From positions 1,437,141 through 1,481,557 of the forward strand of contig CP070750.1 in the NCBI GenBank assembly GCA_020348385.1: a stretch of 44,417 nt of DNA. The letters are read 5' to 3'. The notes beneath the pieces are model-generated. The model was not told where the DNA came from and ran no database searches. It was given only the letters and a program-made list of their open reading frames with translations. This DNA is from Candidatus Aminicenantota bacterium. Lineage in GTDB: Bacteria; Acidobacteriota; Aminicenantia; Aminicenantales; Aminicenantaceae. A program made the translations under genes and the position numbers. Below are positions 1 through 44,417 of this stretch, in pieces. Each line of letters opens with the position of its first letter. The stretch's first letter is position 1.

Positions 1-1041
1 CAAGTGAATATCTGTAATAGGCTGCAGATACAATCTGACGTCAAAAGGGTTTTCCATTCGAAAAACTGTGGCCAGCTTATCTTTCAAGTAGTTCTCTATT
101 TTTGTATCGACATCAGAAGGGATTGCTTGGTTATGGAGTTGCACATAAGCATAGGTGTTGGAGTTGCCCCAGTAGTCCAGGTTGTCCCCCATTTCTCTTC
201 TTATCTCGAACGGCATCACAAAATCGAACTGCATGTGCGAGTTCTCGGGGATATTTTTCATAATTCCTGTCACCGTTACCGGGATCCCTTCCACCAGCAT
301 AGTTTTGGCCAAAGGATTGATATCGCCAAAATATTTCAGGGCAGTATTTTCTGTGATAATAATATTGAATGGATCGGATAACGCGGTTTGGGGATTGCCC
401 TGGATGAGCGGGAAAGTGAACATTTCCAAAAAGGATGGGTCGGCAAGCAAGCCCTTTTGTTCGTAAAAAACTTTATCCTGATTCTTAAAAACAAGCCTTG
501 GGCAGTCATCTACTCGTGTGGACTGGATAATTTCCGGAAACTCCTCTTTTAATGCCGGTGCTAGAGGGGGAGGTCCTATAACGCTGTGACCAGACCTGTT
601 CGGAAAAGACGCAAACGCTGCTACCCTGAAGAGCGAGTTCCCTTTCTCGTGAAATTTGTCGTAGCTGAGTTCATTCTGAACCCACAACAGGATGATAATC
701 GCACAAGCCATCCCTATAGCCAGCCCAGCAATGTTTATGAACGAAAAACCCTTATGCCGTTTGATCCTCCTCGAGGCGAGTTTGAAATAATTCCAGATTA
801 AGTCCGGCATGAATCCTTGTCTTGTCTTGTGTTTGTGGAACTCAGTCCCTATTTCATCAGAAGAGCCTATGCTTCGGCTTGCTGCTTGAAACGCCTCCTT
901 TGCACCCATCCCAAGATTTATCTGGCGCTCGAATTCATCCCGCAGATGGGATTCCAGTTCTACTAAGATCCCATCTTCAATCGCCTGGTTTTTTCTCAGT
1001 GACTTCCGCCACTGCTTTATGGCTTTTTCCAAGTCAAACAT
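1..1041 (-). CDS. FtsX/MacB-type ABC permease with prefix domain 1 (3' part outside window)
   Basis: The frame is open from an ATG at 1041 to the window edge, giving 347 residues without a stop or frameshift; the C-terminal part is missing. Residues 1-75 form the soluble helical prefix found on PadR-linked permeases (starts MFDLEKAIKQWRK). A transmembrane helix follows at about 95-118 (INIAGLAIGMACAIIILLWV), then a periplasmic MacB core domain with FHEKGNSLFRV, ITENTALKYFGDINPLAKT and VTGIMKNIPENSHMQFDF. An AAGGAG sits 6 bases before the ATG. It closely resembles the complete permease at 1117-3762, so full length is probably near 880 residues. No ATPase domain is visible. It lies downstream of that permease on the same strand, separated by a strong inverted repeat at 1057-1108. 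Function is inferred: export or mechanotransmission of an unknown substrate. Confidence 0.9.
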   Translation of the reverse strand, partial: MFDLEKAIKQWRKSLRKNQAIEDGILVELESHLRDEFERQINLGMGAKEAFQAASRSIGSSDEIGTEFHKHKTRQGFMPDLIWNYFKLASRRIKRHKGFSFINIAGLAIGMACAIIILLWVQNELSYDKFHEKGNSLFRVAAFASFPNRSGHSVIGPPPLAPALKEEFPEIIQSTRVDDCPRLVFKNQDKVFYEQKGLLADPSFLEMFTFPLIQGNPQTALSDPFNIIITENTALKYFGDINPLAKTMLVEGIPVTVTGIMKNIPENSHMQFDFVMPFEIRREMGDNLDYWGNSNTYAYVQLHNQAIPSDVDTKIENYLKDKLATVFRMENPFDVRLYLQPITDIHL

Positions 1042-1056
1042 GTTTTTCTCCTTAAC

Positions 1057-1108
1057 AAAAAGGGGACGGTTCTATTTTTAAAAGAAAAAATAGAACCGTC
1101 CCCTTTTT
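1057..1108. repeat. Perfect 23-bp inverted repeat with 6-base loop; possible bidirectional terminator or REP-like element
   Basis: Two 23-base arms (1057-1079 and 1086-1108) are exact reverse complements around AAAAGA. Each arm has a GC-rich core (GGGGACGG) and A/T-rich ends, so either strand gives a GC stem with a T tract at its 3' side. It fills the gap between two permease genes. The core resembles a family of dispersed palindromes I have seen in many bacterial genomes, but I see no second copy in this window and cannot confirm family membership. Confidence 0.85.
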
Positions 1109-1116
1109 CTCTTTTT

Positions 1117-3762
1117 CTATTCATAACGCAAGGCTTTCACAGGATTGGCCGTGGCTGCTCTTATGGTTTGATAACTGACAACGACCATCGCGATAAAAAG
1201 CGCAGTTGTTCCGGCCAACAGAAATATCCACCATTGGATTCCAATCCGGAAGGCAAAATTTGCCAGCCACTTGGTCAAGACAAAATAAGCCAACGGCCAG
1301 GCAAAAATGTTGGCCAACATCACCCATTTGGTGAAATCTTTTATGAGCATGAAGATGATCTGAGAAACCGATGAACCCAAAACTTTCCGGATGCCGATTT
1401 CTTTGGTGCGTCGTTCAACAGAAAATGAAGCCAACGCCAGCAATCCGAGACAGGAAATGAATATAGCCAGAAAGGAAACATATCGCGTTAGATTTCCGGT
1501 GAGTTGTTCAACTGAATAGAGTTTATTCATTTCTTCATCCAGAAAATAATGGACGAAGGGATCATTCGGAACCAGTTCCCTGATCTTAGCACCGATTAGA
1601 CTGATGCTCTTGGAAATAGTCTCCGACCCTAACTTGATATACAAATAATTGCTCATCCCCTGGCTCATAGGCTCTATCGGCATCAACACAAAGGGCTTGA
1701 TCTCGCGATGAAGGGATTGGGTGTTAAAATCCCTCACAACTCCGACGATGGTTCTCGAGCTTTCTCGCTGTGTGCCAGGATGCCATATTATTTTTTTGCC
1801 GATCGGGTTTTCCATATCCATGGCCTTGACAGCGGCTTCGTTAATAATACATCCTTCCGAAGCGTCGGTCGGAAAGTCATCAGATAAAAACCGTCCTTGG
1901 ACCATTTCCAATCCCAAGGTACTGGCATAATCATAATCCACATAATTTTCTCCGATACCAAATTCAAGCTCTGTGGTTTTTCCTGTCCAGGACATAGCTA
2001 TGGTGCTCGCTGCACTTTCCCAATCAAAGGGACTGTACGCCCCATAGGTCACACCCTGGATTTCTGGAAATTGGAGGAGTTCGTTTTTCACGATCTGGTT
2101 TCTCTGTTTCAGTTCTCCCATGGATTCAACAACAACAATATGATCTTTATCAAATCCCAAGTCTCTATTTCTGATGTAATCCAGCTGTTGGTGGATAACC
2201 ACGACACAAATCACAAAAAAAATTGATAAAGTGAACTGTGTAACAACAAGGATTTTTCGCAGTGACGCTCCTTTTATGCTGTCTGATGTCTTTCCCTTTG
2301 CCGTGCTTTTAAAAATGCTCCTGAATGAAACCTGGCCCTTTATTATGGCAACAGGACGAATGGCTGAAAGATAAAATGCCGGATAACTCCCGGCGATAAT
2401 ACCTGTAAATAAAACAATAGCCATCAGCGCCAGGATAAATTTCACTGTTAAATTCAATTCTAGTTGTGTCCCGAGCATGGCATTTATCGATGGAAGAACG
2501 ACTTGAACGAGTAACAGCGCTATCATAAGGGCCATGAAAGCCATCACTATGGATTCTGTTAAGAACTGTCTGATGAGTTGTGCCCGGCTGGATCCGACAA
2601 TTTTTTTTATCCCGATCTCTTTGCATCGTTTCTCCGAACGAGCTGTCGACAGGTTCATGAAATTGACACAGGCGATCATCAACACGATCAAAGCCATAAT
2701 GGAGAAAATATAAACGTAAACGATTTGGCCCACTCCTCTAGGTGCAAATAAGTGGATTTTCTCTAAAGGCTGCAGGTGCAGGACATCTGCGCTCTCTGGT
2801 CTGTGAATTTGTAGGACTCCAGAGATCTTTTCACCCAATTCCCGATAGGAACTATTCGGATTTAGCATGACATAGATCCATCCGGAATTGTTGTTCCATG
2901 TTTTCATCCAGTCGTAACCGATCTCATATGGAATCAGAAAATCAAATTGCAAGTGAGAATTTTGGGGCACATTTTGGATGACGCCGGTGACCTCCAGATC
3001 TATTTTCTGTGAGAAGACATAATAACTGATCGTTTTACCGAGTGGGTCATCATCGCCAAAAAATTTAGCGGCCAAGTCCTCGGTTATCACGATTGAATTG
3101 GGATTATCGAGAGCTGTTTGAGGGTTTCCCTTGATGAAAGGGAAGGTGAACATCGCGAAAAATGATGGGTCCACATAACTTCCTGTGCTCAAATAACTTT
3201 TGTCTCCGACAGCGACCTTTCTTTTCCAATGCTTGTAATTCGTCGCACCGATGATTTCTGGATAATTGTTTTTTAAATAGTCTGTCAGAGGGCCTGGCAG
3301 ATATATCGCAGATCCTTCAAACGCTTCATTCGTGTAATACACCCGGCAAATCTTGTCCCTATTTTCATGGAACCGGTCAAAACTCCTCTGGTGTTGAACC
3401 CAGAGAAAAATGAGGATGGTGCAGGCCATCCCGATGGCCAATCCAGCAGTGTTGACAGATGTATAGCCCTTTTCTCGCTTTATCCTCCGCATAGCGACCT
3501 TAACATAATTCCAAAAGAGTTCAGGCATAAATCGAGGTTGGCGCGTATCGGTTTTGTGATACTCTCTACCAATTGGGTCAGCGTATCCCATCTCTTTTAT
3601 GGATGCAATGAAGGCTTGTTCATCTATCATGCCAAGCTTGATTTTATCCTCGATAACATCCCTTAGATGAGATTCCATTTCCTCGATGTATCCATCCTCC
3701 ATAGATGCGTTCTTCATCAGCTTTTTCCGCCATTGTTTTATTGCTTTTTCCCGATCGAACAT
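1117..3762 (-). CDS. Duplicated MacB/FtsX-type ABC permease, prefix domain 1
   Basis: 881 residues. An in-frame extension to 3825 exists, but I chose the ATG at 3762: it follows AGAAGGAG, starts MFDREKAIKQWRKK like the sister gene, and avoids overlapping the PadR gene. Layout: helical prefix domain (about 1-75), first membrane helix (about 95-118), periplasmic MacB core, FtsX membrane block (about 355-470, with SEKRCKEIGIKKIVGSSRAQ), another helix near 510, second periplasmic core, and a C-terminal FtsX block (ERRTKEIGIRKVLGSS, about 775-870). It ends NPVKALRYE, typical of the group. There are eight predicted membrane helices and no nucleotide-binding domain, so it needs a separate ATPase, probably that at 13095-13784. 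It is 41 bases downstream of a PadR gene and probably shares its sigma-54 promoter. Confidence 0.93.
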   Translation of the reverse strand: MFDREKAIKQWRKKLMKNASMEDGYIEEMESHLRDVIEDKIKLGMIDEQAFIASIKEMGYADPIGREYHKTDTRQPRFMPELFWNYVKVAMRRIKREKGYTSVNTAGLAIGMACTILIFLWVQHQRSFDRFHENRDKICRVYYTNEAFEGSAIYLPGPLTDYLKNNYPEIIGATNYKHWKRKVAVGDKSYLSTGSYVDPSFFAMFTFPFIKGNPQTALDNPNSIVITEDLAAKFFGDDDPLGKTISYYVFSQKIDLEVTGVIQNVPQNSHLQFDFLIPYEIGYDWMKTWNNNSGWIYVMLNPNSSYRELGEKISGVLQIHRPESADVLHLQPLEKIHLFAPRGVGQIVYVYIFSIMALIVLMIACVNFMNLSTARSEKRCKEIGIKKIVGSSRAQLIRQFLTESIVMAFMALMIALLLVQVVLPSINAMLGTQLELNLTVKFILALMAIVLFTGIIAGSYPAFYLSAIRPVAIIKGQVSFRSIFKSTAKGKTSDSIKGASLRKILVVTQFTLSIFFVICVVVIHQQLDYIRNRDLGFDKDHIVVVESMGELKQRNQIVKNELLQFPEIQGVTYGAYSPFDWESAASTIAMSWTGKTTELEFGIGENYVDYDYASTLGLEMVQGRFLSDDFPTDASEGCIINEAAVKAMDMENPIGKKIIWHPGTQRESSRTIVGVVRDFNTQSLHREIKPFVLMPIEPMSQGMSNYLYIKLGSETISKSISLIGAKIRELVPNDPFVHYFLDEEMNKLYSVEQLTGNLTRYVSFLAIFISCLGLLALASFSVERRTKEIGIRKVLGSSVSQIIFMLIKDFTKWVMLANIFAWPLAYFVLTKWLANFAFRIGIQWWIFLLAGTTALFIAMVVVSYQTIRAATANPVKALRYE

Positions 3763-3803
3763 TTTATTCTCCTTCTCAGATTGCTTCACCGGGTTTGCAA
3801 ACT

Positions 3804-4136
3804 TTATACCGGTATCGGCTTCCAAAGTTTGGAGAGCGCCTCGTGTACGCTAAGCCACTGTTTGCGCTCCTTTTCCAGCTCTTCTCTCCCCTTGTCCGTC
3901 AGTTTGTAATACTTCCGAAGCCTTCCCCCATCAGACGTCTTCCATTGTGACCGTATAAATCCGTCCTTTTCCAGCCTGTGCAGCACTGGATAAAGCATGC
4001 CATCCGACCACTCCAGCCTTCCACCGGAGAGCTCCTTCACTTTCTGGATGATTTGATAACCGTAATTTTCGCCTCCTATAAGAATGGACAGGATCATCGG
4101 TTTTGTGGAAGCAGCAACCAACGCCTTTGAAATCAT
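3804..4136 (-). CDS. PadR-family transcriptional regulator (partner of prefix-1 permeases)
   Basis: 110 residues with the PadR winged helix: ENYGYQIIQKVKEL, WSDGMLYPVLHRLEKDGFI and RLRKYYKLTDKGREEL, then a short C-terminal dimerisation helix. It has no separate ligand domain. It is the first gene of a minus-strand unit with the permease at 1117-3762 and possibly the one at 1-1041. A -24/-12 promoter lies at 4177-4192, and a perfect 7-7-7 dyad overlaps its presumed start site, so autorepression of a sigma-54 promoter is plausible (inference). Its sequence differs clearly from the two other PadR proteins here, which accompany permeases carrying a different prefix domain. Confidence 0.92.
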   Translation of the reverse strand: MISKALVAASTKPMILSILIGGENYGYQIIQKVKELSGGRLEWSDGMLYPVLHRLEKDGFIRSQWKTSDGGRLRKYYKLTDKGREELEKERKQWLSVHEALSKLWKPIPV

Positions 4137-4156
4137 TTTATACCTCTCATCGCTAG

Positions 4157-4177
4157 ATACATAACAACTCTATGTAT
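4157..4177. promoter_or_regulatory. Candidate PadR operator (ATACATA-N7-TATGTAT)
   Basis: A perfect 7-bp dyad with a 7-base spacer, 20 bases upstream of the PadR start codon. It touches the -12 end of the sigma-54 promoter and covers the expected start site near 4166. PadR proteins bind AT-rich ACAT/ATGT dyads, so an autoregulatory operator is a reasonable inference; no binding data. Confidence 0.5.
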
Positions 4178-4192
4178 GCAAAAAATATGCCA
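4177..4192 (-). promoter_or_regulatory. Sigma-54 (-24/-12) promoter for the PadR-permease operon
   Basis: On the minus strand it reads TGGCAT-ATTTT-TTGCA, with the GG and GC dinucleotides at the required 10-base separation; only the last base of the -24 box departs from TGGCAC-N5-TTGCA. The expected start site is near 4166, about 30 bases before the PadR ATG. Enhancer-like dyads lie 65-115 bases upstream at 4257-4294. Confidence 0.75.
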
Positions 4193-4256
4193 CCATATTC
4201 ATAAGTAAAGACTCTTGGGTGAGTCAAAAGTTGCAAGAATTCATCTAGGCCTTTAC

Positions 4257-4294
4257 TGTTCACTTTGGCGACATCGAATGTCCGTAATCGGACA
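4257..4294. promoter_or_regulatory. Tandem enhancer (UAS) dyads for an NtrC-type regulator
   Basis: The strong site TGTCCGTAATCGGACA (4279-4294) is a perfect 6-4-6 dyad. A weaker 17-base relative, TGTTC-N8-GACA (4257-4273), is centred 21.5 bases away, two helical turns. The pair at 15226-15263 has the same two forms, order and spacing, and the strong sites agree at 14 of 16 bases (TGTCCRTAATCGRACA). Probable binding site of the response regulator at 15399-16775. Confidence 0.7.
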
Positions 4295-4335
4295 AATCCA
4301 AGAAATATGCGACATTACCCCTAAAATAAGATAGA

Positions 4336-5151
4336 ATGAAAGTGGAACACAATATGAATAAACTTTTGGCTGTTATTCTGGCTAGTTGTTTTATTTTTTC
4401 CCTGCTATTCGGTTTGTCAGTCCAAAAAGATATTCCTGAAAAGCCCCCTGTTAAAATTCCATATAAAATTACCAGAACATATCCTCATCCTCCAGGATCT
4501 TTCACCCAAGGTTTGGTTTTCGAGGACGGCTTTTTGTACGAAGGGACAGGCCAATACGGGTCCTCGAGTTTACGCAAAATTAAACTGGAAACAGGGGAAA
4601 TTCTAAAAGAAATAGGACTTCCTCGAGAAATCTTCGGGGAAGGTATAACGATCCACAAGAATAGAATCATTCAACTGACCTGGTTTTCTCAAATCGGGTT
4701 CGTGTACGATAAAACGAGCTTCCGTCAAATTAAAACTTTCCGGTATCCAGTCTCGATAGAGGGATGGGGAATCACCACTGACGGAAATCACCTCATCTTG
4801 AGCGATGGTTCGAACATACTCTATTTCCTGGATCCGGAATCATTCGAAGTGATTAACCAATTAAATGTGCAAAACCACCTGGGATCTGTCCAAAAAATCA
4901 ATGAACTGGAATATGTCGATGGCGCTATTTACGCAAATATATGGCAGTTGCCGAAAATTATCAAAATTAACGTGGATTCCGGAAAGGTAACAGGCGTTAT
5001 TGACCTCAGCAACATAGTCCCCAAACAGTTTAGAGGCCACAGCGATTATGTTCTAAACGGCATAGCCTATGATTCTGAAAAAAATAGATTCTTGGTAACC
5101 GGGAAGATGTGGCCTTATGTATTCGAGATGAAACTACTCGTATCGGAGTGA
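4336..5151 (+). CDS. Secreted glutaminyl-peptide cyclotransferase (plant-type glutamine cyclotransferase)
   Basis: 271 residues (265 if the ATG at 4354 is used, which a GTGGA-like site slightly favours). An N-terminal hydrophobic segment (LLAVILASCFIFSLLFGLSV) is a signal peptide or anchor; LASC resembles a lipobox but hydrophobicity continues past it. The rest is the five-bladed propeller of the plant-type glutamine cyclotransferase family: GSFTQGLVFEDG, EGTGQYGSSSLR, EIFGEGITI, IEGWGITTDG, INELEYVDGAIYANIW, LNGIAYD and VTGKMWP. The family converts N-terminal Gln to pyroglutamate, here probably outside the cytoplasm. It is convergent with the permease at 5134-7740, the coding regions overlapping by 18 bp. 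A role in modifying a peptide handled by the surrounding exporters is possible but unsupported. Confidence 0.93.
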   Translation: MKVEHNMNKLLAVILASCFIFSLLFGLSVQKDIPEKPPVKIPYKITRTYPHPPGSFTQGLVFEDGFLYEGTGQYGSSSLRKIKLETGEILKEIGLPREIFGEGITIHKNRIIQLTWFSQIGFVYDKTSFRQIKTFRYPVSIEGWGITTDGNHLILSDGSNILYFLDPESFEVINQLNVQNHLGSVQKINELEYVDGAIYANIWQLPKIIKINVDSGKVTGVIDLSNIVPKQFRGHSDYVLNGIAYDSEKNRFLVTGKMWPYVFEMKLLVSE

Positions 5152-7740
5152 ATCAACAGGGTTGGCGACCGCTGCTTTCAGGGATTGGTATCCCACCGTT
5201 AGGATCGCAACAAAAAGGGCAAAAGCAGCCGACAATCCAAACAGCCAAAAACTAAGGCTAGTTCGATAGGCGAATCCCTGAAGCCATCTGTTAATGATAA
5301 AATAGGCCGCTGGCCAGGCGATGACGCAGGCAACCATCACCCATTTCATAAACTCACTCACCAATAGGATTAGAATGTTCGGAACCGAAGCACCAAGGAT
5401 TTTTCTGATACCGATTTCCTTGGTTCTCTGCTCTGCTGTAAAGGATGACAATCCGGCCAATCCCAAACAGGACAGAAATATAGCTAATGCCGTGAGTGCG
5501 GCATAAAGTCGCCCCAGACTCTCCTCCGATTGATAGTGGCGATTAAAATCCTCATCGAGAAAAAAATAAGAGAACAATCCTCCCAACTGGAGTTCATTCC
5601 ATTTCTTCCTCACAAAGGAAAGAGTTCCAGAAAGGTTCTCTGTTTTGACGGTCAAACTGAGATAAGAAAAATAATCAGGGCGCCATTGCAGCACGAGCGG
5701 CTCCACCTTTGTCTGAAGGCCCTTGTAATGGAAATCTTCTGTTACGCCTATGATAGTCCCTATGCCTCCTGATCCTCCCTCGTACATTTTTTTCCCAATA
5801 GCCTCTTCTGGAAAAGAAAAACCGAACGCTTCGTATGCGGTTTTGTTCAAGATGAATGTGCCCTCGATATCTGTTTGAATATCCTTCTGAAACGACCTCC
5901 CGGCAATTATTTCGATTTTGTACTCGGGGATAAAATCACTATCCACGTAATAAAAGTTCATGCTTTGGGTTTTTTCCTCAATCTCGCCAACAAGGCGCGC
6001 TTCGATCAAGTTGGTCAGTCGACCGGGCACATTCCAGCATGCCGTGGCTCCTGTGATGGTAGGATAGTTCAAGAATTCATTTTTGATCGACTCATACCTG
6101 TCACTCATATCTGTAGGGATTATCAATTTTTGATGTTTATCGAATCCGAGATGCTTGTTTTTCATGAAACCAATTTGTTTGTAAACGGAAAGAGTTCCGA
6201 TAGCCATTAAAATCGTAATGGAAAACTGGGCCACGACAAGGACCTTCCGCATCAGGTTCCCTTTAGAAGTTAGCCCTTTTAGCCCTTTCAGAACTCTCAC
6301 AGTCATGAATCGGGAAAGCAGAAAAGCGGGATAACTTCCAGCCATAACACCGATAAATACGGAAAAACCCAATAACATCAAAATAATCTTAGGATTGAAT
6401 AATTGGTATCGTTCAAAGCTGTGGCCGGTCAACATGTTGAAATAGGGCAAGGCCAGAACTACAATGATGACAGAAGCCATTAACGAAACAAAGGATGCCA
6501 GTATGCTCTCCAGAAGGAACTGGCGGGTCAATTGTGAGCGATGGGCACCCATGACTTTTCGTACACCGACTTCCTTGGCTCTATCCGTCGAACGGGCAGT
6601 TGCCAGATTGGTGAAATTGATACAGGAAATGAGCAAAATCAATATCCCTATGACCGAAAATATATAAATATCCCGCGGGTTTCCTGACGAACCGATCTCT
6701 AAAACCAGGTTGGAACGGAGGTGGATGGAAGAAATAGGCTGAAGGTAAAATGTAAAATCCTCTCTCCACTCCTCCAATTTTTTTTTGGCATAGATGTCTG
6801 CGATGTGACGGATTTTATCTTCAAAATTTTTCGGTTCGACGTTAGGTCTCAGCTTAACGTACGCATAAAATCCTGTCCATCCCCAGTTATCGAGATTCCA
6901 GATTCTCTCGAAGCCGTTCAGGGAGATGATTATGTCATACTTCAGATGCGTATTTTTAGGACAATCAGAGATAACGCCCGTGACCTCGACCTGATTTCCC
7001 CAAAGTCTAAGCGTTTGGCCGACAGGATCATCCTGACCGAAATACCTTTGAGCCACTCTCTCCGTAATGACAACAGTTCTTGGCCTGTCGAGTGCTTTTT
7101 CGGGATTTCCTCGTAGAAATGGGATGGTGAAAACATCAAAAAGATCATTCTCCGCGATCATCACCCAGTCTTCATAATATTTTTTTTCCCCTCGCTCTAC
7201 CAGGCTATCCCATGTCGCCAGCTGAAACCGTGCTGCGCTCTCTACTTCCAGGATACTTTCTCTTACGGCAGGTATCAAAGGTGTGGCCACTCTGGCTGTA
7301 TCCAATTCCGCCACATCCTTCCTGATATTTTGTGCGATACGGTATATCCTGTCTCCATCCATATGATACTTGTCATAACTCAACTCGTGATTAACGTACA
7401 AAAAAACCAGAATACAACATGCCATCCCGATGGCCAGGCCCATGATGTTGATAAATGAATAGATTTTATGTCTTCGAAAGTTCCGGAGTGCCATTTTTAG
7501 ATAATTAGAAATCATGATTTTTCTCCAATACAAAGAATTCACAATTTTTACAGGAATCAACTTAACGACCTGGGACCAGTACCAGAAACGGGCGAAAATA
7601 TATCCTTTTTCCATGGATATATTTTTATACAATTCCTCAAAATCTCCGAGAGGTGTATCCCATCCGCCATCTGGTAGAATCATCCGCAAAATACACTCTG
7701 CGAATCTGGGAGGGTGATCTAATCGCTTGAATTGTTTCAT
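5134..7740 (-). CDS. Duplicated MacB/FtsX-type ABC permease, prefix domain 2
   Basis: 868 residues from an ATG at 7740 that directly abuts the PadR stop codon; no clear Shine-Dalgarno is present, so translational coupling is likely. Residues 1-75 are the second type of permease prefix (PRFAECILRMILP, TPLGDFEELYKNIS, FWYWSQVVKLIP), unlike the prefix of the first two permeases. Then come a membrane helix (about 97-120), periplasmic core (VITERVAQRYFGQDDPVGQT), FtsX block (STDRAKEVGVRKVMGAHRSQ), a second core, and a terminal FtsX block (EQRTKEIGIRKILGASV) ending NPVDSLRYE. Eight membrane helices and no ATPase domain. Forms a two-gene unit with the PadR at 7741-8064 and overlaps the convergent cyclase gene at its 3' end. 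Confidence 0.93.
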   Translation of the reverse strand: MKQFKRLDHPPRFAECILRMILPDGGWDTPLGDFEELYKNISMEKGYIFARFWYWSQVVKLIPVKIVNSLYWRKIMISNYLKMALRNFRRHKIYSFINIMGLAIGMACCILVFLYVNHELSYDKYHMDGDRIYRIAQNIRKDVAELDTARVATPLIPAVRESILEVESAARFQLATWDSLVERGEKKYYEDWVMIAENDLFDVFTIPFLRGNPEKALDRPRTVVITERVAQRYFGQDDPVGQTLRLWGNQVEVTGVISDCPKNTHLKYDIIISLNGFERIWNLDNWGWTGFYAYVKLRPNVEPKNFEDKIRHIADIYAKKKLEEWREDFTFYLQPISSIHLRSNLVLEIGSSGNPRDIYIFSVIGILILLISCINFTNLATARSTDRAKEVGVRKVMGAHRSQLTRQFLLESILASFVSLMASVIIVVLALPYFNMLTGHSFERYQLFNPKIILMLLGFSVFIGVMAGSYPAFLLSRFMTVRVLKGLKGLTSKGNLMRKVLVVAQFSITILMAIGTLSVYKQIGFMKNKHLGFDKHQKLIIPTDMSDRYESIKNEFLNYPTITGATACWNVPGRLTNLIEARLVGEIEEKTQSMNFYYVDSDFIPEYKIEIIAGRSFQKDIQTDIEGTFILNKTAYEAFGFSFPEEAIGKKMYEGGSGGIGTIIGVTEDFHYKGLQTKVEPLVLQWRPDYFSYLSLTVKTENLSGTLSFVRKKWNELQLGGLFSYFFLDEDFNRHYQSEESLGRLYAALTALAIFLSCLGLAGLSSFTAEQRTKEIGIRKILGASVPNILILLVSEFMKWVMVACVIAWPAAYFIINRWLQGFAYRTSLSFWLFGLSAAFALFVAILTVGYQSLKAAVANPVDSLRYE

Positions 7741-8064
7741 CTAGGCTTTTCTGAATGATTCGGGTACATCACGCCACATTTCAGCCTGAACCTGCCTCAC
7801 ATGGAGCAAGGCCTTCACGCCGATATCTGTCAGTTTATAAATCCGTTTGTGCCTCCCTCCCCTTTCAGGAGTTGAGTCCGATAAATAAGATAACAAATAT
7901 CCTTTTTTAACAAGCCGATCCAGGGGCATGTAGATCGAACCCAACGACCAATTTTCCCCAGTTATTTCAGATATCTGTGCCCTGATGGGGACACAATAGG
8001 CATTGCCTCCCAACTTCCATACAGCCAATAGAATCAATTCTTCTGCCCGCGTTATCAGTTTCAA
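7741..8064 (-). CDS. PadR-family regulator (partner of prefix-2 permease)
   Basis: 107 residues from a TTG at 8064. A GTG at 8079 would add five residues, but GGAGG stands five bases before the TTG, and this start gives exactly the length and register of the PadR at 12311-12634 (MKLITRAEELILLAVW against MEMLTKLEELILLSVW). Winged-helix motifs: WSLGSIYMPLDRLVKKGYL and RHKRIYKLTDIGVKAL. Its stop codon is immediately followed by the permease ATG. The promoter was not resolved; a GACAA-N5-TTGTC dyad at 8130-8144 lies upstream. Confidence 0.88.
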   Translation of the reverse strand: MKLITRAEELILLAVWKLGGNAYCVPIRAQISEITGENWSLGSIYMPLDRLVKKGYLLSYLSDSTPERGGRHKRIYKLTDIGVKALLHVRQVQAEMWRDVPESFRKA

Positions 8065-8129
8065 AATTTCCTCCAACACACCATTTGTTTCAATTTTTTA
8101 GGATTGTCATTTCTATAGACGCCATTTGC

Positions 8130-8144
8130 GACAAAAAAGTTGTC
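8130..8144. promoter_or_regulatory. Weak dyad between divergent PadR and ArsR genes
   Basis: GACAA-AAAAG-TTGTC, a perfect 5-5-5 dyad in the 182-base divergent gap between the PadR gene (start 8064) and the ArsR gene (start 8247). It could be a repressor site for either side. The gap is very AT-rich, so chance is not excluded. I found no convincing promoter for the PadR side. Confidence 0.3.
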
Positions 8145-8170
8145 AAAAAAAGAAAATTTATTAAAAAAAC

Positions 8171-8198
8171 TTGACAAAACTTTTTTTTAGCGTATTTT
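8171..8198 (+). promoter_or_regulatory. Sigma-70 promoter of the ArsR operon
   Basis: TTGACA (8171-8176), 16-base spacer, TATTTT (8193-8198); an alternative TATAAA lies at 8198-8203. The start site is expected near 8205, just before the operator dyad at 8213-8232. Confidence 0.6.
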
Positions 8199-8212
8199 AT
8201 AAATAGCGGCTT

Positions 8213-8232
8213 ATATAAATGATCGTTTATAT
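8213..8232. promoter_or_regulatory. Candidate ArsR operator (ATATAAA-N6-TTTATAT)
   Basis: A perfect 7-6-7 inverted repeat centred on GATC, between the predicted transcription start and the ArsR ATG, where an ArsR-family autorepressor would bind. AT-rich dyads of this kind are usual for the family; binding is inferred. Confidence 0.6.
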
Positions 8233-8246
8233 CAAGAGAAACCGAA

Positions 8247-8603
8247 ATGGATGATGCTCACAAACTTCAACACCTCTTCCAGACCCTGGGAGATGTCAAC
8301 AGATTAAAGATTATCAAATTCATCGGAAACAAAGAAAAATCCGTTTCTGAAATCGTGGAAGCCTTAGGATTATCCCAACCACTGGTATCCCATCATCTGA
8401 GAATTCTCCGAGAGAGAGAGATTCTCCATACAAAAAGAAACGGGCCATTTATTTACTACAAATTAAAAAATGGGAAATTGCTCGATGCTTTAGGATTGTC
8501 TTTGGAAATAGCCAGTTCCACAAAAAGCAAAGGGCGCTGCGATCCTATGTTTTGCTGTCCACCTCGGTGGAGAACAAGATCCCATAAAAAAAAAGGAGGA
8601 TAA
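8247..8603 (+). CDS. ArsR-family repressor with a C-terminal cysteine cluster
   Basis: 118 residues. The winged helix occupies about 8-90: TLGDVNRLKIIKFIG, VSEIVEALGLSQPLVSHHL (recognition helix) and RNGPFIYYKL (wing). The usual ELCVCDL metal site of helix 3 is absent. Instead three cysteines sit near the C-terminus (GRCDPMFCCPPRW, about 97-109), suggesting metal or thiol sensing (inference). Start ATG at 8247 with AAGAG eight bases upstream. The AGGAGG of the next gene lies in its last codons, so the two are cotranscribed and probably coupled. Confidence 0.9.
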   Translation: MDDAHKLQHLFQTLGDVNRLKIIKFIGNKEKSVSEIVEALGLSQPLVSHHLRILREREILHTKRNGPFIYYKLKNGKLLDALGLSLEIASSTKSKGRCDPMFCCPPRWRTRSHKKKGG

Positions 8604-8607
8604 AATC

Positions 8608-9114
8608 ATGTGTTGTTTTGACGAAAAAACATCAGATCCGACGAAAAACAATATGCCAGAAGAATCCAAAGAACAGATGTGGGGGAAGATGATGGAATGC
8701 TGCTGCTCGGACATGACGGATGAAGAAAGGCAAAAATGGTCAAAAGACATGCACAATATGATGCACAACATAAAAGAATGCAGCGGCCCTATGATGGGTG
8801 CGATTATCGGAAAAATGCATGGAAGAGCTGTGAAAGGACATGCACCCTGGGATATGTGCAAAGATATGGTTTCCTCAATCCGCCAAACCCACCAGATTGC
8901 AACCTTAGTTACGCCTGAAGTTCAAGGCCTTTTCGAAGATTGGGTAGAGCAGATAAAAAAAGAGCTCCAGGATTATCTCCAGGACAAAAAAACGGTCGAT
9001 GTGAAGGACATCGCCAGCCACTTTAAAATTTCTAAAGACAGCGCTTATTACTTCCTGACAAAACTCGCTCAAAAGGGAAAAATTAAGCTCAGCATAGATA
9101 AGGACAAAAGCTAG
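8608..9114 (+). CDS. Cys/Met/His-rich protein with C-terminal winged helix, function unknown
   Basis: 168 residues, strong AGGAGG upstream. The first 88 residues contain 14 Met, 7 Cys and 4 His (MCCF at the start, GKMMECCCSDM, DMHNMMHNIKEC, GPMMGAIIGKMHG, PWDMCKDM). That composition is typical of soft-metal ligands such as Cu(I), Ag(I) or As(III); the assignment is inference. Residues about 105-165 look like a winged helix (VDVKDIASHFKISKDSAYYF, LTKLAQKGKIKL). It follows the ArsR gene by four bases. No signal peptide or membrane segment, so cytoplasmic. I do not recognise a named family; it may be a metal-responsive DNA-binding partner of the ArsR protein. Confidence 0.85.
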   Translation: MCCFDEKTSDPTKNNMPEESKEQMWGKMMECCCSDMTDEERQKWSKDMHNMMHNIKECSGPMMGAIIGKMHGRAVKGHAPWDMCKDMVSSIRQTHQIATLVTPEVQGLFEDWVEQIKKELQDYLQDKKTVDVKDIASHFKISKDSAYYFLTKLAQKGKIKLSIDKDKS

Positions 9115-9180
9115 GAATCACTTTCTTTTCCAAGTTTTTCCCCAGTTTTTCGTTCATTCGAACGGAGGGCTACATCAAAG

Positions 9181-9209
9181 TTGACACCGACTGATAAAAT
9201 TCATAGAAT
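9181..9209 (+). promoter_or_regulatory. Sigma-70 promoter upstream of the small HTH gene
   Basis: TTGACA (9181-9186), 17-base spacer, TAGAAT (9204-9209), 11 of 12 consensus bases. Expected start near 9216, about 40 bases before the ATG at 9256. It covers the TTG that would open a longer reading frame, which argues for the shorter protein. Confidence 0.65.
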
Positions 9210-9255
9210 TACCCACGAAAGGGCTGATTCCCAAATCGAAATTAGATGGGAAAAC

Positions 9256-9549
9256 ATGGAAGAAAGGCGGATTCTAGATTCTTGGAAGGAAATTGCTGAT
9301 TATCTTGGACGCTCTGTGAAGACCTGTCGGCGCTGGGAACATGAACTCGGCCTCCCTATCCATCGCCTCGAAGACTCTCCAAAAGCCCGGGTTTTTGCAT
9401 ACCAAGACGAGCTGGATCTATGGATCGAGTCATCTTCACAAAAGGTCAAGAAATCTAAAAAAAAGTTTAAAATAAAGATATCTCCGCTGAAAATATCTTT
9501 ATCGAACATAATTCCTGCCAAGAGGAAAAAAGACAACCACCATGAATAA
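9256..9549 (+). CDS. Small HTH DNA-binding protein (excisionase/MerR-like fold)
   Basis: 97 residues from the ATG at 9256. A TTG at 9181 would add 25 residues but lies inside a good promoter, and relatives begin near MEERRILDSWKEIADY. Residues 5-62 carry the domain WKEIADYLGRSVKTCRRWEH, ELGLPIHRLEDSPKARVFAY and DELDLWIESS. In Acidobacteriota-type genomes this domain often heads larger signalling proteins; here it is followed only by a Lys-rich tail (KKSKKKFKIKI), so it is a stand-alone DNA-binding protein. It has its own promoter and terminator, separate from the ArsR pair. Target unknown. Confidence 0.8.
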   Translation: MEERRILDSWKEIADYLGRSVKTCRRWEHELGLPIHRLEDSPKARVFAYQDELDLWIESSSQKVKKSKKKFKIKISPLKISLSNIIPAKRKKDNHHE

Positions 9550-9686
9550 TATGGGAAAATATTGTTCAAAAAGGGAAGAAAAGGGACATTTCATAATTAT
9601 TTATATGTTTAAATCGTCCTGCACCATATACAAAAAAAATTCTTCCTTATTCCTCATCTAAGCACTAGATGAAGGGGTAAGATCCG

Positions 9687-9717
9687 GGGGTGTTTCAAAG
9701 AATCACCCCTTTTTTTT
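9687..9717 (+). terminator. Rho-independent terminator
   Basis: Stem GGGGTG/CACCCC, a T-T mismatch, then TTC/GAA around an AAA loop, followed by eight T (9710-9717). It ends the transcript of the HTH gene, just before the convergent permease stop at 9723. Confidence 0.85.
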
Positions 9718-9722
9718 ATTCA

Positions 9723-12302
9723 TTATTCATATCGGAGGGAGTCAGAGGGATTTGCTCGTGCCGCTCGGACGGCCTGATAACCTACCGACAAAATGGCAAC
9801 GAGCAAAGCCAACAACATGGCCCCGAAAAACACAAAAATGCCCAGCTCTGCCCGGTAAGCATAGCTCTGCAGCCACTTTTTCATGACAAAATAGGCCGCA
9901 GGCCAGGCAATAATATTGGCCACGATCACGAGCAGAAAAAATTCCTTGCATAAAAGTCTGGTGATCTGTGCAATGCTCGCGCCCAAAACTTTTCGTATCC
10001 CTATTTCTTTGGTTCGTTTTTCAGCCATAAAGGATGCCAAACCAAATAAGCCGAGACATGCCACAAACACCGCAAGGATAGCAAAATATCTAAGCAAAGT
10101 CCCGATCCTCTGTTCCGTTCTGTACATCCTGTCATACCGTTCATCCATAAATCGGTATTCAAAGGGATAGGTAGGTATTACCCGTTTCCAAGTGTTTTCT
10201 ATAAGCCCTAGGGAGGTTGAGACTTCTTCCGGTGGAATCCGGGCGATCATATAATTGAGGTCATCGGGATTAACCGCGATTGCTAGGGGTTCGATCTCAT
10301 TCTTGAGCGTTTGATAATGAAAATTTTTCATTACCCCGACGATCGTGCCATTTTTACCCACATGGCTAAACCTCTCTCCTATGATAGAATCCTTATCCAT
10401 CAGTTTGGCCACTTCTTCATTGACTATCCACGCTTGGGATTGATCGGATATGTATTCTTTATCAAAACTCCTTCCCTCAGCCATCTCGATCTTCAATGTC
10501 TCAGTGAAATCATAATCCACGGAATTGAAACCAATCAATATCGAAAACTCAGGGTCCTTTCCTTCCCATTGGGCACCAGCAGAGTTGCTTCCGATATGTG
10601 TGGGGAGTTGGGATGTGCCGGTGACATTCAGGACTTGGGGAATTTGGACCAACTCCTGTTTGAGAGCATTATAGGATTTCCGAGTGTCCGCTCTCAAAGG
10701 AATATAAACCAAGTGTTCTTTATCCCAGCCCAAACGCATGTTTTTGATGTAACTCTGCTGTTGGTAAACGACAGCCGTCCCAATTATTAAAAGGATCGAG
10801 AGAGCAAACTGTATAACCACAAGGGTCCGGCGGAACAGGGAACCTCCTGAACCAGAAAAAAGGCTTCCTTTGAGAACCCTCGCTGGTTGGAAGGCGGACA
10901 GAAACATGGCGGGATAGCTGCCGGCAACCAATCCAGTGAACAGCGTGATTCCCAATAGACCGAGCAAAATGGTCTCGATGCCGGCCACACCCCAGGATAG
11001 CTCCTTGGATGACAATCGGCTAAAGGCAGGGAGTAAAATCGTAACTATCCCGACTGCGAATATCAAAGCTATAAATGCATACACGACCGATTCCCCATAA
11101 AACTGTCGAACTAGGTGTCCTTTCACCGCTCCTACCACCTTTCGCAATCCAACCTCTTTGGCTCGGTTGGCAGATCGTGCCGTGGAAAGGTTCATAAAAT
11201 TGATGCAAGCGATCAGGAGTACGATAAAGGCAATAACGGAAAAAATGTAGACATATTGAATGGCTCCAGCGCCTTTCTCATACCCGAAAAATTCGTGGAG
11301 ATGGAGTTTGACAAACGGCATCAGCCGTAGCTCTGTTCGGCTTTCAGGAAGTTTAGTTTTTATGAACCCGGATATCTGCTGATTCACTTGTTCGGCAGCA
11401 ATTCCATCGGCAAGCTGAACAAAGGTGAAGATGGAATTGCTCCCAAAATCCTCTTCCTGTGTTTGGCCCGTTCTTTTTAGTATTTCATATGGCACGAGAA
11501 AATCGAATTGAAGATAGGTATTGTGCGGAATATTTTCCATCACGCCGGTCACGGTAAAATCATACTTGTTATTGAGAGTGATCACTTTTCCTATCGGATC
11601 ATCATCCCCGAAGTATTTCTCCGCTAGATCCTCGGAGAGAACCGCAGAAAAAGGAGAGTCCAACGCCGTATTTTTATCCCCCTTGACTAGAGGATATGTG
11701 AACATTTTTAAAAAAGAAGGATCGACAGCCCTTCCGTTATCTTCGAAAAATGTATTGTCTTCGTATTTGAAAAGCACCCCGCCTGTCCAAACCACTCGTG
11801 TGGCATCGATGATATCCGCGATCTCTGTCTTGAGTGCGGGCCCCAGCGGATAGGGAGTGACATAAACATAAAAAATTCTGCCAGAGTAGTGTTGGTTCTC
11901 CTCCACTCGATATAGATTGGCGGCATTCTCATGGAATTTGTCATAACTCAATTCATCCAACACCCATATCGTTATAAGAAGACAACAGGCCAAGCCGATG
12001 GCCAATCCTGCGATGTTGATAATAGAAAATCCTTTGTGTCTCTTTATATTCCTCAAAGCAACCTTGAGATAGTTTTTTATCATCTGAAAACTCCAATAAA
12101 GTGAATTGGAAAGAAAAAGAGGAATGAGTTTCGCAATTTGACCCCAATACCACAGGGATGCTGCACCTACTCCCCTATCCTTCGCGATCTCTGTATAGAC
12201 CTCGCCAAAATCTCCTACTAGAGTGAAATGATCGCCCCCGCCATAAATTCTGGAAAGCAACCAATGCCCGAGTTTTGGCGGTGTCGTAAAATGCTTTCTC
12301 AT
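9723..12302 (-). CDS. Duplicated MacB/FtsX-type ABC permease, prefix domain 2
   Basis: 859 residues from the ATG at 12302, eight bases after the PadR stop; an extension to 12347 overlaps the PadR gene and was rejected. The prefix-2 domain (LGHWLLSRIYGG, LVGDFGEVYTEIA, LWYWGQIAKLIPL) covers about 1-72. Then a membrane helix (GLAIGLACCLLITIWVL), periplasmic core (LSEDLAEKYFGDDDPIGKV), FtsX block (SANRAKEVGLRKVVGAVKGH), second core, and last FtsX block (EKRTKEIGIRKVLGASIAQ) ending NPSDSLRYE. No ATPase domain. It is the last gene of the minus-strand series adaptor - ATPase - small protein - PadR - permease, so it is the permease most directly tied to the ATPase and adaptor. Confidence 0.93.
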   Translation of the reverse strand: MRKHFTTPPKLGHWLLSRIYGGGDHFTLVGDFGEVYTEIAKDRGVGAASLWYWGQIAKLIPLFLSNSLYWSFQMIKNYLKVALRNIKRHKGFSIINIAGLAIGLACCLLITIWVLDELSYDKFHENAANLYRVEENQHYSGRIFYVYVTPYPLGPALKTEIADIIDATRVVWTGGVLFKYEDNTFFEDNGRAVDPSFLKMFTYPLVKGDKNTALDSPFSAVLSEDLAEKYFGDDDPIGKVITLNNKYDFTVTGVMENIPHNTYLQFDFLVPYEILKRTGQTQEEDFGSNSIFTFVQLADGIAAEQVNQQISGFIKTKLPESRTELRLMPFVKLHLHEFFGYEKGAGAIQYVYIFSVIAFIVLLIACINFMNLSTARSANRAKEVGLRKVVGAVKGHLVRQFYGESVVYAFIALIFAVGIVTILLPAFSRLSSKELSWGVAGIETILLGLLGITLFTGLVAGSYPAMFLSAFQPARVLKGSLFSGSGGSLFRRTLVVIQFALSILLIIGTAVVYQQQSYIKNMRLGWDKEHLVYIPLRADTRKSYNALKQELVQIPQVLNVTGTSQLPTHIGSNSAGAQWEGKDPEFSILIGFNSVDYDFTETLKIEMAEGRSFDKEYISDQSQAWIVNEEVAKLMDKDSIIGERFSHVGKNGTIVGVMKNFHYQTLKNEIEPLAIAVNPDDLNYMIARIPPEEVSTSLGLIENTWKRVIPTYPFEYRFMDERYDRMYRTEQRIGTLLRYFAILAVFVACLGLFGLASFMAEKRTKEIGIRKVLGASIAQITRLLCKEFFLLVIVANIIAWPAAYFVMKKWLQSYAYRAELGIFVFFGAMLLALLVAILSVGYQAVRAARANPSDSLRYE

Positions 12303-12310
12303 CCGGAACT

Positions 12311-12634
12311 TTAGATCGATAAGGCTATTTCTGGGAAATCGGCCCACATAATCTCATTAACCCTTTTGATTTCACCCAACGCTTGGATACCCCTATCGGT
12401 AAGATGGTAATATCTTTTGCTCAATCCCTTTCTCTCTGGTGTAGCCTCGCCTATATAGGCTGTTAGGTAGCCCTTTTTTGCTAGCCTATCCAGCGGAAAA
12501 TAAATCCCACCCAGGGATAACTTCTTCCCTGTGACGTCTGCAATGTAGTTATAGATGGTTGTGCCGTAGGCATTCTCTTTCAATCTCCAAACCGAAAGAA
12601 GGATCAACTCCTCCAATTTTGTCAGCATCTCCAT
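12311..12634 (-). CDS. PadR-family regulator (partner of prefix-2 permease)
   Basis: 107 residues. MEMLTKLEELILLSVWRL, LSLGGIYFPLDRLAKKGYL and SKRYYHLTDRGIQAL are the PadR winged-helix elements. AGAGAGGTG lies six bases before the ATG. It matches the PadR at 7741-8064 in length and register. Two AT-rich dyads lie upstream (12661-12679 and 12709-12721). Its gene is eight bases before the permease. Confidence 0.92.
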   Translation of the reverse strand: MEMLTKLEELILLSVWRLKENAYGTTIYNYIADVTGKKLSLGGIYFPLDRLAKKGYLTAYIGEATPERKGLSKRYYHLTDRGIQALGEIKRVNEIMWADFPEIALSI

Positions 12635-12660
12635 GGCGCACCTCTCTTTTCAACTAAGCA

Positions 12661-12721
12661 TATTCTTCATATTAGAATACGCGAAATAAACAAAACAGGC
12701 TCCCTTTTTCTAATTATTAGA
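12661..12721. promoter_or_regulatory. Two AT-rich dyads upstream of the third PadR gene
   Basis: TATTCT-N7-AGAATA (12661-12679) is 27 bases upstream of the PadR ATG and has the same 7-base spacer as the PadR dyad at 4157-4177. A 13-bp palindrome, TCTAATTATTAGA, lies at 12709-12721. They are operator candidates for autoregulation. No clear sigma-70 or sigma-54 promoter was found here, so the gene may be read from the upstream operon. Confidence 0.35.
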
Positions 12722-12763
12722 AATTATTTCGGAGGACCAAACAAAGAAGAGATGTTACACAAA

Positions 12764-12985
12764 TTATGCTTTTTGCTTGACTTTGAAAAGGACGGTACCC
12801 AGATATCCGCCATCGTTGATCTCTGCAATGTACAATCCAGGCTGAAAATGGGCACGTCTCTTGAGCATTGGCTCGGAAAGTCTTTCTAAAAGCACGCCCG
12901 CTTCCCAATCTTTGTTATTGCGGTCGCTCAATAAAATCGGGGCTCCTTTTTCAACCAGCTTTTCCAGTATGTCTCGTAGGCTCAT
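12764..12985 (-). CDS. Small conserved-looking protein of unknown function in the efflux operon
   Basis: 73 residues from the ATG at 12985, preceded by AGAGAGGCAGAC; six upstream codons to 13003 lack a ribosome site. Soluble, no signal peptide, no cysteine. Sequence features: MSLRDILEKLVEKGAPILLS, then ERLSEPMLKRRAHFQPG and a beta-rich end (YIAEINDGGYLGTVLFKVK). I do not recognise the family. It sits between the ATPase gene (109 bases upstream) and the PadR-permease pair on the same strand, so a role in the exporter or its regulation is possible. Confidence 0.7.
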   Translation of the reverse strand: MSLRDILEKLVEKGAPILLSDRNNKDWEAGVLLERLSEPMLKRRAHFQPGLYIAEINDGGYLGTVLFKVKQKA

Positions 12986-13094
12986 GTCTGCCTCTCTTTT
13001 CAAATATGACCTCTACTTATATAAGACGAATTTTTTCACCATTTGGTTACTTAAATCCGAAAAATAATCCAAATTTTTTCGAAATGAAAAAAAC

Positions 13095-13784
13095 TCAGAT
13101 TCTGAATTCCTCCTGAATATTCTCCGAAACGATGTGCCCATCGAACAAGTGAATGGTCCGATGGCTGTACTCCGCATAAGCCGGAGAGTGAGTCACCATG
13201 ACGATCGTAGTTCCCGCTTCATGAAGCTCCCCGACTATCCTCATCACTTCCTCTCCATGTGCAGAATCAAGATTTCCTGTGGGCTCATCTGCCAAGATCA
13301 ATTTCGGCCGTGCAACGATCGCTCTAGCCACAGCCACTCTCTGCTGTTGGCCTCCCGATAATTGCTGGGGAAAATGATTTTTCCTCGCCATAATCTCCAT
13401 CTGCTCAAGGACTTCGGATACTCTTTTTTTTCTCTCTGCTGCAGAATATCCCAGGTAAAGCAATGGAAGCTCAGCATTTTCGTACACGGTTAGCTCATCG
13501 ATCAGATTAAAGCTCTGGAAAACAAATCCGATGTTGTTTTTCCGTAGATTCGCTCGCTGCCGCTCAGAATAACCGCCCACCTCTTCACCCATGAAGAGAT
13601 ATTCTCCCTCAGATGGCTTATCGATCATCCCGAGCACATTTAGCAGGGTGGACTTTCCGCACCCAGAGGGTCCCATGACGGCAACATACTCCCCCTCTTT
13701 TACTTCCAGGTTCACATTGTTCAACGCCGTCGTTTCGACTTCTTCTGTTCTGTAGATTTTTTTCAAGTCTTTGGTTTTAATCAT
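13095..13784 (-). CDS. ABC transporter ATP-binding protein, LolD/MacB type
   Basis: 229 residues. Walker A GPSGCGKS (38-45), Q-loop Q90, signature LSGGQ (142-146), Walker B LILADE (162-167) followed by PTGNLD, and switch His199 (VTHS). GGAGG precedes the ATG by five bases. This family energises FtsX/MacB permeases in the inner membrane, as in LolCDE and MacB. It is the only ATPase gene in the window and lies between the adaptor gene and the PadR-permease genes, so it probably serves several of the ATPase-less permeases (inference). Confidence 0.95.
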
Positions 13785-13855
13785 ATTTTCCTCCGAAAAA
13801 AGTCTTTATTATGCACGCTGTCTTTATCTATAGACGTAAAATACACATATTTAGT

Positions 13856-15109
13856 TTACTTTAAAACCAATCTGTCCATATTCCCGAAGCTCTCGTAGGA
13901 TGATGTGATAACTTTTTCGCCCGGATCCAACCCTTCGAGCACTTCAAAAAAATCAGGATTTTGCCGTCCGAGTCTTATCCTTCTCTTTAGCGCCACATCG
14001 CCGGAGGAGTCCAAAACATAGGCCCAATTTCCTCCGGTTGTCTGGGAAAATCCTCCACGCGCTAAAAGAATCGCTTCGGAGATATCTCCCAGTTCCAATC
14101 GGATGTGATACGTTTGTCCGGCTGTAATACCATCAGGTGTTTCATCCACGAACTCCATGTCCACTCTGAACCGCCCCTCAACGACAGTGGGATATTTCTT
14201 GGTGACGCTGATGTCGTAATTATTTCCCGCAAATTCGAATGTCCCTTTTCTCCCGATTTCCACCCGGGCCAGGTAGTGCTCATCGATCCCTGCCATGATC
14301 CTGTACCCTTCAAGCGTATCGATTTGCCCCAAGTCCACTCCCGCTTGTTTGGATTGCCCTATTTCTGCGTCCAAAGATGTCAGATAACCGGAAACAGGTG
14401 CCCTGATGGTCAAGTTTTCGAGGCGAGATCTAATGATCTCCAGGTTGTTCTGCATTCGAGTTACCTGACCCTCTAAAGCATCGACTTGCCTCTCCCGGAA
14501 TTCTATATCCTTTGTCTGACTCTCGATGGTCAACTCCTTGTTCCTCACCAGATACTCATACTGGTCCTTTGCCAACTCGTACTCATGTTGTGCGATCAAA
14601 TCGTCCTTTATCAACTCCTGATAGCGCACAAAAACCCGCTTCTGCTGCTGAAGATTGTTTTCCACGAGTGCAAGCTGTTGATTCAAATTCAGGCGGTATC
14701 GCTCCATATCCAGTCTTGTGTTGCGAAGGTTGTTGATCTGCTGAAACAATTCAGACTCTCGCCACATCAAGTTTATAAGAAGAGTGGTGTTGGCCAATTT
14801 CAAAATCGGATCTCCCTTCTCCACGCTGGCACCAGCTTCCAAATAAATCTCCTCGACCGTTCCCCCCTCGACAGCCGTCAGATAGTGGTAATACGGGAGT
14901 ACGTTCCCCATAACCGGGATAAATTCCTGAAATGGCCCCCGGCTTACCTCAGAAACGGTGAGGCGTTCTGCTTTGACGTTGAGGGAGGATTTGCTCATTC
15001 CAAAAACAAAAATGTATATAACAAAGATTATAAATAGCCCCGACCCAGCAAACATTGCAATTTTTTTTGGAGGCCATTTCTTTTTTTTGATCTGTCTATC
15101 CATTCCCAT
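13856..15109 (-). CDS. MacA/HlyD-type periplasmic adaptor (membrane fusion) protein
   Basis: 417 residues from the ATG at 15109, seven bases after AAGGAG. A longer frame to 15238 would run through the sigma-54 promoter at 15156-15171 and was rejected. A Lys-rich N-terminus and one membrane helix (about 17-37) anchor it in the inner membrane. Then comes a biotinyl-lipoyl half (GGTVEEIYLEAGASVEKGDP), a long alpha-helical hairpin (about 110-235, QQQKRVFVRYQEL, RERQVDALEGQVTRMQNN), the second lipoyl half (IRAPVSGYLTSLDAEIGQ) and beta-barrel domains (ITAGQTYHIRLELG, LEGLDPGEKVITSSYESFG). First gene of the efflux operon; the ATPase follows 71 bases later. Confidence 0.93.
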   Translation of the reverse strand: MGMDRQIKKKKWPPKKIAMFAGSGLFIIFVIYIFVFGMSKSSLNVKAERLTVSEVSRGPFQEFIPVMGNVLPYYHYLTAVEGGTVEEIYLEAGASVEKGDPILKLANTTLLINLMWRESELFQQINNLRNTRLDMERYRLNLNQQLALVENNLQQQKRVFVRYQELIKDDLIAQHEYELAKDQYEYLVRNKELTIESQTKDIEFRERQVDALEGQVTRMQNNLEIIRSRLENLTIRAPVSGYLTSLDAEIGQSKQAGVDLGQIDTLEGYRIMAGIDEHYLARVEIGRKGTFEFAGNNYDISVTKKYPTVVEGRFRVDMEFVDETPDGITAGQTYHIRLELGDISEAILLARGGFSQTTGGNWAYVLDSSGDVALKRRIRLGRQNPDFFEVLEGLDPGEKVITSSYESFGNMDRLVLK

Positions 15110-15155
15110 TTGAGGTCTCCTTATTCGATTGGGCTGTTCATCAGGTCTAACGTTT

Positions 15156-15171
15156 TGCAATAATTGTGCCA
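15156..15171 (-). promoter_or_regulatory. Sigma-54 promoter of the adaptor-ATPase operon
   Basis: TGGCAC-AATTA-TTGCA on the minus strand, an exact match to the -24/-12 consensus. Start site expected near 15145, about 36 bases before the adaptor ATG. The enhancer dyads lie 55-92 bases upstream. Confidence 0.88.
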
Positions 15172-15225
15172 GTCTCACAAACCTGGAGGAGACATTCTGA
15201 CAGCAGCCCAAATTCTCAGTAAAAG

Positions 15226-15263
15226 TGTTCGATTGCATAACACGGGCTGTCCATAATCGAACA
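15226..15263. promoter_or_regulatory. Shared tandem enhancer (UAS) between two divergent sigma-54 promoters
   Basis: Strong site TGTCCATAATCGAACA (15248-15263, within a longer CTGTCC/GAACAG dyad) and a weaker 17-base site TGTTCGATTGCATAACA (15226-15242, inside GTGTT-N9-AACAC). The centres are 21.5 bases apart. The pair lies between the minus promoter at 15156-15171 and the plus promoter at 15331-15346, at usual enhancer distances from both. The same pair occurs at 4257-4294. Confidence 0.72.
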
Positions 15264-15330
15264 GTTATATTATAATAGGAACCGATTCAAAAATCTACGG
15301 AATGTCTGAGGAACTAAGAGATCATGCGAA

Positions 15331-15346
15331 CGGCACATATCTTGCA
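15331..15346 (+). promoter_or_regulatory. Sigma-54 promoter of the response regulator-kinase operon
   Basis: CGGCAC-ATATC-TTGCA; only the first base departs from TGGCAC-N5-TTGCA. Start expected near 15357, about 40 bases before the ATG at 15399. Implies positive autoregulation. Confidence 0.75.
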
Positions 15347-15398
15347 GTTTTCGCTCTCTACGAAAAAAATATAATGATGGCAACATGGAGATATTCAT

Positions 15399-16775
15399 AT
15401 GAATAAAAAGACGGGTAAAATACTTATCATCGATGATGACGAAGACATCCTCCAAGCTGCACGGCTGCTACTCAAACAACACGTCACTCACATCCACACA
15501 GAAAAAACGCCAGAAGTCCTTCCCAAGTTGCTTAAAAACGAAGCATACGATGTCATCTTTTTGGATATGAACTTCGCTAAAGGTGCCACAAGCGGCAAGG
15601 AAGGATTTTATTGGCTGGATAAAATTCATGAAATCGATCCTAATGCGGTCGTTATCCTGATCACAGCCTTCGGTGATGTAGACATGGCTGTCCGGGCAAT
15701 CAAAGAAGGAGCTTCGAATTTTATTCTCAAACCTTGGCAGAATGAAAGGCTCATCGCAACCCTCACCACGGCCATGAACCTCAGGAAAACACGAACAGAA
15801 GCAACCAGACTTCGATCCAAACAAAAACAGTTAAGCGCCGATCTCGATCAGCCCTTCCATGATTTCATCGGCAAAAGCTCTGCTATGGAGACCGTATTTG
15901 ATGCCATTCAAAAAGTTGCCAAAACCGAGGCCAATGTTTTGATACTGGGGGAAAATGGAACGGGCAAAGAATTGGTAGCCAGAGATCTTCATCGCCAATC
16001 TTCGCGATCCGAGGAAGTTTTCATAAGCGTTGATATGGGGGCATTGAGTGAAACCCTTTTTGAAAGTGAACTTTTCGGCCATGTCAAGGGGGCCTTCACC
16101 GACGCAAAGGGTGACAGGGCCGGCCGCTTCGAGATCGCTTCAGGGGGAACACTTTTTCTCGATGAAATCGGGAATCTCCCCCTAACGCTCCAAGCAAAAC
16201 TTTTGACGGTGATAGAAAACAGGAAGGTTATCCGGCTGGGTTCGAATAAACCCATCGAAGTGAATGTGCGCCTGATCTGTGCCACAAACATGCCGATTCA
16301 TGAAATGGTCAGTCAAAACAAATTCCGCCAAGATTTGCTCTATCGCATCAATACAGTGGAAATCCGGATCCCTCCTCTTCAAGAACGTATCGGCGATATT
16401 CCTGCTCTTGTGGATCATTTTTTAAAGATCTACTGCAAAAAGTACAACAAGCCATTACGACGCTTGAGTTCTGCCACATTAAAAAGATTAGAGAAGTACC
16501 ACTGGCCTGGGAATGTGAGAGAACTTCAGCATGCCATCGAACGGGCCATCATCATGAGCGATTCCCAAGTGCTACAACCAACAGATTTCTTTTTTCCCGC
16601 GCAGGAGGTCAAAGGGGATTCCATGAGTTTTGATGATTATAATCTAGAAGAAATCGAAAAATTGGTCATTCATCGTGCCATCAGCAAACATGGGGGTAAC
16701 ATAACGCACGCGGCCGAAGAACTGGGATTATCCAGAGCATCATTGTACCGCAGATTGGAAAAGTATGGCCTATAA
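15399..16775 (+). CDS. NtrC-family sigma-54-dependent response regulator
   Basis: 458 residues. Receiver domain 1-125 with acidic pocket D12-D14, phospho-acceptor D56, T89 and K111. AAA+ domain about 152-390: Walker A GENGTGKE (184-191), sigma-54 contact loop GAFTDA (231-236, a variant of GAFTGA), Walker B TLFLDE (251-256) and R-finger region FRQDLLYRIN. Fis-type HTH at 432-455 (GGNITHAAEELGLSRASLYR). GGAG nine bases before the ATG. The stop overlaps the kinase gene by 11 bases. Predicted to bind TGTCCRTAATCGRACA dyads and drive the adaptor operon, the PadR-permease operon and its own gene. Confidence 0.96.
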   Translation: MNKKTGKILIIDDDEDILQAARLLLKQHVTHIHTEKTPEVLPKLLKNEAYDVIFLDMNFAKGATSGKEGFYWLDKIHEIDPNAVVILITAFGDVDMAVRAIKEGASNFILKPWQNERLIATLTTAMNLRKTRTEATRLRSKQKQLSADLDQPFHDFIGKSSAMETVFDAIQKVAKTEANVLILGENGTGKELVARDLHRQSSRSEEVFISVDMGALSETLFESELFGHVKGAFTDAKGDRAGRFEIASGGTLFLDEIGNLPLTLQAKLLTVIENRKVIRLGSNKPIEVNVRLICATNMPIHEMVSQNKFRQDLLYRINTVEIRIPPLQERIGDIPALVDHFLKIYCKKYNKPLRRLSSATLKRLEKYHWPGNVRELQHAIERAIIMSDSQVLQPTDFFFPAQEVKGDSMSFDDYNLEEIEKLVIHRAISKHGGNITHAAEELGLSRASLYRRLEKYGL

Positions 16776-18120
16776 TAGATTTCGACCTAACTGCATCATC
16801 CGGGTTATCCTTCTAGGCTTTACCATCTTTGGATTTTTCTTCATCCTATTTCAAACCTCTCTGTATGCCGCTTTGTTTATCGTTGGCGTATTCATCATTT
16901 ATCAAACCTACGCTTTAATTCACTATGTTGAGAAAACCAACAGGGACCTGACACGTTTTTTCACATCCATCCGATACAGTGATTTTTCCCAGACATTTAA
17001 AGATGCCGGACTTGGGCCTTCCTTTGACGGGCTAAGAAAAGCTTTCACGGAAGTCATGAATGTGTTCCGGAAGACAAGAACAGAAAAAGAAGAACATTAT
17101 CGGTATCTGCAGACCGTTGTCCAACATATAGGGATCGGATTGATCGCCTATCAATCCAACGGAAATGTGGAATTGATCAATACAGCTGCCAAACGTCTTC
17201 TCGGCATCCCTTCTTTAAAAAACATCCAGTCTCTCGAATCATTCAGCAAGCCACTGGTGGACACGCTTTTCAAGATAAAACCCAAAGGACGTGCGTTGAT
17301 CAAGGTCGAAGACCAAAACGAGCTGCTTCATCTAGCCCTGTATGCCACGGAATTCAAATTGAGAGGACAAATTTTTTCTCTCGTGTCTATCCAAAACATA
17401 CACAGCGAATTGGAGGAAAGGGAGATTGAAGCCTGGCAGAAACTCATCCGTGTGATCACGCATGAAATCATGAATTCCATCACTCCCATTTCCTCGTTAG
17501 CCTCGACAATCAATGAGATGCTCAAGGACAATTACCTAATCCCCACAGAAAATCAAAAAATTGATTCCGAATCATTGACAGATATTCACGAAGCTGCTCA
17601 AACCATCCAAAAACGAAGTCAAGGACTGCTTCATTTTGTCGATGCTTATAGGAACCTGACCCTTATCCAAAAACCCAACTTTCAGTTATTCTCTGTCAAA
17701 GAGCTTTTCTTACGAGTGGAAAAACTCATGCAAGCTAATATCAAAGAAAAGGCCATTCGCCTCCGTATAAATGTCGATCCCAAAACATTGGAACTCACCG
17801 CAGACCCTGAACTCATCGAACAGGTCTTGATCAATCTTCTCTTGAATGCCCTCCAATCTGTCGGGGGACAGAAAAAAGCGAAGATCGACTTGATCGCACA
17901 ACTGGACGGGAGGGGAAGGATTCGCATCCAAGTCAAAGACAACGGCCCCGGGATCGATCAGGAAAATCTCGAAAAGATCTTCATCCCGTTTTTTTCGACA
18001 AAAGACAAAGGATCAGGTATCGGTCTCAGCCTTTCACGGCAGATAATGCGCCTTCACCACGGTTCCATCACAGTCCAATCCGAACCCAAAAAGCAGACAA
18101 CCTTCACTCTGAGATTTTAA
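16765..18120 (+). CDS. NtrY-like membrane sensor histidine kinase
   Basis: 451 residues. Two membrane helices close together at about 10-30 and 33-50 leave almost no periplasmic loop, so sensing is likely within the membrane or cytoplasm. A PAS-like domain covers about 115-215 (GIGLIAYQSNGNVELIN). HisKA phospho-acceptor H233 (RVITHEIMNSITPI), N box LINLLLNALQ (355-364), G1 DNGPGI (392-397), F box IFIPFFST and G2 GSGIGLSLS (416-424). Overlaps the regulator gene by 11 bases and is its cognate kinase. It is convergent with the metallohydrolase gene, with a 3-base gap and no terminator. Confidence 0.95.
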   Translation: MAYNRFRPNCIIRVILLGFTIFGFFFILFQTSLYAALFIVGVFIIYQTYALIHYVEKTNRDLTRFFTSIRYSDFSQTFKDAGLGPSFDGLRKAFTEVMNVFRKTRTEKEEHYRYLQTVVQHIGIGLIAYQSNGNVELINTAAKRLLGIPSLKNIQSLESFSKPLVDTLFKIKPKGRALIKVEDQNELLHLALYATEFKLRGQIFSLVSIQNIHSELEEREIEAWQKLIRVITHEIMNSITPISSLASTINEMLKDNYLIPTENQKIDSESLTDIHEAAQTIQKRSQGLLHFVDAYRNLTLIQKPNFQLFSVKELFLRVEKLMQANIKEKAIRLRINVDPKTLELTADPELIEQVLINLLLNALQSVGGQKKAKIDLIAQLDGRGRIRIQVKDNGPGIDQENLEKIFIPFFSTKDKGSGIGLSLSRQIMRLHHGSITVQSEPKKQTTFTLRF

Positions 18121-18123
18121 CCC

Positions 18124-19521
18124 TTAGAGGTCCCATTCTTCCATATAGCGGGGCGTGGTAACCTTCCACTTTTTTTTCTTGCGGATCAAGTCGGATAGAC
18201 AGTAGGCAGATTCTTTTTCCCCATGGGTCAAAAAAAGACGCGCTGGCGGAGATCGAAAGGCATCCAGCCATTTGAAGAGATCCTGTTGTCCTGCATGGGC
18301 AGAAAATCCTTGGATCTGCTCAATTTTAGCTTTCACAGGATAACTCTGCCCATGTATGCGAACCTCGGATTTTCCATCCAAAATTTGGCGGCCCAATGTC
18401 CCGCGAGCTTGATAACCCACAAAAAGAACAGTAGATTCGGGACGGGAGATGTTGTGAACCAAATGATGTTTGATACGACCCCCTGTACACATTCCTGAGC
18501 CTGCCAAAATGATCGTGGAACCTCGGATGGAATTGATGGATTTTGATTCGACAGTTGTACGTGTTAGTCTGAGGCCAGGGAATTCAAAGGGTTTTTTCCC
18601 TTCTTTCAAAAGCTTTAAAACATCTTTATCCAAGGAGTCTTGGTATCGCACAAAAACTTGCGTGACATCCAAGGCCATCGGGCTATCGAGAAATGTCATC
18701 ATATAGGGGATCCTGTTCTGTCTGCCCAACCGACCCAAATGGAACAGCAGTTCCTGAGCCCTCTCTATGGCAAAGGTAGGAATAACCACATTCCCTCCCC
18801 GTTCTGCCGTCTCATTGATAATTTTACATAACAATCTATCTACATCTTCTGGGTCTTCATGGTCGCGATTACCGTAAGTGGTCTCCATAACGATGAAGTC
18901 TGCACGATCGAACACTGTTGGATCTTTCATCAGAGGCCGATTCCACTGGCCTATATCTCCAGAAAACAGCACGGTTTCCTGTCGACCCTTTTCCCGCAAA
19001 ACCACCTCAATGATTGCCGATCCCAAGATATGCCCCGCATCATGGAAGCGCACTTCCCATTGGTCTTTGAGTGGGATGGATTTATTGTAGGGAACTCCCT
19101 GAGCTAGGGGCAAAGCACGCTCGGCGTCCTTCACCGTGTACAACGGGATTTCCGGATAAGGGCCTTTTCGTCTCTCTTTTTTATGCCGTTTTTTCTTGTA
19201 GGATGCATCTTCTTCATGGATGCGTGCGGAATCCAGCAGAACAATCGGCAGCAAAGCCTCTGACGGAGATGTGAGCAAAATAGACCCTGTAAAGCCTTCT
19301 CGTACAAATTTTGGGATGAGTCCGCAGTGATCAAGATGAACATGGGTCAACAAAAGCATATCGATAGAATCGGGAGCAACAGGAAAAGGATCCCAATTCC
19401 GCGCCAAATATTCTCTTTCTTGATAAAGGCCGCAATCCACGAGGACCCGAGCCGTTTCTGTCTCGAGCAGAGAGCAGGATCCCGTCACCTGTCGGTTGGC
19501 GCCGAGGAATGTTATTCTCAC
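18124..19521 (-). CDS. Beta-CASP metallo-beta-lactamase RNA hydrolase
   Basis: 465 residues from a GTG at 19521 immediately after the stop of the preceding gene. Motif 2 HVHLDH (60-65), motif 3 HDAGHILGS, motif 4 FSGDIG, and the beta-CASP motifs METTYGNR, GSGMCTGGRI, GFSAHAGQQD and THGE. This is the architecture of CPSF73/Ysh1-like ribonucleases, which cleave RNA in the cytoplasm with two zinc ions. All expected metal ligands are visible. Last gene of a three-gene minus-strand operon with two small membrane proteins, an odd context for an RNase. Confidence 0.93.
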   Translation of the reverse strand: MRITFLGANRQVTGSCSLLETETARVLVDCGLYQEREYLARNWDPFPVAPDSIDMLLLTHVHLDHCGLIPKFVREGFTGSILLTSPSEALLPIVLLDSARIHEEDASYKKKRHKKERRKGPYPEIPLYTVKDAERALPLAQGVPYNKSIPLKDQWEVRFHDAGHILGSAIIEVVLREKGRQETVLFSGDIGQWNRPLMKDPTVFDRADFIVMETTYGNRDHEDPEDVDRLLCKIINETAERGGNVVIPTFAIERAQELLFHLGRLGRQNRIPYMMTFLDSPMALDVTQVFVRYQDSLDKDVLKLLKEGKKPFEFPGLRLTRTTVESKSINSIRGSTIILAGSGMCTGGRIKHHLVHNISRPESTVLFVGYQARGTLGRQILDGKSEVRIHGQSYPVKAKIEQIQGFSAHAGQQDLFKWLDAFRSPPARLFLTHGEKESAYCLSDLIRKKKKWKVTTPRYMEEWDL

Positions 19522-20055
19522 CTATTTGACCCCTGAGAAGGCAATTTGCGCAATAAAACCGGCAATCGGTGGGAAGAAAAAAGTGCATGCCAAACGGACA
19601 AAGGTGAATTTCCATCCCAGGATCCCGATTTCCATCGGCAATCTCGCCACTGCCCACAGAGACCATGCTGTCAAGAAAGCCACCAAAGTTCCCACTCCTG
19701 CTCCCGCTTTGAGGAGCCCGGCAACGACTGGCAGGCTGACGTACGGGCCTCCAGGCGTTAAACCGCCAGCCAGAGTCCCGATGAGGATCCCTTTTATGCC
19801 CGATTCTTCCCCTATCCACTTGGACAACAACTCTTGGGGCAATAGGACCTGAATCATCCCGGCTACGATAAAGGCGAACAGCAAAAGTGGAATGATCTCC
19901 ACGATCATCTTCAAGCCTGAATTCAAACCTTGAATGTGATGTCCTTCTCCTTTTGAATAGCCAATCGTCAAAAGAAAAATTGCCAAAGCACCCATAATAA
20001 TGGTTGGAATCAGCATATCCCTATTTCTCCTTTTTATTGTCACTTTTTTGTTCAT
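19522..20055 (-). CDS. Half-length permease of the DUF318/ArsP-like family
   Basis: 177 residues from the ATG at 20055, which overlaps the upstream TGA by one base (TGATG). About five membrane helices. Characteristic stretch GGLTPGGPYVSLPVVAGLLK (about 93-112), with LPLLLFAFIV-like and AGFIAQIAF segments. The family usually has about 300-350 residues in two halves; this resembles one half, so it may act as a homodimer or with a partner. Arsenical or small-molecule permease function is family-level only. Coupled to the four-helix protein upstream and the RNA hydrolase downstream. Confidence 0.75.
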   Translation of the reverse strand: MNKKVTIKRRNRDMLIPTIIMGALAIFLLTIGYSKGEGHHIQGLNSGLKMIVEIIPLLLFAFIVAGMIQVLLPQELLSKWIGEESGIKGILIGTLAGGLTPGGPYVSLPVVAGLLKAGAGVGTLVAFLTAWSLWAVARLPMEIGILGWKFTFVRLACTFFFPPIAGFIAQIAFSGVK

Positions 20056-20519
20056 CAATGACTTATCTTGGATTTAATCCAGTCCTCCCAGTTTGCGTAT
20101 CGTGGAAAATACATCACAAAAAGAACAAAAGACATAATCAGCAAAACATAAAAATCGTTGGAATTGCCACTTAGAAAGAAAAGCACCCAACCCAATATCA
20201 CTGGCACTTCACAAAGGGCAGCGCTTAGCATCGACATCCTTTGAAGGTGATTGGTGAGGATGCGAACATCAACCGTCGTTAGGCTTTTTGTTGCCGTCTC
20301 CCTAATGAATTTTATCAGGAATATCTGGATCAATCCCAGAGTAAAAAACGCATATCGAAGCCATGGAAAGTCGATTTTTTCCAAAAATCCTTGGAAGTCT
20401 GTGATCTGTGCTTTGAGAATCTCGAACACGACAAGATAGATGACCAGTGACAGCATAAAAGCGATATAAAGGATTGCCGAAGTTTTATAAGCTCTTTTCA
20501 AATCCTGAGTGTATTCCAT
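20055..20519 (-). CDS. Four-helix membrane protein of unknown function
   Basis: 154 residues from the ATG at 20519, preceded by GGAGG. A longer frame to 20573 begins inside the promoter at 20545-20573 and is rejected. Membrane helices near 14-36, 54-72, 98-116 and 122-140; the third has EVPVILGWVLFFL, faintly like the glutamate-bearing hairpin of rotary ATPase c-subunits, but I would not assign it there. The tail FPRYANWEDWIKSK is cytoplasmic or surface-exposed. First gene of the operon with the DUF318-like permease and the beta-CASP hydrolase. Confidence 0.75.
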   Translation of the reverse strand: MEYTQDLKRAYKTSAILYIAFMLSLVIYLVVFEILKAQITDFQGFLEKIDFPWLRYAFFTLGLIQIFLIKFIRETATKSLTTVDVRILTNHLQRMSMLSAALCEVPVILGWVLFFLSGNSNDFYVLLIMSFVLFVMYFPRYANWEDWIKSKISH

Positions 20520-20544
20520 GTTTTCCTCCAAAGAATTCTCCTGC

Positions 20545-20573
20545 AGTATATGACATTCTTTTCCAACTGACAA
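20545..20573 (-). promoter_or_regulatory. Sigma-70 promoter of the membrane protein-permease-RNase operon
   Basis: On the minus strand TTGTCA (20573-20568), 17-base spacer, TATACT (20550-20545). Start near 20538, 19 bases before the ATG at 20519. Confidence 0.65.
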
Positions 20574-20655
20574 ATTATTGATAAGGCTACATTGAATAAG
20601 ACTGAATAGGCACCCGTAATATGTATGTCCTCAGTGGTCCTTGGAAAGATTGATG

Positions 20656-20661
20656 TATAAT
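20656..20661 (+). promoter_or_regulatory. -10 element upstream of the alpha/beta hydrolase
   Basis: A perfect TATAAT about 50 bases before the ATG at 20711. No good -35 box at 16-18 bases, so the promoter is weak or needs an activator. Confidence 0.4.
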
Positions 20662-20710
20662 AGATACTATTGCCGACAATATTTATGAATAATCCAGAAA
20701 GGAGTTCCTT

Positions 20711-22063
20711 ATGAAAATTTTGGTTTTAGCTTTATTGATAATCCCGTTAGCAACAATTTTTATTCATTCGCAACAATCAATCACCCCTCATTTCGATGAA
20801 TTGATAACCATGGCAAAGGAACTTGTCTCAGCCCTTGAAAACGGCCATTATGACCAATCTGTCAAACACTTCGATGAAACCATGACCAAACTCGCACCTC
20901 CAGAGAAAATGAAAGAAGTCTGGGAAATGGTTATCAAACAGGTCGGTCAATTTAAAGGACAGAAAAGCGTTTGGACAGAATCAATCCCAAAATATGACAT
21001 CGTGTATGTGACCTGCGAGTTCGAAAAGGCAATATTGGACATCAAAGTGGTTTTCGATAAAAATAAAAAAATCGCCGGGCAGTTTTTTGCCCCCCCCAAA
21101 TCCACGAAAGAATACACCCCTCCTGAATACAGTGACAAAGACACATTTTCGGAAACAGAGGTTGAAGTGGGTGTAGAAGGCTGGTTACTGCCAGGAACTT
21201 TGAGCCTTCCCAAGGGGAATGGCCCTTTCCCGGCTCTGGTTCTGGTTCATGGCTCGGGTCCGAATGACCGGGATGAGTCTCTGGGACCGAATAAGCCTTT
21301 TCGGGACTTGGCTTGGGGATTGGCCTCACAAAATATAGCTGTTCTCCGCTATGATAAGCGGTCTAAGGTCTACGGCCAGAAGATGATTGCGGACAAGAAT
21401 AACAAACTGACGGTTTATGAGGAAACCATCCAAGATGTCCTTGCTGCCGCAGATCTGCTACGGAAAACAGATAGGATCGACGCCCAAAACATTTATATTC
21501 TCGGGCACAGTCTGGGGGGAATGCTCATTCCAAGAATTGCCAACGCGGATTCAAAAAACACGGGTTTTATCGTTATGGCGGGACCAACTCGGCCGATAGA
21601 AGATCTTTTTGTTGAACAGATAGAATACCTATCTCTTCTCGATGGGAGGTTGTCCGATGAGGAAAAAACCAACCTCGAGCAGATCAAGTCATCTGTTCAA
21701 AAAATTAAAAGCCTAACGCCAGAAAACTCTTCACAAATGACGGAGAGATTTATAGGAGCGGGAGCAGATTACTGGATTGATCTGAAGGGATATGATCCGG
21801 TTGAAAAAGCTAAAAATATGCATCGTCCAATTCTCATTCTCCAAGGAGGACGGGACTATCAAGTCACGATCGAAGATTTTAATGGTTGGAAAACTGCACT
21901 ATCAAATAAAAAAAATGTCGTATTCAAATTGTATCCCGCACACAATCACTTGCTTATCTCTGGAAAAGGTAAGTGCACCCCTGCAGAATACCAAAAGGCT
22001 GGTCATGTGGACAAGGTGGTGATCGATGATATCATCACGTGGATAAAAAAGGTCAAAAAATGA
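20711..22063 (+). CDS. Secreted alpha/beta hydrolase with N-terminal DUF3887-like domain
   Basis: 450 residues, GAAAGGAG upstream. Signal peptide (ILVLALLIIPLATIFIHS, cleavage near residue 20). Residues about 25-115 form a small alpha+beta domain of the DUF3887 type (MAKELVSALENGHYDQSVKH, FKGQKSVWTE). Then an esterase/peptidase-like hydrolase: oxyanion region VLVHGSGPNDRDE, nucleophile in GHSLGG (about 265-270), likely acid in LQGGRDYQV, and His in YPAHNHLL. Substrate unknown; relatives are annotated as esterases or dienelactone-hydrolase-like enzymes. Monocistronic and convergent with the superoxide reductase gene. Confidence 0.9.
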   Translation: MKILVLALLIIPLATIFIHSQQSITPHFDELITMAKELVSALENGHYDQSVKHFDETMTKLAPPEKMKEVWEMVIKQVGQFKGQKSVWTESIPKYDIVYVTCEFEKAILDIKVVFDKNKKIAGQFFAPPKSTKEYTPPEYSDKDTFSETEVEVGVEGWLLPGTLSLPKGNGPFPALVLVHGSGPNDRDESLGPNKPFRDLAWGLASQNIAVLRYDKRSKVYGQKMIADKNNKLTVYEETIQDVLAAADLLRKTDRIDAQNIYILGHSLGGMLIPRIANADSKNTGFIVMAGPTRPIEDLFVEQIEYLSLLDGRLSDEEKTNLEQIKSSVQKIKSLTPENSSQMTERFIGAGADYWIDLKGYDPVEKAKNMHRPILILQGGRDYQVTIEDFNGWKTALSNKKNVVFKLYPAHNHLLISGKGKCTPAEYQKAGHVDKVVIDDIITWIKKVKK

Positions 22064-22125
22064 GAAATGATCTCTGTCTGCACCTGCACCGAGATATTGG
22101 GAAGGCGAAGAGAAATTCCGTTATT

Positions 22126-22506
22126 TTAATCTACCAGTTCAATGACAAATGGCTGACTTTCCCAAACACCATGAAGATTGCATCTTTCTTTGGCAACCAG
22201 CTCGTGGCCATGATCAAGAGCCACAACAAACTTCACCCGAGGAGCAGTTAATCTCGGCTCTAAATTGGCTCTCGCTAAAAAGGTATCTCCTGAAAAAAGC
22301 TCTATCCACTCGATAAAGTGTGCGTTTTCGTTAGGATGGGCCATCAATTTTCCGACTTCAATCTTCACTTCGAAAGGCTCTCCTTTTTTAACTTTAGCCG
22401 GTGCCTCGATGATGGGGGTGTGTTTCTTCTCCAGATCTGTCATCTCCTCGATATTGTCAGACTTGGCTTTATTCAGACCACAAAAAAGATCTTCTTCACA
22501 CGACAT
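22126..22506 (-). CDS. Superoxide reductase (class II, neelaredoxin-type)
   Basis: 126 residues. All iron ligands of the superoxide reductase site are present: H29 (EKKHTP), H57 and H63 (AHPNENAHFIEW), C109 and H112 (CNLHG), with E26 as the conserved acidic residue. There is no desulforedoxin domain; the two N-terminal cysteines (C3, C9) are too few. It reduces superoxide to peroxide in the cytoplasm of anaerobes. AAAGGAG precedes the ATG. A -24/-12 promoter at 22543-22558 and a 20-bp palindrome at 22626-22645 suggest induction by a sigma-54 activator. Confidence 0.93.
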   Translation of the reverse strand: MSCEEDLFCGLNKAKSDNIEEMTDLEKKHTPIIEAPAKVKKGEPFEVKIEVGKLMAHPNENAHFIEWIELFSGDTFLARANLEPRLTAPRVKFVVALDHGHELVAKERCNLHGVWESQPFVIELVD

Positions 22507-22542
22507 GGTTCACTCCTTTTAAATTAATTTTGTTCTAATAGT

Positions 22543-22558
22543 TGCTATATTTGTGCCA
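22543..22558 (-). promoter_or_regulatory. Sigma-54 promoter of the superoxide reductase gene
   Basis: TGGCAC-AAATA-TAGCA on the minus strand, one mismatch to TGGCAC-N5-TTGCA, with GG and GC correctly spaced. Start near 22532, 26 bases before the ATG. Confidence 0.7.
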
Positions 22559-22625
22559 ACTTCCCTTCCCATCGTAATCCATTGATATGATTAGTTTTAA
22601 GTAAATAGCGACAGGTTCTGATTAT

Positions 22626-22645
22626 CGAAATATCATGATATTTCG
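22626..22645. promoter_or_regulatory. 20-bp perfect palindrome, candidate enhancer site
   Basis: CGAAATATCATGATATTTCG is self-complementary over all 20 bases and centred about 103 bases upstream of the predicted superoxide reductase start, where a sigma-54 activator binds. It does not resemble the TGTCC dyads, so a different regulator is implied. It is also downstream of the four-cysteine gene and might affect that transcript. Confidence 0.55.
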
Positions 22646-22670
22646 GTATTTCGTTGGGAAAAAGAGATTA

Positions 22671-22850
22671 TTATTCGGGCTCCGTTTCTGTTTGTCCTTT
22701 TTCGTCTTTTTTTTCTTTTTTCCAGTAGTCCATACAGTCTAATTTACAAAAGTGGAGGACATACTCCTCCCCTTCTGCATGCACAGCTGTAGCCTTAGGA
22801 ATCATGGTTTTGCACACATGACAAGCAATTTTTTCTTCATTCTCACTCAT
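22671..22850 (-). CDS. 59-residue four-cysteine zinc-ribbon-like protein
   Basis: Starts at the ATG at 22850 with AAAGGA seven bases upstream and stops at 22671. Cysteines C10, C13, C35 and C39 are arranged as ACHVCKTMIP and HFCKLDCMDYW, with two further His. This C-x2-C / C-x3-C pattern resembles small metal-binding domains of the TRASH/YHS/DUF3330 kind. The tail is highly charged (KKEKKDEKGQTETEPE). Cytoplasmic; function unknown, perhaps metal handling or redox sensing. It lies between the complex I operon and the superoxide reductase gene, all on the minus strand. A TATAAT box is at 22870-22875. Confidence 0.8.
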   Translation of the reverse strand: MSENEEKIACHVCKTMIPKATAVHAEGEEYVLHFCKLDCMDYWKKEKKDEKGQTETEPE

Positions 22851-22869
22851 TTCAAATCCTTTCCCATTT

Positions 22870-22875
22870 ATTATA
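22870..22875 (-). promoter_or_regulatory. -10 element for the four-cysteine protein gene
   Basis: TATAAT on the minus strand, with the start expected about 13 bases before the ATG at 22850. The -35 region is poor. Confidence 0.4.
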
Positions 22876-22915
22876 GCAAAGAATACCTAAATCCATTAGG
22901 ATTTTAAAACTATCA

Positions 22916-22932
22916 GATTAGTCCATCTAATC
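22916..22932. other. Hairpin after the complex I operon
   Basis: GATTAG-TCCAT-CTAATC, 38 bases downstream of the stop at 22970. In the minus-strand transcript only a short interrupted T run follows, so it is at best a weak terminator. Confidence 0.35.
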
Positions 22933-22969
22933 AAGATTATTCACGAGTCAAGGCCGTTTTTTTAATATT

Positions 22970-23821
22970 TCAGGTCAAAGCAACAAAGGAATATTTGTTG
23001 TCCTTCTTATTAATCCTTCCAAAAAAAAGCTGGGCGTCATGAACAAAAGCTACGATCCAATGTTCAGCTATGGCACATTCGAAGTACTTTTTTTTATTTG
23101 CAAGAGTTTCCAATGGATAAAGGTCATAACTCATGATGTAGGATAGGCTCGCATGTGCGGACATCGGTACCATATCTCCTAAAAAAAACACCACCTCATT
23201 ACCGGATGATATTTTTACGCATTGATGATGGGATGTATGTCCGGGCGCCAACAGAACCTCCACTCCTTGCGTGATCTGTGTGTTCCCCTCCACAAGCCAA
23301 AGACAACCATGCTCTTCCAGAGGGAGGAAGTTGTTTTGTATGTAGCTCGGTTTGTCCCTAAAACAGGGCTCCAGCGCATACTCCCATTCGCCCTTTTGGA
23401 TGATATACCGGGCCTTCGGGAAAGCCGGCATCCACTCGCCTTCTTTATTCTGGAATGTATTTCCACCACAATGGTCAAAATGAAGGTGAGTGTTGATTAC
23501 ATAATCGATGTCCTCGGGATTAAAGCCAAGATTTTTGATATCTCCTAAAAGACCGGGTTCTCTTTCTACAGAGTAAAAACGGGAGAATTTTTGATCGAGC
23601 CCTGGACCAATACCTGTTTCGATAAGAACCAATGCTTGCTCCGTCTTGACGAGGAGAGAATTGAGCCCCATCTTTATCCGGTTTTGTTCATCAGGAGCGT
23701 AAATTTTTTCCCATAACACCTTGGGAACCACACCGAACATGGATCCCCCATCGAGATAGAAATATCCATCGCGCAATCCGTAAATAGTGAGTTTCCCCAG
23801 AGATATTTTATCGATAGTCAT
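22970..23821 (-). CDS. Metallo-beta-lactamase-fold hydrolase, lactonase-like
   Basis: 283 residues. Metal ligands: THLHFDHCGG, APGHTSHHQ, LGDMVP and a late His (FVHD). No signal peptide. Resembles the family with AHL lactonases and similar small-molecule hydrolases; the real substrate cannot be read from sequence. Its ATG overlaps the nuoI stop as ATGA, so it is translationally coupled as the last gene of the complex I operon, an unusual companion. Confidence 0.9.
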   Translation of the reverse strand: MTIDKISLGKLTIYGLRDGYFYLDGGSMFGVVPKVLWEKIYAPDEQNRIKMGLNSLLVKTEQALVLIETGIGPGLDQKFSRFYSVEREPGLLGDIKNLGFNPEDIDYVINTHLHFDHCGGNTFQNKEGEWMPAFPKARYIIQKGEWEYALEPCFRDKPSYIQNNFLPLEEHGCLWLVEGNTQITQGVEVLLAPGHTSHHQCVKISSGNEVVFFLGDMVPMSAHASLSYIMSYDLYPLETLANKKKYFECAIAEHWIVAFVHDAQLFFGRINKKDNKYSFVALT

Positions 23822-24291
23822 TCGGTGAGTTTTTCGAGATCATAAATCAATCGGTCGCGCGTGTATTCGGCAAACTCGATCTGTCCTGTATCCATTCGGA
23901 TCGCATCTTCTGGACAAGCCTCGACACAAAATCCGCAAAAACAACACCGGCTGAGGTCAATGATAAACGAGGAGGGAGACTTTTGGATCTCAGGATCAGG
24001 GTCTTCAGTGGCTTCTACAAAGATGCACTCCGAAGGACATACGGTCACACAAAGCATGCAAGCCACACAACGCGGTTTGCCATCATCCCTTTTGAGGAGT
24101 CTGTGCAAACTTCTATGCCTGGATGCAATTTCTCTTTTCTCCTCAGGGTACTGGATTGTAACAGCCCCCTTCCTTTTTGTCTTTATCCTCAAAAGTTTCA
24201 GAGTGTGGAACCACATGTTCACCATAAAATGGCGCGTTGTGAGAAGACTTCCTTTTATGATCGCGATAAAATTACCTAATGCTTTAATCAT
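23818..24291 (-). CDS. nuoI: NADH-quinone oxidoreductase subunit I
   Basis: 157 residues. Two 4Fe-4S motifs: CVACMLCVTVCP and CCFCGFCVEACP (N6a and N6b), the ferredoxin-like relay of the complex I peripheral arm. N-terminal amphipathic helix region (about 1-35) is typical. ATGA overlaps at both ends, with nuoH upstream and the lactamase-fold gene downstream. Confidence 0.95.
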   Translation of the reverse strand: MIKALGNFIAIIKGSLLTTRHFMVNMWFHTLKLLRIKTKRKGAVTIQYPEEKREIASRHRSLHRLLKRDDGKPRCVACMLCVTVCPSECIFVEATEDPDPEIQKSPSSFIIDLSRCCFCGFCVEACPEDAIRMDTGQIEFAEYTRDRLIYDLEKLTE

Positions 24292-25367
24292 CCTAACAAA
24301 CTCAATAAAATTGCCGTTCCGGCTATGTTGATCAGGCTAAGAGGCACGAGCAGCTTCCAACCCAAATCCATGACTTGATCATACCGAAATCTTGGGTATG
24401 TCCACCGAATCAAAACCTGAAGCCAGCAGAAGAAGAATACCTTCAAGTTAAACGCAAGCACTTGGAAGGCCACCACAATCCCATGGGGTAATAGCCACTG
24501 GCCTCCCCAAGGAAAATGAAACCCATCGGCATACAACCAAGGAACTTGCCATCCGCCGAAGAAAAGTGTGGTTAAAAGACACGCAATTATCAACACTTCC
24601 ATGAAGTCCGTGAACATGAAGAGTCCCCACTTGAGACCAGAGTACTCGGTGAAAAATCCGACGATCTCGTTCTCTCCTTCCGGAAGATCAAACGGCACCC
24701 TTTTTGTCTCGGCGAGCGCCGCAAAGAAAAAGATCAATAATCCTAATGGCTGGAGAAACACGCCCCACTTGGGAATCCAACCCCATAACAATTCACCCTG
24801 ATAGTGAACGATCGCGGATAACTTCAAAGAGGGATAAACCATAATCAGGCCGATCAAAGAAAGGCCCAATGCTACTTCGTAAGAAATGAGCTGAGCTGCT
24901 CCCCTCATCCCTCCGAGCAATGTGTATCGGTTGTTCGAACTCCAACCGGCAAGAATGATGCCATAAATCCCTAAAGATAACATCGCCATCACAAAAAGCA
25001 GGCTCACATTGAAATCAACGATCTGCAATTTGATTTCGCGTCCCCCAATCCGGAGAACATCCCCGAAAGGAATAGCTGAGACGGTGATGGCCACGAAGAA
25101 AAAGGAAACAAAAGGGGCTAGATTATGCAAAAATTTTCTCGAGAATCGCGGCGTGAAATCTTCTTTAAAAAGCATTTTTATAGCATCGGCAAAGGGCTGG
25201 AAAAGCCCGATAACACGAAACTTCCAGATATTGGCCCTATTGGCTCCGATCCTATCTTGGATGACAGCACTTTCTTTTCTTTCAACCCAGGTCAAATACA
25301 GGGCTATCACAAGAAACCAGACCAGTGCGCAGATAATCTTAATCAGTATAATAATCCAATCGCTCAA
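24288..25367 (-). CDS. nuoH: NADH-quinone oxidoreductase subunit H
   Basis: 359 residues, eight or nine membrane helices. Family signatures: YLTWVERKESAVIQDRIGAN, GGMRGAAQLISYEVALG and RVPFDLPEGENEIVGF. It forms the quinone site at the membrane junction with NuoB and NuoD. Four-base overlap with nuoG and with nuoI. Confidence 0.96.
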   Translation of the reverse strand: MSDWIIILIKIICALVWFLVIALYLTWVERKESAVIQDRIGANRANIWKFRVIGLFQPFADAIKMLFKEDFTPRFSRKFLHNLAPFVSFFFVAITVSAIPFGDVLRIGGREIKLQIVDFNVSLLFVMAMLSLGIYGIILAGWSSNNRYTLLGGMRGAAQLISYEVALGLSLIGLIMVYPSLKLSAIVHYQGELLWGWIPKWGVFLQPLGLLIFFFAALAETKRVPFDLPEGENEIVGFFTEYSGLKWGLFMFTDFMEVLIIACLLTTLFFGGWQVPWLYADGFHFPWGGQWLLPHGIVVAFQVLAFNLKVFFFCWLQVLIRWTYPRFRYDQVMDLGWKLLVPLSLINIAGTAILLSLLG

Positions 25368-26914
25368 TGTACTTCTCGGAAAAATGGATTTTCTTTTTTC
25401 ATCATCTCTCGAACGTCATCCATAGATGAAAATTGGTTATAAAAATCGAAATTTATCGCTAATTTTTTGGCTAACTCTATGAAAAATTGCCATGCAGGCC
25501 TGCATTCACCTGGGGCATCCAACGCAGGTGAGAAGTTCTGCACGCTGCCGACAATATTGGTCAACGAGCCTCCCTTTTCAGCGATCAATGACATCGGTAA
25601 AACAATATCGAACGAGGAGTTGATTTCATGATTATGGGTCGCAAATAAAATTTTTGTGTCTATCTTTTCTAAGGCTTCCTTAAGTGGACCAACATCCAAC
25701 CCATCTTGAATAGGAGAAGCAAATACAAACAGTAAATCCACATCCTCAAAGAATTTTTTCCAATCAGCAGGCTGCAAATCAAACCCAAGTTCTTTTGCGC
25801 CTCGTTTATTTGGCGTTCTTTCAGAAGTCAAGAGGAAATCGTCTGAAGCTTCCTCTGCTGGATCGAGGAAACTGATTTTATCGATGTTGACGTCATTTCT
25901 GAATATTTTATCCAAAAGGAAGAACTCTTCGTTAGTAAGCCACGTTTGGAGAATAAGGCCGATATGAGCAGCTCGTTTCATGTGATACAAGCGCCCGATT
26001 TCCCCAGCAATATGTGATGTGATTTCGGGCCATGTTACAGATCCCTGAGAGTTACGCATCCTGATTTCATCAAGTCGTTCCTGGTCAAGATAGGCATAAT
26101 CATAACGGCCTTTATCGCAAATCCAAAATCCGTTGATCATCTGATTTTCTCGAGTACGTATCCTATAAACCCTCTTGGGAAGCGAAAACCGAGAAAATCC
26201 TTGATGGGACTCCACATAAATATTGCATCCTCTGCTGCAAAGAGGGCAAATGGACTCGCGGCTTTGCAAAAACCAGGTTCGAGCCTTGAATCTGAAATCT
26301 TTATCTGTGATAGCACCAACAGGGCAGATTTCAGCCAGATTCCCGGAATAATTATTGTCTACCAAAATCCCATCATAAATGGATACCTCCGCACGAACAC
26401 CCCGCTGGAAAACCCCCAATTCATGCGTTTTTGTTACTTCGCCTAGGAAACGAACGCATCGGCGGCATAACACACAGCGTTCTTGGTCATGAAGGAGATT
26501 TTTTCCGATTTCGATCCTTTTTTGTCGTTTTTCTTTATTCTCATCGAATTCGCTATCAAATAATCCATACTCATCATAATAATCTTGAAGCTTGCACTCT
26601 CCTGCCTTGTCGCAGATCGGGCAATCTATCGGATGCTCAGCTAGTAGACATTCCAAAACCCCTTTTCGCGCTTCGACGACGCTTTCGCTTGTGGTGGTTA
26701 TCTTCATTCCATCCCGCACCTGGGTGGAACAGGCCAATTCCAGTTTGGGTAGCCCTTCGATCTCTACCAAACACATCCGGCATGAGCCCTCGGGGATAAA
26801 TGCTTTGTGATAACAGAGATGGGGAATCTGAAGTCCTGCGCTTTCCGCTGCTTTCAGTATAGTTGTACCTTCTGCAACTTCAAGTTCTCTCTCATCGATA
26901 TAAATCTTCGCCAT
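25364..26914 (-). CDS. nuoG: NADH-quinone oxidoreductase subunit G (short form)
   Basis: 516 residues from the ATG at 26914 (MAKIYIDERELEV); a longer frame to 27028 overlaps nuoF and is not used. 2Fe-2S domain with HLCYH, GSCRMCLVE and a later Cys; His-Cys cluster region (CPICDKAGECKLQDYYDEYG); CVLCRRCVRF; then CPLCSRGCNIYVE, consistent with the extra N7-type cluster; and a shortened molybdopterin-like domain ending near 500. Shorter than many NuoG proteins, which have 600-900 residues. Confidence 0.94.
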   Translation of the reverse strand: MAKIYIDERELEVAEGTTILKAAESAGLQIPHLCYHKAFIPEGSCRMCLVEIEGLPKLELACSTQVRDGMKITTTSESVVEARKGVLECLLAEHPIDCPICDKAGECKLQDYYDEYGLFDSEFDENKEKRQKRIEIGKNLLHDQERCVLCRRCVRFLGEVTKTHELGVFQRGVRAEVSIYDGILVDNNYSGNLAEICPVGAITDKDFRFKARTWFLQSRESICPLCSRGCNIYVESHQGFSRFSLPKRVYRIRTRENQMINGFWICDKGRYDYAYLDQERLDEIRMRNSQGSVTWPEITSHIAGEIGRLYHMKRAAHIGLILQTWLTNEEFFLLDKIFRNDVNIDKISFLDPAEEASDDFLLTSERTPNKRGAKELGFDLQPADWKKFFEDVDLLFVFASPIQDGLDVGPLKEALEKIDTKILFATHNHEINSSFDIVLPMSLIAEKGGSLTNIVGSVQNFSPALDAPGECRPAWQFFIELAKKLAINFDFYNQFSSMDDVREMMKKENPFFREVH

Positions 26915-26934
26915 CGAGTGTATTTCTCCTGCCT

Positions 26935-28188
26935 TCAGTTTCCTAAAGGAATATAAGATTCCAGTTCCTCGCGAAATTTCTGTATGATGGACATCACCGG
27001 CATAGCCGCTGCATCCCCCAAGGGACACAGAGTTTTGCCCAACATGTTATTTGCCAATTGGATTATCTTATCCAAATCTCCCCTTTTTCCGTTGCCATCG
27101 GATATCCGTTTGACGATCTTGTTTATCCAAGAATTTCCAATCCGGCAGGGAGTGCACTGTCCACATGACTCATGGGAATAGAATTTTGTGACACGCATCA
27201 GGACATCCAGCATGGAAGTTTCCTCATCAATCACAATAATCGCGGCCGATCCCAGCATAGACTTGGCTTCGACTAAAGAATCGAAATCCATGTTGATATC
27301 GATCTCTTCCTCAGTCAAAATCGGGGCTGACATACCTCCTGGAATGACAGCTTTCATTTTTTTACCATCCTTCATTCCGCCCGCGTGTTGGACGATTATT
27401 TCTTTCAGGTTCGTTCCCACAGGCAATTCATAAATTCCAGGCTTTTTCACCAATCCGCTGACGCCAAAAATCCTGGTCCCACCGTCCTTCGGCAGGCCCA
27501 TCTGACAAAACCAAGTTGCTCCGTTGAGAACGATAGAAGGAATATTCGAAATAGTCTCCACATTATTTATCACAGTCGGGCATCCAAATAATCCTATGGA
27601 TGCGGGAAAAGGAGGTTTCAAACGCGGATTTCCTCTCTTCCCTTCGAGAGATTCCAAAAGTGCGGTCTCCTCTCCGCATATATAGGCGCCTGCTCCTCTA
27701 TGGACATATACGTCCAGCTTAAATCTGGTTCCCAATATATCTTTTCCGAGGAATCCTTTATCGTATGCTTCAGAAATGGCTTGCTCGAGGCGGAGGGCCA
27801 CGGCTTCATACTCACCTCGGATATATATGAACGCCGTATGGATGCCCACGCAAAAGGACGTGATGATTATTCCTTCAATAAGAAGATGTGGGTTATGGGT
27901 CATGATGTACCTGTCTTTGAATGTCCCAGGCTCACCTTCATCAGCGTTCACACATAAGTATTTGGATTTTTCAATATCTTTGGGAACGAAACCCCACTTC
28001 ACACCGGCTGGAAATCCAGCTCCCCCTCTTCCCCTCAAGTTGGCTGCCTTGACTTCCGCCAAGATCTCATCCGGCTTCTTTTCTGAAAGAACTTTTTTTA
28101 CAGCTTCGTACCCCTTGTTTTTCATATACACGCCTATTTTGAAGAGATTCTCAAGGCCAAAATGTTCGGTTAAAATTTTATCTGCCAC
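26935..28188 (-). CDS. nuoF: NADH-quinone oxidoreductase subunit F
   Basis: 417 residues, the usual length. NADH/FMN site GRGGAGFPAGVKW, NADEGEPGTFKDR, HRGAGAYICGEETALLESLE; 4Fe-4S cluster motif SCGQCTPCRIG plus a late Cys (TLCPLGD). Five bases after nuoE. Shows that the NADH-oxidising module is present. Confidence 0.96.
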   Translation of the reverse strand: MADKILTEHFGLENLFKIGVYMKNKGYEAVKKVLSEKKPDEILAEVKAANLRGRGGAGFPAGVKWGFVPKDIEKSKYLCVNADEGEPGTFKDRYIMTHNPHLLIEGIIITSFCVGIHTAFIYIRGEYEAVALRLEQAISEAYDKGFLGKDILGTRFKLDVYVHRGAGAYICGEETALLESLEGKRGNPRLKPPFPASIGLFGCPTVINNVETISNIPSIVLNGATWFCQMGLPKDGGTRIFGVSGLVKKPGIYELPVGTNLKEIIVQHAGGMKDGKKMKAVIPGGMSAPILTEEEIDINMDFDSLVEAKSMLGSAAIIVIDEETSMLDVLMRVTKFYSHESCGQCTPCRIGNSWINKIVKRISDGNGKRGDLDKIIQLANNMLGKTLCPLGDAAAMPVMSIIQKFREELESYIPLGN

Positions 28189-28193
28189 TTTTT

Positions 28194-28667
28194 CTACTCT
28201 AAGCTATCCAAAATGTTATCGATTTTTTCCCTATCCAGATTACCAAAATAATCGAAATTGACCATCATACAAGGAGCCTGTTCACAGGCACCCAAACATT
28301 CAACGGTCTTTAGTGTGAATTTTTTATCCGAAGTTGTCTCCCCTACTCCGATTCCCAATTTACTCTTCAGGTGCTCGATAAGAGAATCTGCTCCCAAAAG
28401 ACTGCAACTCAAGTTGGAGCAGACTTGGATGTGATATTTTCCAACCTGTTCCTGGTTGAACATGGTATAGAATGTCACCACTTCTTTTACTTTGATCGGT
28501 TTTATATTCAATAAATCGGCCACCTCTTTTTCTTCCTGTTGGGATATGAAACCCTTTTCACGTTGAACCAGGTGCAAGACAGGGAGGAGTGCCGCATCTT
28601 TGGTTGCATAGTGAGAAGCAATCTCTTCGATTTTTTTCTTTGTTTGATCAGTCAATTCTGGATTCAT
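28194..28667 (-). CDS. nuoE: NADH-quinone oxidoreductase subunit E
   Basis: 157 residues. Thioredoxin-like 2Fe-2S protein with CSNLSC and CLGACEQAP motifs carrying the four ligands, and an N-terminal helical domain (HLVQREKGFISQQEEKEVAD). The ATG overlaps the nuoD stop by four bases. Confidence 0.95.
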   Translation of the reverse strand: MNPELTDQTKKKIEEIASHYATKDAALLPVLHLVQREKGFISQQEEKEVADLLNIKPIKVKEVVTFYTMFNQEQVGKYHIQVCSNLSCSLLGADSLIEHLKSKLGIGVGETTSDKKFTLKTVECLGACEQAPCMMVNFDYFGNLDREKIDNILDSLE

Positions 28668-29992
28668 CTATCTAATTCTCCACCTATCATGTTCATCGAT
28701 CCAAATGTTGGAATGATATCTGCCACAAAATGCCCACGGACTAACTCTTCGAGCGCTGCTACGATGTGAAAGCAAGGTGCGCGCAAATGGAGACGATACG
28801 GTTTATCCGTTCCATTCGAAATGATATAAAATCCGAGTTCGCCGCTTCCGCCTTCAACGGAAAAATAAACCTCCCCCTTTGGTGGCCGAATCCCATGACC
28901 CCTCATAAAAAACTTAAAATGATTGATAAGACCTTCGATGTTTGTGTAGGTGTCCTCTTTGGGCGGAACGATATATTTTTTCCCAGCAAGAATTCCCGGA
29001 TATTTTCCTTTTTCGGTTCCCTCCAGGTTGGGAGACAGTCTGATCCCCTGGCCAGGTTTTTTTGTTCTGGAAGCGCTTATCGCTTCAGCCGGATCCAAAC
29101 CTCTTCCATCAGATGAGTACGGAGAAGAGGGCTTTGGGATTTTTGCCATACACTGCTCGACCATTCTCAAACTTTGCTCCATTTCCTGCATGCGGACCAT
29201 GTAACGGTCGAAGTTATCGCCTCGCTCTCCTAATGGAATTTCAAAATCCAACTGATCATACACGAGATACGGGAAAGCTTTGCGCACATCGTAATTAACG
29301 CCTGTTGAACGAAGACAAGGCCCTGTCCATCCGTAATTTATCGCCAGTTCTGGAGTAACAACGGCCACATCCCTTGTTCGGTTGAGAAAGATCTTATTTT
29401 TGCTCATCAACCCATGACAATCCTTAAGCACCTTGCGTGTTTCATCGATGGCAATTTGTGTTGTTTCTTTCCAATCAGCCGGAAAGTCTGACCTGACTCC
29501 TCCGACCCGGATAAAAGATGTGGTCATGCGAGCCCCGGTCGTTTGCTCCATCAAATCCCATATGTACTCACGGGCTTTCATCATATAAAGGAATACTGTG
29601 AAAGCCCCACACTCCATGCACATAGCAGCCAAGGCTGTGAGATGATCACAAACCCGTGAAAACTCGTTCAGGATGACTCGGATGTACTGAGACCTTTCAG
29701 GGACTTCGATTCCCAGCATCTTTTCGAGGGCCATGACATACCCGGTGTTGTTGATCAGAGGAGAGACATAATTCATCCTGTCTGTATAGATCAGCATGTT
29801 GAAATAGGTCTTGCTCTCGCAGATCTTCTCGAACCCTCTATGCAAGTAGCCCATCTCCAGTTCACAGTTAACGACCTTCTCTCCGTCCAATTCCAACATG
29901 ATCCTTGTTGTGCCATGCATCGCAGGATGTGAGGGGCCCATGTTGAGAAGCATAGTTCCTTCTCTGGCTTCCTGTTGTATCCTGTATTTCAT
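28664..29992 (-). CDS. nuoD: NADH-quinone oxidoreductase subunit D, with an internal insertion
   Basis: 442 residues. Signatures NMGPSHPAMHGTTRIMLELDG, split as NMGPSHPAMHG and TTRIMLELDG, plus ELEMGYLHRGFEK, ILNEFSRVCDHL, RVGGVRSDFP and PYRLHLRAPCF. Provides the quinone-reduction pocket with NuoB. Between KIPKP and KYIVPPKED there are about 40 residues (SSDGRGLDPAEAISASR, GIRLSPNLEGTEKGKYPG) more than I expect in this family. It starts directly after the nuoC stop. Confidence 0.94.
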   Translation of the reverse strand: MKYRIQQEAREGTMLLNMGPSHPAMHGTTRIMLELDGEKVVNCELEMGYLHRGFEKICESKTYFNMLIYTDRMNYVSPLINNTGYVMALEKMLGIEVPERSQYIRVILNEFSRVCDHLTALAAMCMECGAFTVFLYMMKAREYIWDLMEQTTGARMTTSFIRVGGVRSDFPADWKETTQIAIDETRKVLKDCHGLMSKNKIFLNRTRDVAVVTPELAINYGWTGPCLRSTGVNYDVRKAFPYLVYDQLDFEIPLGERGDNFDRYMVRMQEMEQSLRMVEQCMAKIPKPSSPYSSDGRGLDPAEAISASRTKKPGQGIRLSPNLEGTEKGKYPGILAGKKYIVPPKEDTYTNIEGLINHFKFFMRGHGIRPPKGEVYFSVEGGSGELGFYIISNGTDKPYRLHLRAPCFHIVAALEELVRGHFVADIIPTFGSMNMIGGELDR

Positions 29993-30478
29993 TTATTTTC
30001 TCAACGGAATTTTTGGTTGATGTTTATGCAGAGGATAATCCTTCCGCAAGGGATGCCCTTCAAATCCATCATACATAAAGAGCCGTCTTAGATAGGGATG
30101 GCCCTCAAAATGAACACCAAACATATCGTAAGCTTCTCTTTCTAACCAATTGGCGTTTTTGAAAATGGGGGTCAAAGAATCGATCTTACAATCATCTTCT
30201 GACAATCGAGTCTTGAACCTCAATCGTAGTTTATTAGAAAGAGAAAAAAGGTGATAGACCATTTCAAAACGCTCTTCCTCTCCCATGTAATCCACACAGG
30301 TGAGATCGAGGAGCATGGTAAAAGCATAGGGTTCCTCTCTAAGGAAATTAACAATATCAAGAAGGGCCTCTTTTTTGATGCAAATGATGTCATCTCCGAA
30401 TTGGGCAGTTATTTCCAGAATATTGTCGGAAAATTTCTGCTTGAGATCTTCTAAGACTTTCTCTTTTGAAATCGCCAT
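29993..30478 (-). CDS. nuoC: NADH-quinone oxidoreductase subunit C
   Basis: 161 residues. Family core [40 protein letters not shown] and [20 protein letters not shown]. Separate from nuoD, unlike the fused NuoCD of enterobacteria. It overlaps the 3' end of nuoB by 28 bases. Confidence 0.95.
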
Positions 30479-30945
30479 TCATGCCCTTCTTTTTGTATTT
30501 TTTCTTGAAGTTTTATCAAAGCATTTATGATCGTTTCTGGCCGCGGAGGACATCCAGGAATATAAACATCCACCGGTATGATCCGGTCTATCCCTTGGAC
30601 AACAGCGTAATTGTCGTAAATGCCTCCACTCACGGCACAGGCTCCAAAGGCAACAACCCATTTGGGTTCGGTCATCTGGTCATATACAGTTTTAAGAACT
30701 GGGGCTTCTTTGTGCGTGATTGTGCCGACCACCAAAAGCATATCAGCCTGTCGAGGCGTGAATCTCGTCCATCCCATGCCAAAACGATCCAGGTCATAAT
30801 GCGCACAAGCCACCGACATGTATTCCATCCCGCAACAGGCAGTGATAAAAGGATACTGAAACAACGAAAACTTCCGCCCCCAACCCAGCATTGAATTGAA
30901 CGTGGTTGTGATGAATCCGCCTTTTCCGTCTTTTTTGTGTTTCAT
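30451..30945 (-). CDS. nuoB: NADH-quinone oxidoreductase subunit B
   Basis: 164 residues from the ATG at 30945, which overlaps the nuoA stop as ATGA; a GTG at 30954 is also in frame. N2 cluster ligands in [22 protein letters not shown] and [10 protein letters not shown]. Terminal cluster of the electron relay, next to the quinone. Confidence 0.95.
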
Positions 30946-31304
30946 CGTTCCCACTCAAAGGCTCCCTTTTTCCATGCATAGATAAAACCAACCAGAAGAA
31001 TAAAGATGTACGCAAACATGACTATCAATGCGGTCAATCCCATTCCCTCACGTTTGAATTGTTTGAATATTAATGCCCAAGGGAAAAAAAAGATTACTTC
31101 TATATCGAACAACAAAAACAAAAACGCAACCAGATAATATTTGACTGGAAATGGATTGATTTCCTCTTGAAGGAAGGGGCTTCCACACTCAAACTGGGTT
31201 TCTTTTGTAGGATTGGTTCTCCTTGGTCCTAAGATCTTATTCACAATAACAAGAATGCCTCCAAGGAGTCCGAATACGACAAATACTAAAAATAACTCTA
31301 TCAT
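30942..31304 (-). CDS. nuoA: NADH-quinone oxidoreductase subunit A
   Basis: 120 residues with three membrane helices (about 2-22, 62-82, 92-112) and the family motifs [35 protein letters not shown]. First gene of the operon. No clear Shine-Dalgarno before the ATG. Confidence 0.94.
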
Positions 31305-31326
31305 CTGTTTTTATAAAGGCATAGAT

Positions 31327-31353
31327 TTTATAAAAAACAATCGAAAGATGCAA
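31327..31353 (-). promoter_or_regulatory. Possible sigma-70 promoter of the nuo operon
   Basis: Minus strand TTGCAT (31353-31348), 15-base spacer, TATAAA (31332-31327). The spacer is short, so this is tentative. Confidence 0.35.
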
Positions 31354-31359
31354 ACATTT

Positions 31360-31388
31360 TTGACAAATTTTTTTTTATCTTTCATAAT
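31360..31388 (+). promoter_or_regulatory. Sigma-70 promoter of the sulfatase-like gene
   Basis: TTGACA (31360-31365), 17-base spacer, CATAAT (31383-31388), 11 of 12 consensus bases. Start near 31395, leaving a 75-base leader. Confidence 0.65.
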
Positions 31389-31469
31389 GAATTTTCCGAA
31401 CATCTCACCTCAAGGAAAAAATGACTGATTCCAATTGATTTAGGTAGACAACAAGATTACACGAAACCA

Positions 31470-34160
31470 ATGATAAACAAACAAATTCCAAAAAAATTTT
31501 CCTCTTGTTTTCTCCTGCTTGTTTTGCTCATGGGTTCCATATGTTGCGATTCATCAAGAAAAAAAGAACCTCGACTTATCAGAGTAATCGATTATATATC
31601 TGAAGAAAACATTGTCCAATCACCTCTAAAAAAAATCATCGAAAAATTCAATTTCGTCGAAGAAGACATCACAGCAAAATGGGCCTATCTGCCTGATCTA
31701 TCAAGCCAAGACCAGGAAATTTGGGGCACATCCAGCGGCTGTCCCATTCTCGGGAATCATGAATCGGAATTTCCAGAAGGAATGAAACTTTTGAATAACG
31801 GTCAAGAAGTGAAATATTTGAGCGGCAATAAAAAACAAAAAACTGGCTGGCGATGGATCGGGACAAGCGAGTCTTTGGATTTGAGAAAATATGACGGATA
31901 CGACAAAACAAGGAGAGGCATAATCCTGAATAACGAGAACTCTTTTAAATTCGAAAAACTCTTTCCGGAAGGGGAGCTTATCCTTGATCTCCATCTCGTC
32001 AATCCTGATTGGGAAAACATCCGTCCAAGCCTTACGGTAACTTTTAATGACTCTGATGCTGAAGAGTTGGTCATTACGAGAAAACAATATTTTCGAATCC
32101 GGAAAAAACTTGATATGGGAAGGTACTCAATCGAGATAAAATTTTCCGAAAAAAACGAACAAGACTTTTCAAAATCATCCATAGCACTCGGTCTTGTAAA
32201 AATGACCGGTTCGTCTGATATCCTGCTTTTAACCCAACCCCGACAACAGGAGCGATTGGACCCTCAGGGGGAATTCACTTTCCAATACTATACTTACGTC
32301 GCGCTACCCAAGAAAAAAATTAGAGTAGTAAAGCCAGAGATACGATACTTGTATAACATAAGGAATAAATTTCCTTTGTACGATTCCGGGACAGAATCTA
32401 ATCCGTTTTCCCTAAAAAAGAAAATCACGTTTAACGAATATGCTTACAATTGTTTGATTGCCCCCCCGGAAAGTGAATTCAAAATGGATTTGAGCATTCC
32501 TCATGATGCGAAGTACGTTCTCGAATTCGGGTACGGGATCCTGAACGAATTCAAGAACAGAGTTTCGGATCGACCCATCCATTTCCGATTGCTCGTGGAA
32601 CAGTCGAACGAAGAGAAGACGCTTTTCAGTAAAACAATCGATTGGGAAACGACAAAAGATATCATCCAGGAAAAAATCGATCTCGGTCCGTATGCAGGGA
32701 GCATGGTTCGATTGTCTTTCCAAACCAAAAATACCAATCAAGGCGACGAAAAGGAAAATTCCCCTCCGATCATGCCTGTATGGGCAAATCCCGTGATCTA
32801 TCAAGTTCAGGAGACCGATCATACCAACATTATCCTGATTTCGCTGGATACCGTCAGGCCTGACCATCTGGGCTGTTACGGATACCAGAGAAATACGAGT
32901 CCAGCCATCGATCGCCTTGCATCCGATAGCGTTCTTTTCGAAAACGCCTACAGCACGACATCGTGGACATTGCCCGGACATGTCTCTCTTCTAACATCGT
33001 TGGATTGTCGCAATCATCAAGTGTACTTTCCTCTACAAAAAATGAACCCGGATACGCCTACGCTCGCCGACATCCTGCGAGCCCAACAATTCTACTGCGC
33101 TGCCTTTACAGGTGGAGGATACTTAAGTGAAACATACGGATTTTCCAAGGGATTCGATTCTTATCAAGAGATAAGACTTCACGGCGATCAAGCGATCCGT
33201 CTCGATGAAGCAGAACGATTAGCGCAGCTGGCAACTCGATGGCTAGAGGATAACGAAGAAAAGAAATTTTTCTTGTTTCTCCACACGTACCAACCTCATG
33301 ATCCTTATGCAAACCATTCTTCTATCGGAAAAGAATTTTTGGAAAAGAAAGCCGAATGGGAACAAGTAAAATTGGGGAGCCTTTTAGATGAAAGAGGAGG
33401 ACGATTTTATGCCCAATTTTCTGAGGAAGAGAAACAAAACATTATCGCTCTCTATGATGGAGATATAAAGCACACGGATACATTTTTTGTTCTACCCATT
33501 ATAGATAAATTGAAAGAGTTGGGCTTGTACAAAAAATCGCTAATCATCCTCACCAGTGATCACGGAGAAGAATTTTTTGACCACGAAGCATGGCTCCATG
33601 ATCATTCCGTTTATGAGGAAGGAATAAGAATCCCATTGACCGTTAAATTTCCTGATGCTGAGTATAAAGGAAGTCAGATTGAAAATATCGTTCGAATCAC
33701 TGACATCGTCCCAACAATCCTGGATCAGCTGAGGATAAAAACAAACGAAAAGCAATTCGATGGCATTTCCCTTTTTCCCCTTATCAAAGGCAAGGAAAAA
33801 ATGTCACGTACATTTGTGAGCGACATCGCCTTGCGGGAGTTTACGATGGCTCCCTCGGTAATTTCGATCAACAAAGACAACTTTAAATTCATCCTCAATA
33901 AAAAAATATCTTCTCCTTATATCGAACGTTTGGTCCGCAACTTTGATGGTTCTCAGATCGAACTGTATGATTTAGGAAAGGACCCCAAGGAAACGAAAAA
34001 TTTGGCGGCTAACATCGCTTACAGAGATTTGTGCTTCCAACTCCTCGACAATATCAACCGATTGTATGAGCAGACGAAAAAAATGGAAAAGGGAAGAGAC
34101 GAAGTCATGTTAGACCAGAGCTTACGCGAAAGGCTCAAAGCTCTTGGTTATATAAAATAA
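31470..34160 (+). CDS. Large exported alkaline-phosphatase/sulfatase-superfamily enzyme
   Basis: 896 residues. An N-terminal hydrophobic segment (FLLLVLLMGSICC) ends in two cysteines, suggesting a lipoprotein, although the lipobox is not canonical. Residues about 30-445 are beta-rich and unassigned. The catalytic domain begins near 452 (NIILISLDTVRPDHLGCYGY), has SWTLPGH at about 497-503, LHTYQPHDPY near 610, LTSDHGEEFFDH near 693 and HDHSVYEEGIRIPL. The C-x-P-x-R motif that yields formylglycine in true sulfatases is absent; Thr in SWTLPGH is the likely nucleophile, as in phosphoglycerol and phosphoethanolamine transferases. It may act on envelope phosphoesters rather than sulfate esters (inference). 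Confidence 0.88.
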   Translation: MINKQIPKKFSSCFLLLVLLMGSICCDSSRKKEPRLIRVIDYISEENIVQSPLKKIIEKFNFVEEDITAKWAYLPDLSSQDQEIWGTSSGCPILGNHESEFPEGMKLLNNGQEVKYLSGNKKQKTGWRWIGTSESLDLRKYDGYDKTRRGIILNNENSFKFEKLFPEGELILDLHLVNPDWENIRPSLTVTFNDSDAEELVITRKQYFRIRKKLDMGRYSIEIKFSEKNEQDFSKSSIALGLVKMTGSSDILLLTQPRQQERLDPQGEFTFQYYTYVALPKKKIRVVKPEIRYLYNIRNKFPLYDSGTESNPFSLKKKITFNEYAYNCLIAPPESEFKMDLSIPHDAKYVLEFGYGILNEFKNRVSDRPIHFRLLVEQSNEEKTLFSKTIDWETTKDIIQEKIDLGPYAGSMVRLSFQTKNTNQGDEKENSPPIMPVWANPVIYQVQETDHTNIILISLDTVRPDHLGCYGYQRNTSPAIDRLASDSVLFENAYSTTSWTLPGHVSLLTSLDCRNHQVYFPLQKMNPDTPTLADILRAQQFYCAAFTGGGYLSETYGFSKGFDSYQEIRLHGDQAIRLDEAERLAQLATRWLEDNEEKKFFLFLHTYQPHDPYANHSSIGKEFLEKKAEWEQVKLGSLLDERGGRFYAQFSEEEKQNIIALYDGDIKHTDTFFVLPIIDKLKELGLYKKSLIILTSDHGEEFFDHEAWLHDHSVYEEGIRIPLTVKFPDAEYKGSQIENIVRITDIVPTILDQLRIKTNEKQFDGISLFPLIKGKEKMSRTFVSDIALREFTMAPSVISINKDNFKFILNKKISSPYIERLVRNFDGSQIELYDLGKDPKETKNLAANIAYRDLCFQLLDNINRLYEQTKKMEKGRDEVMLDQSLRERLKALGYIK

Positions 34161-34274
34161 CTTAAATCATTCATAAGAATGCTGAAAACACCGCTTACTC
34201 AGTAGATTTTACTTTTAAGTGTTCACGTACATCTTAATGTTAGGGCAGAACGGGTGGCTCAACCGCAAGAATCC

Positions 34275-35675
34275 TCAAGTGTTCAATATGTGGAGGGCTT
34301 CTCCTTTGGCACTCAATGCGGCTTCCATCACTGTTTCAGATAGGGTTGGATGAATGTGATAGACAGAAGATACATCTTGGAGTTTCATCCCTTTCTCCAT
34401 ACAAAGAGTCAGCTCTGCCAATAGTTCACTGGCACTCGGGCCGAGAATGTGGGCTCCGATAATGGTGTCCTGATCATCGGCAATGACCTTGGCCATACCT
34501 TCTGGTTTTCCCATTGTAAGAGCTCTGCCATTCGCTTGAAAAGAAAACACTCCTGTGTGAATGCTGAGCCCCCTTTCCCTTGCCTGTTGTTCCGTCAATC
34601 CCACTGAAGAAAATTCCGGTTCTGTATATACTGCCATCGGAAGGGCATGATAACGGGCTGTTTTCTTCAACCCAGAGGCATTTTCAGCTGCCCATACACC
34701 TTCATGCGAAGCTTTGTGAGCAAGAAGTTTTCCTCCGTTCAAATCACCTATGGCATAGACTCCCGGCATTTTTGTTTCGAGATACGCATTCACTTTAACA
34801 AATCCTTTTTCATCGACGAAAGACGTCCCGAACTGAAGAAAATCCTCAGAATTGGGGACGCGTCCTACCGCTAATAAAACCTTTTGGGCATCATATGTTC
34901 GGTTCTTATTCTCCTTTAAACAAAAAGACTCCAGGGTCATTTTTTCTTTACCCGCAGAAACCTTTTGAATTTCCATTTCTGTGTGAATGTTCAATCCTTG
35001 TGATTTGAGTATCCTTTCCAAGCGTTTTGTCATTTCTTGGTCGCTTCCAGGCAGAATATCAGGCATGATCTCGATAATGGTGACTTGACTACCGAGTCTA
35101 TGATAAATGACTCCCATTTCCAGACCAATGGCACCGGCGCCAACGATGACTAAATGATCGGGGATCTCTGCCAATTCCAAGCCTTCTTTGCTGGTTATGA
35201 TTTTATTGCTGTCAGGCTGGAGAAACGGCAGAGTTGCAGGTTTAGATCCCGTTGCAAGAATTATCCTTTCCGCTTCATAAAGACCTTTATTATCTTCTCC
35301 TTGAACCTCGATTTGCTTTTCATTCCGTAATTTTGCATCACCAAGGACAAGTTGAATCCCATTTTTTTTCAACAGGAATTCTATTCCTCTAACAAATCTT
35401 TCCACAATTTTTTTCCTCTGCTCTTGAACTTTCTCCCAATTGCATGTCAAGGCTTCCAGAGGACCATCAAGATATTTGTTATTTTTGGTTTCTTCGAAAA
35501 TTTTGGTCTGATGAAGAAGAAACTTCGCAGGAATACATCCCCGATTCATGCATGTACCGCCAACCCTATCCTTCTCGAACAACACAACTTTTTGCTTCAA
35601 TTGCGCCCCTCTCAAGGCAGCAACATACCCACCTGGGCCTCCTCCGATTATGGCTAGATCGTATTTATTGTTCAT
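34275..35675 (-). CDS. lpdA: Dihydrolipoamide dehydrogenase
   Basis: 466 residues. FAD-binding AIIGGGPGGYVAALRGAQL, redox disulfide GGTCMNRGCIPAK, NAD-binding VIVGAGAIGLEMG, AIGDLNGGKLLAHKA, and the His-Glu pair in YHIHPTLSE. AAGGG upstream of the ATG. No 2-oxoacid dehydrogenase or glycine-cleavage gene is adjacent, so its partner is unknown. Confidence 0.95.
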   Translation of the reverse strand: MNNKYDLAIIGGGPGGYVAALRGAQLKQKVVLFEKDRVGGTCMNRGCIPAKFLLHQTKIFEETKNNKYLDGPLEALTCNWEKVQEQRKKIVERFVRGIEFLLKKNGIQLVLGDAKLRNEKQIEVQGEDNKGLYEAERIILATGSKPATLPFLQPDSNKIITSKEGLELAEIPDHLVIVGAGAIGLEMGVIYHRLGSQVTIIEIMPDILPGSDQEMTKRLERILKSQGLNIHTEMEIQKVSAGKEKMTLESFCLKENKNRTYDAQKVLLAVGRVPNSEDFLQFGTSFVDEKGFVKVNAYLETKMPGVYAIGDLNGGKLLAHKASHEGVWAAENASGLKKTARYHALPMAVYTEPEFSSVGLTEQQARERGLSIHTGVFSFQANGRALTMGKPEGMAKVIADDQDTIIGAHILGPSASELLAELTLCMEKGMKLQDVSSVYHIHPTLSETVMEAALSAKGEALHILNT

Positions 35676-36103
35676 TTTTCTTACCCTTCACAAAACTCCC
35701 TCGTATTATACCTTTTTGTACCGCTCGTTTAAACTCCATTCCTTCGCTTCCTATTGAATCGCCTAAAAAGCATGAGTTGATGAACCCAGCCTTTCCGAAT
35801 AGCTTTCGAATGACCTTATTTTTCGCAGAATACATCTCTTTTCTTGCTCAACTTGTGACACATGATAATGGGAGCAAACAAACAAAACTTGATAATTCGA
35901 GCTAAGCTCTAAGATTATCAGGCCTGGAAAGCATCCGGAGGCGAGCGGGCGGGGTTCCTCCATTTTCTTCGCTGAAACAAGGCGGAAAATACACAGCCAG
36001 ACGAATCAGCAAGCTTGACTGAATTGGCTCAGAGCTTGACAACCGCTGATCATTGTGCTACCAAATCTTACCTCTGGATGATTGTCATCACACTCGGCTA
36101 GGT
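35676..36103. other. 428-base intergenic region with hairpins; no gene seen
   Basis: Lies between divergent lpdA and the cytochrome operon. Besides the lpdA promoter it contains a compound hairpin GATAAT-tc-GAGCT-a-AGCTC-taag-ATTATC (35891-35919) and, 17 bases on, a GC-rich stretch with GGAGG (35937-35941) and CCTCC (35957-35961) arms in otherwise AT-rich DNA. TTGACA (36036-36041) is followed after 17 bases by a poor TACCAA. It may hold a structured leader RNA for the respiratory operon; I could not match it to a known riboswitch and saw no tRNA. Confidence 0.5.
35705..35733 (-). promoter_or_regulatory. Sigma-70 promoter of lpdA
   Basis: Minus strand TTTAAA (35733-35728), 17-base spacer, perfect TATAAT (35710-35705). 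Start near 35698, 23 bases before the ATG. Confidence 0.6.
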
Positions 36104-37012
36104 ATGCATTTAAAATATCTAATTGCTATCACCTTAACCGCTTTGCTCCCATTCTCGTTTGTGGATGCTCAATCGCCGACCTTCACTGATCAAGATTGTT
36201 TGGCATGTCACGGCAAACCTGAAATTTCCCAGATCATGCATGATGGGAATTTGCGGACATTGTATGTTGACCCTGAAAAGTGGTCCCAAGATATTCACTT
36301 CTTGGGCCGGTTGACCTGTGTAGACTGCCACACGAATGCCAACCCTCTGCTTCATTTTAGAGAGGGATTCATCGATGTGGATTGCGCCCGTTGCCATCCG
36401 ATTGAAGCCGAGGAATATCAAAAAAACATACATCAGACCTTCAGGACGATCACTCCTGGAAAAGAACTACCCCTTTGTTATCATTGCCACACTAAACACG
36501 ACATTTTGCGGCATGATGATCCCGATTCTTCTGTCCATGAATCCCATATCGGGGAAACCTGCGGGGCATGCCATCCCGAAGTCATGGTTAAAGGAATCTT
36601 GGATGGGACATCTCTGGGAAAAATCTCGGGACACCGGAAAGGAGACATATCCGAAAAATTCGACATGAATGTCTGTACAAGCTGCCACTACCAAGACTCG
36701 GCCCACGGCACCAAACGTGTCTATAAAGATTTTTGTACCCGCTGTCATGATGTCCGTTCAAAAGGCAACCTCGTTATGGGACCGACCCATCTGGATGCAT
36801 CCAGGTGGGCAAGCCTCAATTTTGTCGGGAATGGTCTCCTCTTCCTTCTGTTTTTGATATCTGGCACACTGCTATTGTTCAGATCCCGGAAGAGAATTGT
36901 GTCAAGAATCTCATCTTGGCAGGAAAACATGAAAATACCCGTTGTGCCGGAAGAGTCGACACCTCAAGCAACCGAAACCGCAGAAAAACAGGAAAATCAT
37001 GAAAGCGAATAA
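36104..37012 (+). CDS. Membrane-anchored heptaheme c-type cytochrome
   Basis: 302 residues from the ATG at 36104 (MHLKYLIAITLTALL), which gives a proper signal peptide ending FVDAQ; a GTG at 36053 adds residues without sense. Seven CxxCH motifs: CLACH, CVDCH, CARCH, CYHCH, CGACH, CTSCH and CTRCH. One membrane helix near 240-262 (LLFLLFLISGTLLLF) and a cytoplasmic tail. Periplasmic electron carrier. First gene of the CISM-like module; overlaps the ferredoxin gene by 14 bases. Confidence 0.92.
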   Translation: MHLKYLIAITLTALLPFSFVDAQSPTFTDQDCLACHGKPEISQIMHDGNLRTLYVDPEKWSQDIHFLGRLTCVDCHTNANPLLHFREGFIDVDCARCHPIEAEEYQKNIHQTFRTITPGKELPLCYHCHTKHDILRHDDPDSSVHESHIGETCGACHPEVMVKGILDGTSLGKISGHRKGDISEKFDMNVCTSCHYQDSAHGTKRVYKDFCTRCHDVRSKGNLVMGPTHLDASRWASLNFVGNGLLFLLFLISGTLLLFRSRKRIVSRISSWQENMKIPVVPEESTPQATETAEKQENHESE

Positions 37013-37592
37013 AAAACGTTATGCCATGTTGATTGATCTACGTAAGTGTATCGGATGCAACACCTGCGCTGTGGTCTGCAAAAGTGAAAACAATGTTCCT
37101 CTTAGCGTATGGAGGAGCTGGGTAAAAAGGGTTGAAAAAGGGACCTTTCCCCACGTCAAAGAATATTTCCTTCCCATTGTTTGCAACAATTGCGCCAAAC
37201 CCATTTGTGTGACTGTGTGTCCTGTCAAAGCTTCGATACAGCGCCCTGATGGGATCGTTTATGTCGATCCTCATCGGTGCATCGGATGCCGCTACTGCAT
37301 GGCCTCCTGTCCGTACGGCGTGCGGCACATCAATCCGCTGACAAAGATTGTCGAAAAATGCTTTTGGTGTTTTCACCGTGTGGATGCGGGGCTCGATCCA
37401 GCGTGTGTTCTTTCCTGCCCAACAGGGGCCATCTTTTTCGGTGATAGCAGCGATCCAGAAAGCCAAATAGCCAAAGCCCTTGCAGAGAATGCTGTTCAGG
37501 TCATCAAAGCAGAACTGGGAACGGATCCCCAAACTTATTACATAGGACTAGACCAGGAAGTCGTGGACACAAAGGAATCCGAGGGAGAGTGA
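36999..37592 (+). CDS. Four-cluster ferredoxin subunit (PsrB/DmsB/QrcC-like)
   Basis: 197 residues from the ATG at 36999 after AGGAAA. Sixteen cysteines form four 4Fe-4S motifs: C17/20/23/27, C62/65/70/74, C94/97/100/104 and C121/124/136/140. No signal peptide of its own; in this family it is carried out by the Tat partner or stays cytoplasmic. It links the molybdopterin-family protein and the NrfD-type subunit. Its TGA shares one base with the next ATG. Confidence 0.93.
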   Translation: MKANKKRYAMLIDLRKCIGCNTCAVVCKSENNVPLSVWRSWVKRVEKGTFPHVKEYFLPIVCNNCAKPICVTVCPVKASIQRPDGIVYVDPHRCIGCRYCMASCPYGVRHINPLTKIVEKCFWCFHRVDAGLDPACVLSCPTGAIFFGDSSDPESQIAKALAENAVQVIKAELGTDPQTYYIGLDQEVVDTKESEGE

Positions 37593-38488
37593 TGGATAGT
37601 CAACTCCTTTACAACATCACGCAACAAGAAGCTTTCGGCGTCTTTATCGCTGTGTATTTTTACCTGACAGGTTTGAGCGCAGGATCTTTTATCCTTTCCA
37701 CTCTTGCCTACGGTTTTGGGATGGAAAGGTACAAATCTCTGGGCAGAGTTGGGGTTATCTTAGCAACGGTCTTACTGATCATTGCTCCCCTTTTCCTTCT
37801 GCTTCATATAGGCGTGCCTCATCGAGCCTGGCACTTATTCGTGTACTTGAACTTCGAGTCTCCGATAACATGGGGTTCTTTTCTGCTGATTCTCTATCCG
37901 ATCAACTGCATCATTTACGGCTATTTCATGTTCAAGGAGAAAAAAAAGCAAACACGTCTTTTTGGGCTTATAGGCATTCCTTTGGCCATTTCGGTTCATG
38001 GGTACACGGGCTTCATTTTAGCTTTTGGCAAAGCGAGGGCTTTGTGGAATACAGCTTTGATGCCCATATTGTTTCTCGTCTCTGCCATTGTTTCGGGAAT
38101 AGCCCTGATGATTCTGGTTTGCATAATTAAAGACCGCTTCTTCTCCAAGCTAAAAAAAATAGACTATCCCCTACTTGAAAATCTCGGGAAAATGTTAGCT
38201 TGGGTCATCGTGTTCGATCTTTTTCTTGTAGGATGCGACATTCTCGTCCTATTGATCTCGCATTCCGAGGCACAGGAGGTGGCCCATTTGCTAATATCCG
38301 GTAAGTTTTTTCCTTTGTTCTTGATCGTTGAAAATCTCTTAGGAAAAATAGTTCCTTTTACACTGCTTTCCGTTCCACGGCTCAGAAACTTGGCAACCAT
38401 GATCATCGCCTCTTTACTGGTAGTCATAGGGATATTTTTCATGAGATATGTCGTCGTTGTGGGCGGAGAATTTATTCCGTTGATGTAA
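37592..38488 (+). CDS. NrfD/PsrC-type integral membrane quinone-site subunit
   Basis: 298 residues from the ATG at 37592, overlapping the previous stop by one base (TGATG), with GAGGGAGAG upstream. About eight membrane helices; LTGLSAGSFILSTLAYGFG, HIGVPHRAWHLF and SPITWGSFLLILYP are typical of the NrfD family. It exchanges electrons with the quinone pool. Confidence 0.93.
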   Translation: MDSQLLYNITQQEAFGVFIAVYFYLTGLSAGSFILSTLAYGFGMERYKSLGRVGVILATVLLIIAPLFLLLHIGVPHRAWHLFVYLNFESPITWGSFLLILYPINCIIYGYFMFKEKKKQTRLFGLIGIPLAISVHGYTGFILAFGKARALWNTALMPILFLVSAIVSGIALMILVCIIKDRFFSKLKKIDYPLLENLGKMLAWVIVFDLFLVGCDILVLLISHSEAQEVAHLLISGKFFPLFLIVENLLGKIVPFTLLSVPRLRNLATMIIASLLVVIGIFFMRYVVVVGGEFIPLM

Positions 38489-38496
38489 GGAAAAAA

Positions 38497-40734
38497 ATGA
38501 GAAAAAACGGAATTTCCAGAAGAAGATTCATGAAGGACGGCTTTTCTCTGATGTCTGGCACATCCCTATCCCTCAGAGCTTTATCTCGGCCAGATCAGGA
38601 CAAAAAAAAGATCGGGGTCTCCGTATCCAGAACCTCTTTAAAATCTCTAACGGCTATCCCCACAACCTGCCAGCAGTGTTCTGCCGGATGTGGTGTTATC
38701 GCCTACTTGAACGGGGACCGCCTTGTCCAGATACTCGGGAATCCCGAACACCCCATCAACAAGGGAGGCATCTGCGCTAAAGGCGTTGCCGGAATCAATT
38801 TGGTCAACGATCCGGAAAGACTTTTGTATCCTGTCAAAAGACTCGGTCAGAGAGGAGAAAATCGTTGGAGCAGAATCACCTGGGATGAAGCTTATCACAC
38901 CTTGAGCACCCGCGTTAGTCGACTGATAGATGAAGAGCAGACCGAAAGATTCATCGTGGACTTGGGTTATCCGGATTTCATTCTGGAAGAATTCATCCTG
39001 GCTCTCGGCCAGGCTACTGTGATCCATCGACCTTATCTTAAAAACGTGAACCGTTCGTCAGCATTCGCATATTTGACTGGCCATTCCAGTTTTATCCCAG
39101 ACGTCACCCGAAGTCGTACCATCCTGAACTTTGGGGCCAATCCGTTCGCAAATCACGATTACTTTGTCGGGATAGCCCGCCGGCTTGCCCTTGCCAGGAT
39201 CGAAAAGGGAGCAAAACTGATCACTTTTGACGTGCGCATGTCCGAAACCGCCGCCAAAAGTGACGAGTGGTATCCCGTGAAACCTGGTACTGACGGAAGC
39301 ATTGCACTGGCGATGGCCAATGTGATCGTGAACAAGGGGTTGGTTGACAAGCCATTCCTCGAAAACCGAGCGGACATGTCCTATGAAGTCTTACAGGAAC
39401 ATCTGTCTCGCTACACTCCCGAATGGACCCAGCGGGAAAGCGGTGTAGCTGCAAAAGATATCGAACGAATGGCAATTCAGTTTGCATCCCAAAAGCCATC
39501 TGTGGCCATCCTGGGAGGAGGCGCGTACGACCACGAAAACGGCTATCAAACGACAAGATGCATTTCCCTGCTGAACTGGCTGGTCGGAAATGTGGGAAAG
39601 GAGGGAGGAATATTTTTCTCTGGTTTACCCTTAAGCCAATTATCCTATACAACAAAAACGCGAACAATCTCCCGCTTGAAAAACAACAACACGTCTATCG
39701 ACACCTACTTCTGCTATCTTTCCAATCCTGCGTATGAGGATCCGGAATGTGATAAAAGCGCCGTCCTTCTGAAGGATGAAAAAACCACGCGTTTTTTGGT
39801 TGTGATGGATACGCATATGACCGAAACAGCCATGCTGGCGGATTTGGTCTTGCCCGCAGCAACTTACCTAGAAAGCTGGGGCGTGGAGCCTGGCCCACCA
39901 CTGGACGGAATCTCCATGCTCAACCTGCGTCAGCCCGCGGTCTCCCTGCTCAGCCCGGCTGAAGCCTTGAGGTCTCCTTCCTTCGATGTGGGGAAATTGA
40001 CCGACCCTACTTTCCAACCTCTTGGAGAAGCCAAAGAAGTCGGGAATGTCTTCTTGAAACTGGCCAAAGATTTGGACGGGAACGTAGTGAAAACTCTGCC
40101 ATATAAAGACACACAAGACTACGCTTCCCAAATGGTCTCATTAGCCACACAGAGCAAAGGGGCCTTTCAGGATTTAAAACAAAAGGGATTTTGGACAAAC
40201 CCAAAATCCAACGCGATCATAGAGGAATCCCTTGCGATAGAACGGCAGCTTCGGTTGCCCGACTACATGCCCGTAAACTATCAAGAAAAAACAAAACCCA
40301 ACCAATTTATCCTGACTACATTTAAAACAAATTTAGGGACAAAAGGGATGGAGAACAGCAAATGGGCCAGAGAAATATTTCATGAAAACCGGCTGTGGCT
40401 GAACAAACAAAAAGCCGCACAACTGGGAATTCAAAACGGAGATAAGGTCCGTGTATCCTCGTCTGTTGGGAGTGTGATTCTGCACGTTTTAACCACGAAT
40501 CGCATACATCCGGAATCGGTAGCCCTAGCTGAAGGATTGGGACACACAGCATTCGGGAGCATGGCCCAAGCTCGGAAATCAAAAAGCAAAGATAGAGATA
40601 CAGAACTTATTTGGTGGGGTAAAAAAGGAAAAGGGGTGAATCCTTTTTCCATCATAGCGGACCGTGTGGACCCTATGGGAAGAGGACTAGCATCCAAAGA
40701 TACAGTGGTCCACATCGAAAAGTTAGGGGAATAA
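38497..40734 (+). CDS. Tat-exported molybdopterin oxidoreductase-family protein, Mo ligand apparently missing
   Basis: 745 residues. Tat signal SRRRFMKDG; 4Fe-4S ligands C58, C61, C65 and C93. Molybdopterin-binding regions include FGANPFANHD, LGGGAYDHENGYQTTR, DTHMTETAMLADLVLPAATY (split from longer) and the C-terminal dinucleotide-binding barrel (AAQLGIQNGDKVRVSS). Where PsrA/PhsA-type enzymes have the Mo-ligating Cys (near residue 175-180) the sequence is IHRPYLKNVN, without Cys, Ser, Asp or Sec. This resembles QrcB and ActB, which lack catalytic molybdenum; my alignment is by eye. Eight bases after the NrfD gene. Confidence 0.88.
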   Translation: MRKNGISRRRFMKDGFSLMSGTSLSLRALSRPDQDKKKIGVSVSRTSLKSLTAIPTTCQQCSAGCGVIAYLNGDRLVQILGNPEHPINKGGICAKGVAGINLVNDPERLLYPVKRLGQRGENRWSRITWDEAYHTLSTRVSRLIDEEQTERFIVDLGYPDFILEEFILALGQATVIHRPYLKNVNRSSAFAYLTGHSSFIPDVTRSRTILNFGANPFANHDYFVGIARRLALARIEKGAKLITFDVRMSETAAKSDEWYPVKPGTDGSIALAMANVIVNKGLVDKPFLENRADMSYEVLQEHLSRYTPEWTQRESGVAAKDIERMAIQFASQKPSVAILGGGAYDHENGYQTTRCISLLNWLVGNVGKEGGIFFSGLPLSQLSYTTKTRTISRLKNNNTSIDTYFCYLSNPAYEDPECDKSAVLLKDEKTTRFLVVMDTHMTETAMLADLVLPAATYLESWGVEPGPPLDGISMLNLRQPAVSLLSPAEALRSPSFDVGKLTDPTFQPLGEAKEVGNVFLKLAKDLDGNVVKTLPYKDTQDYASQMVSLATQSKGAFQDLKQKGFWTNPKSNAIIEESLAIERQLRLPDYMPVNYQEKTKPNQFILTTFKTNLGTKGMENSKWAREIFHENRLWLNKQKAAQLGIQNGDKVRVSSSVGSVILHVLTTNRIHPESVALAEGLGHTAFGSMAQARKSKSKDRDTELIWWGKKGKGVNPFSIIADRVDPMGRGLASKDTVVHIEKLGE

Positions 40735-40751
40735 ACTTGAGGATTGGTAAT

Positions 40752-42035
40752 ATGAGAAAGAAAATAGGAATGATTTCCATCGTGCTGATTGTCATTGTTT
40801 TGATGACGGGACCTGTTTATTCTGATGTTTTTCCTAATCAAGGCCGCATCAAAAGGCTCACTCACTCTGGAAATAATACCGTTCACTATCCCTGTTTGAG
40901 TGAGGATGGAAAATGGATGCTGTATGTGTTGGAGATCAGCAACGGTGAGGAAATCACCAAGTCCATCAGGCTGATGAACATCGATACGGGAAAAGAAACT
41001 GAACTTTTTCGAGATAAAAGCAAGATGGCCCAAGAACCCTACGAAAACATATCACTCCTTATCGGTACAAAACCTCCGGTATTATCGGGCGATGGCCGTG
41101 TGGCCTTCTTTGTCCTGAGCTTGGATAAGCCCGAAAACATCCTGGATCACTATCTGGCTATGATCAACACGGACGGCACTGGATTCAGAGTTTTTTCTTT
41201 CCCGATAGAAGATCTTCAAGGAAAAGACTGGAAAACTCTTGATTTTAAAGGAAATGAATGGGAAAGGATTTCCCAATTTGCTGTGAGTTTCGATGGAGGC
41301 CATGTGGCTTGTGTGATGAAGGGACATTTAGGGCCTGTTCGCTATGGAAATGCGAGCGCCATTATCATGATCAACACCCGAAATGAAGAGAAAAAAACGA
41401 TCTTTGCGCCAGAATTCACTGGGAAGCAATGGGAATGGACGAGTCATCCCTCCCGGCCACTTCTTGGAGGGGGCTGGGCCTTTGGCATAAATGGTTCAGG
41501 AGACAGGATCCTGTTTGGCGCCCAATCTTCGGATGATAATCTCGATTACGACCTGTATCTGGCAGATCGGGAAGGAACCCAAGTCAAACAGCTAACCAAT
41601 TTTCATGACCGCTGGGTCAGCCTTGCTGAATTAAGCCAAGATGGCAAAAAAGTCGTGTTTTACTACACAGGGAAGAAAAAGCAAGGAATCGGGACATACA
41701 TCGTCAATTTGGATGGGGGTGAGATCGCCTATCTCCATTCTTCTATCTCTCCGAAGGTTGAATTTTTCGATTTGACCGGGAACGGTAAGTATATCCTTTA
41801 TAAACATATTTACGATGGTATCATTCTCAATCTCGAAACGGGCGAAGAAGGAATCGCCTTTGACAAAAACACACAGGGTTACGTCTCTGGTTTGGTTCCG
41901 ATGGATTTTCCGAGGTTTCCTGCCTTCTGGGGGCCTCATATCATGAGTGATGATGGAACCAAGATCCTGCTCGCAGGAATACCTGAAGGAAAGAAAAGCC
42001 CGGAGTTTTTTCTTTTGAGTTTCGAAACGAATTAA
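40752..42035 (+). CDS. Secreted TolB/PD40-type beta-propeller protein
   Basis: 427 residues from the ATG at 40752, with GAGGAT eight bases before; a TTG at 40737 is less likely. Signal peptide MRKKIGMISIVLIVIVLMTG, cleavage near PVYS. Repeated propeller blades: YPCLSEDGKWMLYVLEI, PPVLSGDGRVAFFVL, FAVSFDGGHVACVM, FGINGSGDRILFGAQ, LAELSQDGKKVVFYY, and HIMSDDGTKILLAG. No enzyme motif or heme site. Probably a periplasmic or surface scaffold for the neighbouring electron-transfer complexes. Confidence 0.85.
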   Translation: MRKKIGMISIVLIVIVLMTGPVYSDVFPNQGRIKRLTHSGNNTVHYPCLSEDGKWMLYVLEISNGEEITKSIRLMNIDTGKETELFRDKSKMAQEPYENISLLIGTKPPVLSGDGRVAFFVLSLDKPENILDHYLAMINTDGTGFRVFSFPIEDLQGKDWKTLDFKGNEWERISQFAVSFDGGHVACVMKGHLGPVRYGNASAIIMINTRNEEKKTIFAPEFTGKQWEWTSHPSRPLLGGGWAFGINGSGDRILFGAQSSDDNLDYDLYLADREGTQVKQLTNFHDRWVSLAELSQDGKKVVFYYTGKKKQGIGTYIVNLDGGEIAYLHSSISPKVEFFDLTGNGKYILYKHIYDGIILNLETGEEGIAFDKNTQGYVSGLVPMDFPRFPAFWGPHIMSDDGTKILLAGIPEGKKSPEFFLLSFETN

Positions 42036-42044
42036 AAAAAACAC

Positions 42045-42593
42045 ATGGCAAGATTCAAATACAAAAAACGATTCTGGATGATGCTTTCTGTTTTGTTTTT
42101 GGTCGCCCTGATAGTCGGAGGTGGGGGCATCGGGTATTTTGTGCATTATTCCGCAACTAACCAACGGGTATGTGCCCAATGCCATCCTGAACTTGTCCAG
42201 TTGTGGGAAAATTCAAAAGGCCATCCATCCCATTCGACATCATGTTTCCAGTGCCACTCTAAACATTTCGTTCCTCCCGAGTATTTAGCCGACGATTCCC
42301 TCACTTCACAGAGGTGTTTGGACTGTCACGAAGATGTGCTGGAACTGGGGTATAACATCAAAAAGAAAATTATACAATACAATCACAGGATACACCGACA
42401 GGAAGGATTGGAATGTGTCGAATGTCACCGTTATGCGGGACATGAATATCTATCAGGAGGGACAAACAGACCTACGATTTCAGAATGTATCCCGTGTCAC
42501 CTGAAAGAGTTCGACGGCCCGCCAAAAAACCAAGAATGTCTTAACTGTCATCAGGTGATGCTGGCTCCGGGGAGGATGTGGAAGAATGATTAA
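42045..42593 (+). CDS. NapC/NrfH-like membrane-anchored hexaheme cytochrome
   Basis: 182 residues. N-terminal membrane helix (about 11-33), then six CxxCH motifs: CAQCH, CFQCH, CLDCH, CVECH, CIPCH and CLNCH. NapC/NrfH proteins usually have four or five hemes. It would take electrons from quinol or from the HdrD-like partner to periplasmic acceptors. Overlaps the next gene by eight bases. Confidence 0.9.
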   Translation: MARFKYKKRFWMMLSVLFLVALIVGGGGIGYFVHYSATNQRVCAQCHPELVQLWENSKGHPSHSTSCFQCHSKHFVPPEYLADDSLTSQRCLDCHEDVLELGYNIKKKIIQYNHRIHRQEGLECVECHRYAGHEYLSGGTNRPTISECIPCHLKEFDGPPKNQECLNCHQVMLAPGRMWKND

Positions 42594-44417
42594 AGCCTTT
42601 GACATCCTGTTCGTCCTCCTTTCTCTCGCTGTTTTCGCCTACGGAGCTAAAAAACGGTTTCGCTTGTGGAAAATCGGCCAACAGGACTCCAGGTCGGACA
42701 ACTTCGGAAAAAGACTCAAATCTTTTCTTTCGGAAGGGATTTTCCATGGCAGGATCTTGAAAGATTTTTATCCCGGTCTTATCCATTTGTTTATATTTAT
42801 CGGTTTTATCGTTCCCTTTGTGATCATTGCGATCGTCCAGTTCATGTTCACCCTCCCCACTCCCCTAGCCAAGTTTCTCTCTCTCTTTTTGGACCTTGTG
42901 GCTCTTTTCGGAATAGGCTCGGTGATCCTTGCCTTTTACCGCAGATATATAACCCGGCCATCCCGATTGGATAACCAGCTCGACGATTTCATTTGCCTGG
43001 CTTCGCTTTTGCTTATTTTCAGCACGGGCTTAATCATGGAGAGTTTTCGTCTTTCGGTCATCGGAAAAGACATCCAAACATGGGCCCCGATAGGAAAAGG
43101 ACTGGCCTCGCTGATCCATACATTCGGTATGAGTGTTGCAACCAAAGGTTTTCTGACGATGTTTTTTTTTCGCATCCACTTTTTTCTTGTCCTCAGCTTC
43201 ATCGCTTATATCCCGTATTCCAAACTTTTTCACATTGTCAGCTCTCCGTTGAACATGATCTTCAGATCGTTGAAATCTAAAGGGGCACTTTCCCATATGG
43301 ATTTGGAAGATGAGGAAGCGGAAAGTTTTGGGGTTATGAAGATAAATGAATTCACTTGGAAACAGCTCCTCGATTTGGATGCCTGTACAAGATGCGGGAG
43401 ATGCCAGGACCATTGTCCTGCTCATCTCACAGAAAAACCGCTCTCCCCCAAAGATATCATCCTGGATTTAAAAAACCACCTGCACAAACAACGGAAAAAA
43501 GCTGATGAATCCCCAGCTCTGGTCGGTAATGTTATCCAGGAAGACACGCTTTGGGCTTGCACAACCTGTCGTAACTGCATGGAACACTGCCCTGTGTACG
43601 TGGAACATGTGGATAAAATCATCGACTTGAGACGATACCAGATCCTGATGGAGAGCAAATTTCCCGAAGAGTTGATGGAAGCATTCCGAGGCTTGGAGAA
43701 AAATTCAAATCCTTGGGGCTTAGGTTTCGACGCCCGTATGGATTGGATTGAAGAGCTGGATGTACCGGTACTATCCGAGATGGAGGGAATAGAGATCGAC
43801 TATCTATTTTTTGTGGGGTGCATCCGTTCCTATGATGACCGCAATAAAAAAGTAGCTAAGGCCATGGCTCGGATTCTCAACCATCTCGGCATAAATTTCG
43901 CCATCCTCGGGATGGAGGAGGGATGTTGCGGAGATCCGGCAAGGCGCGTCGGCAACGAATACCTTTACCAGATTCTGGCCCAGACTAACATCGAGACATT
44001 TAACAGGTATAAAATCGACAAAATATTGACAACCTGCCCCCACTGTTACAACACCATCAAAAATGAATATCCCCAAATGGGATATTCTTGCGAGGTGAAA
44101 CATCATGCAGAATTTTTTTCCGAACTCATAGGATCGGGCCGATTGAAAATTGATCGGGCCATCCCCAAAAAATTGACCTATCACGATCCTTGTTATTTGG
44201 GAAGATATAACGGAATGTACAAAGCGCCTCGAGAAGTGCTCCAGGCCATACCATCCTTGGATATCCGAGAAATGGAGCGCTCTGGAAAGAAATCCTTTTG
44301 TTGCGGCGCGGGAGGGGGATGGATGTGGATGGACGAGAAAATCGGTAAAAGGATCAACATCCAGAGGTTGGAAGATGCTCTCTCCATAGATCCCGATGGG
44401 ATTGCCACAGCATGTCC
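42586..44417 (+). CDS. NarI-HdrD-like fusion: membrane heme b/quinone domain plus iron-sulfur CCG domains (3' end outside window)
   Basis: The frame is open for 610 codons from the ATG at 42586 (GGAGGA upstream) to the window edge. Residues 1-210 have about five membrane helices with His residues as in NarI/DsrM. Two 4Fe-4S motifs: CTRCGRCQDHCP (about 267) and CTTCRNCMEHCP (about 326). Two cysteine-rich CCG domains: FFVGCIR with EEGCCGD (411-447) and DPCYLGRY with SFCCGAG (532-574). This is the DsrMK/HdrDE architecture in one polypeptide; it would couple quinol to a thiol/disulfide or other iron-sulfur reaction on the cytoplasmic side. Confidence 0.9.
   Translation, partial: MIKAFDILFVLLSLAVFAYGAKKRFRLWKIGQQDSRSDNFGKRLKSFLSEGIFHGRILKDFYPGLIHLFIFIGFIVPFVIIAIVQFMFTLPTPLAKFLSLFLDLVALFGIGSVILAFYRRYITRPSRLDNQLDDFICLASLLLIFSTGLIMESFRLSVIGKDIQTWAPIGKGLASLIHTFGMSVATKGFLTMFFFRIHFFLVLSFIAYIPYSKLFHIVSSPLNMIFRSLKSKGALSHMDLEDEEAESFGVMKINEFTWKQLLDLDACTRCGRCQDHCPAHLTEKPLSPKDIILDLKNHLHKQRKKADESPALVGNVIQEDTLWACTTCRNCMEHCPVYVEHVDKIIDLRRYQILMESKFPEELMEAFRGLEKNSNPWGLGFDARMDWIEELDVPVLSEMEGIEIDYLFFVGCIRSYDDRNKKVAKAMARILNHLGINFAILGMEEGCCGDPARRVGNEYLYQILAQTNIETFNRYKIDKILTTCPHCYNTIKNEYPQMGYSCEVKHHAEFFSELIGSGRLKIDRAIPKKLTYHDPCYLGRYNGMYKAPREVLQAIPSLDIREMERSGKKSFCCGAGGGWMWMDEKIGKRINIQRLEDALSIDPDGIATAC

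Follow-up and report, generated by a model that had tools for sequence, protein, structure and literature searches.

What does an NtrC-type response regulator control when its gene lies divergent from an ABC adaptor–ATPase operon, and does its reach end at the two operons that meet in the shared gap? The question arises from a stretch of 44,417 nucleotides (here called the window) in the genome of a Candidatus Aminicenantota bacterium. The preliminary description had placed a consensus –24/–12 (sigma-54) promoter in front of the adaptor–ATPase operon, a near-consensus one in front of the regulator gene and, between the two, a pair of dyads whose centres are separated by 21.5 bases, and had proposed that the dyads serve as one enhancer for both. 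The first promoter was recovered as an exact TGGCACN5TTGCW match on the minus strand and the second as a plus-strand match with one mismatch, and our by-eye reading of the sequence gave the same spacing of the dyad centres. The genes and elements in and beside the gap are:

13095–13784, minus strand: MacB/LolD/DarD-like ABC ATPase (Pfam ABC_tran)
13856–15109, minus strand: HlyD/DarC-like periplasmic adaptor (Pfam HlyD families)
15156–15171, minus strand: –24/–12 promoter sequence TGGCACAATTATTGCA, exact match, facing the adaptor–ATPase operon
15225–15243: dyad 1, GTGTT-N9-AACAC, centre 15234, the 17-mer site on the adaptor side (by-eye reading; conserved)
15226–15263: composite operator TGTTCGATTGCATAACA-N5-TGTCCATAATCGAACA (17-mer + 5 + 16-mer), predicted shared enhancer, a conserved alignment block
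15247–15264: dyad 2, CTGTCC-N6-GAACAG, centre 15255.5, the 16-mer site on the regulator side (conserved)
15331–15346, plus strand: –24/–12 promoter sequence CGGCACATATCTTGCA, one mismatch, facing the regulator–kinase operon
15399–16775, plus strand: NtrC-type response regulator (receiver, sigma-54 activation domain with GAFTDA, Fis-type HTH)
16765–18120, plus strand: histidine kinase (HATPase_c; hydrophobic N-terminus of ~45 residues)

The composite operator follows the formula TGT-N11-ACA-N5-TGT-N10-ACA and is separated by 54 bases from the adaptor promoter and by 67 bases from the regulator promoter; in dyad 2, five of the six pairs match. The adaptor gene probably starts at 15109, and with the expected transcription starts near 15145 and 15357, leaders of ~36 nt (adaptor) and ~42 nt (regulator) are predicted. 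Both boxes possess the GG and GC of the –24 and –12 elements at the right spacing, and the genome encodes RpoN (one match to PF04552, 206.6 bits). Exact –24/–12 matches numbered 14 in the window's own genome versus 2 for the reversed-pattern control, a frequency of ~0.0009 per 289-bp gap. Matches with up to two mismatches showed no excess across the window (16 versus 17.8 expected from shuffles), so that the case against chance is built on conservation, on exact matches and on linkage to promoters. Two more one-mismatch boxes are present in the window at 22543–22558 and 37182–37197, both on the minus strand.

The regulator scores above the Pfam cut-offs for Response_reg, Sigma54_activat and HTH_8 and bears the marks of the NtrC family, namely a GAFTGA-type loop in its GAFTDA variant and receiver Asp56; among 35 aligned orthologues, 29 have D and 6 have G at the fifth position of this loop. 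With the ZraR equivalog model (NCBIfam NF007689) it reached 319.7 bits versus a cut-off of 760, and its nearest named relatives, at 96% identity, are from Candidatus Aminicenantes. Its PADLOC matches to CARF-AAA-HTH were discarded, as they probably reflect the common AAA+ domain. Hydropathy profiles of 14 kinases were read as two adjacent membrane segments at the N-terminus with almost no loop, and by this measure no periplasmic domain was evident in any of the 14. On the other side of the gap, the best NCBIfam models are DarC for the adaptor (181 bits, under the cut-off of 450) and DarD for the ATPase (270 bits, under the cut-off of 375). Behind the ATPase gene, separated from it by about 460 bases, follows a PadR–permease pair (9723–12634) for which the matrix scan described below found no operator of its own; the permease (9723–12347) has a duplicated architecture with two stretches each of MacB_PCD and FtsX. 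Near the permease genes, an ArsR-like gene (8247–8603) and, after it, a gene for a Cys/Met-rich protein that may bind metal (8608–9114) were noted by eye.

Conservation beside orthologous regulators had been set beforehand as the test on which the proposal could fail. Among 60 genomes, the window's own included, 20 encode a regulator orthologue at an E-value of 1e-120 or better. Nineteen gaps were readable, 18 in orthologue-bearing genomes plus one in G050, where the contig breaks off short of the regulator gene; one row (L234) was left out with only about 117 upstream bases on its contig, and two others (L237, L239) are incomplete at the contig end. The proposal came through this test, as both boxes (at least 9 of 11 positions) and the dyad pair were present in all 19 readable gaps of the family; both boxes were likewise found in 7/7 Aminicenantes gaps examined as a named set, which overlaps the 19. 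An adaptor gene lies past the dyad pair in 17 of the 19. In one exception (G030) the contig ends; the other (G032) is the genome whose orthologue is the most remote (57%), and here the dyads stand in reversed order and a search past them revealed no adaptor gene. Four genomes have a pair of the 16-5-16 rather than the 17-5-16 type. Of the outward boxes, which point away from the regulator, 19/19 have T as their first base and 11/19 are exact; the corresponding figures are 3/19 and 0/19 for the regulator-facing box, which is located 53 to 274 bases from the start codon in the 18 genomes where the start was read. The two directions are unequal, the effector side having the better promoter sequence.

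The answer to the second part of our question came from the distribution of the operator in the window's own genome. The exact composite pattern occurs there at seven places, including the gap site at 15226–15263. Four of them (894124, 1441397, 1657993 and 3491693) are positioned 75–238 bases ahead of a permease gene or of the PadR gene that precedes it, and one of these four lies in the window itself, in the following context:

1117–3825, minus strand: ADOP/MacB-type permease (TIGR03434 ADOP, 312 bits, below the 622 cut-off)
3804–4136, minus strand: PadR-family gene, the one nearest downstream of the second promoter (93.5 bits with TIGR03433, whose cut-off is 101.8)
4177–4192, minus strand: –24/–12 promoter sequence TGGCATATTTTTTGCA, 64 bases from the second operator
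4257–4294: second composite operator TGTTCACTTTGGCGACA-N5-TGTCCGTAATCGGACA

Another permease reading frame (1–1041) comes after the permease at 1117–3825. The chance of four out of six exact places falling within 350 bases of 80 permease genes is ~2.5e-8, where 80 is the number of N-terminal copies taken as separate genes from 148 MacB_PCD matches. At the exact place 2696666, the operator is followed by an ATC-hydrolase-like gene, a pentapeptide gene, a 460-base gap and then a PadR and a permease gene, the permease being the fourth gene of the set. The exact composite at 2634426, with neither box nor permease nearby, is probably a chance match; a dyad at 3024765 without permease or promoter nearby was treated in the same way, and a dyad at 1200716 was not counted, as it precedes a permease without a promoter box or a good second dyad. 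We also scanned 225,619 bases, comprising the upstream stretches of permease genes and two further stretches, with a matrix whose training set consisted of 24 sites, all from relatives. Eight matches of 25–59 bits were obtained in the own genome (1441397, 894124, 2696666, 1657993, 1637035, 3491693, 3480987 and 392353), versus at most 9.1 bits in five Markov replicates. Thus, eight further gene sets with MacB/ADOP-type permeases carry the operator at 40–64 bases from a –24/–12-like box, the box at 3491693 being devoid of the –12 GC, and ~68 of the 80 permease genes have no detected operator in front of them. Relaxing the search to one mismatch in the composite gave 25 matches versus 18 for the reversed control, and the single 16-mer gave 7 places versus 4; as the loose composite is barely above control, only exact, stricter or promoter-linked matches are informative.

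The operon behind 894124 encodes four permeases, a small frame, an ATPase that is 57% identical to the one at 13095–13784, and a TolC-type outer-membrane protein. ADOP (TIGR03434) was the best NCBIfam model for 9/9 permeases tested, with scores of 245–342 bits lying below the cut-off of 622. No adaptor gene was seen in the run behind 894124 (G000:C1:894400-905027 and L268:1064-2626). The ATC-hydrolase-like protein at G000:C1:2696805-2697404 has, by eye, a Tat-like N-terminus, and such a protein recurs beside the composite operator in several genomes (L270, L273, L276, L287). Operator and box showed suggestive phasing near 11 bases on the 17-mer side (R 0.90, null 0.3%, for modes picked by eye) and none on the 16-mer side; R at 11 fell from 0.80 (33 gaps) to 0.75 (51 gaps) once 16-5-16 sites were added.

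Across the 60 genomes, the stricter 17-5-16 pattern was found in 16, with no match of the reversed control, and the 16-5-16 pattern in 12, with three control matches, all in one genome. Operator and regulator orthologue occurred together in 16 genomes, the operator only in 3, the orthologue only in 4 and neither in 37 (Fisher p 2.4e-8, to be read with the caveat that related genomes are not independent); the corresponding counts within the family are 16, 1, 4 and 16 (p 6.9e-6). The four orthologue-only genomes have a looser dyad pair beside the regulator, and the three genomes with an operator and without an orthologue at E 1e-120 are G004, G050 and G058, in the second of which the contig ends beside the operator. 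For the 17-5-16 pattern, 27 of 35 places in relatives were fetched: 12 belong to permeases, 9 to the adaptor/regulator gap and 6 lie elsewhere. The 22 loci fetched from 28 places with the 16-5-16 pattern comprise 7 permeases, 4 relatives of the ATC-hydrolase-like gene and 2 adaptor/regulator gaps, and 9 of the 22 showed no match to any query protein. The operator has a fixed polarity, the 17-mer pointing toward the effector genes: outside adaptor/regulator gaps, and with the own genome included, boxes of at least 9 positions facing away from the operator numbered 20 on the 17-mer side and 1 on the 16-mer side. In the phylum, promoter plus operator were detected in 4 of 396 genomes drawn evenly, three of them among the 8 of the window's family and one among the 388 others.

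Outside the family, twenty-seven non-Aminicenantes loci (Bacteroidota, KSB1, Calditrichia, Gemmatimonadota and others) were evaluated after two of 29 (L065, L066) had been dropped because the match lacked the regulator start. A family-trained 16-mer matrix gave at least 15 bits upstream of the orthologue in 16/27, whereas this score was reached by 0.09% of the Markov controls (1080 sequences) and by 1/27 stretches within the gene; 11 loci remained under 15 bits, five of which (L057–L059, L061, L062) have 17-mer-type sites. The –24/–12 boxes, on the other hand, were mostly not found, a strict sigma-54 scan of these loci yielding little. Genomes of named relatives contained the 17-5-16 operator in 6 of 20 cases and lacked it in 14, and in a Calditrichia genome 3/3 operator matches precede permeases. 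In four Bacteroidales loci (L042, L043, L046, L049), the 16-mer dyad is located 57–68 bases before the regulator gene and abuts TAnnTTTG, a Bacteroidota –7 type sequence, in place of a sigma-54 box; it looks as if the operator had been kept here while the promoter class beside it changed. In two Balneolaceae loci (L050, L064), a TGGCAC-N5-TTGAC box is found exactly 53 bases from the 16-5-16 pair; with GA replacing GC at –12, it may represent a variant –12 element.

As the operator recurs before permeases in the own genome and in relatives, the gap is best regarded as one node of a regulon. The initial idea of an enhancer shared by the regulator and the adaptor–ATPase operon fits the promoters, the dyads, the divergent layout and the conservation, and it is too narrow in view of the operator's recurrence elsewhere. 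We consider it likely that the NtrC-type regulator, together with sigma-54 and via the composite dyad, activates its own operon, the adaptor–ATPase operon and dispersed MacB/ADOP-type permeases. Signal, binding and sigma-54 dependence are conceived as follows. Lacking an evident periplasmic sensor, the kinase may read the membrane or a transporter, and it would phosphorylate the regulator. Phosphorylated dimers would then sit next to each other on the dyads, whose spacing is about two helical turns, oligomerise there and loop to sigma-54 polymerase at either promoter. Effector promoters, with T as the first base, would be expected to fire more strongly than the regulator's own, and the stand-alone adaptor and ATPase may serve the scattered permeases. 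The last step, use by scattered permeases of the adaptor and ATPase encoded here, is suggested by gene runs in relatives and by the shared operator.

It is this partnership that the strongest alternative disputes: the permeases might share the operator merely through a general envelope-stress response and do no joint work with the local adaptor and ATPase, to which we assign an appreciable chance, though one short of even. Non-transport genes behind the operator are in line with it, namely those for the ATC-hydrolase-like and pentapeptide proteins in the own genome and for AhpC/TSA-like and TonB-receptor-like proteins (the latter assigned by eye) in relatives, as is the ATPase that the 894-kb operon carries of its own. 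In five loci (L035, L047, L050, L064, L067), however, permease, ATPase and adaptor genes form one run divergent from the regulator, which argues for joint function.

A second alternative concerns the regulator's own operon. The regulator could repress or fine-tune itself at the dyad and activate in the outward direction only, the plus-strand box being weak or silent. The first base of this box deviates from the consensus in 16 of 19 genomes and the box is never exact, and in the four Bacteroidales loci the position of the dyad, just before TAnnTTTG, is repressor-like. We nevertheless hold this to be rather unlikely, since the regulator-facing box has kept GG and GC, with no fewer than 9 of its 11 positions matching, in all 19 gaps despite its widely varying distance from the start codon, which would be unneeded for a silent box.

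A different activator of the cell might bind the composite dyad and have the neighbouring regulator as just one of its targets; we judge this quite improbable. Ten other NtrC-type AAA+ matches in the own genome could supply candidates, and in three genomes operators were found without a detected orthologue. Against this, the operator tracks the regulator orthologue over the 60 genomes and the dyad is found upstream of it in more than half of the loci from other phyla; moreover, orthologues have closely similar HTH helices, from which those of two comparable paralogues differ (L012–L016 were left out of the comparison). Chance matches as the source of promoters and dyads have practically nothing left to recommend them: two-mismatch boxes are as common in shuffles as in the window and the loose composite is little commoner than its reversed control, but the conservation in 19/19 readable gaps, the recurrence upstream of permeases and the zero matches of the reversed strict pattern in 60 genomes speak clearly against them.

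Returning to regulon control by the NtrC-type activator, we may go one step further, if only tentatively and with more doubt than conviction. Orphan ADOP-type permeases might be interchangeable substrate modules of one pump, all powered by a single DarCD-like adaptor–ATPase pair with a TolC-type channel. One sigma-54 activator, driven by a kinase that has no periplasmic sensor and reads the pump, would set the repertoire via the two-dyad operator of fixed polarity, and other phyla would have retained this operator next to a changed type of promoter. In Acidobacteriota, ADOP-type permeases make up very large families. The operator common to permeases and the adaptor–ATPase pair would provide a testable partner and regulator for part of these permeases, of which the own genome has about 80 genes; for one Acidobacteriota genome, a previous report gives 102, with 80 transcribed (PMC10564751). 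In uncultured genomes, members of the regulon could also be predicted by the operator pattern with nothing more than sequence at hand, and those sites found outside the phylum may exemplify an operator that persisted next to a promoter class that seems to differ.

Among known systems, ZraSR with zraP of Salmonella and E. coli is similar in layout: an NtrC-family regulator serves divergent sigma-54 promoters of its own two-component operon and of an envelope-stress effector (PMC4987338). The likeness, for which layout alone was compared, consists in one regulator, two divergent sigma-54 promoters and shared upstream sites; here, however, the effector is an ABC adaptor–ATPase operon, and eight gene sets with permeases carry further copies of the operator. 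In Desulfovibrio, activator genes are transcribed divergently from sigma-54 promoters, and comparative genomics has predicted motifs in the upstream region common to both directions, though with other activators and targets; the main text contains none of the words efflux, ABC transporter and MacB (PMC4641369). A 2025 PLoS One study computed a link of sigma-54 promoters to FtsX-like/COG0577 permeases of the antimicrobial-peptide type in gamma-Proteobacteria, Opitutia and Bacteroidia; its accessible passages name no regulator, operator or adaptor for the permeases, and the terms Acidobacteri-, Aminicen-, UAS, TolC and HlyD are absent from the main text (PMC12316311).

At the protein level, the permeases resemble the ADOP type (acidobacterial duplicated orphan permeases, TIGR03434, with TIGR03433 PadR) in being duplicated and MacB-type, some of them encoded behind a PadR gene. 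ADOP genes are typically without a neighbouring ATPase gene; the permeases here score under the cut-off, and some are encoded in operons with an ATPase. The darobactin exporter DarBCD and MacAB-TolC likewise combine an adaptor, an ATPase and a MacB-type permease of one exporter family. The best NCBIfam models for the proteins described here include DarC, DarD and DarB; all scores of these proteins, however, lie below the family cut-offs, and their genes are dispersed over the genome. Bce kinases have a pair of closely spaced membrane segments with no sensor domain evident, and Bce permeases belong to the FtsX/MacB superfamily. The kinase here may resemble them, judged by hydropathy only. Pairing of a kinase with an ABC system is described for BceRS-BceAB (PMC10314905); the regulator here differs in being a sigma-54 activator, and adaptor and TolC are of the Gram-negative type. 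Among the papers listed in a literature search, none dealt, by title and abstract, with the operator, with the regulator family or with permeases under common control that share one adaptor–ATPase pair. The divergent local layout is already known from ZraR, and the proposed permease regulon is the new part.
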